A stretch of 61,905 nucleotides of DNA from Rhizomucor pusillus. Taxonomy: Eukaryota; Mucoromycota; Mucoromycetes; Mucorales; Lichtheimiaceae. Below are positions 1 to 61,905 of this stretch, piece by piece. A model generated the notes under the pieces. It saw nothing but the letters and a program-made list of their open reading frames with translations, had not been told where the DNA came from and did not search any database. The stretch lies in contig FWWN02000212.1 of assembly GCA_900175165.2 (NCBI GenBank), positions 1-61,905 on the forward strand, written 5' to 3'. The position numbers and the translations under genes are program-made. Every line of letters begins with the position of its first letter. The stretch's first letter is position 1.

Positions 1-1472
1 TAGTCTGCGCGTCCATACTGGGAAGAAAAGCAAAGAATCGCACTGACTTTCTTTTCTTTCTTTGTTCATGTCAAACAATGTTTCTAAGCGCTGGACAGCA
101 AATTCCAGAGGCTCATATCGTCTAAAAGCACACTCATGAATATTTTGTGACAGTAAACATGACTTTAAAAGAAGAATACGTGTGCCTTTCGCAACACCTT
201 GGCAATGATAGCAAAAGCTGAGCCCAAAGTGCCACGCTGGCACATGGAAAAAATCGATTAAGTCTTCAAACAACTTCTTCCTTGTACTGCTCTACACTCC
301 TGAGAAATCAGAGAGGCAAAAGCATTGGATGGGAGCAATTACTGAATCGCTCGTCGTACGGACCATAGAGTAGCGAAAATCAGCAACATTTGTCGGATCA
401 CCAACGCGACAGACATTATTGCTTGTTTGGAGCAGTTATGAAGTGTTCATGGACCTGAATGAGCCGGAAGCGAGTCAGTAGCCACAGAGAATCCAAGAGA
501 ACATCACAAACTTAACATCAACCGCAAAATATTATGTTTGGTTTAATATCTTAGTACTTTTCATTGCTTTGGTTGAATAGGAAAGGAAGGTAGTGCCTCC
601 TTCGCAATCAGCAGCGTCCAACAATCACTGTTGCAAAATGTGAAGGATTCTATTCAGTATGCCGAAGTACGTCGTAAGAGCGGTGCTAACCCATCGAAAA
701 ATTGCAGTCTCTAAGCGTTTGCAGTTGAAATCTTTTCGGGAAAGAAGGTAAGTACCGCTGGTAGCCCAATCCTTCACGCCCAAGAAACCTTTGGGAATGA
801 TTGATTGCTTATACTATAACAAACAACAAAGCACGAATACTTTAAACTCGAAATTCAAAATGATGCGAACGGCTCAGCCCAGAGTGCAGTATCTNAGTAC
901 AGATGCATTCATACTCTCATCGCTTTTTATTGCTCGAAGTCATTATTATTTATTACTTGATCGTAGAAGCACGAAGCTAGATCGAACATCCAAACGCAAA
1001 CAAGTTTTCGGGAATCCTTATAATTGACGTCAAGGANGCAAGAGCAATGACTTGATCTGATATCGATTCATATAATAGAAATTTGTCACCTATGGAATAG
1101 AAAAGGATCCGTTGTATCCAACCTTTCCTAATCAATTCCCAGCGAACGGATAAATTGTTTGGAGTCCTCACAAACTGAGGGGCTCACTGAGTTATTTCTT
1201 TCAGATTCTGAAGTTGAAGGATGGATAAATAATAATAATAATATAAATAAACATGTCGTGTAGTCATTCTATTTCCACGACGTCTCTGGAGCCTGTTATA
1301 ATCTTGAAGAGCTTCTGGATAGTTTACTACATTGATACAGCGTCGACGCTCAACAGGAAAGCAAAGGCATACATATCAATGGAAGCTGATGTTTTCGGGC
1401 CGAAAACTCATTGTATTTTGCATCATATCCACGTTATCTGCGATCATTTTCTTCATTATCAATTATACCTTG

Positions 1473-1560
1473 CCCACCACCCATTTTTCCCCTTTTAAAT
1501 TGACACCCACTCTGACTGGGGGTGGTGAGGGATGGTGCAAATAGCCGAGTCCAGAGAATA
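1473..1560 (+). repeat. Degenerate direct repeat, copy A
   Basis: The copy starts with a pyrimidine-rich arm (ccaccaccc), runs through aaattgacacccactctgac, then a GT-rich arm (gggggtggtg), and ends in gtgcaaatagccgagtcc. The arms are roughly complementary, so each copy could fold into a hairpin. A related copy lies about 270 bases to the right. The family is unknown; a short non-autonomous element or SINE-like remnant is the simplest guess. Confidence 0.45.
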
Positions 1561-1756
1561 GTGGTACAAGCTTTTGTTCCCGGTAGAGAGTCAACTTAAC
1601 TTATTCTTATGGAATCAACGCAATAACTGTATGCACTTTATATTATTTATTGAAAGGGTTAATACGAAGCAGATGTCCTTTATTTCGCTATACAGTGATC
1701 TGAGTTATGCACGCCTTGCATCCATGGGCATTGACAGTATTTGTGCCTGAAATCAC

Positions 1757-1825
1757 TCCACCGCCCTCTAAATTAGCACTCACAGTGACTGGGGTGGTGG
1801 TGGTGCAAATAGACGAGCCCAAAAA
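1757..1825 (+). repeat. Degenerate direct repeat, copy B
   Basis: It matches copy A in order: a ccaccgccc arm, an aaatt-containing spacer with cactcacagtgactgggg, a GGT-rich arm, then gtgcaaatagacgagccc. Differences are scattered substitutions and small indels, as expected of old copies. No clear target-site duplication is visible. Confidence 0.45.
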
Positions 1826-2255
1826 TGTCATTGCTGCAGATATCTGTTAAAATTACTCATCCTCGATATGGGGAGCATGGCGAATAGAGAAAAATGTACA
1901 TGCTTAGATGTAAAGAGCCTCCAAATAATCGACGATCTATTTACATGAATGAATCCGATGGCTACAATAAATTCGTAAAAGAATGGACGTGATAGCGTAG
2001 CATTAAATCTATTCCTCGCTTGAGACTATATCCCGGGAAATGGTTCACAAACGATGATATAACCAGCTGAACGTTTGGTTAAAAAAATTGCCACAAAAAT
2101 CAAGAGTATCAATTATGCAGATCTGCAGAAAAATAGCAATAATGTTCAACATATGTATATACACATAGGAGTTACTGACGAGATAATGATGCCTGGAATC
2201 AGTGTGGAACTACATATGTGGAGGGCTATGGAGGCCTTTACAAATCTAAGATAAT

Positions 2256-3439
<1,184 letters not shown>

Positions 3440-4507
3440 AGTAGTTTGACAGGTGTGTGTGACGAGTATGCAGAAAGCTAGGAAAGGAATAATTTCTTAT
3501 GATACTAGCGCTGGTGCCTTCTTATTTAAAGCCAAACGACGACGAATCAATTCAACCTCCGTCCTAGGCTGGCAATCCCCCTGGCTGACAAATTCAGTCC
3601 TCTTGCTGTTTCTAAGACTTTCGCACCGGATATCCCCTTAGTCATTACATTCGGAGAGGCGTGAGATGAAAACGAGCATTGCATGAACGAGGCTAGCATC
3701 TGCTTTGATTTGTCATCATGCAAATGTAAAGATATCTGCCTTTAAGACCATTATCGATCCGTACAGAGTAGCGGTATCAGTGCGTGTTCAGTCCTGTTAT
3801 GACCTAAGCCCGTTTGATTAACTTTTAAAATTTCATGCTTTAGTATGTGATAGACGCGCGAGTCCGAGTAGTACACCTGCATTGTCTTCATAACTCCTTG
3901 CAGACTACTATTAGAAATCAATCTCGACCAGCACACTCATTCTGACCTCGTGTTCGGATAAACCGTCGGAAAGGTCGTTGCGGAAACATGCAAGAAGAGA
4001 AAGGTGATTGACCACAGTCAGAGAAGTACAGTACATATTCTTATTAGAGAGTGTGTGAAGAGAGCTTAAAATGCTTTGTGTTCCCGGCGATCACAACATC
4101 TACCTGCCGGTTTTTGCTACCGTCGGCGAAGGTCCCGGATCTGCTCCGCGGAGTCAAGACAATGGGACATTGTCGTCGGTAAGCTTTTACGATTATCACT
4201 ATAGATCTCATTTTGTAGCCATAAAGCGTTAACTTGTTTTTCCGATAGCCTTTGGTCCGTGGTGTGCAAGTTGGTGCTTTCCACATGACACATGATCCGA
4301 AAAGAGTTTCAGTCTTGTCCCACTACTCTCAATTTGACTTTGTACTGTTGACTCTTTTCAATGTATATCTTCAGTACTGAATGTGTTGATAGTCGAGAAG
4401 AGTCGTTCCGTTATCCACATTAATGGATGTCTTCCCAGGTTTATGTATTTACCATGTTCGACGAATTGTCTTTTTTTTATTAAGATTGGCGAGCTGTTGC
4501 GGACAAT
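3440..4507. other. Intergenic region
   Basis: Upstream side of the reductase gene. Only short overlapping frames without recognisable similarity are present. The first 150 bases presumably hold the reductase promoter. No repeat or RNA gene recognised. Confidence 0.4.
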
Positions 4508-5181
4508 TCAAAGCAGCGGTTTTGAACAGGGAATAGATAACATTCGTGCCGTCTCCTTGTCATGATCGCAGAACGTGAATGCTTGAACATCGACACAAGC
4601 AATAACAATATCCATTAAGTCATGGAGGGCATGGTGAAGTGTGTCCTTATATAACTCACCATCGAAGATATCAACCATGACGCCGGGTATCAATGTACGC
4701 TGCAACCAATGCAATAGCAGCTTCAGAGTAGGTTCGTCGTGCACCAAGAGTGCAATCGGTCTTGCAATCGCAGTTGCTGCATGATTTTTGCAGGTAGCCA
4801 GGAGAACTGGGCTTGAAACGTTCGCTCTTGCAGTCAACGTACTCTGTAGTTGGTCGTCCAATTCTCTTGGCGCACTGAACTGGACACACAGCGCTGACGA
4901 AAGTCGTACGATCCATCCGGAGCTTCCGAGCTTCCTTGATCGCTATTGTCCTCAAAATCAAGATCCCAAAAAAAGCGAGCAGTCTTCATCGGAGTGGTAG
5001 TTGTCAAGTTCCTGTTCTTGCTCTTCAGAACCCAGCGTAAGAGCTGGTTAGCATCCACCATCATCCAAGCCGAGCCCTTTTCAGTAGGGCTACCATCCAT
5101 GAAGTCAAGATCCACGCCGTCGTCGTCGACTGGAAAAACTGGATCGTCATCGATGTTGTCGTGCCCGTTGGAGTCGTTCAA
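4508..5181 (-). CDS. Unrecognised acidic protein gene, possibly decayed
   Basis: I do not recognise the product. Two protein-like stretches lie on the minus strand. The upstream one (about 5181-4900) is acidic and includes DGSAW-like and LLRWVLKSKN segments. The downstream one (about 4860-4508, another frame) reads LLLHWLQRTLIPGVMVDIF and VIACVDVQAF. Joining them needs a splice. A strong donor (GTACGT, about 4843) and an acceptor 66 bases on (ATGCAG) exist, but that join reaches a stop codon, so the real structure is unsolved. The upstream frame has no ATG before the acidic stretch and a stop shortly before it; the first ATG in frame is internal. Either the true first exon is missed or this is a pseudogene. 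Confidence 0.3.
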
Positions 5182-5556
5182 ATATCATTCCAGATTATAG
5201 TTTTAAAGTTTGTTTGTGTTTTCGTCCTTGGCAAGGACGAATGCTCTTGGAACAGATCGTACTGCTCACGAAGGATGAGATGAAGAGTTTGCTTGAAACC
5301 AGTCCATATGCGTAAATGGATAAGATACAGGAAAAGGTAGGAAGGCGGAAAAGGTACGACAGAGAGGATTCCGCCATGTAAAGTGCAGTGCTCTTAACAA
5401 GCTTGGGTATTCTCGGTGCTGGCATAAATTAAACATGAACCGAGCAGACATAGCCTCCCATATAACATAGAGTCTGAGGAGATTATATTCGGATGATATT
5501 TACATATTTTAGAGGGGATGAGAGGAACGACATATGTGCTAGTCATTTGCAAACTG

Positions 5557-8500
5557 CTACATGTAAAAGCTAGGATCAACACCTCCTTGAGGATTGAATA
5601 AGTAACTTGTCCATGCTGTATCCAAAGATTTAGATATTACGGTATTAATTTTTCCCACAGAGAGAGAAAAAGAGAGAGAGAATATTCCGTTACTTACGAT
5701 TCTGAAGATCGAATCCTGTGTTATCATCAGTGAAAGGTGTACCCGCTGAGGAGAATAGCTGCTGCCAAGTTTGCTGTGACAATTGAGGAAACTGCGGCTG
5801 CTGCTGTGCCTGCTGTGAAGGAGAGGATATTTGCTGTTGCTGTTGCTGCTCTTGTTGTTGCTGTGCAAGATAATTCGTCGCGGCCGCCGCTGTCGCTGGT
5901 GCATTGCCACTGTACGAAGACCAATTTTCCACCGGACCAGCAGCCGTTGCTCCTGAGCTTGAATCACCTTCCACACCTGCAAGCATTTTCTGCAAACTCA
6001 TGGGAGACTGAGAGGCAGGAGGCGGGTTATTCGATGAAGATGCGGCGCCAGTTTCAGTGTTTGATGATGCGCTGCCGTCAGCCTTGTTTTCCGTGCCCAG
6101 TAAACTCATTAATTTCTCCACAAATGCTATAATGGGAGGTCCATATGGAATATCGTGAGTAAGCTTCGCCAACACTTCAATGCAGATCTTGACGTATTCG
6201 TGCGACATTTTGGCCATGTCAGAGTCAGTACTTGTACAGTTGTATACATGGATAAGAGTCGCTTGGAACACTGAATATACTATAGTTACCCAATCGGAAT
6301 TAGAGGTTTAACTAATCACAGAGAGTCCTTCGGAAAGTTTCTCTTTTTCTTACCTGAAAAGTTCCATCCAAACCTTGCTGTGTTTGTTGTAGGGACAACA
6401 CGCGCAATATCGACCGCCATTTTAGCCGCAGACATACATTTTTGAACCGCTGCAACGTACAGGTCTGTCTTTTCGTCTTCAGCGACAATAAATGGACGAT
6501 GGAGCAGGAGCGTGACGGTGTAATAACACACCGTCAATGGACCGCCTTGTGTTACTTTCTTTGAGCCTGCATATCGCTCTGGTTCTCGCTGAATGGCTTC
6601 CAAATCCTCTGCAGTCATCCGACACTCATCTGGAAGCTGCGCAAACCAATCTTGAAGCATCTTTTGTAGGCTTGATACTGTAGGTTCCATGACTGCGGGT
6701 TTGTATCCACTAGCTTTTGCCTTGGGAGAGTAAACGCGTCGCAAAATTTCACCGAGGATGCCCGATAATTTGATAAAATTCACGAAAATGCAGTTATCTG
6801 GCAGGTCAGGCAAATCGATGTCGCAGTCCGAGTCTGCAATTGCGAGCGGTCGGCCCATGACAGCGCAGCACCATCGATCGGTTACATATACGCTATACCA
6901 CAATCGTTTCTTTGCTTCGGTCAACTCCTTGGAGCCATCGTCTGAAGTCAAGGATCGGTGGAGACCGAGATCTTGCGCCTAGTATTGCACACAGCGTGTC
7001 GGTATCAAGATGATCGAGATAACTCAAAAGCGGAGGGGAGGTAGCAACTTACCATACGAACCGCCATTCCAGCAAGAATCCAATTTCTGTAAGAACTGGT
7101 CGAATACGTCGGCTGGCTACACAAGATCACGAGTGCCTGGATGCTAGAAATTCTAGGAATAAGATATTCGCGGCGCACAAGCTCGCTAGCCCTTTCCACT
7201 AGTTTGTGATAGACATAATCCCGACTAACACCCGCTTGCTTGAATACTGGGTTATCAGATGAAATAAGGAAACAAGCATTGGTTCCAATGGCATAGACAA
7301 GAAGAGCCGGTGGAGGAGGAGACGTCCGTCCTTCGTATGCATCCAGAAATTGCTCCTTGTTGATAACAGGCAATGTGACATTGGGTATCTCAAAGTAACT
7401 TTAAAGGGATAATTTGTCGTCAGGGTCCAAGACGGTTTTGCAATGCATGCACATAAGTAACTCCCACGGGAACTTACCAATCAATCAAAGCTCTCATGAC
7501 CTGTGGTGGAACGAGATCTTCTCTCGAAGCATCTTTGGATGCCATTTGGTTTTCGACATCTGTTGCGTGCCTGACAACAATCAAATCATTGTTGTCCTGA
7601 TTCATTTCACGAATTTGCAACACCGTTTTTCCCTTGTTAAGTGCTATTTGATACCGATGCTCATCCTCGTTTCCAGCAGACGAAGACGATCCAGCCTGCT
7701 CCTCCTTGAACATGTTGCGCATCAAGTAGTAGCCTGAAGAGCTGCCATGGTACCGCATGACCTGTTTCTCCGGATCCAGGTAGTCGCCTCCTGCAGAGGA
7801 ACGATCTTCTGAGCCGGATGGGCTTTCCACATCATCGTCGTTGATGGATCGCTTGCGTTTCTGCCCCTGGCTGTGTTCAGGCTGCTGTTGCTGTTGCTGC
7901 TGTTGTTGGGGTCCTTTTTCCGTCTGCATTTGTTCCAATAACTTTTCCATTTTTTTCAGTCGTGTCTCCAAGCTCTCGATATAGCTAAAGAATGTGTCAA
8001 TTTAAAATTGTACGCAGGATAATGCCGCTTCCTTTTCATCTACTTTATCAAGGCACATACCCCTTGGGCGGCCCTCGTTTCTTGGCCGTCTAATAAAGAA
8101 AATGACCATATGTGGGTATTTCCTTTTACCGATCACCACCGATTTTGTGCTTCACAAAGTTAACTTACGTCGTTAAACGTGCAATCCCAGTCATATTGCT
8201 GACAAGTCGTGCATGGAAAAGTAGAATTGACATCGCATCTGTTCCAACCCATTCGCTCAGCAATAAACATCTAGATACTCAAAAGCAACGAACCCCTACT
8301 CACTTTATCTTTTTGCGTCGGCAAGTATCACCTAGTAATATTTGACAAGTTGTCAGTTTCCAACTCATGTAGATCAATAGATAAAAAGAATTTATCGACG
8401 CTTACAAGCTCGAGTAATGCGTGTGCGACGAGTCGTATTACCAGCCTGCTGCGTCGCTGCCGAAGAGGTTGGTACTACACCTGGTTGAGGCGCTGCTGGT

Positions 8501-8661
8501 GGCGCGCCTGGCTGCTGCTGCTGCTGTTGTTGATGCAAGGGCGGTGCGAATGAAGGTTGCAATTGTCGCATGACAGGATATTGACCAGCAGAAGCGCCAA
8601 TAGAGGCTGGTTCCAGAGGAGCCGGCCCACGGTATGAGTAGTTTTGGTTGGGCTCTGCCAT
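5557..8661 (-). CDS. Zn2Cys6 fungal transcription factor
   Basis: Nuclear DNA-binding regulator. Nine exons (8661-8406, 8331-8304, 8238-8169, 8089-8061, 7984-7478, 7398-7053, 6978-6354, 6270-5698, 5615-5557) keep frame throughout and give 830 residues. After a Gln/Pro-rich N-terminus, residues about 84-115 form the binuclear zinc cluster with spacing C-x2-C-x6-C-x7-C-x2-C-x6-C (ACDTCRRKKIKCD, then CTTC), followed by KKRGPPKGYIESLETRL and a coiled-coil dimerisation stretch. A poly-Gln run follows. The middle holds the fungal-specific regulatory domain (LPVINKEQFLDAY, GMAVRMAQDLGLHRS, KKRLWYSVYVTDRW). The C-terminus is Gln-rich and ends in FNPQGGVDPSFYM. The cluster is split by two introns. The target pathway cannot be told from sequence. 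Confidence 0.88.
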
Positions 8662-10044
8662 TTATGTAGGGTAAAACGAGAGAAGTAAAATGAGAGGAAA
8701 AGGTGAAAAAAGGATGGGTTCACTGCAGCCTCCAGAGCGGTAAAACTGATGCCTGAACGATTAGCCGAAATGGAGGAACAGAACTTGCCTGTGTCACATC
8801 GGTTGAACATTTTACGCGGTGCAACCCTGGTTTGCCCTACTTCTCTTGCAATTGTCGCATGACATTTTCAGTGCCGAACTGCCGCTATTACCTCGCTCGC
8901 TCGCTCGCGTGCGTGAGAAATATCAGACTTTTTCACTTTATTTTTTGTCACTTGTTTGCTGGTAAAATGGACGTGCTGCTGTGACGTATCAGATGTTCCC
9001 TTTTTTTCCGGTCCAGCTCGTCGGTTTGTATCACCTTCGTTCGAGGATTCAAAACACTCAAATAAACAGTAATGTTCAAGAAATGTAAATCTGTAAGCAG
9101 GTAGGATGTGTTTAGAGGAAGGGATGAGATACGTTGCCATCTTCCAAATTTGCTTGCACAGTCCGATCGTATCCTAATCCCTTTATTCAGGAAATATAAG
9201 TATGTAAAAAGCTTGATCTTGATTCTGAAAAGATACGGAATGTCTCACGCTTTATGAATAAGACAATAGAAAATTACAAAGTTTTCCGCCACGATGTTGC
9301 GCCCGAGAATGCCGGCGTCATAGGGCCAATATACCATTCGCCGATTGCAATTGATGTATCCATCAATAAGGTCCGCAGTTTACTCAACACGATCTACTTG
9401 TATATCATCATGAAACAGAGCACTATCTGTATGCATTAGATAGCAAATCGTCTCTGTGAAATTGAAGGGGATTGAATAAATGCAGAAACCCACTAAAGAG
9501 ACACCCAAAAGAACATGTGACAGGATCAAAAATACTGACGAGAACATGCAACGATCAGGATATTTATTGCAAGGCCGACTACTGTAAGGCTAGGAGAAAT
9601 CGTGAAAATACAATTCATGCAGACAAGTAAACTAATAGGCTCGGCTTAACCTCCCGATTTGATAGCACATTGTTGTTTCCTTGGAGAACTGGCCTGGACA
9701 GAAAGGGGTAATGGGACAGAGACGAAGGAACGGCTGTCGGAAAGCCTTTCGTATAGGACAAGCTGATGGCACCACTTTGGCTGGATAAGGTTCCTGAAAA
9801 GTTTGCCGATCTGATAAGAACGATACTTACGTGCTACAGAGAAAAAGCTCATGCGATCAAGGTAAGGTTGGCGTTATTTTTGTGACGATAGATCAATGTA
9901 ATGGAATCATTCATTGCCAATTATTTGAAACAGTTTTACATCGAATAGCCCAATCTTGCACTGCTGAAGTAGAAAGTACACCTCGCATTATTTTTCATAT
10001 TTTGCTTCTTTGAGAACGCAAACCAGCTCCGAGCGGCGCGCGCC
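8662..10044. other. Intergenic region between TF and GPI10
   Basis: Divergent upstream region of about 1.4 kb serving the zinc-cluster factor (leftward) and GPI10 (rightward). It contains a ctcg-repeat tract near 8892-8910 and an exact second copy (8846-8864) of a 19-base stretch that also lies inside the factor's first exon. A possible tiny spliced gene at 9615-9852 is listed separately. Nothing else is supportable. Confidence 0.5.
9615..9852 (-). CDS. Candidate small spliced gene, unrecognised
   Basis: An ATG at 9852 starts MSFFSVA and is followed at once by a good donor (GTAAGTATC). Using the TTTTCAG acceptor 37 bases later gives an uninterrupted peptide of about 68 residues that begins MSFFSVARTLSSQSG, has a Ser/Arg-rich mitochondrial-presequence-like start, and ends in LLVYLSA. 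An acceptor 50 bases from the donor gives another frame and product. The 37-base intron would be shorter than any other in the window, which counts against it. No family recognised. Confidence 0.22.
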
Positions 10045-12046
10045 ATGACAACCACGGCCGGTTTACGTTCACGAAAGCGTGACAACGAGTCGATACACAC
10101 CGCGGCAGAACCTTCAGACAAAGATCTGCCAAATGTCAAGAACATTCAGCAGTCGACAGCTGGATCGCGATTCGTCATCTTTTTGCTATGCTTGTTCGTG
10201 CGACTATGCTGCGCTTGGTTAACGCGAACATATGACAACCCCGACGAATACTGGCAGGCACAAGAAGTAGCACACCGCATGGTTTTTGGATATCCTTTTT
10301 TTTCTATTGTGTCCGTGTACAAAAAACACGTTGTCACAGCCTTTGATGATCATCAAGTGCCTTGACTGGGTTTCATATATACTTACGGGTATCTTACCTG
10401 GGAGTGGACTGAGCGGATTCGAAGCTTTGCGCATCCAGCCGTTTTTGCAGCCGTATACCGCATCCTAGCATGGATCGGTGCTGAAAACACTGTTATTCAG
10501 GCAAGGAAATATCTGCTTCAATAGCTTTGTTGCATACCGGCATTAATGTTGTAACATTAGCTCTGGGCTCCAAAGTACTTTCAGGCTATTTTGGCAGCAG
10601 TGGCAGATGTAGGAACTTACACGCTCGGCAAACGTGTGCTGGGCGACAACATTGCACCTTACATTGTAAGTCTTACCAGCTATACCTTTCGTCGTCAAAT
10701 GTATCAGTTTAACACATTGCAGCTGTATGTTACCTTGGTTTCTTGGTACAACTTTTTCATGGCTGCTCGTACACTGTCGAACACCATGGAGATGGTGTTG
10801 ACTACCATCGCATTGAACTATTGGCCCCTTTTGGATACGGGCAACAATGCCAACTGGTTGAAGCAAGTACTACAATAATCTATCTGGATGCTTTTCTTTG
10901 TTTACTAATTGATGCTGGATCACAGAAATTACAGAATTGCACTATTTTGGGCATCGCTTGCTTGCGTTATGCGACCCACGAACGCTCTTGTGTGGTTCTA
11001 CTTGGGTATCGACTTGATCGTCAAGTCAAGTAACCGACAAAGATACTCGATCGTTGTGAACGCGCTTCTAATTGTGTAAGTTGACGGTCCATGCCTGGAC
11101 AAGGAACATAAACTCAAAAGTATATCTGATATTTTGCAGAGCTGCAGTACTCTCAGCGAACGTTGCGTTGGATACCTGGATGTACACTGGAAGTTTGGAA
11201 GGGTTATTTAAAAACCCAATCCTTACTCCTGTCAATTTCGTGCGTGTCAATGTCATCAATGCCATATCGCTACTTTACGGCGTACATCCCTGGCACTGGT
11301 ATTTCACGCAAGGCATACCTGTGATCCTGACCACGTTCCTGCCATTTGTCCTTTTCGGTATCCGTGGACGTGATCGCTTCACTGCCAATGCTACGTCAGC
11401 TCGTCGCACACTTTGCAACGTAACCGCTTGGGTACTAGTAGTATACAGCCTGTTGTCACACAAGGAGTTCCGTTTCGTGTATCCCATCGTCCCAATTCTC
11501 TTGGTCTTTGCAGCTGCTGGGCTCTCCCAAGTACCACAACAGTGGAAGAAATGGGCAATACTTTTCATTACAGCGACGCAGGTACCGATGGCGTTATATC
11601 TTTCTCTCTGGCATCAGCGTGGAGTGATGGATGTTACGCTCTGGCTTCGGAGCGAGTCAGCAGAGTCAATTTCATCTGTAGGTATTCTGATGCCATGCCA
11701 TTCAACTCCATGGCAATCAGTTATCCACCAGCCTAACATTTCCACGTGGTTCTTGACGTGTGAGCCGCCCTTGAACCAGCAAGATACCCGTGATTACATG
11801 GATGAAGCAGATATTTTCTACGACGACCCTGTGGATTTCATGGCCAACCAGATGCGAGGATGGCCAGATCGATTGATCCTATTTGAATCGCTTTTAGACA
11901 CACAAAGCAAATCAAATCCAAGCGTCTCTGTGTCGCAGGTCTTGGAGGAAAAAGGATACTCTGAATGCAAACGATTCTTCAACTCACATTTCCATGATGA
12001 TACAAGACGCAGAGGCGACGTCTTGGTGTTCTGCGCCGCTTCGTAG
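10045..12046 (+). CDS. GPI10: GPI mannosyltransferase 3 (Gpi10/PIG-B)
   Basis: ER membrane mannosyltransferase of family GT22. It adds the third, alpha-1,2-linked mannose to the GPI anchor precursor, using dolichol-phosphate mannose. Six exons (10045-10289, 10383-10500, 10561-10665, 10723-10862, 10926-11075, 11140-12046) total 1665 bases, 554 residues, the usual family size. An N-terminal membrane segment is followed by the luminal catalytic motif NPDEYWQAQEVAH with its conserved Asp-Glu. The first junction gives MVFGYGYLTWEWTERIR, a hallmark of the family. SNTMEMVLTT, then MRPTNALVW and HPWHWYFTQGIPV follow among many hydrophobic segments; HKEFRFVYPI lies further on. Splicing is unusual: intron 1 is AT-AC, introns 2 and 4 are GC-AG, introns 3 and 5 are GT-AG. 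Convergent with the LRR gene. Confidence 0.95.
10290..10382 (+). other. U12-type AT-AC intron in GPI10
   Basis: This 93-base intron begins ATATCCTTTT, which fits the minor-spliceosome donor consensus, and ends in AC. The sequence tgccttgac (10358-10366) matches the U12 branch-site consensus TTCCTTRAC at eight of nine positions and lies about 17 bases from the end. No GT-AG choice restores the frame. With AT-AC ends the exons join as GTT TTT GG/T TAC GGG TAT, giving the conserved FGYGYLTWEW. Confidence 0.9.
10501..10560 (+). other. GC-AG intron 2 of GPI10
   Basis: Donor CAG/GCAAGG and acceptor ACATTAG, 60 bases, phase 0. No GT donor lies at the exon end. The join gives ENTVIQ-LWAPKYFQAIL, in the place the family expects. 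Confidence 0.82.
10863..10925 (+). other. GC-AG intron 4 of GPI10
   Basis: Donor GAA/GCAAGT and acceptor GATCACAG, 63 bases. The nearby GT (CAA/GTACTA) would leave the next exon out of frame. The GC donor gives NANWLK-NYRIALFW, and the total coding length then divides by three. Confidence 0.82.
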
Positions 12047-12150
12047 TATTACTACTTTATTTTTTCTAATAGTTGCAAGTAATAGACTGACATTATACAA
12101 GCTTTGTACATTGATAATTTACACGTGGGGAAGAGAAAAGGGGTATCTTG

Positions 12151-13063
12151 TTAAGTGTTGCTTTGTTCATCCACGCCGTCGTAGTAATAGATCTTGTTCC
12201 AGCATTCTTGACTGCAAGTGCAGTACCGGACAGGCAATTTGATCTTGTCCCATGGTATCCAGCGTATTAGCGCAATGCCATCGTGGAATATGATCGAAGC
12301 ACATGTGTCGCAGTTAGTTGCAATCTCAGGATCTTGGATGATATGTAGCTTTTCGAGCATGTCCTGGTTCAAGATGGAGTCACGCAACGCATCTATACCA
12401 TCTAACTGTATCAGATTGTTTCCAATGGTTTGCAGGCATATCGATCGTAGCGATGCAATGCAGAACTTGTTCACTTCATTGGTGTTAGTATCAAAACAAT
12501 TGCCATCGAACCAGAATTGCTCGGGGATGATACGGACGAGGCTGGCTGGTATGCATCGTAGTTTGTTGCCGGTAACATCGAGCACTTGCAATCGACGCAG
12601 TTGTCCAATTTGATCCGGTAAAAACGTAAGCTGGTTCTCATGGAGATAAAGTTCCTCCAACAGTTGTAGCCTGCCAATCTCGGGAGAAATCGTCTTTATA
12701 TTGTTGTAGCCGACGTTGAGTTCGCGTAAATTTGATAATTGCCACAACTCGCGCGGAAGCGTCTCGAGGAAGTTGTTGTGAAGTATAAGTCGTGACAAAT
12801 GCGTCAAGTGGTTCAGCGCTGGAGTTGCTATGCTCTGAAGAAGAAATAATGTTTACTTAGAAATGCGGGAGGAGGCGAAAGTATATATAAACAGGAATAC
12901 TTGCAAGACTGTTCAGTTGTCTGTACGCGAGATTGACATTTAAAACAAAGCTCTCGGTGCTCACAAGCTTTTTCTTCTTCTGTTGTTCTTCTCCTTCGTC
13001 TGTGCACTGGTAGAACGTCGCAGCACAGCCTTGCATGTACCAGAGCACGGCGATCGTCTTCAT
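12151..13063 (-). CDS. Leucine-rich repeat protein with C-terminal Cys cluster
   Basis: Two exons. The first reads from an ATG at 13063 (MKTIAVLWYMQG) through a Lys/Gln-rich linker to LNVNLAYRQLNSL. The second carries at least four leucine-rich repeats (LSRLILHNNFLETLP, LRELNVGYNNIKTIS, LEELYLHENQLTFLP, LQVLDVTGNKLRCIP). A C-terminal section follows with CDTCAS and YCTCSQECW, which looks like a small metal-binding knuckle seen at the end of some fungal LRR proteins. The exon join is ambiguous: GCAA/GTATTC to CATAG/CAACTCC (GT-AG) and CTT/GCAAGT to TTCAG/AGCATA (GC-AG) both keep frame and differ by one residue change. A protein-interaction scaffold is likely; the pathway is unknown. The start is uncertain because no strong upstream ATG is in frame. 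Confidence 0.75.
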
Positions 13064-13161
13064 TGGATCATGTCTTGAGAGAAAAGTCAAGTCGGGGATC
13101 GGTCGCACGCGGTCGATCCGTCCCCCCAAAAATTTAAAAGTTTCATCAGTTTATTATTATC

Positions 13162-15869
13162 TTAGAGTTTTGCAGCCTTGATGAAGGAAAGGTTATCTTT
13201 ACGGTGTAATATCGTTTTAACAATCTCCTGCACAAAAAAAAACCGCGGCATGCTTAGCAGCTGTTGTTAAATTGTCGTTTTAAACTATATAACTTACTGC
13301 CATGTATTTCCTCGTTTCGGGAGAATTGACGGGATTTCTCTGGACAGCTTCCCACAAAGCTTGGTATGCGTTGCCATCTTTTCTGCCGAGGGCGCTGTTC
13401 AGCTCTCTATCGGTGAAGCCGAATGCATCCGTAAGGTTGATAGCGTCGGAAGCAACTGATGCCAAAGCTCCACGGAACTGCGCCTGCATAGGGTTCACGC
13501 CAGCAGCCACAATGGTACCGGTAGCCAAGAAAGACGCAAGGGAAGATTGAGTAATGACCGATAGACAAAACTATATTCCCGAGTGTGAATATGCAAAACG
13601 CACTTGGAAAATAGTGTATTTATAACTTACTAGATTCGCCAACTTATCGTGCACGTTTGAAAGTGCAGAGTAGCGTTGAGAAGATGCAATGTCTTGGGCC
13701 TTTGCTTGGAGCTGCTTGACCAAGAGATACTCGGCGTGTGCAAAGGAAACGTTCCAGCATTCCATGTTCAGGTCAGACCAGGGTCGTCCAGCTTGCAGCT
13801 GCTGTGCCAGATCGACGACGAGGCGTGCCGCACGCAGACCGAAAAGTGAAAGCTGCATCTCTGGTTTTTGGATATCGCATGCATCGTTTATCTCGAGGGC
13901 TTGACCGTTATCGCTGGGCACGATCTTCAAGTACTCAGCTGAAGCAAGCGTCAAGGGCTTGCCACTGATCAAATTCTGCAACTGCTTCAAGAGAGCTCTG
14001 GCAACCTGCTGCGTGAGCACATAGTTGTCACCTTCGTACGTATTGGCAGGTACAAAGTTTGCAAACTGATCAGATACACCGCTGAATGCAGAGAAACCGT
14101 GACCGCCCATGGCTTTTCTGCATTCTTCGAGGCCTTCCGAGGAACGGCGTGAGCTCCATGTCTTCAGAGCACAGCTGGCAACGTGCATTTCTGGCAGCAT
14201 ACTAGCGTCATTCCGAGCGAGCTGCTGGGTCATTGATACAAAGTTGCTATGGAGCTCTTGGCCGGCAACGATAAGGGTGTAAGCGGTTGCGATGGCTGGA
14301 TACAGACGATGCTGCACGGAAGAGTATGAGATAACCTGGGCTTCCAAACCACTCGCTTTGTCCGCATTGAATTGTCGACGAACTGTGCAGTAACGCGTCG
14401 CAATGGTTGCAGCCTTAGCAAGTCGCCATCCAGCATCTGATACGATACCGACTCGCAGCTTCACCATGCTGCCATAAGAGATCTTGGAATGGATAGCAGG
14501 TGTATATTTACCGTCCCTTGACACTTGAGCAAACTTCATCAGCATGTTATCTCGTGGAATGCGAACGTGATCAAATAGGACATCTAAAGACAAAATATAT
14601 AATTAAGGGAAGCGTCCTTGTGAAAAAGATAGTAAAACCTTACAGCCATTATCGGTCGTGGCGAAACCTCCGTATGCCTTTGGACCGATGTCACCTACAG
14701 TGACGCCAGGAATAGGTTGGAAATCCACTATTTCGGGACGATATCCAGTTAATATTACTTCGTATCATCATTTGCATGATCCATGCGTGCAGATACATAC
14801 TAGGAGACCGGATGGGTACAATGAAAATGTGGGGACCATAAGATTTGCCTGCAATTATCAATTGTGCCTGTGCGTTTTACATATATATGTATGAAACCTT
14901 GTTAGTTGTTGTATACACGGCTGAAAAAAAAAAAAAAAGAACGGCCAGGTTCGGGCGCTTTACCTGCAACACGGCGTGGGTGCTGACCACACCGAGACCG
15001 CCGATCCACCACTTGGCAGCCTATTTTCGTTAAAGTGATGTGTTCGATCGTCATTAAACTGATCCTTATATTTTCGACATTTATTCTTACCGTCAGGTCC
15101 GGGCTATGGATGATAAATTCGTCTGTCTTCTCATCAAACGTCGCGGTCGTTTGCAAGCCTACGACGTTGGATCCATGGCTGTTTAAATGTCTGTTAATAC
15201 ACCAATTGTTGAAAACCAAGGGGAAAGAAGCGGTACCTGAGTTCTGTCTGTGCATAGCAACCGATGATAGCATGGCGTTTCGCCGCTCCCAACCATTTCT
15301 GAACTTGCTCGGGAGTTCCTTGCGACTCGATGACAGGCATGAAGGCTTAGCAGCACATGTATTCTTTTAGCATATACTTTTAAAAGCGGTCGTTGTGTGC
15401 TCAAGTTATTACCACCGTAATTCAAAGAAAGCTATTTACGCGGGCGCGAATGAGAATTGCCGTTTTTCCTCCCATTTCTCTTGCTTACCGGCGTCATGGT
15501 ATCTGCAACCACATACAGCTGCCCAAACTCTTCATCTGTCAAGCTGTGTTCTTCGGCAATCTCAATGAGCCTTCTGGCGGCGTGAATAGATTGACTCAGT
15601 TGCTATGACGAAATCACAGTGGTGAAAGGCATGTTCAATAGTGGGCAACAAAAGGAGGCTACCTCTTCTCTGCTCATAAACACAGTGTTGCTTCTGTGCA
15701 AGAGAGGTTCCCTTTCGACGATGGCACGCAGACGATTGAGCTTTTGCAGTGCCTCTGGACCACCGCGCAAAAGCGTGGTCAGTAAGTCGACAGAGAAGGA
15801 TGCGTTCTTTCGTGCAGTTTCAACGTCAATATTTCCCTGCTTGAGAGCTGTAGTTGTTGCTGTTGTCAT
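13162..15869 (-). CDS. POX1: Peroxisomal acyl-CoA oxidase
   Basis: FAD enzyme of the first step of peroxisomal beta-oxidation: acyl-CoA to trans-2-enoyl-CoA, producing hydrogen peroxide. Eleven exons (15869-15663, 15602-15489, 15431-15416, 15345-15237, 15178-15091, 15020-14964, 14867-14801, 14727-14644, 14583-13631, 13570-13298, 13227-13162) sum to 2034 bases, 677 residues, normal for the family. Landmarks in order: FMSREEQ, a 16-nt microexon (LSLNY), IIGCYAQTELSHGSN, DEFIIHSPDLT, KWWIGGLG, VTVGDIGPKAYG, LFDHVRIPRDNML, CRKAMGGHGFSA, NTYEGDNYVL. It ends in Ala-Lys-Leu, a PTS1 signal for peroxisomal import. It is divergent from the DGAT1-like gene with 417 bases between start codons. An A-run of about 15 lies in intron 6 (about 14925-14939). 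Confidence 0.95.
15416..15431 (-). other. 16-nt microexon of the acyl-CoA oxidase gene
   Basis: Flanked by AAATAG and GTGGTA on the minus strand. It encodes Leu-Ser-Leu-Asn-Tyr plus one base. Without it the upstream exon (phase 0) and downstream exon (phase 1) cannot join in frame. With it the product reads ADTMTPLSLNYAFMPVIESQ, of the length and pattern expected at this place in acyl-CoA oxidases. Confidence 0.75.
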
Positions 15870-16286
15870 TCTCTTGTATCGAAACTCAAGAAAGCAGCGG
15901 AAAAGAGCAGAGAGCCTTTATTCATTTCGCGCAGAGAATATACACATGTTCACGTATCGTGTAATGCCTTTCACACGGCCGTCCTGTTGGCTGGGGTGGA
16001 AGGTCCGGCAGAGGGGAAAAACCTGAGCCGAAGAGAACGAGACAAAGCAGCAAACCTTGTCTTGTTCGTCTGTACACTCCAAAGCAGAGTGAAGGAATGC
16101 TGTTGCTGCAATAACAATAATAAAGTTTATTCATTTTCAAGAGCTTTTGCAAACCAGCGAATCGGCAATATTAGTTTTCACATGCAACGTGCACGGTGCC
16201 ACATTTTTGTATCCCTACTCTTTTTTGTACCTCGTGGCCGCAATTTCTCCTCCTCTTTCCCGCTCTTTTACTCTCTTGTTGTCTAT
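15870..16286. promoter_or_regulatory. Shared divergent promoter of acyl-CoA oxidase and DGAT1-like gene
   Basis: 417 bases separate the two start codons. The region must hold both promoters, unless one gene starts further inside. It has GC-rich patches (near 15977 and 16010) between AT-rich stretches. I see no clear TATA box or convincing fatty-acid response element. Confidence 0.6.
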
Positions 16287-18031
16287 ATGTCTTCTCTTAC
16301 ACGACGGCCTGTCAAGGTGGTCACCGACAGCGAGGACGATCAGTCCGATATCCGCACCAGGAGCGACTTCCACATCACCAGCAGAAAGTCGGCGAACGGT
16401 GCAGCTGCTGGCGACAAGCAGGAAGATAAGAAGAAACAGCGCTATGCGTACCTCGGCTTGAAACACACGTTGCCGATCCACACAATCACGAAGGCTTCGG
16501 TGCTTTCAAAGGAAGCACCGCCCGAGAACTACAGTGGCTTCATTCGGCTTGGCAGTAGGTGTCGTTTGCTCGGTGGAGCGGGATTTTGCCGCCACCGTGT
16601 TCGTTTGTGATCATGGACCTCGGTCGTTGACAGCTTTATCTCTCTCTCTTTTCCTTTCGATGTAACAGTGCTCGTGCTCGGAGCCAGCAATATCCGTCTG
16701 ATCATTGAAAATTGGATGAAATATGGTCTGCTGATACGCTTGCCTCACAGCTACATCCCGTACCAAGACTATCCGCTGTCGGTGCTCGCCTGGCTAAGTG
16801 TCCCGATCTGTTTGGCCATCACGTTTCTCATCGAAGTTGGCATGAGCCACTTGGCGAAAATCGCGCGTAACGCCAAACCAGATTTCCGGAACAAAGTCAC
16901 CATACTCAATAACCTCGCAGCCGCCGCACACTTCATGCATCTCAGTTTCCTGTTGACATACCCATCATACATTGTGTATACCAAAATATATCATCCACTC
17001 AGTAAGTCCGGCCTATATTGATCAAGACACATATATGCAATGCTAATGTGTATAACAGTGGGTTCCGGTGTTGTGATCATTTGTCTGGTCACATTCCTCA
17101 AGCTTGTTTCTTACACTCTTGTCAATCAAGAATTGCGACAGCTGTACATTGACGGCAAGTCCGAGGACAATGACAACCAACAGCAGCAGCAGCAGCATCA
17201 AGGAGAAGCGCAGTACCCCGACAACATCAACATCCACAACCTTATCTACTTTTTCTTTGCCCCAACATTGTGTTATCAGCCCGTCTACCCACGATCACCG
17301 GAATTTCGCCCAACTTTCTTCCTGAAACGTGTGGGCGAACTGATTGTCTGTCTCGTGATGATGTATGTCTTGACAGAGCAGTATGCCAAACCTACCTTGG
17401 CTAACTCGCTGCAAGCGCTGGAGGAGAAGAATTACGTTGTCATCGCTGAACGTGTCCTTAAACTGTCGTCTACCGTGGTCGTGATCTGGCTTCTCATGTT
17501 CTACGCGCTATTCCATGCTTACCTCAATGCATTGAGCGAAGTTTTGCGCTTTGGTGACCGTACGTTTTACCTGGCATGGTGGAACTCTGGTAACCTGGCG
17601 ACATACTGGCGTCTGTGGAACCGTCCAGTGTATCTTTTCTTTAAACGGCATGTGTACATCCCGAGTGTACAGGCTGGCATGTCGCCTGCTGTGTGCCAAT
17701 TGCTGGTGTTTTTAGTATCTGCAGTGCTTCACGAAGTTCTCGTTGGTGTACCGACGCATGCCATCACTGGCTTTGCGTTCTGGGGCATGTTTGGACAAAT
17801 CCCCTTGATTGCACTTACTCGCGCGCTGGAAAAATGGCGTGGAAAGGATAGTGCTCTCGGAAACACCATTTTCTGGTAAGTCGTGGTAACGTCAGCGAGT
17901 CTGCGTCGTGCAAAATGCTTATGCCCCGTTTGCAAAGGATTTCGTTCTGTGTTGTGGGACAGCCTACCATAGCATTGTTGTATTATTATCAGTGGGCTGC
18001 AGCTCACAAGAATATTACACCTCCTTTGTAA
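16287..18031 (+). CDS. Diacylglycerol O-acyltransferase 1-like (MBOAT family)
   Basis: Multi-pass ER enzyme that esterifies diacylglycerol (or possibly sterol) with acyl-CoA to make storage lipid. Four exons (16287-16554, 16669-17001, 17059-17875, 17938-18031) give 503 residues, the DGAT1/SOAT size. The N-terminus is hydrophilic, then GFIRLGMLVLGASNIRLIIEN opens the membrane region. PTLCYQPVYPRS is the conserved mid-protein motif. The catalytic His lies in SAVLHEVLVGVPTH, and the C-terminus has YYYQWAAAH. A Gln run interrupts the loop near residues 245-251. Oddity: the family motif FYxDWWN reads FYLAWWN, with Asp replaced by Ala. HEVLVGVP and GMFGQIPLIAL favour DGAT1 over a sterol acyltransferase. 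The start chosen is MSSLTRRPVK; upstream frame is hydrophobic but lacks support. Confidence 0.88.
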
Positions 18032-18258
18032 AAGCAGAAAGACAATATTTGTCTCGATGTGTTCTTTCCTCCATCCTTGTTCATCCAAAAGCAGCAATAA
18101 CATTTGACACATTCTCATTCTTCTTTTCACTCGTCAAACCATCACGGGAAAATGTGTAGCCAGATCAGCGACCAACCAGAGATGGACTTTGATTTTCAAC
18201 TTTTGCAGGACCACTTTACTGCAGGATTCTCTTCTGTTTTTACCCAGACTCAACTTCA

Positions 18259-18540
18259 ATGTTTCGACGAGTCCCTGCACGCCTGTACAGTTCATTCAAC
18301 CGACCCGGACCTCTTCCGCTAGGCGATAAGAAGAAACAGAAAGAGATGCTCGACCTAATTCGGAAGAAACAGGAACAAGACATGAAGTCTGAGGGAGAAC
18401 TTCACGATGACGCTCGAAAGCGGCCCGTTGCTGAATTCGAAGGCGACGTGAATCCCAAGACTGGCGAAGTGAATGGACCCAAGCAAGAACCTCTGCGACA
18501 CGGCGATTGGAGCTTCAGCGGTCGAGTAACTGATTTTTAA
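18259..18540 (+). CDS. Succinate dehydrogenase assembly factor 4 (SDHAF4/Sdh8-like)
   Basis: Small mitochondrial matrix chaperone that binds the flavinylated catalytic subunit of complex II. A single exon of 93 residues. The N-terminus (MFRRVPARLYSSFNR) is Arg/Ser-rich, as in a mitochondrial presequence. The C-terminus has the family signature FEGDVNPKTGEVNGPK, then RHGDWSFSGRVTDF at the very end. The size fits the family. An upstream ATG at 18152 opens another frame of 56 codons that overlaps this start and ends at 18322; it could be an overlapping upstream ORF, or part of a spliced leader. Convergent with SPO7. Confidence 0.92.
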   Translation: MFRRVPARLYSSFNRPGPLPLGDKKKQKEMLDLIRKKQEQDMKSEGELHDDARKRPVAEFEGDVNPKTGEVNGPKQEPLRHGDWSFSGRVTDF

Positions 18541-18639
18541 TCTAGTTAGCAGCCTGCTCGTAGATTGTTGAAGCAGACGAGCCAAAACTGTGTTCGGCCG
18601 AAAAATGTGTACATAGAATAGAGGAGTATACATAATGTG

Positions 18640-18664
18640 TAATATATATATATATATATATATG
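18640..18664. repeat. TA dinucleotide microsatellite
   Basis: An uninterrupted run of about 11 AT/TA units lies between the convergent SDHAF4 and SPO7 stop codons. It probably sits in the 3' untranslated regions. No function is indicated. Confidence 0.8.
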
Positions 18665-18717
18665 TTGCGCGTGTGTAGTCAAGGAATAGTAGGAGGTGAT
18701 AATACGTTTGTAGTGTA

Positions 18718-19435
18718 TCAAGCAGCTTTCATCTTTGCTTGTCGAGCTCGTTTGCGTGCGTAGTAGTGTTTCCGGTAATGCTCGAAACCCTGCCTGATCT
18801 CCTCGGGTATATTGCGATAAAACCGCAGCGATCCAGACTGCCCCTGCCGTACAAACTGGAGATTGAATGATTGGAGTGCTCGGTTGCAATGTGGTATAAA
18901 TCTTTGCTGCTGTTAGAAATAGTGCAATATCACCTGTGTGTGGAATATACTTACTCTCCAGCGTACAGAATCTTTTCAGAATACATGCCAGACCTGTAAA
19001 AGAAGACCAGCGATCCTGCTACACCTAGAAGCGCAGCAGTGTTGAAGACATGAACTGAAAATAGCTTTTGCATATTTAAGCAACATTGCAAGACCGTCGC
19101 ACAGGATACAGAGCAGCATACCTTGCTCGGTTCCAGAAAAACCATGTAAAAGAAATAGACGAGCAGCACAAAGTGTATGACAAGGAATGCTGAGTTAAAC
19201 GAAGTAAGAAAGCAATGCACCATCAAGTAAGCAACCTTGAACAGATCGCCATAGAAAGTGTACCTTCATATTTCCGTTTTCGTTTCTGCAGGCGAGTCAT
19301 GTTGCCTCGCAATCGTTCTTCAAAAATGACTAGATCTCTGTAGGTCGCTTGGTCGATCGCCGAGCGTGGTGAAGATTCTGCGTTTGAGCTTGGCGTAGAG
19401 CCGGCTGATTCCTGTTGTTCTTGCAGTGGTTGCAT
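18718..19435 (-). CDS. SPO7: Spo7-like regulatory subunit of the nuclear-envelope lipin phosphatase
   Basis: Partner of the Nem1 phosphatase, which dephosphorylates phosphatidate phosphatase (Pah1/lipin) at the ER and nuclear membrane and so controls diacylglycerol supply. Four exons by GT-AG splicing. A short N-terminus leads into YRDLVIFEERLRGNMTRLQKRKRKYE. Two hydrophobic segments (VIHFVLLVYFFYMVFLEPSK and NTAALLGVAGSLVFFYRSG) are followed by MYSEKI, then FIPHCNRALQSFNLQF and a basic tail ending KMKAA. The start used is the ATG at 19435; an ATG at 19566 lies in another frame and would need splicing. Close to the DGAT1-like gene, which uses the lipid made downstream of this regulator. Confidence 0.88.
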
Positions 19436-19907
19436 TCCGGCGAAAGGGTTATGTATTTTCTTTGTGTTCGAATATGCAGACAGAGACAGAAAGCACACAA
19501 GTGCGAAGAGGTCAGCGACGGTAGAAATTGGATCCGAACTGCGCACAGTACTTTTTTGGACTCCATAATCCTCTCCTATAGCGAGAAATAGATATATAAT
19601 AGCTAATCAAAGACGAACGCTCCTGAGGTAGAGAACATATGAAGCTTTAGATTCTGTAAGTAGAACGTCTCGGCCTTTATTATTGAGAGAGTTCATCCAA
19701 TGCAGTACAAATGGTTTGTATATTTTGGAAACTTGGTGAGAATAATAGATTGCAAACTCTAGGCTGATTTCCAGACTAATGCCACCAAAAATAATAGCCG
19801 AGCCCGAATATGGAGTTCTAAGCGAACGCCAGCCCCTTAAAACGATCAAATCGGGCAAAGAAATATTTACATTTCCCAAGATGCAAAAAAAATAAAGACA
19901 AAGATAT

Positions 19908-20369
19908 TTACAAAAGACATGATCCCCAACGTTCCATGGGCGTTCTATAGATGGGTGTCATGCCTGAGCAGATGTTGCTCTTGACTTCATCCTGTGAAGC
20001 GACGACAGAGGCAGTGTATCCACCAGTGGATGCGTCGTAGTGTGCCAATGTCATTCCCAGCGGGGGCGTTGTAGGTCGCGGCGGCACCGTCATTGATGAA
20101 GGAATGGTAGTATGCGGTGCTGCGAAGACATGGACATTATCACTGTGTGTATCCAATTCCATGTGCGATGAAGACGAAGAGGAAGAAGAGAAGGAGGAAG
20201 GAGTGCTTGCCACGTTCAACCGTTTAGCGTCAGTCTAAATATAATACAATGTTGCCATTTTTTAGAATAGATGTGACGGACGAGTGATGGTTATGTAGAA
20301 TGTTATTACCGATCCGAGGCATTCATCTAGTTTTCTCTTGACAGGAGCGGCTGACGGTTCCGGAGACAT
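19908..20369 (-). CDS. Small unrecognised protein
   Basis: Two exons: MSPEPSAAPVKRKLDECLGS from an ATG at 20369, then a GT-AG intron, then TDAKRLNVASTPSS with a Ser run and a C-terminal part reading MTLAHYDASTGGYTASV, ending PMERWGSCLL. About 120 residues, no membrane segment. PVKRKLD looks like a nuclear-localisation or modification motif. No family recognised. The intact frame across a good intron supports a real gene. The start lies about 190 bases from DIM1, on the opposite strand. Confidence 0.6.
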
Positions 20370-20561
20370 CGTGACAAGTTTGGTTGTGCAGGAAAGGAAA
20401 AGAGTGAAATGTTGGCATTCCTCGCCCATTGTCTGCCTTTAAGCAAAAAAATTGAAACTCAGTTGCTCGGTTTTTTTCTTTTTTTCGGAAAAGGATCAAG
20501 CAGGAGGGAGGAGGAGGTGGTGGCTGCTCTACGTTCTGAACACATTTTTCAACAGCTCTCT

Positions 20562-21887
<1,326 letters not shown>

Positions 21888-22080
21888 GCTTACCTCTGCT
21901 GAATGCAGAGAGCACGAATTCCCTATTCATTCCCAATTTGCATTCTGAATTTGGCATTTTTTCCTTCCTTGTTTGTTGTCTGTTGTAACAAAATTGTTCC
22001 ATCTTGAATATTATATAATATACGCTTCTTAGTAAGAGGGCTAATCTACATTTTGAAGAGAATAGAACAGATGGACGAAA

Positions 22081-23349
22081 TCATGAATCCCATATAGCTT
22101 GATATTGAGTTGGTGTGGAATGCCTTTGCAACCAAGCGCTTCCAAAATCCATGTGTAAATGCGAATTGAACGGCAAGCACCCATCGAGCGCAGCTTCAGA
22201 CATGAGGTTTCCGAGGGTTTCTGTAGTGTTAGCATCGTTTTCCAATATATGCGTAGCTAGTCTCCTCAGATGATCCCAAATTGTAGTCAGGACGGCGGCC
22301 GATGCCACAGAGCCGGGCACAGACGGATGGTGACTCGGAATGCTATAATGCATTTTTTAGTGACACGACGGAAACATCATCCGGTTCTTTGTTTACCTGT
22401 CAAGATTCCTCCGCCGCCGCCGAGCAACCTTTGCGTTGTTGTATGCTATATTGTCAGAATAGGTTCCAGAATTGGTTTCAGAGACATCTGCCTCGTCGCC
22501 TTCCAGTGAAGACAACGCTTCAGAGTCCACGTTGAGCACAGTTGGATGGAACGAAGGCGTGGAAAGATTCGACTGCCTCCGCTGCTGCTGGTTATTGTTG
22601 GCTTTGTTGACAAATGAGGGCACTGCAATGCCTCCATTTGGAAGAAGAATGTTGGGCATGCTTGACGATTCTGGCACAAAGTCGATCTCCTGAGCGTGCC
22701 ACGTGCGGTCCACAGGAGGAGACGGATGGTTATCGAGCATCCTGTGCATCGCCCGCGCGAATGCAGCCGGCGAACTCAGGTCGTCGTCGCGCAGTAGCAT
22801 GAATTCTTGCTGCTGAGGAGTTTCAACAGCAGCAGCTGCTGGCGGCGGTGGTGACGGTAATACTGGACGGTGCTGCAAATTATTTGACTGCATAAACGTT
22901 CCAGTTCCGTCGTGAAAGGGTAAACTGGAAAACTCCACTGCAGGCTCACGCCCATTTCGCAGAGATGACGTTGGAATGTCGAGGTCGGAAAAAGACTCTG
23001 TGTCTGATGGATGGAATGATGAAAACGATTCGGGTTCGGAGGGATCGAGGGCTGGAGAAGTATAGTCATGTCGCTGCGAAGAAGGCGAGGGCAAGGCGGA
23101 GGTAACGACGTGCCAGTCTGTTTCTGATTCTGACGAAGTGCTGGTATTACTGGTAGTCGCAGTGTTGCTTACAACGACGTTGGTGGTAGTACGGCCAACT
23201 GCGCCTGGAGATAAGATCAGGTTTGTCTCGCCGATATCGTCCTGAATAGTAGTCTCTGGCAACGACCTCGGCAGCGGCGGAGCGTCCTCTGATGTTACAG
23301 ATGATCGTTGTCTATGCTGGGGACGTCGATGTTGCTGTGCAAAGGCCAT
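22081..23349 (-). CDS. Ser/Pro-rich protein of unknown function
   Basis: The first exon encodes about 318 residues, mostly low-complexity Ser, Pro, Thr and Asp, starting MAFAQQHRRPQHRQRSS. It has short ordered-looking islands (ESETDWHVVTSALPSP, FARAMHRMLDNHPSP, DRTWHAQEIDFVPE) and ends in a basic run, ARRRRRNLDR. A GT-AG intron (AG/GTAAAC to TTATAG/CATTCC) leads to a second exon reading HHPSVPGSVASAAVLTTIWD and RRLATHILENDANTTETLG, which looks helical. No family recognised. The end is uncertain: a further splice near 22140 is possible. Confidence 0.6.
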
Positions 23350-23755
23350 ATTAGAAAGGGAAAGGGGGTGTTGTGAGCGAAAGGTGAAAGAGAACCAAAA
23401 ATTGACGCAACCGCCCTATTTCATTTTTTGGGGGGGTTTGTGAAGAGTTGGGTCTGGTGACTGCCGACCGTTATCTCATTTTTCATTCCTCGATCATCGT
23501 CGGTATCGTCTGTTTGTTTGTAATCTCCAAATAAGCAGTTGTCCCCCAGAAAATAGCACAAAATCAAGGAAAAAGATCAGATACGGGCTAAAAATGAAAG
23601 TTACGGCGTGGTATCGGGTGAATGCCAAACCGGAAACTCTATTCAAGGAAATCCCAGATCTGCCATCTGGCTGGTTCCTAGATGAAAAAGCCCGAAATCT
23701 TTTCGCACATTTTCTAATTTCTTCTTTTTCCTTTTCTTTTCCACGACCTAGTGAC

Positions 23756-25353
23756 ATGTCAAACGGCGCTGCCACGTACACCCCACCTCAGCCTGGATCC
23801 AAGATCATCATCGTTGGCGGTGGTGCTTTCGGCCTCTCCACGGCATATGCTCTGGCGCTGAAAAACAAGTATGATGTTTGGGTGTATGATCGGCAAACCA
23901 TTCCTGCACCGGACGCTGCATCCACAGGTATATACCTATTGCTCTGCACGTAGTAAACAACAGTTTATTGCTAACGATGATGGATTGCAAAAGATATCAA
24001 CAAGATTGTGCGCATAGACTATGCATCGGAAACAGTCTACATGCAAATGGCTATCGAAGCTCTGCCACTGTGGCGTCAATGGAATAAGGAGCGTGCCGAG
24101 ATGGGATTGAGCCCGGTGCTCCATGAAACGGGTGTGCTCTTGTTTTCGCAAAATGGCAAATTCTCAGATTACGAAATTCAATCCATGAAAGCCATCCGGG
24201 AAGCTGGATACGGATATCTAATTGAAGAACTTGGTCCCGAAACAATTGTCAAGAGATATCCGCAATTCAAGGATGCTGTTGCTAACGGCTTCAATGTTGC
24301 TTATCTGAATCGTGCAGGCGGATGGTGCGACTCTGCCGAGGCAGTGAAGCACGCGTATTACAAGTGCCAGCAAAGCGGTGTCCGTTTCGTTCTTGGTGAA
24401 AACGAGGGCTGTTTTGAAAAATTTGTCCTAGATCCATCGGATGCTAGCAAAGTTGTGGGTATCCAGACAAAGGACGGTAAGGTCCACAACGCAGATCACG
24501 TTGTCATGGCGACTGGTGCGTGGACACCGGGGCTCGTGGACATGAGCAACAAGCTTGTTGCCACAGGACAGACAGTGGTTCATTTCCAGCTTCCTCCTGA
24601 AATACGCAAAAAGTTCGAGAATCAGCCTGTTTGGGCAGGAGATTTGTCCAGAACAGGCTTTTACGGTTTTTCTGTCAACTCTGAAGGCAAAATGAAGATC
24701 GGTCTCCACTCTCGTGGATACCTGAATCCAAGAGAAATCGATGGCATTTCCATTCCTCGCACCCAAGTCACGCACAAGACAGATACCATCCCAAGGAAAG
24801 CATTGCGAGAGTTTAGAACGTTCTTGTCAAAGTTCTTTCCATTTACATCCAAGTTGGATGTTTCCTTTGCACGAGTCTGCTGGTAATGTTTGTATTTCTC
24901 ACACGGTACCGTTGAGTTGCTGAACCTTTGCAATCCTTTCTTTCTTTTTTCTCTTTCTCTATATCTATTATTCTTGTAGGTACTGTGACTCCATTGATGG
25001 ACATTTCCTTATTTCCCCTCATCCTAAATATCAAAATTTGGTCGTTGCATCCGGTGATTCCGGGCACGGCATGAAGTAAGTTATAATTAAGATCTAATAT
25101 GTGAATTATCGAACTCATATAAACGATTAGATTTATACCAAACCTTGGATTCAAGATTTGCCACGTTATCGAAGGCATAGATTCAGATTACAGTCGAACT
25201 TGGAGATGGCGCGATATGCCTGAGCTAGCGACCTACGATGGTTTGCGTGCCCAGAGTCATCATCAACAGCAACTCCATCTTGGTCTAGAGAGTGATGCGA
25301 ACGTGGCTATGGCCACCGCTGACGATTTCTTGGCTGTAAAAGCTAGTCTTTAA
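23756..25353 (+). CDS. DAO-type FAD oxidoreductase (saccharopine/pipecolate/fructosyl amino acid oxidase group)
   Basis: Flavin enzyme that oxidises a secondary amine. Family members act on saccharopine, pipecolate, sarcosine or fructosyl amino acids, so the substrate is open. Four exons by GT-AG splicing. The N-terminus holds the dinucleotide-binding GGGAFGLSTAYALA, then DINKIVRIDYA. Mid-protein motifs are GGWCDSAEAVKHAY and VVMATGAWTP. The C-terminal part has SFARVCW, YCDSIDGHFLISPHP and VVASGDSGHGMKFIPNLG, matching the group's covalent-flavin and glycine-rich motifs. No clear PTS1 at the end (KASL). The ATG at 23756 is preferred because the residues before it lack conservation. Confidence 0.88.
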
Positions 25354-25475
25354 ATGTAAGCATAAGAATACACAACAGTTTTGATTTGTTTTTGAGTTCG
25401 TGTCGAGGAGGAAATATAGTTTGAAGCGAATATAGTTTATTGATTAGTAACATGATACATGCGAGATGAGAGGGC

Positions 25476-26611
25476 TTAGTTGCCCTTGCCGAGAACATCG
25501 CAGAAGAAGTTGGCAGTCATCTGGACTGCTTCGGTAGCTCTCTTCTTGTTCAACTCGTCGTCCCAGTTACCGCGGGCGGCAGCGAAACCGTGGTGCATGT
25601 CTACATGCAATAATTAACATTATTTTTTCTTTGCAGCGCGCAATTCAAATCTTACCATCGAAGCGGTAGTGCTTGCACTGAGAACCGAAAGGCTTCTTGG
25701 ACAAAATCTCCATGTACTCGGTCTATAAAGTGAGACAAGTTCAGTGTGACAATAAGTGCGGGCGATTAATATAAACAGCGGCAAACAAAAACAGCTCCTT
25801 ACCATATCAGGCTCGTTCTGGGAGGGCAACGCAAGAATGGGTGCTTGAGCATTCTCGGCATCCTTGTTGTCCACAAAGGAGGGGTGGATCAGGGCAGCAG
25901 CACCAAAGAAACCATCGGATGTGGTGAGTTGGACAGCCATCTGTGAGTATTCAAGCAGTCTGTCAAATTCTCTGTCTCGACTAGTGAACGTTCTCGTTTC
26001 TTCTTCTTACCTTTGCACCCCAGCAGAAGCCGACCATACCGGCCTTTTCGACCCCTTGGCTTTTGAGCCATTCACCAACCGCTTCCACTTGAGGCTTGAT
26101 CTACAAACCATTTACAGTGTGAGTCGGGCGGAAATGGCGCGATCAGATAATATCGATACTTGCCACTTCGAGACTTCCGTATTTGCCAACCCAGGCCATC
26201 AACAGGTCGCGTTGGCCGAGCCATTCCGCCTGGAAGGGTTCGTGGCGGAAAAAGTCAGGCATGACGACCTTGTATTTACCGTGTTGAGCAAGCAAATCGG
26301 CGAATTGCTTGGTGTTGTCGCTAGCAGTGCTGTGAGGTCGCGCCGTATTAATAATCACGAGAATATAGCTACTTACTGGAAGCCAAAGATATCGTAGAAC
26401 ACGAGAACAGCCTTCTTGGCATCCTGCACGCATGCGATTAGGTTTCTACAGTACTTTTTTTTTCGTGTGGTGCGTCACATAAACGCGAAGAGCTTACGTT
26501 GGGACCGACGACATAGACGGGCAATTCACCGTTGACCTTCTCGAGGGTGCCGACGGGCTTGTAGGTGCTTTGAACAGGAGGGATGGAGCAGCAGCTTTGG
26601 GAGAGAGACAT
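25476..26611 (-). CDS. Dienelactone hydrolase family protein
   Basis: Alpha/beta-hydrolase of the DLH family (Aim2-like in yeast). Bacterial relatives open dienelactones; the fungal role is unknown. Six or seven small exons with GT-AG introns. Start MSLSQSCCSIPPVQ at 26611. Recognisable parts: GTLEKVNGELPVYVVGPN, AVLVFYDIFGF, NTKQFADLLAQHGKYKVVMPDFF, the nucleophile motif GFCWGAK (Cys), HPSF, and the catalytic His in MHHGFAAARGNW. It ends in FFCDVLGKGN. All triad positions appear present, so it is probably active. Cytosolic; no signal peptide seen. Confidence 0.88.
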
Positions 26612-27550
26612 GTTCTGATTAATTTACTTGTTCTGGAAACAAAGAGAAATGGGAAAAAGAAAGCTGTTTATATCGAACTTCAGGGTGCGCGTATCACAGC
26701 AACACAGAGACAAAATGTTACTCCGGTGGTAGATCTGAAGAAACTTTATTCCGTGGTCCATATATGTGTGTGTTTCATACAATACATTGCTGAATAATCC
26801 AAACGATTTGATAATTAATTGCTACTTAATCTAAGCTTATTACGGTTCTCCATTGATTCCAATGTGAGAATATGTATTGAAAGCATCTATCCCACTACTG
26901 TGTGCTTGGATACATCGAGGCGGCTTTTCGGGCGATCCCCGAAGCATTTCCAAAAATGGTCCAACACTTTGCTTGCTTGCTAAGAGATGCATCTCCGTGC
27001 CGCCGCGCAGCAGCAGGCAGTTGTGCAAGAACCATGGATGCGGTCTATGAGCTGCTCTCTTTCATATATTGCCACGTGCCCTGCATAGATTGCTCATTCG
27101 ACACGGCCGTTACACATCGTTATCTGCCCCTCAGAAAAAGCCACATACTGTACTGCTGCAAGTTGAATTTCATCAGCTAAAGCGGGCACACTTAGGTTTT
27201 CAGGCCGAGTAGTAAAGCCTGGAGACACATAGCAATGTACTTGAACATATACTCATATGATCGTGGTTATCGTCACTATACTATATGTATAAGTCCTTTA
27301 AGATACTTGTATGCCATAGTTCCTGAACCACTCGATTGTCGCCTGAGTGTCTTATAGTTAAAATCGCATTTCATAATATTTACACAATGTATGCATGCAT
27401 ATCAGCATAATATATGACCGAATATAAGTGTTGAGCGCTTTGAAGTTTATGAGTTTGCAAATATGGAATAGATGTCGTCGCATAAATTATATTCATAATC
27501 GTTCCTCTGGCAGGAAAGAGTGGCTTACTCCGAACTTCTTCCACACAGCA
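26612..27550. other. Intergenic region between hydrolase and NCS2
   Basis: Divergent upstream region of about 0.94 kb. Several frames of 60-90 codons exist but overlap and look like chance. AT-rich between 27180 and 27500. No repeat or RNA gene seen. Confidence 0.45.
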
Positions 27551-29351
27551 ATGTCTGCCAAAAAATGCTGCAAGTGCAAAACCTCGGATGCGACGGTGCT
27601 AATTCGACATGCTTACTATTGCCAGTGAGTTCACTCTGCATTGCTGATCGCCCATTTAGAAGTAATCTAACTTGTTCCTAATCGCTTAAGACCCTGTTTC
27701 GTTTATGCGGCTGTTGGCAAATACCGATCGATCATTAACAAATCGAGGAGTATTGCACGGACCAAGGGCCGAGTGCTTCTTGCCTGCTCTGGCGGACCAT
27801 GCTCAATGTAATGTACATTATTTAGAATCTTGTTTATTAATTGCAGTTGACCTGACAGCTCTGTGTAGAGCAATGATCCATTTGACGAGAGAATTTATGC
27901 ACGTTGCGCCTCATGAAAAGAAGAAAGTGCAGCTCATGACAGGAGCAACCGTCTGTCACATTGATGAATCTGCATTGTTCAAAGAACAGGTATGACAGGA
28001 GAACCGGAAAATACGTTCAGCAATGTTGTTAATATTTATGTTTTTACAGGTCAACACTGTTGATTCGTTGAAAAAGATGATGGATGAGGAATATAGCCAC
28101 ATGAATTTTATATCTGTGCCTATGGAGGAAATCTACAGCCCAGAATTTTTGAACAATTCAGGATTCAGCAATACGTTGGAAGCGGCTGGCGGATCCGATG
28201 ATTACGGTACTGTTACTATATACTGAGTTTGCGAGGCAGCGGTGGTGGCTAACGTTCATGTGCAGAATATCTTGTAAATATCAAGCAACACGCACCCACT
28301 ACATCCGAAGATGAGAGGAAGGAAAGACTACAGAAGTTATTTGCAGATATTCGGAAAGCATCAGCGAAGGAGGATTTATACTGGCATATCAAAATGGCGA
28401 TGCTTGTCACCATAGCTAAAAAAGAACGGTAAGCGAAACTTTCGGCATTCTTACACTGAATCCATTAAGTAATAATATTTTCATCAGATGCTCATACATT
28501 TTCATGGCGGATTCATCAACGCGCCAATCTATCAAGATGATTTCCATGACTAGCAAAGGACGAGGCTACAGTATACCTTTAGACGTTGGTGTCGAAAACG
28601 ATATTACTTTTGCTCCTATCGCGATCCTTCGGCCGATGAAAGACATGCTTTCGAAAGAAGTTGGTTTATACAACAGATTTATTGGACTGGAAAAATACGT
28701 TGTGGCTCCAACGAGCTTCAGCACCAAGATGCCTGCAAAACATTCCATCGAACGACTTACAGAAGGTTTGTTTGTAATTTTAGTTCAATGTGTAACGACT
28801 GTGATATTAATGCAGATTTTAGATTTCATTGTATCCCTTGAACGAGATTTTCCTTCTACTGTCAGCACTATATCCCGCACCGCATCGAAACTCACACCTT
28901 CCAATGATATCGATCTCTCAAGACGCTGCGCTGTCTGCTTAATGTATGTCATCATTAGCAGTGTCGATATCGTTTCTTGGCAGTAGAGAACTAACAACTA
29001 GCTTACAGGCCTTACCAGCCTAACATCGAAGACTGGCGTCGTAGGATTACAGTTACTGGCGTTCAAGCAGAATCAGCGAATGGTACCGTTGCTGCTGCTG
29101 CCAAGTCATGTAGCAATAATAACATCAATGGATGCTGCGGTGGATCAGAAGACTGTGGCAAGGGGACAGTAACAGTAGACGTAAACCAGTATCTATGTTA
29201 TAGCTGTCAGGTGGATCTGAAGGATTATGGCATTGATGCCATATCCTTACTTCCACCGTATATCTCTAGCGATATTTTCCAAAGATCACGGGAGGAAAGC
29301 CTGAGAGATCAGATTAAGGAGTTTTTGATAGATGACAATGACGAAGAGTAA
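27551..29351 (+). CDS. NCS2: Cytoplasmic tRNA 2-thiolation protein 2 (Ncs2/Ctu2)
   Basis: Partner of Ncs6/Ctu1 in adding the 2-thio group to wobble uridine of Lys, Glu and Gln tRNAs, using sulfur carried by Urm1. Several exons with GT-AG introns. The N-terminus has the zinc-type Cys pattern CCKCKTSDATVLIRHAYYCQ joined to PCFVYAAVGKYRS, then VLLACSGGPCSM, a version of the ATP-pyrophosphatase loop. VPMEEIYSPE and KKERCSYIFMADSSTRQS follow. The C-terminal part carries Cys pairs (RRCAVCLMP, CGGSEDCG, LCYSCQ) and ends in an acidic tail. Tandem with POM152; only about 170 bases separate them. Confidence 0.9.
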
Positions 29352-29519
29352 TAAAAGCAAAAGAAAAGATTTGTGCTTGTAGAGAGAACTTCTTTTCATG
29401 CGAGAGCGACACATTTCGGGAAACTCGTGCGTGTGACGGCACAATTTTTTTGGGTCGCAGCAGCGCGACAGTTGAAAAAAATCACTCAAGTTCCAACGTG
29501 TTCCTGCCGTACGCTTGAG

Positions 29520-32500
29520 ATGCAGGCCGTCCAAAGCAGATCACAAGGGACAGCCCAAGGAGGAGGCAGCGCAGCGCGATCGGCTTTGACGCAGGCGCAA
29601 CAACGAGCGCTTATACCACAATCAACGCTTGATTATCCAACACAGCGGTTATACGCGTCTGCAATCTTTGGTGTTTTGCAAGCACTCAAAGCTTACGAGA
29701 CTTACCGAGCATACACAGCAACTTACCCCGAACAATACAACGGTGCAGCCGCAAAATGGTGGCTGTTTGACTTGGCCTACCTCATTGCGCTCTGGATCCT
29801 CCAGATCCCCTGGTTACAATTCAGCTTTCTAAAGACGATACTGCTCGCGTTCCTGATGGGCATTGTAGACCTGCTCCTCTTTGCTATCCCTGTGGTAAGT
29901 CTTTGGAAATTTCTGGTAAAAGGTAGCTGTTCAGCTTACTAGAGCCATTTGATAATGTAGGCATCCCTCAGTACATTGTTGATGAAGGCATTTTTTGGTA
30001 GGTCTTTACGGTTTTAGCGCTGTGAAAAGAGAGTGTATGCTAAATTGGTCTGTTGCTAGGCGATATGTTGGGGCAGCAACTTGGAGTATCAAGAGGCAAG
30101 ATGGTTAATGTCAAAGACATTGTGTTCAACTCGTCCCACATATTAGGACGACACACAGTGCACATCTTGCCTTATGGGTATGGCTTATGTATTGTTCATG
30201 AGACAAAACTCGCTTTGGCTGATGTGGGCTCTTTTTCCATTTGAAATTAGAACGGCGAAGTTAAATCCTGACAATGGATATTACTGCATTCCAGCAAACG
30301 AGATCGGGCAGAAAGACATCTATATACCCATCATCTTGAACAACACCGTTCCACGCACCATCACTGTCTCTCGCCAAGATTTTGAATCCAACACGCGATC
30401 ACTAAGCGATTATTCTGGACGACAAATCCAGCGCGCCACGGAAGTCGGTCACGCAACGCAGGGATTGGAATATTACTACATTCGTGTACGACATCCCGGT
30501 GCGTACAAGCTCGAGAATATTGTCAGTCGGGATGGATTGGATGTTCGTCTATACAGCCGAAACGCATATGTTTTTGTTTGCCCTAATGCACGCTTTTCAC
30601 CGGTGGACTTGCAAAACTACTGTAGCGGCGACAAGGAAGCATTGCAACTGGATGTAGTCGGTGTTCCGCCGCTACATGTGGAGTATACCCGGCGCATCAA
30701 TGGCCAGACTAAAGCCTTGAAATTGGATCGGATACAACCCGAAAAAATGGACTCGCCCTTATCACGTATCTCGGGCGGTTTGTCTGCAGCCGAACAAGCG
30801 TTCTTTACTCCAGCTTACCACCAAAGCTATGATTGGGCCGCATCGCAGTACATGTCAATTAAACTCAATCTGACCTTCGAAAAGCCTGGTGAATATGAGT
30901 ATGAGCTCCAGAGTGTCACTGACGGCGCCGGCAACAAGATTGACCTCTCCCAGCTTCCAAAGCACACCTTTGCTGTTCACGAACACCCGACGGCTCAGAT
31001 GCAGTGCAGCACCACACGTCCAGTCAAATTACTTATCGGGGACGATTCTGTGAAGCTACCTGTCAAATTGCAAGGCAATGGTCCTTGGAAAGTACAATAC
31101 GAATACAACTCTCTGGATGAGAATGACGGCGAGAAGAAACTGCGCCGTCTGGAACTGCCGTCTGCCGATTCAGCTTCGTTGGTAGCAACAGCACCTGGCG
31201 AATACAAACTCTTGAGTGTAACGGACAACTTTTGCAAAGGCGACATCTTGTATCCATCAACGTGCCACGTTGTGCAGCCGCCACTGCCTGCCGTTCAGGT
31301 GCAAGCATTTTCAATTCCCTCAGAATGCGCTGCCGACAGTGAGATTGGTATGAAATTCATTGCAGAATTCCAAGGCACACAACCTTTTGCACTCGAATAC
31401 AGAGTTATCAAGCAAAACGGTCGCAAGAGAGCTGTTGTGGATAAGCGTCGTGAAAAAGTTGACCGTTCCAGACACATGTTTAGTTACTTGCCAAGCACCA
31501 GCGGGTAATATGCTTTGAAAGAAAAGGTTATAGGATATGCGGTGAACTGTTGCTAACGGAATAATTATGTTTAGTGATTACATTTACGAGTTTACTGCGT
31601 TGGATGATGGCAACTACAGAAACCGCGATCCTCAGATACAAGCTGTCAGCCAAACTGTGCATCCTCAGCCTAACGCTAGATTTGTCGACCGTCTTCGCTC
31701 CGCACAATCTTTGCGTACATGTCTCGGCGAACCAATGAGCCTCGATGTCGAACTGAGCGGCTCTGGACCGTTTGAACTCATGTGGACCTTTGACCAACAA
31801 TTGTACTCGGACACCATAGAAGGAGATCGATACACTATCCAGGTTCCTCCTCTAGAAACTCCTGGTCAGCATGTCGTTTCGCTGATTAAGGTACATCAGT
31901 CTGTTTAATCTACTATCACATTTGATATTGATTCGTGGACACATTATAGATCCAAGATGCCAACGGTTGTGCGAAGGATTTGGAAGCACGTGACATTGTC
32001 ATTGATGTGCGTCGCGACCGTCCCACTGCATTCTTCTACACCGAAGATAAGCAGGATGCGCTGGTTTACGTAGCTGAAGGAGAAACTGCGAAGTTGCCAC
32101 TGCGTTTAACCGGTGAAGGACCTTGGAAACTTGCGTATCGCAACGTCGACAAGGACAGCAAGCCCCGTACGCTCACTGTACGCGATCCGAATGCTGAAAT
32201 CCAAGTCAGAGAGGTTGGCGAATACGAACTCTTGAGCGTAGAGGATGCTGTCTGTGAAGGAGACGTTCGTCCACCACATATCACCTTGCAATGGGTAGAG
32301 AAGCCGAAACTTTCCATCTCTGAAGAGTCGGCTGCTTTGCGACCCAACGGCGTGTATGAACGACGGGCTGTCTGTGAAGGCACCGACGATGCCATTGACG
32401 TCTTATTCTCAGGTGAGAGAGATACAACCCGTTTTCAGGATGTGGATATGCTAACGTTAATTTGATAATTATAGGCCACGGACCCTATCATGCCAGCTAC

Positions 32501-33782
32501 GACGAATACCGTGCTGCCAACGGCAAGTACAACTACGCCTTGGTCCAGAGTGACGAACTCAGTTCCGGAATGTCCAAGAACCGCATTGCACTTTTGACTC
32601 GGCAGAGCGGAAACTATCGCTATGTGTTTAATAAGATCTCTGACCAGCGATATCAGCGCCCCATCACTATCGCCCCACCTGTCACTCTGGAGCAGTCTGT
32701 ATTCCCTAACCCTACTGTCAAGTTTTCATCAAGGAGCAGGTGGGACCGCACTGTCTGTGTTGGAGACGAGTTTACATCTGATGACGTGGGTGCTATCTGG
32801 CTTGAGCTCGATGGTCAAGCACCTTTCACGGTGCAAGTTGGTTTGAAGCATCAGTCCGAGGTATACGGCAGGATCATTACCTTGGAGAACATTGAGACAC
32901 GAAAGTACAAATTGCAATTTGAAGACGAGCAAGTGACGTTGCCTGGCCGCTATGAACTCCAGCTTTTGCGCGTACAGGATGCTAACGGCTGCTCCTCGGC
33001 AGTTCAAGATGAGAAGCCGCTTGTTATTGAAGCATTGGATATTGCTACCATTGTGCCTACTGAAACCTGCCAGGAACACTGCGTTGGTGACACCCTTGAG
33101 TATAGTCTTTCCGGCATTGCTCCGTTTACCATTGGTAAGTGTCACATGGGCCCGCTTTACAAAATGAATGATAATCGCTCATCTTTACCACCACATCAGT
33201 GTATCAATTCAATGGCCGCAACGAAAAGGTCCATGTCCCAAGCTCGAAACTTAGCATGATTGCCGACAAGCCCGGTAACCTGACTATTATTTCTGTGGGC
33301 GATCAGCGAAACAAATGTCGATCCTTCCCCAAGGGCTTGACCAAGATTATCCATCCTATTCCTACCTCCTTGGTCAGTGGAGGCAAGGAGATTATTGAAA
33401 GCATCCGTGAAGGTAATGCGCTTTTTTAGCATCCTACTCGGGATGATGATAATTTTGCTTATACCGGGAAATGCAATAGGTGAAATGGTGCAAGCCGTCG
33501 TTGATTTACAAGGAACTCCACCTTTCGATTTCGAATGGCAACGAAGTGAAGCCATCTGGGATCACAGCCAAAAACGTTACTTTAAAGGAAATGTCTTGGA
33601 GACACACACAGTACACAACTTAGAAGATCATCGCTACTACATCAACACTTCAAAGGAAGGAGTCATTGAGGTAAGGAAGGATTCAATCCGACTTTTCAAA
33701 ATTTGCTTTAACGAAAATCTGCCCCATGTAGGTTGTTAGCATCAAAGATCGATACTGCCATTATTCGCTGCCACATTTGTAA
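29520..33782 (+). CDS. POM152: Nuclear pore membrane protein Pom152
   Basis: Integral nucleoporin of the luminal ring that anchors the pore to the nuclear envelope. Ten exons (29520-29894, 29961-29997, 30060-30177, 30251-31504, 31575-31890, 31950-32412, 32475-33134, 33200-33412, 33480-33670, 33732-33782) total 3678 bases, 1225 residues, within the family range. The N-terminal cytosolic part is followed by hydrophobic segments (LAYLIALWILQIPWLQF, TILLAFLMGIVDLLLFAIPV), then a long luminal region of repeated Ig-like domains with phrases such as GNGPWKVQYEY, GEYKLLSVTDNFCKGD, GEGPWKLAYRN and GEYELLSVEDAVCEGD. SSHILGRHTVHILPYGTAKLNP depends on an intron at 30178-30250. Ends RYCHYSLPHL. The start is the first ATG after an open stretch lacking one. 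Confidence 0.95.
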
Positions 33783-33911
33783 AGTCTCGTGCAAAGCAGC
33801 AACTGTATATAAGATTCAGTTATCAATTCATTAAAATAAAGAAGAAAAAACTCTCAATATTTCGACGAGGAAAGAGAAGAAAAATGCTGCTACAGCGATT
33901 CTTGATTTAAT

Positions 33912-35966
33912 TTATTGTTTTCTTTTTGGTTCGGATCCTTCGCCTCGGAGGTATGCCGTGAGCGGTTTGCTATGTATAATGTTTCCTTCTGGATGTTGCC
34001 GCGGTGGATGCGGGGGACCCTCTTCAGGCTGGTAGCGGGTACTTGGTATCTCGTTTGGGTAAAATGCTACTGGCGCATCTCTGTTACCAGATGGAGTAAA
34101 AGGAGACGGAGAAGGAGCAAAGTTTGAAGCTGTTACCGTCCCTGTGGAATCGGTGCCGTGCGAGTAGTAATAATCTTGCTGCGTAGGTCGTAAATACGAG
34201 GAGCTCGATGCCACAGGTCTCACAGAACTTGATGAAGCAGTGCTGTACATGGGTGTTGAATAGGATCGACTTACTCCAGCTTGTGTCAGATGTGGCCCTT
34301 GTCTGTGCGGATACTGCATCCCTGGGTGAGGTGGTGGAGGAGGAAATGGAGGTGCCTAATCAGATTACGGTTGGCAAGGGGGATGTATAAGGTCAGCAAC
34401 AATAACAGAATAAAGGGCTTGACAGAGATCTACCTTTGCTTGCAGACTGGATTGTCCTCGATCGATGGGCCTGAACAGGGTGTTGTTATTGCCAGGTTCA
34501 TGTTTGCTACGCTGAAAGATGAAATACAAGTGAGTCTGTGGAGCCTGAATACAAGCTATTGTTTTGTTCTACCTGTCGCTTGCTCATTGCTGCAATATCT
34601 GCATAAGTAAGGTAACTAATGTACGCATGCAATGCATTTCGTCTTATTTTTGGAGTAAGCTATCGAGTGGAGTAAGGTCGAGAAATAGGAGAAAAGGGTT
34701 TAGCGTTTCATCTCGGCTGAGCATAGACGCACAGGAATTATTTACCAATAGCCGATGTTGGCGAACGTCTACAGGTCCCTTTCCACCACCAGCAGCACCG
34801 ATAGAAGCACTCTCCGTTTTCCTAGCCTTTGTAGCAATTATTATTATAGACTCAAACAAAAATTGATTGCTTTGTTGCTGAACATACCGATGCCCAGACC
34901 TGCCTTGATTGATATCCCGACGGGTTTGTGGGTTGAGGAGCACGCGAACTGCACAAGGGATTACAAGAAAAAAAAAAGGTTAAGGGGCTCTATCATATGC
35001 ATTTATGCATTATGCTGCGTATACCTTTCCGATGGATGGGAGTACCGAGGCGTCTGCAGACCATTTTGAGAGTCGATCTTCTGTCCATGAAAATATTCTG
35101 ACGAGCGAGGGTGGCTGCTGTTTGTGTCTATTGCTGTTCATTTTCAATCAATCAATCGCTGGCTGACATCGCATGCCGCAACAAGCAATAATTACCGTAA
35201 CGCGCACTGTCATCATATGCATATTGATTGGTACTCTGATATCGAATGCCGCCAGGGTCGCGATAACCGTCACTTTCTAGCATGAAACACGCTGTGAGCT
35301 TATACGATCCAGATCATGCCATCCACGTACGGTCTTGTCGGTATGAAGCTGCAACCAAGGAGCCCGATCGAGTCTGCTGATCTATGTGGTGTCTGTTCTG
35401 TTCATATCATATAAGAACTCAACAATAAATCATACATCTTGATTATAATTGCAATATACCTTATCCAATGCTTTTGCCGAAGGCTCCGGTGGCCATGTAG
35501 TACTATCGTCTATGACAAGTTTGGGCGTTACTCGATGTAAACACAAACACGTGGTAGCTTGTGTGCTGTTTGAATATTTTTTTCTTTACCTATCAAGCTG
35601 CGGATGGACATGGAACTCATGCGCATAGTCTATAATTTCGTAACAATGTTAGGGGCGACTTAAGGACGGCTAGGAGAGCCAACGGCATACCCTATCGCTT
35701 TCTGGCTTTGACGTCTGGTTGATCGATTCACCGCTGGTTCCAGCTGCTTGCCTTGCGTGGCAAGACTGATTAGCTAAAGCGATCAGTATAGATCCTGCCT
35801 CAGCTTCGTCCTCGTCCATGTCCGAGCCCACAATATGCTGCGCTTGTGGTTCCGAGAGGTTGTTTGGCAAGGGTGGGCGCGTCGGTGCGGACGAACGTGG
35901 AAGTGGATTAGACCGTGTGCTTTGCGGTAGCTGATTAGAAGGTTCAGCTGAGGGATCTATAGACAT
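33912..35966 (-). CDS. Pro/Ser-rich protein of unknown function, multi-exon
   Basis: Starts MSIDPSAEPSNQLPQSTR. It then has EAGSILIALANQS and, after a GT-AG intron, TMRMSSMSIRSLI-DDSTTWPPEPSAKALDK; a hydrophobic helix plus an MSIRSLI-type motif occurs in some fungal regulators. Further short exons read ESDGYRDPGGIRYQSTNQYA and HPRSSEYFHGQKIDSQNG, then LLNPQTRRDINQGRSGHRYV. The long last exon is Pro/Ser/Tyr-rich (RPTQQDYYYSHGTDS, NFAPSPSPFTPSG) and ends EGSEPKRKQ. Not all exon joins were resolved. A nuclear regulator is a guess based only on composition. Convergent with POM152, 129 bases between stop codons. Confidence 0.55.
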
Positions 35967-37022
35967 TGTGGTGCTAGGCTTTCGAAGACAAAGTGAAAGG
36001 AAGGGGTCGAGCTAGAGGTTACAGTGGAACTATGCCAAAAGAGAAAAAAAGGGCAAGTAGCTGCGAGCTTTTGGAAGATTTAATGTGCACGCGTACCCAC
36101 ACTAGTATAGCAAAGAGAGGGAGGAGGAGGGGCTTCGTGTGTTGGGGGCCAAGTGAAAAGGGAGCCAAAGTGAACGCAAGAGACACACGCACACACCACA
36201 CCTTTTTTTTCTCTTTTTTTTTCCGCTGTGCTGTACAATGGCTCAAACCCCCCAAACTCTGTGTATGTGTTCTGCTTGCATCGGCATGTCGCGTTACACG
36301 ATGCACATTTGAGTTACTGCAGCCAAGTTGCAGCAGCTGCTGTTGCTGTTCTGCTGCTGCCCTTTTCCTTGCAATCCAGGATTGTTTGGTGGATCTTTGT
36401 TGTATCATCTCAAACTTTCGATCAAGAACTTTCAGACGTGTCATTCTAGTTAAATGCAGCGTGCCACCCTTCATTCCTTTTACGAATGCATGTCGCGAAT
36501 CCAGTTCTAAACAAAATAAGACAGGAAGCACTGATATCTAGCTAATAACATTGTTGATCTTGGCCTATAAATCTTCTGGCGCGGCGGAACACAGGAAAAG
36601 TCATAATAGATTGGCTATCGATTTACCTTCCTTGGGCAAGATGTTCCGGTTCAAAGCCATCTACGTGGTACATGAACCCCTTCTTCAAGTCGGCTTGCAT
36701 TTTGGTATTACCTGCCTTTTAGGGTCAAACCCGCGAGACAGATGGGACAAAGTATGACCTATAGGCTCGGTATCTCCCTATTCGGATATTGCTACACTGC
36801 GGAGTGGGGGAAACAGAACACACGCCTTGTATAGTGGACAAAATCTTCGAACTGCAACCCTTTATATATACAAAATACATAAAAAAATGAGAATTGGAAG
36901 AAGTCGGCAGGAAGAGAAAAGGTAAGAAACAGACAAGAGGCAATATATGAGAGCGCAAGTGTGCATGTGTATATATACACGAGATGACATCCAGAGAGGA
37001 AACAGACATCTCACTCATCTCT
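35967..37022. other. Intergenic region, low complexity
   Basis: Purine-rich (36030-36150) and pyrimidine-rich (36195-36230) tracts and a CTG-rich patch near 36330-36360. A minus-strand open frame crosses 36019-36531 but has no ATG at its start and a Lys-rich repetitive end, so I do not call it. Part of this must be the promoter of the Pro/Ser-rich gene. Confidence 0.45.
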
Positions 37023-38781
37023 TTACAATCCATCGCTAAGTGATGTCGATGGATGGAACCAGAAGGCGAGAGAAATGATGGTGTAGGAAGCCTATTTATA
37101 CATCAAACCAAAATTTAGTTATACCTTGTCCAATTATAGGGTGGCAAATATGCACTTACCAAGAGAAGAGCACCTTCCAGCCAGTTCGAGTGTCCATCTT
37201 GTATCAAATAATTGACAATCAACACACTCGAGAACAGGACAACAGTTTCGAAATCCTCAAAGAATAGGCTCATTGGTTGGTCGAAGATCCAGCCAGCGAT
37301 GACTAGCACAGGTGTAACAAACAGACCGATTTGTAATGAGCTGGAGATGGCAATGTTGATACTCAAGTTCATCTTGTTCTTGAGAGCGAACGTAACAGAG
37401 CTCACATGCTCAGCGGCACTAGACAAAAGCAGCACATCGATCAGCATATGTTTGTCTCGTTTCACGATTCAAATAAACAAAGACTATGACTTACTTTCCA
37501 ATGATTGGCAGCAAGATGACGCCAACAAATGTTTCATTCACTTCCCACACGTCAACGACTCCTTCAATGCTAGAAAATGAAATGGAAATCGAGATAAGCT
37601 TTTTAATACATACATTGGCTTTGTCATAGGATCGTTACTTACGCTCCAACAAGGAAATTGGCATGCACAGCGACGAGGCCAGCAACAGCAAAAAGTCTAC
37701 ATGAATGACAGTGGTTGAGCACTCAAAACTATCTGTACTGGTGACACTGTTCGATGAAGAAACTTACGCGAATACGGAGAATGCTATGGTTGTGTGTGGC
37801 TCTTCATCTTCATCCTCGCCTTCACCGTCATCGTACTATAAAAAATATATCAATTAACAGAATGCTGCGATGTTCAGTTTCGAATGCACGTACGAGATCT
37901 CGGTGTGTCTTGAGCTGGAAGTAGAGAGACATGCCGTAGACAACAAGTAAGACAAGCGCTGTGCCGTGGCTCAAGTTCAAGATACCGATTTGTGCATCTT
38001 CAGGTGTATCGGCAGTGACGCTAAATGCGGCAGGTACCAAAAGAGACATTGTGGTAAGTGCAAGGAGAGAGGAGGAGGTTTGGGCGGCGGTCATGCTAAA
38101 TCGCTGTTGCACACGTCCCATGCCGCCAAGGAAGAAGCAAAAGCCAAGAACCTAGTGGTCATGCATGTAAGAAGACGCGACGGGGAAGATTACGGAAACA
38201 GTTATCTCGCACTTACCAAAAGGATGTTGGACAGAATGGAACCCATGACCGACGCTGTTTGAAGTTTGCAAGTGTCAGTGACTTTCTGTTTTCCTTCAAT
38301 TTGTTCCCATACACACACACACACACACACGTAAATATAAAGAAATTCCTACGAACCTTGCACAACGCGGATCAATCCGTCCTTCAAAGCAATGATGCCG
38401 AGAATAAGTTCCACAATGTTTCCGAACGTAGCATTCAGCAATGCTCCAGCAGTGGGACCAGACATGAGCGCAAGTTCTTCCGTGGCTAAAAGGGGAAACA
38501 TGTCCGATCAATGACAACCCGCAGAATGACAACATATTAATGCACGGTTACGTACAGTAGCCAAGAAGCTTAGCGAGTGGCATGATCGCGATGAAATTGA
38601 GAGTAAACACGACGGTAGCTGGGGCACCTCCGTAGGAGAATGCAAGTGCAATTGGCACGAAGACAAGTGTCCAGTTGAATTTCGACGAGCAGATGGTTGC
38701 GCGGAACGACGATATCCATGTAGGTTTCTCGTTAGAGATCGGGTATCCTAGTGAATTGCCCAAAAGCGGTGTGCGTTCCAT
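37023..38781 (-). CDS. VCX1: Vacuolar Ca2+/H+ exchanger (CAX family, Vcx1-like)
   Basis: Vacuolar antiporter that exports cytosolic calcium into the vacuole against protons. Eight or nine exons. [14 protein letters not shown] starts a short cytosolic tail, then membrane helices. The first alpha-repeat carries [29 protein letters not shown] and the second [21 protein letters not shown], both with the Gly-Asn and Glu ion-binding residues. An acidic loop ([16 protein letters not shown]) separates the halves. The last exon, after a GT-AG intron, gives [22 protein letters not shown]. One intron has donor GTTCGT and contains a CA microsatellite. Which cation it prefers cannot be seen. Confidence 0.93.
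38312..38331. repeat. CA dinucleotide microsatellite in a VCX1 intron
   Basis: About ten CA units on the plus strand, within the intron between the IRVVQ and ASVMGS exons. On the transcribed strand it reads as a TG repeat downstream of a weak GTTCGT donor, a type of repeat that can affect splicing in other organisms. Confidence 0.8.
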
Positions 38782-39998
38782 TGTATGTATGTGCTGATGA
38801 AAACAGGCAAGAAAGATGATGATACAGAAATAAAAAAAAGAGAGCGTACGAGAGAAAGAGAGAGAGAAATGTAGAGCGAAAAATAAAAGCGACGCGAATT
38901 TCAAAGGGCCTTTTTAGATACTTGTGGCAATGTGGATAGAACTTTCGGATGAGAAAACGTCTCGTGCCTGAACAACGCTTTGTTTACATGTTGATTGTTT
39001 GGCGCCATTGCGGTATTAAACAGCTAATAGAATGGCGAGGGTAGTTTGGGTATCACGAGGCGGTGCTAAAGAGCTGAATATGCTAACGATCTTTTCTCAA
39101 ACCGTTTGCAAAGTTCCAATTTTGCACGTCATAGATCTTTCCTGGTAGAATATGCACGGTTGGAAACCACGATTTCCTTTCTTTGATAATCGGAACGGGC
39201 CTGCTTCTTGCAGGAGTTAGTTTCGAGAATCTCAAAACAGAAATGCATCGGGCCACGAGGGCAGCAGCTTCCTTTTTTAATTTCGGGTTTCAGCATATGG
39301 CAAGGGGCCAAGGGATAGAGCAGCACAAAGAAAGAGCAAAGAAGGAAGAAAAAAGGGAATTGCCCTGCCAAGTGCAAACTGCAAGCATGGTTTCACGAAA
39401 TCCGGTTTATCTGCAGATCTGTGCTACATACAACCGGATAAACAGCAATGGCGTTACCATTAGCAGAGCTTAAATATAGGTAAAAACATATGTATGAATG
39501 AACTTTTTGGAAATATCTGTACACGAAGATATTAACTAGAGACAATAACTCGAAAACTCATTTGTTTTGGACTACCTTGCTCTTTTTTAGCCGTGTTTTG
39601 GCTATGCGTTGTGCTGAAAACAAGATCTGAAACGCTTCTCTATCTTCCAAACTTTCTTGCAGAAACGTAAAACAAATATGCATAGTAAAATCCCTGTGCT
39701 TACATGCTCACAATCAGGGTATTCTCCACATGCCGTCTCAATATAACTACCTCTCTGACTAATATACGCGCATGTAATATTGCGATAAGCAGCCTTTCTC
39801 AATACATATATTATTCATGAAACATGTATCAACCGGACCTTACCATTAATGACGATGCTATGCTATATGAAGTGAACTTTTTATTAATTCAATCTAAAAG
39901 CAATATTTGCCATATCTTCAAAAAAATCAATGTATTCAATGCATAGGTTTTCCTCTAAGTTGTAATTTGCCATCATTGATTCAGAATGCGGGGACGAA
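38782..39998. other. Intergenic region between VCX1 and TFIIIC gene
   Basis: About 1.2 kb, divergent upstream region for both neighbours. A purine-rich tract (38824-38880) lies just upstream of VCX1. Open frames here are short, overlapping and unlike any family I know. Confidence 0.5.
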
Positions 39999-42900
39999 AT
40001 GGATGCAAAGAGCCAAAGTCGGAAACGGAAACAAAATCTGAAAAATGCATACCAAAACGTTGTCCCTTTTCGCATGCCACGGACGCGTGAAGCAGAAAGT
40101 AGCAAATCGAGTCCGCAGAAACGGATCGATCAGTTCTTTACGACAAAGAGAGTTGAAAACCTGTTCAATCCACCTGAGAATCAACCTGCAGAGAATCAAG
40201 TACAGGAGAATCAGGTGCAACCACAGCAGCAGCAGCAGCAACAACAACAACAACCAGAGAGACTGCCAGAGGCACAGCAAGGTCCTTCTCAGGCGCCACA
40301 ACAAACCCTAGAAGAAGAACAAAAGCAGCAAGAGAGCAATGAAACTCAAATGGAAGAAGACTTTGAAGAAGATCAAGAAGACGATGACTGGGACGACGAA
40401 TATAATTTGGACGGTGAAGGAGGGGAGATCGTTGACGACAATGAGTTGATGCAAGTACCTTGATATAATTCGATCTCTAGATTCCTTGAGCTGAAAAAGG
40501 GTCTCGTTATTATACAGGAATCTTCTAGAGAATACCAAAGAGACTCGTGAACGTCTAAAAACGGGCGGTTTGGAGGAACTCGTGGCAGACTTTGAGGAAT
40601 TCGAAGACAATTTGATTACGGCGGTGGGCATTGGCAAAGCTCGACGAAGTAAGAGAAAGATTACGCAAGGAGAAGCTCGACTACCTGCAGCAGTGAAAGA
40701 ACAGCTTGGTCGGGCGAACGCCTTGTATATTGAGAAAGATTACGGTCAAGCCGTCGATTTGTTGCAAGACCTCATTACAAAATACCCAAATGTGCATCAG
40801 GCATGGAATACACTCGGTCTAGTGCAAGAGGAAATGGGAAATACGGAGCGATCATTGCAACTGCGTATGGTTGCCGCACACATCAACCAGGGCGATATCG
40901 CTCTGTGGAAAGAGCTCGGTGTCAAATCATTGCAAGTGTCTAGAAAAGCGAGTATTTGGATGTGGAAAAAAGTGGTTGACAGTTTTGATATAGAGAGACA
41001 AATGCAAATAAGCAGGCGCTGTACTGTTTCTCCAAAGTGCTTGCTGTCGATCCTTTGGACATTGATGTTCTGTGGGATCGATCTTTTCTACTAAAGCAAA
41101 TGGGTCGACCGGACGAAGCCATTGATGGATTTCAGCAGATTTTATCCGTCATTCCTCACCATCTAAAAGTCGTCAACGAGTTAGTACGCATTTATCGATC
41201 TCAGGGACGAACGAAAGAGGCTATCGAGATGTATGAAGAGGCCATACAGCATCACTTGGAAAATGACACCGAAGAAGATGAGGACAGAATGCGTGAAGAT
41301 GAACCTGAGGATTTTAAGGATAAGCTCGGATATGCCGAAGTCAACATGCTGAGCGAACTCTATTTGATGCAGAATGAATATCGGAGAGCACTTGACTGGA
41401 TCAAGACGGGTATACGATATGTGCAAGGCCGGAGGGATGAGGAATGGTGGCAAGATAGCGAAATAGACAACGACGGTGAATATTTTGAACGTGATGAAGA
41501 TGATGCCGAAGGATCACTGCGTGCCGACATTCCTATCGAGCTCCGAATCCGAATGGGTATCTGCAGAGTTTACCTTGGCGACGTTCGAATAGCTTCGGTT
41601 AGCAGACTGCTAAAGTTTGCCGTGGAAATGAATCATCCAATGCTTACTTTGCTTTTCGATTTAGAAACACTTTGGTTATCTGTTCAAATATCCGGCTACT
41701 ACATACCCTGATCTCCATCAAGATATTGCATATGCATATTTAGACAAAAGACATTATGATCTGGCACTTGAAGTCTTCCAGAAAATTATTGATGTGTCCG
41801 ATGTAAGAGTTTACTTGGCTAAACGGTTGTTACCAGGATATTCTGAGAGTATCTGTTCTAGGAAGTGGAATTGGATTTGCTTATCCGCACTGCAGACTGT
41901 TACTTCCATGTTGGCGAACTAGACACTGCCGCAATGTTTTACGTCAATGGTAATTATTTGCTCTTTTGCAATGTAAGATGCGTGTATTAACACGAACCTT
42001 CTTTCCATCATTGCAGTGCTGGAAGAACAGCCAAATAATCTCGAAGTAATGATGTCTTTGGCAGCAGTGTACGAAGAACAAGGCCGAGAAGAAGAAGCTC
42101 TCGAATTAGTGGATTTCGGTAGGTTTTCTCCTTCTTTTGCTTTTAGGCTTTATTTCTAATTTCATTATAGTCATGAAAATGGATAAGGCTAATCGCGAAA
42201 AGAAGAAAGAGGAAGAAAGGCTAAGGAGGCTCGCTGATAACGAGGAACTGGCAGAAGGCGAGCTGTCTAGGACTAGAAAGGGCAAGGAGAAGGCTTCTAT
42301 CTTTGATGAAGCGGCCAGGGAACGTCGAACTCTTGTCGAAAAGAGGAAAAGACAGAAGGAACAATTTCTGTTGGAAGAGCAAGAAAAAGAACTCAGGGCG
42401 CAAACCCTGTACGAAAAAATCAAAGATTTGGATGAGGTTACGAAAGGCCCAGTTACCCAGCTCGACAGGAGTCTTATGCGCGAATACATTCGTGTCGCAG
42501 GGGAAATGTGGCACGATTTTAGCGAAACAACCGCTTTCTTCCCTTCAGATCACGTAAGTTAGTTTTTGACCCTTGATTTTCTAATTCATGCTGATAATTT
42601 CGTTGCTAGTCAAAATATACGGGTTTCTATGCCTTTAGACGCTACAAACCTCGTACTCGTTCCGCACTGCGTGATGCAATGCAAATGGCTCAACGTCTTC
42701 GGCGCAAGACTGGTACAGAGCAGCAAATGGATGAGGATGAGGACCTGGATGAAGAAGAACGCAGTGCCAGAGAAGAAGAGCAGCGAGACATTGAATTGAG
42801 TTCCTCGAATCATTTTAGACAAATTGAATTTGATGAATGGCTGAGAATCATAGTCAAGGTACATATCCGAATCGTGGATGCTGGAGTTTACTTGCTCACC

Positions 42901-44261
42901 ACCCCATTACATAGTATGCAACAATGCTAGCAAATTCCAAGCCTGTGGAGAAAGCATATGATGTTCTAAAACGGGCTGAGGAAGCAAATGTGTTTTATCA
43001 TGAACGCAATAGACGTACAACGATCAAGATCGCCTTGCTTGGTAAGATCATATAAAGACTAGATAAGCGCGTGCGTAATGTCTAATTTCCGGAATTGTTT
43101 CAGGATGTGCTGTTATGAACCGCAACGAAGTTATCATGGAAGAAACAGTCCGCTGGCTTATGAGATTCTATCCATTTGATAGCGATCCTTATCGAATCTA
43201 CTCAGCAATTACTACGCTGTAAGTTCATCTTATTTTTTCTTATCAACCCAAAATACCTAATATCTGTTTATCTAGAGCTCAGAATATCGTTACAAGCTTT
43301 GCGGATTACAACTGCATGAAGCAAATAATGCGTACTATCCGTGCAATGGATGCTGCTGTATCGAAACAGAGTGGACAAGGAGAGAACGAGCAAATTAGAC
43401 AACTGAATTCTGCAATTAATGCTTCTGAAGCTGTCCCGTTTCCGGCGGACGAATCACTTATGGTACAGTTGTACCATGCACCTGGTCCTCAGGAGGGACA
43501 CTCTATCAACCGCCTCATGAAGCAAGGTGTCTCAATGCCAACCAGAGTGAACCCTGTCCTCTTTGTTATTTTCGGTCAACAGATGTCATTGGCCCGGAAC
43601 TTCATGTCAGCATCGAGTGAGTAATTCTGCTATATATTGTGTTAAAGTCTCACTTGGCTAACGATATGCTTAGTGTTCTTCTTGCGAGCTTATGCTCTTC
43701 ATCAAGATGATCCATTAATTATGCTACAAACGGGCATTGCAATGCTGCTGCGAGCGATGTCTCGGAAAAGTATCAACAGACATTATCAAGTCCTTCAGGT
43801 TAATTATCACTATTAACGATTTGACGAGACAAAGAAGAGAAAATTTACTAATATGGACCGAATCCAGGGAATGATGTTTATTCAAAAATATTACCGATCG
43901 CGCAATAAGAACCAAGAAGCAGAATTCAATCTGGCTCGTGCGTTCCATCAATTAGGTCCGTTTCCAGCGTTCTCTGCAGAATGCTCTATATTAAACGAGA
44001 TGTTTGCATCATTTAGGTCTAACGCATCTTGCAGTGGATCATTACGAACGAGTATTGATTATGCCATCAGCAGCGTTCGAAGGGAAGATGGAACCAGGCA
44101 ACCTTGAAGATGTTTACGACATATCAAAACCCGCACTCATGGACGAAAATGACGATACAGATCTTAAACGCGAAGCAGCATATAATCTGCATATAATTTA
44201 TGCAACCAGTGGATCATTTGAATTGTCACAAGTGTTACTGCACAAATACTGTACCATATAA
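39999..44261 (+). CDS. TFC4: TFIIIC TPR subunit (Tfc4/Sfc4/GTF3C3)
   Basis: Subunit of RNA polymerase III factor TFIIIC that bridges promoter-bound TFIIIC to TFIIIB on tRNA genes. About 13 exons. The N-terminus is basic, then a Gln run and a very acidic stretch (EEDFEEDQEDDDWDDEYN), as in homologues. Tandem tetratricopeptide repeats follow: GRANALYIEKDYGQAVDLLQ, QAWNTLGLVQEEMGNTERSL, QALYCFSKVLAVDPLDIDVL, GRPDEAIDGFQQILSVIP, then LYLMQNEYRRALDWI. A central charged coiled coil (MDKANREKKKEEERLRRL) separates the two TPR blocks. The C-terminal block has AFHQLGLTHLAVDHYERVL and AAYNLHIIYATSGSFELSQ. The ATG at 39999 is the first in frame after a stop. Convergent with mevalonate kinase, 78 bases between stop codons. 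Confidence 0.9.
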
Positions 44262-44339
44262 TATTTGCATTGCATCATGATCATTGAAACTTAGCATAAT
44301 TCATCAATAACAAAAAGAACTCAAAAAATCATTATTAAA

Positions 44340-45867
44340 TTATTGGAAGTATGCCTCCAAGGTATCTCGGTTTGTGGACACCATCCAGTTTTCGTCCTCC
44401 TTTTCGCCCAACAAGACAGCACTCACACCAATGCCGCCGAGGGATGTTTGATAGCAGTCAAATCCAGCCGCTTCCAAGTTTTCGGTCACGGCCTTGATTG
44501 TTTCTGGCAAGACACCTAAGAAAAAGTTATACGTTTCAGCATGTATCCTATCAACAGTACATTTTCTACAAAAAGGAGACTTACTATCACGGATGATGGA
44601 AAGAGCGCAGCCGCCACCTCCAGCACCGGTCAACTTTGTAACGATACCATGCTCAGCAGTTGCAGACCGTACTTGCTCGAGACTTGCATGGCTCACTCCG
44701 AGGGCATGCAATAAGCAGTGGTTCATATTCACCAGATCCTAAGTTCAACTCGGTTTAGCTACGGAAATGGCTTGACTTTAGCGGATCCAAACAAGAAGTA
44801 AAATACCTCCAACTCTGCAACCAATTCGAGAGAATCAATTTCTTTCTCTCGGTGCCGTTTGAATGCTTCCTTGCAACGTAGTGAAATTCCGTCAATGGCA
44901 TCAAGTATTGGGTTCACGATAGCTGGGTATCTTTGTTTCTTAGCACCAACACCAGCTACAAGCGCGCTCGTGGATCGAGGAACTCGGGTGTTAGTTAGCA
45001 ACAATCTAAGTGATTGGAAGCCTTCAAGAGTCTCGAAACCCTGGCCACGTCTGAAAGTCTTTGCACCACCGAATGTTGTGACGGCATTGTCGACGCCGCT
45101 CGGGTTGCCGTGGATCACTTGCTCTGACTTGAAAGCATATCGGTTAACAAGCTCGAGATACTCTGCCTTTTTTTCGGGACATTTTGTTTGCGCGAAATCA
45201 AATGGAATGTAATCAAAGAGAATCAGGAGAGCCGCAGCGATGGTTGAGGAATAACTTGCCGAGCTTCCAAGACCTGCGCTGACAGGTAGCATGGAGCGTG
45301 TGTGGATGGTAAAACCAAACGTTTCTTCTTTCTTTTGCTTGGCTGCGAATGTGAAAAATAAATATAAGAATGCCATGATAGCTTGGTTTTGAGCCTCTCG
45401 TTCCGTCGATCCTGTCAGGGATACTAGTCGTTCTTTGGTCTCCGGTGTCATGTCGTTGATGGGGTGCTTATCATCTTGATCGTTTCGTTTTAGCAGAGAC
45501 TATTGGATATCTATTCTCTGACCAACTCACCGCTATCATCAATTGCGACTGGGGCAGATAGCAAGTCTTCAAAGCTCCAAGAACGTTGAATACCAACGTC
45601 TGGCAAATCCACTTTACAGATACCATCGTTCGTGCGTTCCAAGTACATGTACGTCCTCAAACCTAGAGATGCAGCGACGGCGAGCTAACGAAAATACAAT
45701 AAAGGAGGCGGCTAAGTCGTGATTGTTGATTTACCCAGATCGTGGATCCAAATTACCTTTTGATGGACAACAGCGTGTTCGCCAAACATTATGACTTTGC
45801 CCGGCGCTGAAATGAGGTAGCGTTGATGTTGGATCGCTCCATTCAGTGCAGTTGTCGAGACCGTCAT
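44340..45867 (-). CDS. ERG12: Mevalonate kinase
   Basis: GHMP kinase that phosphorylates mevalonate with ATP in isoprenoid and sterol synthesis. Five exons by GT-AG splicing. The start chosen is MTVSTTALNGAIQ at 45867, which places SAPGKVIMFGEHAVVH near residue 20 as in the family; an in-frame ATG at 46011 would add 48 unconserved residues. Motif 2 is MLPVSAGLGSSASYSS (ATP phosphate loop), followed by GNPSGVDNAVTTFGG with the catalytic Asp, and motif 3 is KLTGAGGGGCALS. The C-terminal segment is GFDCYQTSLGGIGVSAV. All key residues are present, so the enzyme should be active. Confidence 0.95.
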
Positions 45868-46739
45868 ATTGAAAGTGTAAAGAGAATTGACAACAGTAAT
45901 GAGTTCTTCGTCCCTGAATGCCCGACAAGAAATCGAGAGTTTGAGGGTTGCACAAACTTGACAAGCCCTCCTTTCGCGCCGAAAATCTGTTCTCTGCACA
46001 GGACACGACATAGTTTTTACAGTTTGGGACTGATCTTTTCTATGCTACATTGCTGTGACGTACAGTCCGTATGTACCATTCTGCGGTAGCTACAGCCAAT
46101 CCAAAAGAATTAACGATTACCTTACAGTATGCATTTATTTCTTTTTGCCCATAAAGCAACCCATACAATGCTTATTTGTCCGTACTAATCAACATCCAAG
46201 TAAGTATGGTAGCATTTTTTGCCTATCAGAAATGCAGTCATTTCTGGTAACGTTCTTGTCTTTCAAATATGTAAAACTCTTAGTATGTTCATTACACCTT
46301 TCCAATCCGTAATTTTATCGATACTCTCTTAGTCAGTCCTTGGTGTGGCAATGTAGTCTTGCTTATATCAAATCTTCTTGAGAGAAAGGGTCATAATATA
46401 CATGCTTCAACTATCATACTTGAGTAGAGCAATGCATTTTTCGATTTTAAGGTAATGTGGGTGCACGCAGTTTCTTTATACTGCACCAACCAATCACTAT
46501 AAATGGAGGACTTCAGTATCACGGAAAGCAATTTGTAAAAGCTGGCAGTATCAGCACGTATAAGGATTTGGGACTGCATGCTTATGTTCAAGAGTTGGCG
46601 AGCAGTCAGAACCATCAAGTATCGCTTCAATTTCGACTCTTGTGCTGAGGGCCCAGTCACGCACAGCAGCTGAAATATCACCCGAAATTTGTCTCGCGCA
46701 TACTTCTTTGACAGAAGCCGCTCGAAGACCACAGCACAA
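45868..46739. other. Intergenic region between ERG12 and TAF3
   Basis: Divergent upstream region of about 0.87 kb. If ERG12 used the ATG at 46011 it would shrink to about 0.73 kb. No sterol-response element or TATA box stood out. Open frames are short and overlapping. Confidence 0.4.
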
Positions 46740-48836
46740 ATGACGGACAGGTTTTGTTCCGCGCTGCTACGTACCACTGTGCTGCAGATCTTGCAAGCTG
46801 CCGGCTTCGAGTCTTCGCACATGGAACCAGCAAACGTCTTGACGGAGATTATGTGGGAATACCTTCAAATGCTTGGTTCAACAACATCCGCGTACGCAGA
46901 ACTTGCGGGACGATCGACCGGCAACTTGAACGACGTAGTGGACGCCCTAGAATCGCTTGGAATTGAACCGGAAACTATGAAAGAGTGGCTCGAAGATGAA
47001 GGCAAGGCGCTTACGCCCAGTTGGTCTGAACAATCTGATCCTGGACGAACGCTGGAAGGTACAGTTTTACTCTGTTCGAATATACACACTTCTTACTAAT
47101 ACCATCCCTTAGCTGTTGTCAATGGAGGAAGAAAGAAACATGAGGATGCGCTTGTTTATGAATACGTTGACATTCCTGAAGGCATCTCTGCAACTGATCT
47201 AGAGGATCCAGAAAGCGAACTATATGAGTACCCATACTACGACGACGACGTTGACGATGATGATAACGGCAGAAATGACGAGAAACATGGGAGAATGAAA
47301 ATGGACACAAAGGATAAACGTGACAGCGATATACCTAACGGCAAGGATATACCCGGTGAGAACAAACAGCAGCAAGAACAGGAGAATACATTGCCCAGCT
47401 ATATCCCAAGATGGTTTCCTTCATTTCCAGCAGAACCGAAGGACGTGGATGCAGTGCCTGCTACAGAAGCTCGCCAGCCGCTTATGCCAGGCACGGCTCC
47501 TGCCGCTGTACCTAACTCGTTAGCTGCAAGCGCTTCACATACTGTGCCTCCTTCATCTAATGCACCGGCTCCAATCATTGTTAAGAGCAGGAAAAAGCCC
47601 GTTGAAAACCCGTACACGCACGTCGTTCCACTGGAGGAATCTGCGCTTGCTACTGAGAAAAACGGCATTCTCACGCTAGTGATGCAGAAAGACGAAAATC
47701 AGAATAGAGACCAACCATCGTCATCACCAAACAAGAGAAGAAAAGTATCATCGACCACTGCGCCGTTGAAAAAAGCACTTGAGACTTTGTCGAATAATAA
47801 GAGCGAGGATATCTCACTGAAACGCAAGACACGGCTAAATCTTCCAGGAAACCAAGAAGTATTTCGCAAATACACACAAGAAGAAGCTGCACCTGGTAAC
47901 ACCATGTTTGGTAACGAAGGAGGAATGCTCGAGAATCTATTACGATCAATTGCGCCTCCAGCAATGGTATCCAGGCTCTCTTCACCAAATTTATTAGTCG
48001 ATGTCGTTTCGATTCAACCACCTGCTCAAACAAGCTCTGCTAATACAGTTACGATACCAGTGGCAGCTTCAGCAAATGGAGGCGAAAAGGACAAGCAAGC
48101 GGGGAAGGAATCAGGGCCAACAAAGTCATCGTCTGCATCCATGCTGGCAACATTGGCCGGTGGTCAGTATAACAAAAAGCAACACGGAGTGGACGTTTCT
48201 GGCTCGTCGCCTGCAGCAATATCCCAAAGCCCTTCTGTAACATTTGGAATATCATCATCGACTTCTCCGCGAACAACTACAACCGTTTCTGGTATGACAA
48301 TTGCGCATGAACCAGCTCCAGCTCCAGCTCCAGCAACGAAATCCACGCCATCACCGATATCGTTGGCATCCTTATCCTCAGCATCTGCTGCTTCTGACGC
48401 ATCAAAGAAGAAGAAACTTCCAAAACTTACTCTCAATCTCTCTGGCAATGACGCGCCGGCAGCGACAATACCCACATCTGCAGAACAAACGCCTTCATCT
48501 GGAACTCCCCTCAACACGCCTAAAATCCGATTCAAAATCAAAGCACCTGAACCAGCTACAGAAGAACCTGAAGCTTCAAAAATCCAACAGCAACAACAAC
48601 AACAGCAATCGTTTTCTTCGCAACCGCCACTCTCAGCACCTCCACCTGCAGCTACAGATCAATCGGCAGACGGTGCGACAGACATTATCAATTGCGTCTG
48701 TGATAATCCGACTATCGACTTTGGCACATTTATGATTGCATGCGACAAATGTGGTGTGTGGTTCCATGGAAGTTGTGTAGGCGTAGCGGAAAGTGATCAA
48801 GTGGAAGAGTGGTATTGCAGTCGATGCAGATCGTGA
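46740..48836 (+). CDS. TAF3: TFIID subunit TAF3-like (histone fold plus PHD finger)
   Basis: General transcription factor subunit that pairs with TAF10 through its histone fold and reads histone H3 tails through a PHD finger. Two exons. Residues about 5-80 form the bromodomain-associated histone fold (LLRTTVLQILQAAGFESS, NVLTEIMWEYLQMLG, NLNDVVDALESLGI). An acidic stretch (DDDVDDDDNG) and a long Ser/Pro/Ala-rich linker follow, with PSYIPRWFPSFP near its start and RIRFKIKA-like basic blocks. The C-terminus is a C4HC3 PHD finger (INCVCDNP, MIACDKCGVWFHGSC, EEWYCSRCRS). The start is the ATG at 46740, one of several in frame; it gives the shortest tail before the histone fold. Confidence 0.88.
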
Positions 48837-49005
48837 AATAAAGAACCTGAATTTTACAAACAATTAAGGTATCAATGTGAGTATGAAATTTTGCATTGTG
48901 ACCGAAACTATGGATACGCTTATTTCTTCTGAGCAGTAACCCTAAGGACGTGGCATTACGTGATTAGTGCTTGATAGATATCAAAAAGAGGAAATTTGCC
49001 AAATC

Positions 49006-51433
49006 TTACATTTCATTGAGTTCGCTGGAATACATTTTAGTGATTTCTTTTCGTTTAAGTTTCTGAGCGGCGGTAAGTAAACCCTGCAAAAAGGATACAC
49101 GTTAGTTCCTGTAGTCTACATGCACGGGATGACTTTTCGTTATACCATTTCTGTTGTCCACAAGTCGTTGCAAAGCCAAACATTGCTAATAATCTCTGCC
49201 CCAGCCAAACCATTCTTCTTTGCTTGTGCCTGCAATGTTTCCAAAACAAGTTTCCGTACTCTCTGGTCTTTGCAGAGTTGCTCCCAGTCGGATATTTCAA
49301 TACCATTGGCAGCTACAAACTCTCGCAGTGCCTTTTCTACCGGCACCATCAATGCTACAGGTCTTGGATACAGTGGGTCCACATGGACACATAGGTTCTC
49401 GACAAGGACACAGGTCTTGTAAACACTTTCAACCTTCTCCAACGCAATGTACTCGCCGTGGCTAAGTTTGACCAGATTCTTCTTGCGATCAATGATGGTC
49501 AACGTTCCTCTGTCGTTCCATTCACCGATATCACCAGTGCGTAACCATCCGTCAGAGGTCAAAGTCTCTGCTGTCAATTCGGCTTGCTTGTAATAGCCAG
49601 AAGTGACCGATGGACCGCGGATCAAAATTTCACCCTGAGGCCGACCGTTGTTAGCAGTAAAGTAGCCAAGCTCAGGCACGTCGACGAGCTTGACCTCGAC
49701 GCACGGTACGGGTGAACCAACTTCGCCCAACGCAAACTGTTCCGGTGCCATCAATGTGCACATACTTCAAATCTAATGTTTAGTTACGCTTCTTCCATGT
49801 ATCCATATTGCAAACAGCCTACCCGCAACTGTTTAAAACATGGGTTAGAGTGTTATTTGATAGACGCCATTGAAATTCATAATTTCAAATTACCTTTCTG
49901 TCATACCGTATCCGCAGATGATAGGTGCCAGACATAAAGAAAGGAACCGCTGGGTTTCCTTGGACAAAGGTGCACCTCCTGAAAGGCCGTAGCGTAATCT
50001 TCCACCGAGTTGACTTTTGACCTTTTTGAAAACAACTCTATCGAGGAATCCAGTAGGTAATTTGCGCTGCTGCAGATACTCCTTAAAGTCTACGGCGCTG
50101 TGGAAAATTTTTTCAATGCGTTCGCCTCTCTCTGCCACCTTGGCGAGAACAGTCTTGCGGATAGTCTCCCACACCTGCGGAACACCAGTCATAATACTAG
50201 GAGCAAATTCCTGTAAATCTCCACGGCAGTTGCGCACGGATGCATCCGTGAGAGTACGGATAGTGCCATATCCAAGAGTGACACCCAGGAATATGCAAAA
50301 ATTCTCCACCAGAAACTCCAAAACGTGTGCAAGTGGCAAGTATGCCATCATTGTATCGTTGTCTTCCAGGAGATGCTGCAGCATGCGAGATGTGCCGGCG
50401 ACTATATCCGGTTTTCAATGTAAGATTGGATACCATTTCCATAACCGTTCGCGATGGGTGTCTATGCAATACTTGCCTGCAGCTACAACATTGCCGTGAG
50501 TGAGGACAACGCCTTTCGGATTGCCTGTACTTCCCGACGTATACATGTAGCACGAGACATCTTTGCTTGCTGGCTTCACAGCTTCCTTTGGATTCTGCTT
50601 GCCGAGTTCCAGCAATTCGTCAAAGGATAGTACCTGTTGCACCTGAGGATTCGAGCGCAGTTGTTCCAGGGCATCGGCATCAGCCTTTCCACGGTATACG
50701 AGTTTGTTCAAACTCTGGCATTTAGGCAGGACCTTTTCGATAGTCGATAGCTGATCAGCATTGATAAAGCAGACGGTGGTGCCAGTTTCGTTGATGGAGT
50801 GGGCGAGTCCATCTGGTCCAAGGGTATCGTAGGCTGTAACAATGCTGATGGATTGACTGAATGCACCTAGCAGTTTTCATGCATCAGTTTAAGTGTAATT
50901 CTCCATCATGATCATTACTAAATGTAGTTGGATATTACCATGAGCGATCAACATCCATTCTACGCTAGAAGACAAAATACATGTAAGACTTCTCATTGTC
51001 ATGTTACAATTGCTCAAGCAAATTATAAATCCCAATACCTAGTTGATGCAAACAAATGCAATTTGTCGTTTTGTTTGAGACCCATTTTGTAGAGACCAGC
51101 ACCGATGTGCTTTGTTATATCGGCGGCCTCTTGGTAAGTGTAATAATGATATTTGCTCAACTGAAAATACGTCCAGGTTTTGGTGTGGGTTTTGCCGGAA
51201 CTGTCGGTGATCTGCTTCTCCTTTTGAAAGGTGTCTTCCAGAATGCGGTAACCGAAAGCATGGCGTTGCTTGAATGTCGAAGCTGCGTATTGCAGAATGT
51301 CATACAAAGTCTCGATGCCCGCAGCAGGCGTGGTCATCAGCTCCGAGGCAGACAATATGGAGCGTCGTGTGGGACTCTCCCCTGCAGCTGTTTTGCTGCC
51401 TTTGACGTCGATGGAGTATACGCGTCGTGCCAT
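49006..51433 (-). CDS. Long-chain fatty acyl-CoA synthetase (Faa1/Faa4-like)
   Basis: Activates long-chain fatty acids to acyl-CoA with ATP, at ER, lipid droplet or peroxisome membranes. At least seven exons. N-terminus MARRVYSIDVKGSK, then THTKTWTYFQLSKYHYYTYQ. The ATP-binding AMP motif is YMYTSGSTGNPKGVVLTHGN. PLAHVLEFLVENFCIF and RYGLSGGAPLS follow, then YGMTESCGMCTLMAPEQF and the fatty-acid signature DGWLRTGDIGEWNDRG, with DRKKNLVKLSHGEYIALEKVE. It ends in KEITKMYSSELNEM, so no PTS1. Two splicing oddities: a GC-AG intron (50476-50402) within the AMP-binding region and a 6-nt microexon (49828-49823). Convergent with TAF3. Confidence 0.93.
49823..49828 (-). other. 6-nt microexon in the acyl-CoA synthetase gene
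   Basis: The six bases TTGCGG lie between TTTTAAACAG and GTAGGC. The upstream exon ends in GAA AG at a GTAATT donor, and the downstream exon begins TATGTGCACA after GATTTGAAG. Joining the three gives Tyr-Gly-Met-Thr-Glu-Ser-Cys-Gly-Met-Cys-Thr, the expected adenylate-forming motif. Skipping six bases keeps frame but removes two residues, so both forms are possible. Confidence 0.72.
50402..50476 (-). other. GC-AG intron in the acyl-CoA synthetase gene
   Basis: Donor GCAG/GCAAGT and acceptor GGATATAG, 75 bases, phase 1. It gives GNVVAAVAGTSRMLQH. The neighbouring GT (GCAA/GTATTG) breaks the frame. Confidence 0.8.
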
Positions 51434-52407
51434 GAGAACGAAAAATAAAGGAAACGGAAGGGCAAAATTTCAGGAGCACGTGAAATTGATGCCGCGATAT
51501 TCAGATCATTAAGTACTCTTTTTGCAGTAGTAAATTACTCAGAACCACTAGGAACAAAATCAAATAAGCTAGTTAATGATGAATATTACAGATGATAAAA
51601 TGTTTATAGATCTTTAGATATTCGCCCTGCTTAAAAGTGGTCGAAACGCTTGATGGCAACTGACATAATGAAGTTCGGTGCTTTGTTCTTGATGCATTAG
51701 CCTTCTATAAACTTGTTAGTGGCTGGATAGATCAGAATTTTGTAAAGTTGATGAAAAGTTTGAGTTGTATAACACTGCATAAATTTCTTGTAAGATCTTT
51801 TTGTAGAATGTCTGCCCTCAATCGTCTGCTAGGAAAAGATAGTATATATAAACACGCGACCATTTACCAGCTATTCAGTGTCTTCTAATATTTCTTGCAT
51901 GGTTCATCGCTGCTTTCCGCTCTTTTTTCAGCATTTCCTGCTGATCCTATGCTTCTTGGTCAAGTTCTCCAAGTAATGGCGAACAATTAAGTTCCTACCA
52001 ATCATTTTTCTTGTTGTTGCAAAGATTGCTGAGTGTCAACAGCCACAATAGATGCACAGAACAATCCGTTTCATTCCCTAAATGAAGATAGCAGGAAGTC
52101 ATCGTATAAGCGTACAAAGTCATGAATATAGACATACTCTTTTTCCATAACTCCTCCTCGAGTCTATTTCTGCTTAGAGATCGTTATCTTGACTGTTTTT
52201 ATTTTTATATATACTGCTGATTAGCATTAGCTAAACTGAACACTTTCTCTGTTATATACGTTCTTTCTAGTAACTTCTTACGAGCAGTCATCGAATCAGA
52301 TCCTCGTTCATGCCCAGAAGATCGGAAATTGCAACAGTTTTGCAATTCCCAAATCAGGAGAGAAAATTGCGTGATTTTAAAGGTCTTCCTTCTACTTTTC
52401 GAGTACC
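51434..52407. other. Intergenic region between acyl-CoA synthetase and MDE1
   Basis: Divergent upstream region of about 0.97 kb, AT-rich. A tatatataa-like box occurs near 51843. An ATG at 52310 opens a short frame before MDE1 but is not in the right frame to extend it. Nothing else supportable. Confidence 0.4.
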
Positions 52408-53318
52408 ATGGCCAACTCTGATATCACAGACCTTTGCAGATCAGACGATCCCCTTCACCCTGCTAACCTCATTCCTGAGCTATGCCGACTGTTCTACAAC
52501 CTTGGCTGGGTCACTGGTACCGGCGGTGGTATCAGCATAAGAAGAGAGTAAGCGGACGATACTTACAACACAAGGTCTTGAATAAGAAAGAGCTTAACGC
52601 GTGACGTTTTACTGTCCTTCACAGCCAACACGTCTACATTGCACCGTCAGGCGTACAAAAGGAGCGCATGGAGCCTCACCATTTATTTGTCATGACACTG
52701 GCCGACCGTACCTTGCTTCGACAGCCACCTGTGCTTAAGCCTTCGGCTTGCACGCCGCTTTTCTACAACGCTTACACTATGCGTGACGCCGGAGCTTGCA
52801 TTCACACCCACTCGCAAAACGCAGTAATGGCCACGTTGCTTTACCCCGGCTCAACATTCGAGATATCACATCAAGAGATGATCAAGGGTATCCGCCGCGG
52901 TTCCACGAAAACCAATCTTCGATACTTTGATAAGCTTGTAGTGCCCATTGTCGAGAATACTCCGGAAGAAGAGGATCTCACAGAAAGAATGGCCAAGGTT
53001 TTTTTCTTATTTTTCTTGAGCAGATATAGACATAGAGATACTAAGGACAGATCGGTTATCCAATGTAGGCTATGGAAGAGTACCCAGAAACTAACGCTGT
53101 ACTTGTGCGACGACATGGCGTATACGTTTGGGGAGGTGCGTCAAGTGTTCTCATTTGCTACATAATTAATTTCGGCTGATCGATCTACGTTAGAAAACTG
53201 GGAGAAAGCAAAGACCATGACAGAATGCTACGACTATCTATTTGAAATAGCTGTAAAGATGAAGATGGCCGGTTTGGATCCGGCAGCAAAGCCGCCGAAC
53301 GAGCCAGACTATGAATAA
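52408..53318 (+). CDS. MDE1: Methylthioribulose-1-phosphate dehydratase (Mde1/MtnB)
   Basis: Class II aldolase-family zinc enzyme of the methionine salvage pathway. It dehydrates 5-methylthioribulose-1-phosphate to a diketone. Four exons by GT-AG splicing. The start [14 protein letters not shown] is followed by [20 protein letters not shown] and TGGGISIR. The second exon has [14 protein letters not shown] and the zinc ligands in [12 protein letters not shown]. Later exons give [19 protein letters not shown], with the third His, and [19 protein letters not shown]. It ends PPNEPDYE. Length of about 240 residues is normal. Cytosolic. Confidence 0.95.
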
Positions 53319-53462
53319 ATGGAAGAAAAAAATGGTGACTACCATGTAGTCGAGATGTGTTCTTTGTGTCAGTTTCGTTAAATCTGCGGTCCTGCAAAAA
53401 AAGGGCGCGCGTCCGGTGTGGTCAATGCTGATATCTTCTTTTCCCGTTTCCTTTCGTCCCAC

Positions 53463-55420
53463 ATGAATAACGAGCAGGCGATCCTTGACTTTTGTGCAGT
53501 AACAGGCGCTTCTACAGACGTAGCTGAAGATTACTTGCAGGTATGCTTACATGAATGGACTGTAATCGCGCTTTACATACAAGCAGCAGGCTCTGACACA
53601 ATACGGAACGATTAGATTGCGGACGGCAATGTAGAGACAGCTGTGACACTTTATCTCGAAAGTGGCGGCCAAAACGTTTCTCAGAATGCAGCACGACATA
53701 CTAGCAGCACAGCTAGTTCTTCGCCAAGATCGACCGGTGATAATGCAGCAGAATCTGATGAAGAGATCGCACGACGACTGCAGCAGCAAGAGGAGCGAGG
53801 GAGACAACAGGTGCGGGCGCCGATAGCGCCACGACGGGATATTTTGACCGGTGGTGGATCACCATTCGAACATAACTCGATGTGGAGCTCCCCTGCAGGA
53901 AGTAGTATGTAAAAGAATAGCTTGATTTGCGTTGAACATGGCTAACAAGGCTTGCATAGCTCGAACACGTCATACTCATCGTTCGGTCTTCAATCAAGGT
54001 GATTCGTATACTGGGAGCCCTGGCCCTGACTTTTTTAGAAATTTAGAAGCTGGTATGGTTTGATTAATGAAAAAGAGTATAGTCGAAATCAGGTCTGATC
54101 GGCATAAAACCATATTAGGGTCATCTCGCAACATCGCCGGTAATTTGGAGGAGAGTCAATTGACCGCCAAGGCAAAGAGATTAGCAGATCTTTTCCGGCC
54201 CCCATTTGACATAATGTTCAAGGGTGGATTTGAAGAGGTGAGAAAACGAGAAAGAAAAGGGGATAAAAATACAGATAAGCACAAGATATTAACGTGGTGT
54301 CCGTAGGCTCGAGCTTCAGCAAAAGAACAAACAAAATGGATGTTGGTGAATATTCAAGATCAGACAGAATTTTCCTGCCAGGTCTTGAATAGAGACCTAT
54401 GGAGCGACAAGATTGTCAAAGAGATCATACGAGAGTCCTTTGTCTTTCTGCAGGTACGTGAAGGTTTAGGAATTTGGAAGTCTTGTCTTTTTCTGACAAC
54501 TTTCAAGTATGACTGCGAAAGTCCAGAAGGAAAGCGCTATCTCACCTTGTATCCTATCGGCAACTACCCCCACATTGCGATCATCGATTCGCGCACAGGT
54601 ATTGATGGATTGAAAATTACTGCAAATATGTTCTTGACGGTATTTACTGTTCCGAAAGGTGAACGAGTAAAGACATGGGAGAAAGTGCTATCACCGACAG
54701 ACTTTGTTATGGACAGTAAGTTTGGTTTACATCTCGGTTCTTTAGTTCCGAATCTTTGCTAATGAAGTGACGCAGTAACGGAATTTCTTGAACAACGGTC
54801 GCCGGATAGACCACACGCAGCGGTAAGGAAGAAACCCCGCATGACGAAGGCATGGCACTCTCTTCCAAGCTAGTCTCCCGATTGTGCAACTGTGTTGGCT
54901 AACATCTACATATTCAGAACGTTTCAGACATGAGTGAGGAAGAACAAATCAAGGCAGCCATTGCCGCGTCACTCGGAAAGGACGATTCCGAGGAAGCCGA
55001 AGTAGCGGCAGTAGAAAATCCAGTGCAACCAACGGCAGCAGAGCAGGAAGAGGACACAAAGGAAGTTTCAAAATTGGACGCAATTCAGGCTGTTAAACGA
55101 GATGAACCAACAGATATGGAAAACTCAACGCGTATCCAGCTCCGGATGGCGGATGGTAAACGTGTCATTCGGCGGTTTATGAAGACAGATCCGGTGCAGT
55201 ATCTGTTTGAGTTTGTCAAGGCAGAGTTCCCGGAAGCACAAACACGACCTTTTGAGGCAAGTTTTTGGAGGAGCATGTATGCGTGGCGTACTCGAGACTC
55301 ATGCAGCCAACGTGTTGTTTGCAGCTGGTTTTCAATCGGAAACAATTGATTCAGGTGTTGGATCAGCAGATTGCAGAAGCAGGATTGGTGAACGCAGCCG
55401 TGAACCTTGTGTTCCTCTAA
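53463..55420 (+). CDS. UBA-UAS-UBX protein (Ubx5/UBXN7-like Cdc48 adaptor)
   Basis: Adaptor that recruits the Cdc48/p97 ATPase to ubiquitylated substrates. Seven or more exons. Residues 1-45 form a UBA-like domain (NNEQAILDFCAVTGASTDVAEDYLQ). A Ser-rich linker with EEIARRLQQQEERGRQQ follows. The UAS thioredoxin-like domain spans LADLFRPPFDIMFKGGFEEA, KWMLVNIQDQTEFSCQVLNRD and YPIGNYPHIAIID. Next is a ubiquitin-interacting motif, SEEEQIKAAIAASLG, then an acidic linker. The UBX domain is RIQLRMADGKRVIRRF, with LFEFVKAEFPEAQ, then FELVFNRKQLIQ, and ends VNLVFL. The last intron is GC-AG (55257-55324). Confidence 0.9.
55257..55324 (+). other. GC-AG intron in the UBX-domain gene
   Basis: Donor TTTGAG/GCAAGT and acceptor GTTTGCAG, 68 bases, phase 0. 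The exons join as RPFE-LVFNRKQL, completing the UBX fold. No GT donor at this point keeps the frame. Confidence 0.82.
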
Positions 55421-55497
55421 AGTGCGAAAACAACAAACGCCCACGAAAAATAAAAAAAAATTTTTTCTTTGCGTGTCAAAAGCACAAAAAATTGGAT

Positions 55498-56020
55498 ATA
55501 AAAAGGCTCCCTTTTTTTCTCGATTTGTTTCTTCCCTGAACTCCCTTTTCTTCGTTGTCTCGGTATGTTAGCGAAGAGTTATTGATTCTGTCTGTCTTCT
55601 AATACGCGTTGCTTACCTTTCTATTCCTTGACACATTGTAGCTCCTGCCGCCGTTGGTGTGTGCGCCTGAGCTCATCGCTGCTCGGCGGCCGTTTTGGAA
55701 CCTACTTTATTGTATGGGGGTGGTCCCCGCGGGTGTCCGACTCTGCCTCCTCCACCGCCCCGGGGGGCGGGGTCGCGTTTGGGCTTCGTGCCCTTGGCCG
55801 TGTATCTCTCTATGCTCGCTGCTTGCGCTGCTTGTCCGGTTTCCAGTCAAGGTGCACCTTACATATCATTTGGTGCCTTCTAGCGGATCTGTCTCGCTCT
55901 GTCGTCTCTGTCTATAGACATTTACTGTCACACCATATCTTATGCAAAGAACATTCGTCTCGAATAGATCAACATAGCTGTCCTGTCGTAAATTCTTGAA
56001 ATAAATTCTGGTTGCATTAT
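55498..56020 (+). ncRNA. Candidate unannotated spliced transcript, GC-rich
   Basis: Inferred from signals, not from similarity. A textbook TATA box (TATAAAAAGG) lies at 55498-55507. A pyrimidine-rich start region follows about 30 bases on. A possible intron runs from GTATGT (55563) to TTGTAG (55641), with ttccttgac just before its end. The second exon holds a GC-rich block (55640-55860), including the hairpin-forming ccgccccggggggcgg, and an AATAAA signal follows at about 56000. Three overlapping frames stay open. The only ATG-initiated long one encodes about 67 residues (MGVVPAGVRLCLLHRP) with a hydrophobic middle. It could be a structured non-coding RNA or a small membrane protein; I cannot tell. 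Confidence 0.33.
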
Positions 56021-56863
56021 CTCCAGGACGAGGACTAGTATCATATGAACTATGTAGTATCGGGCAAGCATCCTGAGCATGTAATTTCCGTCTGCCACCG
56101 ATTACAGAACTAGTGGAAATTAAATACCGAGTTAAGATGATCCATGATTATGATCACGATTTCTGATAACATTTGTATCTCGGCATGGTTGGTTGATTAG
56201 AATGCATACAACAACAGCAGGTATCTCCGAAAACTGGTCTGCTTGCACCAGATTCATATAATATACCCCAAGCTTGCTGGATTAGGTCTGTCACAGTTTG
56301 ACATCTTGACAGGCTACCTGTACCCCGCACATCTAGCGAATAATGCTATAATCTGTTCGTTTATGCATTACTACTTCTCACATGAAATTGAAGCTCTGAT
56401 CTATCATTCCATTTAAGACAAGTACAGTGCCGAATTCTCGGCGGAACCTTCGCCAAAACTCTCTGGCAGAATCCACGGACATGGTTTCTCACAGTCTATC
56501 TCACATGTAATTTTTTGAATCTTTGCAAAGTCAACTGTACGGGTTACAGATGTACGTGATTCTCTACAGTGTGGTGGGATAATTAGTTACTGGCAACAAC
56601 AAGATCGTTCTTGCAGAGAGATATGTAGATATTACATAGTAGGCGTCGATTTCATTTCGAAATTTGGGCTCGATCAAATGGAGAATTATACTCACACTGT
56701 GTGACGCGCAGCTTCCTTTTCTTTATCCATAGCTATGCGTCAGCTTGTATTACGTCCGCTCTCCACATTTTTTGTATTGTACAATTGTACATGCATATGT
56801 CATATGCGCTTGGATACTCAAAGAACTTTATCTTGTTTGTTTCTTTTGGCTCCAGGAACAACA
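56021..56863. other. Intergenic region upstream of the P450
   Basis: AT-rich, with no supportable gene. An in-frame ATG lies at 56735 before the P450 start, but the extra 43 residues (MRQLVLRPLSTFF) look unlike the family N-terminus and more like read-through of the leader. Confidence 0.4.
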
Positions 56864-58787
56864 ATGGCCACAACCTTGACTGCCGATCCTTGGAAGACAG
56901 TGCGTTATGTATCCGGCACTGCAGCTGCAACTCTGGCTCTGTTAGCCCTCAAATATCCAGACAGAGCTATTTTCGACGAGCATCGCGAAGGCATCGCCAC
57001 AATGAAAGGACTTCCTTTGGTGGGAGGGTTGCCAAGGCAGATTCTAAATCGCGATGTTGCGTATGATATGCTATGCAAAGCACTCGAGGACCTGGATGCG
57101 GTGACAATGTATGTGCTTCTGCAGGTGATCCAGATGCGTGTACAATCCGGAACCATCTAACGCAATCTATCTATCTCGCTAGAACGGGATCTAACATTGG
57201 TCTCCCGCGGAGAATCATCACCATTCATCCCGACAATGTCGAACATATCCTAAAACGTACGTATCAATTTGTTAAGCTAAGAACACGCGATGCTCACGCT
57301 GCGGTGATCCTAGATAACTTTGAAAACTACATCAAAGGTCCAGAGTTCAATGCAGCCACGGGCGATTTGCTAGGTCATGGGATTTTCAATGCCAACGGCG
57401 AGCAATGGAAATATCAGCGCAAAGCAGCAAGCTTCATTTTCAACGTCAAGAACTTTAGAGATCACTTTACAGAGTCGGTATAATGCAATAGGATAATGTA
57501 TTCTTCACTCAGACTAACACGGTTATTTCACGCAGCGTTTTTGTCAAGGAAATCAAACGCGCTTCCAAGGAGCTCTTTGACGTAGCTCTTCGCGACCGTA
57601 CCGTTATCGATTTCCACGATATCATGTTCAAGTTTACGCTCGATTCCTTTGTATTGTAAGATGCGGGAAAGCACGCTGCCGAAAGAAAAAGAATTGATCC
57701 TTATATGTATGATAGGCTAGGCTTCGGCGTAGAGTTGAATGCTCTCGGTACAAAAGGCAAAGTTCCGTTCGCAGAAAGCTTCGACGTGTGTCAACTCAAT
57801 TCATCTTGGCGTATGACCTTCCCACTATGGCGATTCACTGAAAAAGCCAAGGCTATCTTGATGCCATGGAAGATGAGTATTCAGGACCACCTCAATGTTA
57901 TCAACAATTTTGCCGCCGATGTCATTGCCACGAGACGCAAGCAGCTTGACGAAGGTCTGGAGTTTAAAGATCTCTTATCTCGTTTTATGAACACACGCGA
58001 CGAAAACGGTGATCCGCTTTCGCCCAAAGCTCTGCGAGACATCATCCTTAACTTTATCATTGCCGGACGCGACACAACCGCTCAAGCTTTGTCTTGGACA
58101 TTCTACAACTTGATGCTGCATCCTCGCGTCGAAAAGAAACTCTTGGAGGAAATTGAGCAGTACGTCAAGCCCGAAATGGAAAACGACTCGCCTGCATTGT
58201 ATGAAGCAATCAAGGAAATGAAATACGCACATGCAGTGTAAGTATATGCCACGTGAGAGGGAGATTCAAGATGCGGCCGTAACAATAGATGATAGCTTCT
58301 TTGAAGTGCTGCGATTATACCCCTCGGTTCCTAACAATATCAAGTATGCCCTTAACGACGATGTCTGGCCCGATGGCACACACATCCGCGCTGGTGACTA
58401 TGTTGCCTGGAGCACTTATGCGCAAGGACGCTCCGAGAAGGCCTGGGGACCCGATGCTAAGCAATTCAAACCCGAGCGCTGGTTCACTCCCGAAGGCGAA
58501 CTCAAACGCGAGTCTCAAGGACAGTGGCCGGTCTTCCACGTTGGACCTCGCGTGTGCCTCGGTAAGTAGTCTCGCAAATCAAAGCTTCCCAATACTTGGT
58601 TTGGCTCAATGCCGTATCTTGCTCTATAGGACAACACCTCGCCACGTTGGAATCTCTGGTGACTATCACGATGCTTCTGCGCCGTTACAAGTTCGCTCTG
58701 GCTCCGGACCAGCACGTCACATATCAAGTGTCCCTTACTATGCCTATGAAGAACGGCCTCAAGGTCTTTGTCGCACCACGAAACTGA
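56864..58787 (+). CDS. Cytochrome P450 monooxygenase (CYP52/CYP4-like clan)
   Basis: Heme-thiolate enzyme; the clan includes fatty-acid and alkane omega-hydroxylases, but substrate is unknown. Seven exons. N-terminus MATTLTADPWKTVRY with a hydrophobic anchor (GTAAATLALLAL), so it is ER-bound. Motifs in order: ITIHPDNVEHILKHNFENY, GHGIFNANGEQWKYQRKAAS (C-helix W..R), the I-helix LNFIIAGRDTTAQALSW, K-helix EVLRLYP (Glu-x-x-Arg), FKPERWFTPEG, and the heme loop FHVGPRVCLGQ with the axial Cys. Ends KVFVAPRN. One join is uncertain: a GTCGGT donor (exon ending ACA GA at about 57474) gives HFTDVFVKEI, whereas the nearby GTATAA donor needs a later acceptor. Confidence 0.9.
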
Positions 58788-58852
58788 TTATGCTTTCTTT
58801 CTTTCCTTTTCTTTCATTGCTAGTAGATAAACTTATTGGTTTTCATATATAT

Positions 58853-60139
58853 TTACACAAGCTTTTGCAGTTGCATCTTTCTGTATTCCCAATATGCTCG
58901 ACGAATAACATCCAGTCTTCCTGCCAAGTCATCGCACATCTAGCATATTTTGTAAGCACAAACAAGATACAAGGGCAATAAATAAGAATTTTACCTGCAA
59001 CGCTGTAGGATCCAAAGAACGTTTTTGATTCTTTGCTGACTGCTCCAGCATGTCGATAAATGTAGAGGAAAGCTGAGGCGATTCAACATCCTTTGCTCGT
59101 AACTCTTCCAAGAATGGACGCAAAGTCTCCAACGGTAGGCCCGCCTTATCTAGGACTCTGATGGGAATGCAATTAGTAAGTTGACGCAACTCTTGTTAGG
59201 CAATTAACTGTTACCCTTTCAAGTAGCTCCATGAACTAGCATTCTTTGGTACTTGGATGATTTTATGCTTGGCAAATCTGGGTGAAAGAGTCATATTCAG
59301 CAAAATGTATACTTGCCCGTTCCTGCTTTCGATATACGAACTCAATTTCAGATTTGATGTCTTGTTCATTTGCGCCCTGGGGTCTTGAAAACAGGATAAA
59401 GAATCGATAATTCCACGCCGAGTTGTTGCGCACATCAAAGATGAGCATGTTGGCAGTGTATTCCAACTCGTGATCCCAGAGGTTGAACCTGGAGACAACC
59501 CATTGTCTGTAGGACCATGCGTGGTAGTTCTTTGAGTCCTCGTCCAGCACTTCATTGATGAACGGTAATTCTCGGCTGCCATCCCCTAGGCGGTCCACCA
59601 CCACGCGTCGATGATGCCTGTTACACGCTAGGTCAGAGAGACGAGAAATCTGAATTGTTTATCTTTGCCATCATATACCAGACTTGATAATTTTTTGCCT
59701 GGTTGGCAGCAATGTCGTCCAGGTAATCTAATTCTTTTCGTAAGTCTGCATTGATCGCAAAGAGTACGTCTTGTCGATATTGCCTATCCTTGCGTTTTCA
59801 ATACTTTCTCGAGTGCGTGTGAATTATGCGCCGTCTTCTCTCCTTACCAAATGGTATAGTGAGCTGGGTTCATGTCAATAATGTCTGCTAACAATTCCAA
59901 GACTCGAGGTGACTTCTCATTTAGACGGCTGACAGCTCGAAAGTAACCCATGGCATCGCTGTCTATGTACAGTACATGTAAGAACGTATGTCCTCTTTAT
60001 CTAACCGCTCTGCTCTGATATGCAGACAAGACATACAACTCGAGGAGTATGCGATTGGCACGAGTGGATTCGGTCCATCGTCTTGCGGTATAGGTTCAAT
60101 GTCGCTCCATTCAGGACGATCGCGGTAAGCTACTTGCAT
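58853..60139 (-). CDS. RAM2: Protein farnesyltransferase / geranylgeranyltransferase-I alpha subunit
   Basis: Shared alpha subunit of the two CaaX prenyltransferases, cytosolic. About seven exons. The start [20 protein letters not shown] at 60139 leads into [12 protein letters not shown], as in the family. Prenyltransferase alpha repeats follow: [94 protein letters not shown] and [18 protein letters not shown]. The last exon is [20 protein letters not shown], ending LQKLV. One donor is GTTCGT (after GAA ATT GA), needed to reach the EFAKHKII frame. Convergent with the P450 gene, 65 bases between stop codons. Confidence 0.92.
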
Positions 60140-61905
60140 TTCGGAGTGGAAAGAACAGAGAGCGCGTGTGTGTGCACGTTCAGCAAAGCAGCATTTTCGG
60201 AACGTCTACTGTTGCCCAAGTTGCAGAATGGAGAGTCAAATGCTTTTATTACTATTATTACAAGTAGCTTTACATTAAACCAGAACAAAGCATTGGTCGC
60301 TCAGATTAAAGTTGACGAGAACCGCAGTTCCCGTCGGCCCAAATGAGAGTCTCGGCAGCGCAAAAGCGTCCAGCCCTCTGATGAGAGCCAGCCCTTTGCT
60401 CGGAGAACAAGGATGGTTATCATCATTGCGACCAAAAGGAAAATGATAAAGGGTGAAAAATGAAAGAGAACAAGCAGCACGGAACAACAGGTAGTCCTGC
60501 GATAGCTAAAACACAGCAGTGGGCATACGCATCAATTACTGAAGGCTTGCGGCTACCCCAGTCCATTCCTCCAGACTCCATCCCGAATTAGTAGTAAAAA
60601 GATCTGTGGCAACCGACAGTTACGCACGCAGATGCTGATCGTGATGCTCATCAGGCTTTTGCAGCAGAAGACAATGTGCTAGGCAGCTCTGTGCATCTCA
60701 TACAGAGCAAATGTCAGCAACGCAACTACTGGCACCTATTGAGCAAACAGACACTGCAATGCTAGAAGTGTTCGGTGAACGATTGTCTTTTCTCTGTTGT
60801 TGGCAAGGGTTGAGAGAAGGAAGGAAGCGGGAGAACTACAGGTTTTTCAAAAATTGTTAGCGCATTAATCCACAAGTGGATTTGCACATTTATTAATCTA
60901 TTTTATAACAAAGCATCACAAGAAAATGGTTAGATCGGGAACGCAAAAGAGATCTTTTGCTTCATCGTACTCCAGTAGATGGAACTATTTATTCACATTT
61001 GGGACATTTTGGTGACGGCATTGCTGACTGTATGGTATCCTAATACCTTTATGAAGAAACACGTGACAACTTATTCAATCACAATGATATTAAAATAACA
61101 ATACAAAAGTAACAACCATGTTTTAAAAGCCTGAAAAGTCTAGAAAAGCCCGTACCATCTGACTACAGAGATAAGAATTATGTATGCAAATTTTTACGTT
61201 TTCATAATTACAGTATTCGACCAAATGCAACCAAACAACCTTATTGCATTACGGAGACCACCATACTTAATTGTTGTATGCATCGGTATCTCCTTGCAAA
61301 AGAAGAGACCCAAGCAAAGTATACAGCTGTTATTCATTGACGACAGGACGCATGACAAATGATGATTTCATACATATAATATCACGAGAAGAGAAGTGAT
61401 AAATAGATTGGCATTCATTTTTTCTTTCTGTGTTCCTTCATCCATGTAGTGAGCTAATTCTTCAGGTTCTCCACGGCGAGTATACATGTATTTTTTGATG
61501 GTCAGTGGAAACAATCATTATAACTTAACTCTTTCTGGCAGGCACCATGAAGTCTTATCTTTCTCATTCAATATTTGCAAGAACAGTTTCTACATGCTGA
61601 GCAGGAAGCCTTTGTCGATGTAGTCATACAGCACCCGGGCTACCCTTCCCGCCTCTGTGCCTGGTAAACAAGTTGATATTCTCTTTTTAGACGTAGGCTA
61701 ACTCGCAGGGACGCTTGACGCGATCGAGCTGCTGACTGAAATTGCAGCAAGGGTTTGCTTAATGCAGGTAAGCAGCTTAAGGAACCAGTAGCGGGTATAG
61801 TTTAATACTGTTGTGAGTTAGAGGTTTCTAGCGTCATTTATTTCTGAAATATTATAAATACCTCCTGTCAAATCGTCTATGACAAAGAATCTGTGAAGCC
61901 CTCTT
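60140..61905. other. Right-end region without supported gene
   Basis: About 1.8 kb. 60140-60200 should hold the RAM2 promoter. The rest is AT-rich with no recognised family. Near 61560-61770, two short protein-like pieces in different frames (EAFVDVVIQHPGYPSRLC and GTLDAIELLTEIAARVCLMQ), separated by a ttttag and followed by a GTAAGC donor, might be exons of a gene that runs past the window edge. This is weak. Confidence 0.35.

Follow-up and report, generated by a model that had tools for sequence, protein, structure and literature searches.

The window analysed here is a stretch of 61,905 nucleotides on contig C215 of the host genome, which comprises 24.45 Mb in 353 contigs. No Rfam family and no tRNA was matched in the window. 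The plus strand of positions 10045–12046 contains a gene for GPI10/PIGB, an essential protein in yeast, which consists of six exons of 245, 118, 105, 140, 150, and 907 nt (1665 nt in sum) and encodes a predicted protein of 554 amino acids. Residues 45–449 of this protein match the Alg9-like mannosyltransferase family (PF03901; E 6e-99, 332.5 bits versus a cut-off of 23.8), and the match spans the junction of the first two exons at residue 82. Some of the homologues are named GPI mannosyltransferase 3. The best named relatives among the best 120 of 1664 homologues are those of Zychaea mexicana (53% identity), Dichotomocladium elegans, and Radiomyces spectabilis, and the N-terminal piece shares 60% identity with a Lichtheimia ornata protein over 67% of its length. 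From these relatives, the host is probably a member of the Mucorales, perhaps close to Lichtheimia. The five introns are, in order, of the AT-AC, GC-AG, GT-AG, GC-AG, and GT-AG types. The features of the gene, with their basis in parentheses, are as follows.

10045..10289, +, GPI10 exon 1 with the ATG start (gene model, PF03901)
10290..10382, +, predicted U12-type AT-AC intron, 93 nt, phase 2 (motifs, gene model, conserved position)
10290..10298, +, 5' splice site ATATCCTTT, complementary to AAAAAGGG of the host U11 and to AAGGA of U6atac
10358..10366, +, branch site TGCCTTGAC (tgccttgac) with the putative branch A at 10365
10381..10382, +, 3' splice site AC, 17 nt past the branch A
10383..10500, +, GPI10 exon 2, beginning with (G)YGYLTWEW (gene model, homologues)
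10501..10560, +, U2-type GC-AG intron (gene model)
10561..10665, +, GPI10 exon 3 (gene model)
10666..10722, +, U2-type GT-AG intron (gene model)
10723..10862, +, GPI10 exon 4 (gene model)
10863..10925, +, U2-type GC-AG intron (gene model)
10926..11075, +, GPI10 exon 5 (gene model)
11076..11139, +, U2-type GT-AG intron (gene model)
11140..12046, +, GPI10 exon 6 with the stop codon (gene model)

GC-AG introns account for two of the four U2-type introns of the gene (10501–10560 and 10863–10925), with the 5' splice sites GCAAGG and GCAAGT, respectively. When the fourth intron is read as GT-AG from position 10867, the frame is broken, whereas GC-AG from 10863 keeps it open; a start at 10860 also leaves an open frame but corresponds to no known splice-site type.

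The first intron of GPI10 and its position in relatives

The first intron begins with ATATCCTTTT at 10290–10299 and contains an exact /ATATCCTT 5' splice site at 10290–10297. The branch sites of U12-type AT-AC introns resemble TTCCTTRAY and are located about 10–20 nt before the 3' end. In the GPI10 intron, the branch TGCCTTGACT has the exact core CCTTRAC, with G rather than T as the base preceding CC, and the distance from A10365 to C10382 is 17 nt. The letters described in the initial annotation (the start, the tgccttgac branch site, and the AC end) were all confirmed, and so were its statements that removal of the intron restores the FGYGYLTWEW motif and makes the six-exon coding length divisible by three (1665 nt, 555 codons including the stop). 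If 10290–10382 is retained, the frame stops within the intron, at codon 107.

The composite pattern of RTATCCTT, 20–90 nt, CCTTRAC, 6–16 nt, and AC has a single match on the two strands of the window, at 10290, and was absent from all 200 windows simulated with a first-order Markov model. Its parts are not rare when taken alone, with five matches to RTATCCTT in the window (3.1 expected) and six to the branch-plus-AC pattern (3.6 expected). Introns of at least 40 nt that start at 10200–10299 and end at 10330–10439 were enumerated, allowing GT-AG, GC-AG, AT-AC, AT-AG, and GT-AC ends. The frame between exons 1 and 2 is kept by 45 of these, among which 10290–10382 alone yields FGYGYLTWEW (MVFGYGYLTWEW). 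Two of the 45 retain both MVFG and TWEW, namely 10290–10382 and 10292–10366, yet the latter inserts six foreign residues.

The best 120 of the 1664 GPI10 homologues were compared at the junction, and 88 of them contain the joined motif as defined by a loose pattern. In five, GYP occurs exactly at the junction: the protein models read into the intron with YPF in Umbelopsis nana, U. vinacea, and Phlyctochytrium arcticum and with YPK in Rhizophagus irregularis and R. clarus, although the exons are correctly joined in P0070, another model from R. irregularis. Four others (from U. isabellina, Geosiphon pyriformis, Glomus cerebriforme, and Basidiobolus meristosporus) contain PDEYWQ, with the junction skipped or stopped, and both motifs are absent from the remaining 23, the majority of which start downstream, possibly for other reasons. 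A separate search with the unspliced reading yielded 14 proteins, including the window's own, one near-identical in exon 1, and one from Lichtheimia ornata. FGYPF, which would correspond to GG-ATATCCTTT if spliced as in the window, is present in all 14; this search favours FGYPF proteins by design and shows their existence in several lineages. The 5' splice sites of the relatives are thus deduced from protein translations rather than from their DNA, and the YPK read-ins are compatible with an ATATCC start but not with ATATCCTT.

Because the models of relatives read into the intron with FGYPF at the same place, the GPI10 intron appears to be old in fungi. The position of the AT-AC intron in GPI10 is thus, as judged from these protein models, conserved. 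The read-ins also suggest that GPI10 protein models break at this junction in several fungal lineages. A metagenomic protein (P0242) has exon 1 in common with the window, but past a T run its reading of the intron changes frame; a one-base difference in the T run, owing to strain variation or a sequencing error, would give this frame.

Search for minor-spliceosome RNAs and proteins in the host

Genes for U11 and U6atac were identified in the host genome. The U11 gene (C25:94654–94781) scores 75.2 bits versus an Rfam gathering score of 39 and carries AAAAAGGG; the U6atac gene (C293:8029–8123) scores 50.1 bits versus 33 and carries GAAAGGAGAGA and CCCCTTGA. At E values up to 10, the U6atac search returned 13 matches, and the two ranking directly below the U6atac gene are the U6 genes. 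The U11 and U6atac cut-offs were reached in none of 14 prokaryote control genomes.

U12 was not found in the Rfam search of the host genome at E 0.001. At E values up to 10, there was one match, C104:26801–26913 (L014 1501–1613; 24.7 bits versus a cut-off of 53, E 0.078), which carries AATGAGTAAGGA and TTAATGAGTAAGGATT, a stem-II-like hairpin, the Sm-like sequence AATTTTTT, and a short last stem. The same search gave some match in 7 of the 14 prokaryote controls, none over the cut-off, and the fold of the candidate is modestly better than those of its shuffles (z −1.6; 11 of 200 shuffles as good). This segment is likely to be the U12 gene despite its score below the Rfam cut-off, and it was accepted mainly because the host branch sites match it, a match that was not used in finding the gene. 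An earlier search by the pattern ATGAGTAAGGAAAATNAC with two mismatches gave three matches versus five in the control, none of them Rfam-supported, and was replaced by the Rfam candidate.

U4atac (RF00618) had no match in the host genome at E values up to 10. The U6atac stretch CCCCTTGAGAAGGACGG is the segment where a U4atac-like RNA would pair; a search by the U6atac complement gave two matches versus two in the control, the exact one being the opposite strand of the U6atac gene itself and the other having been read by eye over 200 nt. A U4/U4atac k-turn pattern (no host match versus one in the control) retrieved neither U4 nor U4atac and is hence uninformative. As for proteins, the best match to the 48K zinc finger (PF05253) reached 15.2 bits, under the cut-off of 21.1. 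A human 65K RRM query gave 14 matches in the host genome, of which three were inspected by eye and none was convincing: the best lies in a gene resembling U2B'', and the other two are PABP-like. A human 35K sequence retrieved, among the best 120 of 1950 database proteins, only vertebrate or unnamed ones. The absences of U4atac, 48K, and 65K are weak because the genome search scores best candidates only and ignores introns. The initial annotation had deduced that the host still possesses U11, U12, U4atac, and U6atac and had pointed to the specific proteins as a check. This holds for U11 and U6atac, both above their cut-offs, and probably for U12, below its cut-off, whereas U4atac was not found; nor were the 48K zinc finger and 65K in these weak tests. 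The broader prediction, that of a minor spliceosome retained in the host, is sustained by U11, U6atac, the likely U12, and dozens of similar introns.

Similar candidate introns and the predicted pairing of U12 with branch sites

Genome-wide, RTATCCTT followed by CCTTRAC at a distance of 20–50 nt was found 22 times (reversed pattern, 2) and at 51–81 nt 28 times, GPI10 included (reversed pattern, 5). These 50 exact motif pairs (L025–L074), compared with seven reversed ones, consist of 45 with an AT start and 5 with a GT start. Because seven controls amount to about 3.5 per first letter, the five GT matches need no real introns to explain them, but about 40 of the AT matches do. The minor introns of the host thus look almost all AT-AC, with the size of the bias uncertain because the pattern does not capture GT-AG minor introns whose 5' sites are looser. 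The 50 pairs were then split on a base left free by the pattern, 34 beginning with ATATCCTTT and 16 not. AC occurs 8–20 nt past the branch A in 33 of the 34 versus 7 of the 16, T lies directly before CC in 28 versus 10, and A two bases before CC in 22 versus 4, respectively.

Twenty-nine fused reading frames were built from the 50 matches, and 20 of them, chosen by eye, were scanned against Pfam; the 3' ends in these frames were set by the open frame and the AC distance, so that individual junctions may be misplaced by a few bases. A match above the cut-off crosses the junction in 11 of the 20 (Ion_trans, FancD2, TBC, TatD, DCP2 box A, RNB, CLP1_N, LSM12, MIOS, importin N, and Gaa1), that of LSM12 barely so (29.8 versus 29.5 bits). 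The others include a second TBC crossing below the cut-off, two frames with non-crossing domains (IPK; Ion_trans with a weak EF-hand), and six without a family. By eye, the FANCD2-like intron (L032) has either an AG 3' end or an AC three bases upstream, which adds one residue. The two TBC-domain (RabGAP) genes (L035 and L043, the latter being the one below the Pfam cut-off) are located on different contigs and have a U12-type intron at seemingly the same codon (FFLR^DAMLD and FFMR^DAMLD, respectively), which suggests that they are paralogues retaining a minor intron. Two ion-channel gene pieces (L029 and L056; Ion_trans) also contain U12-type AT-AC introns; voltage-gated channels have been named as a family rich in minor introns (PMC6865273).

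In the U12 candidate, GUAAGGAUU takes the place of GUAAGGAAA of the Rfam consensus, and the host introns mostly use the branch ATCCTTAAC, so that a shift relative to the Rfam consensus is seen on both sides. The mean energy of the branch duplex in the 34 introns beginning with ATATCCTTT is −9.3 kcal/mol with the host U12 and −7.4 kcal/mol with the Rfam consensus, the host U12 being better in 25, worse in 4, and tied in 5; because CCTTRAC was a constant part of the search pattern, the information lies only in the bases outside it. The GPI10 branch TGCCTTGAC is weaker (−6.0 kcal/mol versus the host mean) and departs from the shifted consensus ATCCTTAAC.

From these elements, a path of splicing can be inferred for the GPI10 intron. 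U11 would recognize ATATCCTTTTT through its AAAAAGGG, and the branch region, with A10365 at its centre, would be bound by U12 (GAGUAAGGAUU) through base pairing; U6atac (AAGGAGAGA) would then displace U11 from the 5' splice site, followed by removal of the 93 nt. They would leave as a lariat, and Gly82 would be restored across the joint. The order of U11, U12, and then U6atac replacing U11 is the textbook one.

Alternative readings and comparison with known systems

Segment 10290–10382 is almost certainly an ancient U12-dependent AT-AC intron in the GPI10/PIGB gene of a Mucorales-like fungus, as judged from the sequence. The U12-type reading made in the initial annotation is thus supported by the motifs, the frame, the snRNA genes, and dozens of similar introns. 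Removal of an AT-AC intron by the major spliceosome, as is the case for the U2-type AT-AC introns of some organisms, would agree with the failure to detect U4atac and two minor-spliceosome proteins (48K and 65K), but this is very improbable for an intron with the U12-type 5' site ATATCCTTT and a U12-type branch 17 nt from AC in a host that possesses U11, U6atac, a likely U12, and dozens of introns of the same kind. It is even less probable that a U2-type intron (GT-AG or GC-AG) has slightly different borders and that the AT-AC motif arose by chance. Five GT-AG and 12 GC-AG introns among the 45 keep the frame open, and GPI10 has two GC-AG introns elsewhere; however, none of these 17 retains the FGYGYLTWEW that is joined in 88 of the best 120 of 1664 homologues, and the YPF reading, which corresponds to ATATCCTTT, is common to the models of relatives at the same position. 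The least probable reading is that of a broken gene, in which the 93 nt remain unspliced and either the encoded protein is truncated or the locus is misassembled. The stop at codon 107 in the unspliced frame would fit it, as would the models of relatives that stop or read in there too, but the 554-codon frame is otherwise open and conserved, and the same break in several species would be expected of annotation that disallows AT-AC introns.

Beyond the U12-dependent AT-AC intron itself, the near-exclusive AT starts and the U12-branch shift are less expected and are leads towards a new variant. Taken alone, a minor spliceosome that handles almost only AT-AC introns is probable, and a co-shift of U12 GUAAGGAUU and the branch ATCCTTAAC from the Rfam consensus is somewhat likely, though less so. 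That a lineage including Lichtheimia combines a nearly AT-AC-only minor spliceosome, a co-shifted U12 and branch, and the loss of a recognizable U4atac is improbable as a joint reading; in its last part, the delivery of U6atac would fall to either a highly divergent U4atac or U4.

The initial annotation overstated the rarity of such introns in fungi: minor introns have been described in Rhizopus, Phycomyces, Rhizophagus, and Basidiobolus, as have minor snRNAs in Lichtheimia. No earlier report of the GPI10/PIGB intron was found in searches of an open library of papers. Minor splicing in Mucorales is already in print (PMC4133162, PMC2846911), and the GPI10 intron therefore joins a known kind, to which it contributes a well-supported AT-AC intron whose position in a core gene is ancient. 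With about 40 candidate minor introns, the host could serve as a small-genome fungus for minor splicing. The shifted U12-branch pairing is open to covariation testing, and the question of U4atac is common to the host and Lichtheimia.

In an EST survey using two methods, 1 AT-AC and 2–3 GT-AG minor introns were found in Rhizopus oryzae and 8–9 AT-AC and 8–12 GT-AG minor introns in Phycomyces blakesleeanus (PMC2846911). The host belongs to the same order and has the same intron class, with ATATCCTT 5' sites and U12-type branches, but differs in the proportion of AT to GT starts (45 to 5 among its 50 exact motif pairs), a comparison that is rough because the methods differ. In Rhizophagus irregularis and Basidiobolus meristosporus, 205 and 249 minor introns, respectively, have been reported (PMC10639083), and like the host, both are early-diverging fungi with many minor introns. 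In Rhizophagus, the minor proteins named are 65K, 35K, 25K, and 20K, all four minor snRNAs were found, including U4atac, and the consensus motifs are reported to follow those of animals and plants closely (PMC10639083), whereas the branch consensus of the host is shifted to ATCCTTAAC. The minor-spliceosome RNAs of the host are much like those of Lichtheimia corymbifera, in which four of the five AT-AC splicing RNAs were found, the third stem of U12 is reduced, and the second half of U6atac is divergent (PMC4133162). U4atac, which is present in other basal fungi, was undetected in both the assembly and the reads of Lichtheimia, and U4 is likewise absent from its assembly (PMC4133162). The section of that report on minor-spliceosome RNAs and the legend of its Figure S2 do not list introns, GPI10, or branch sites.
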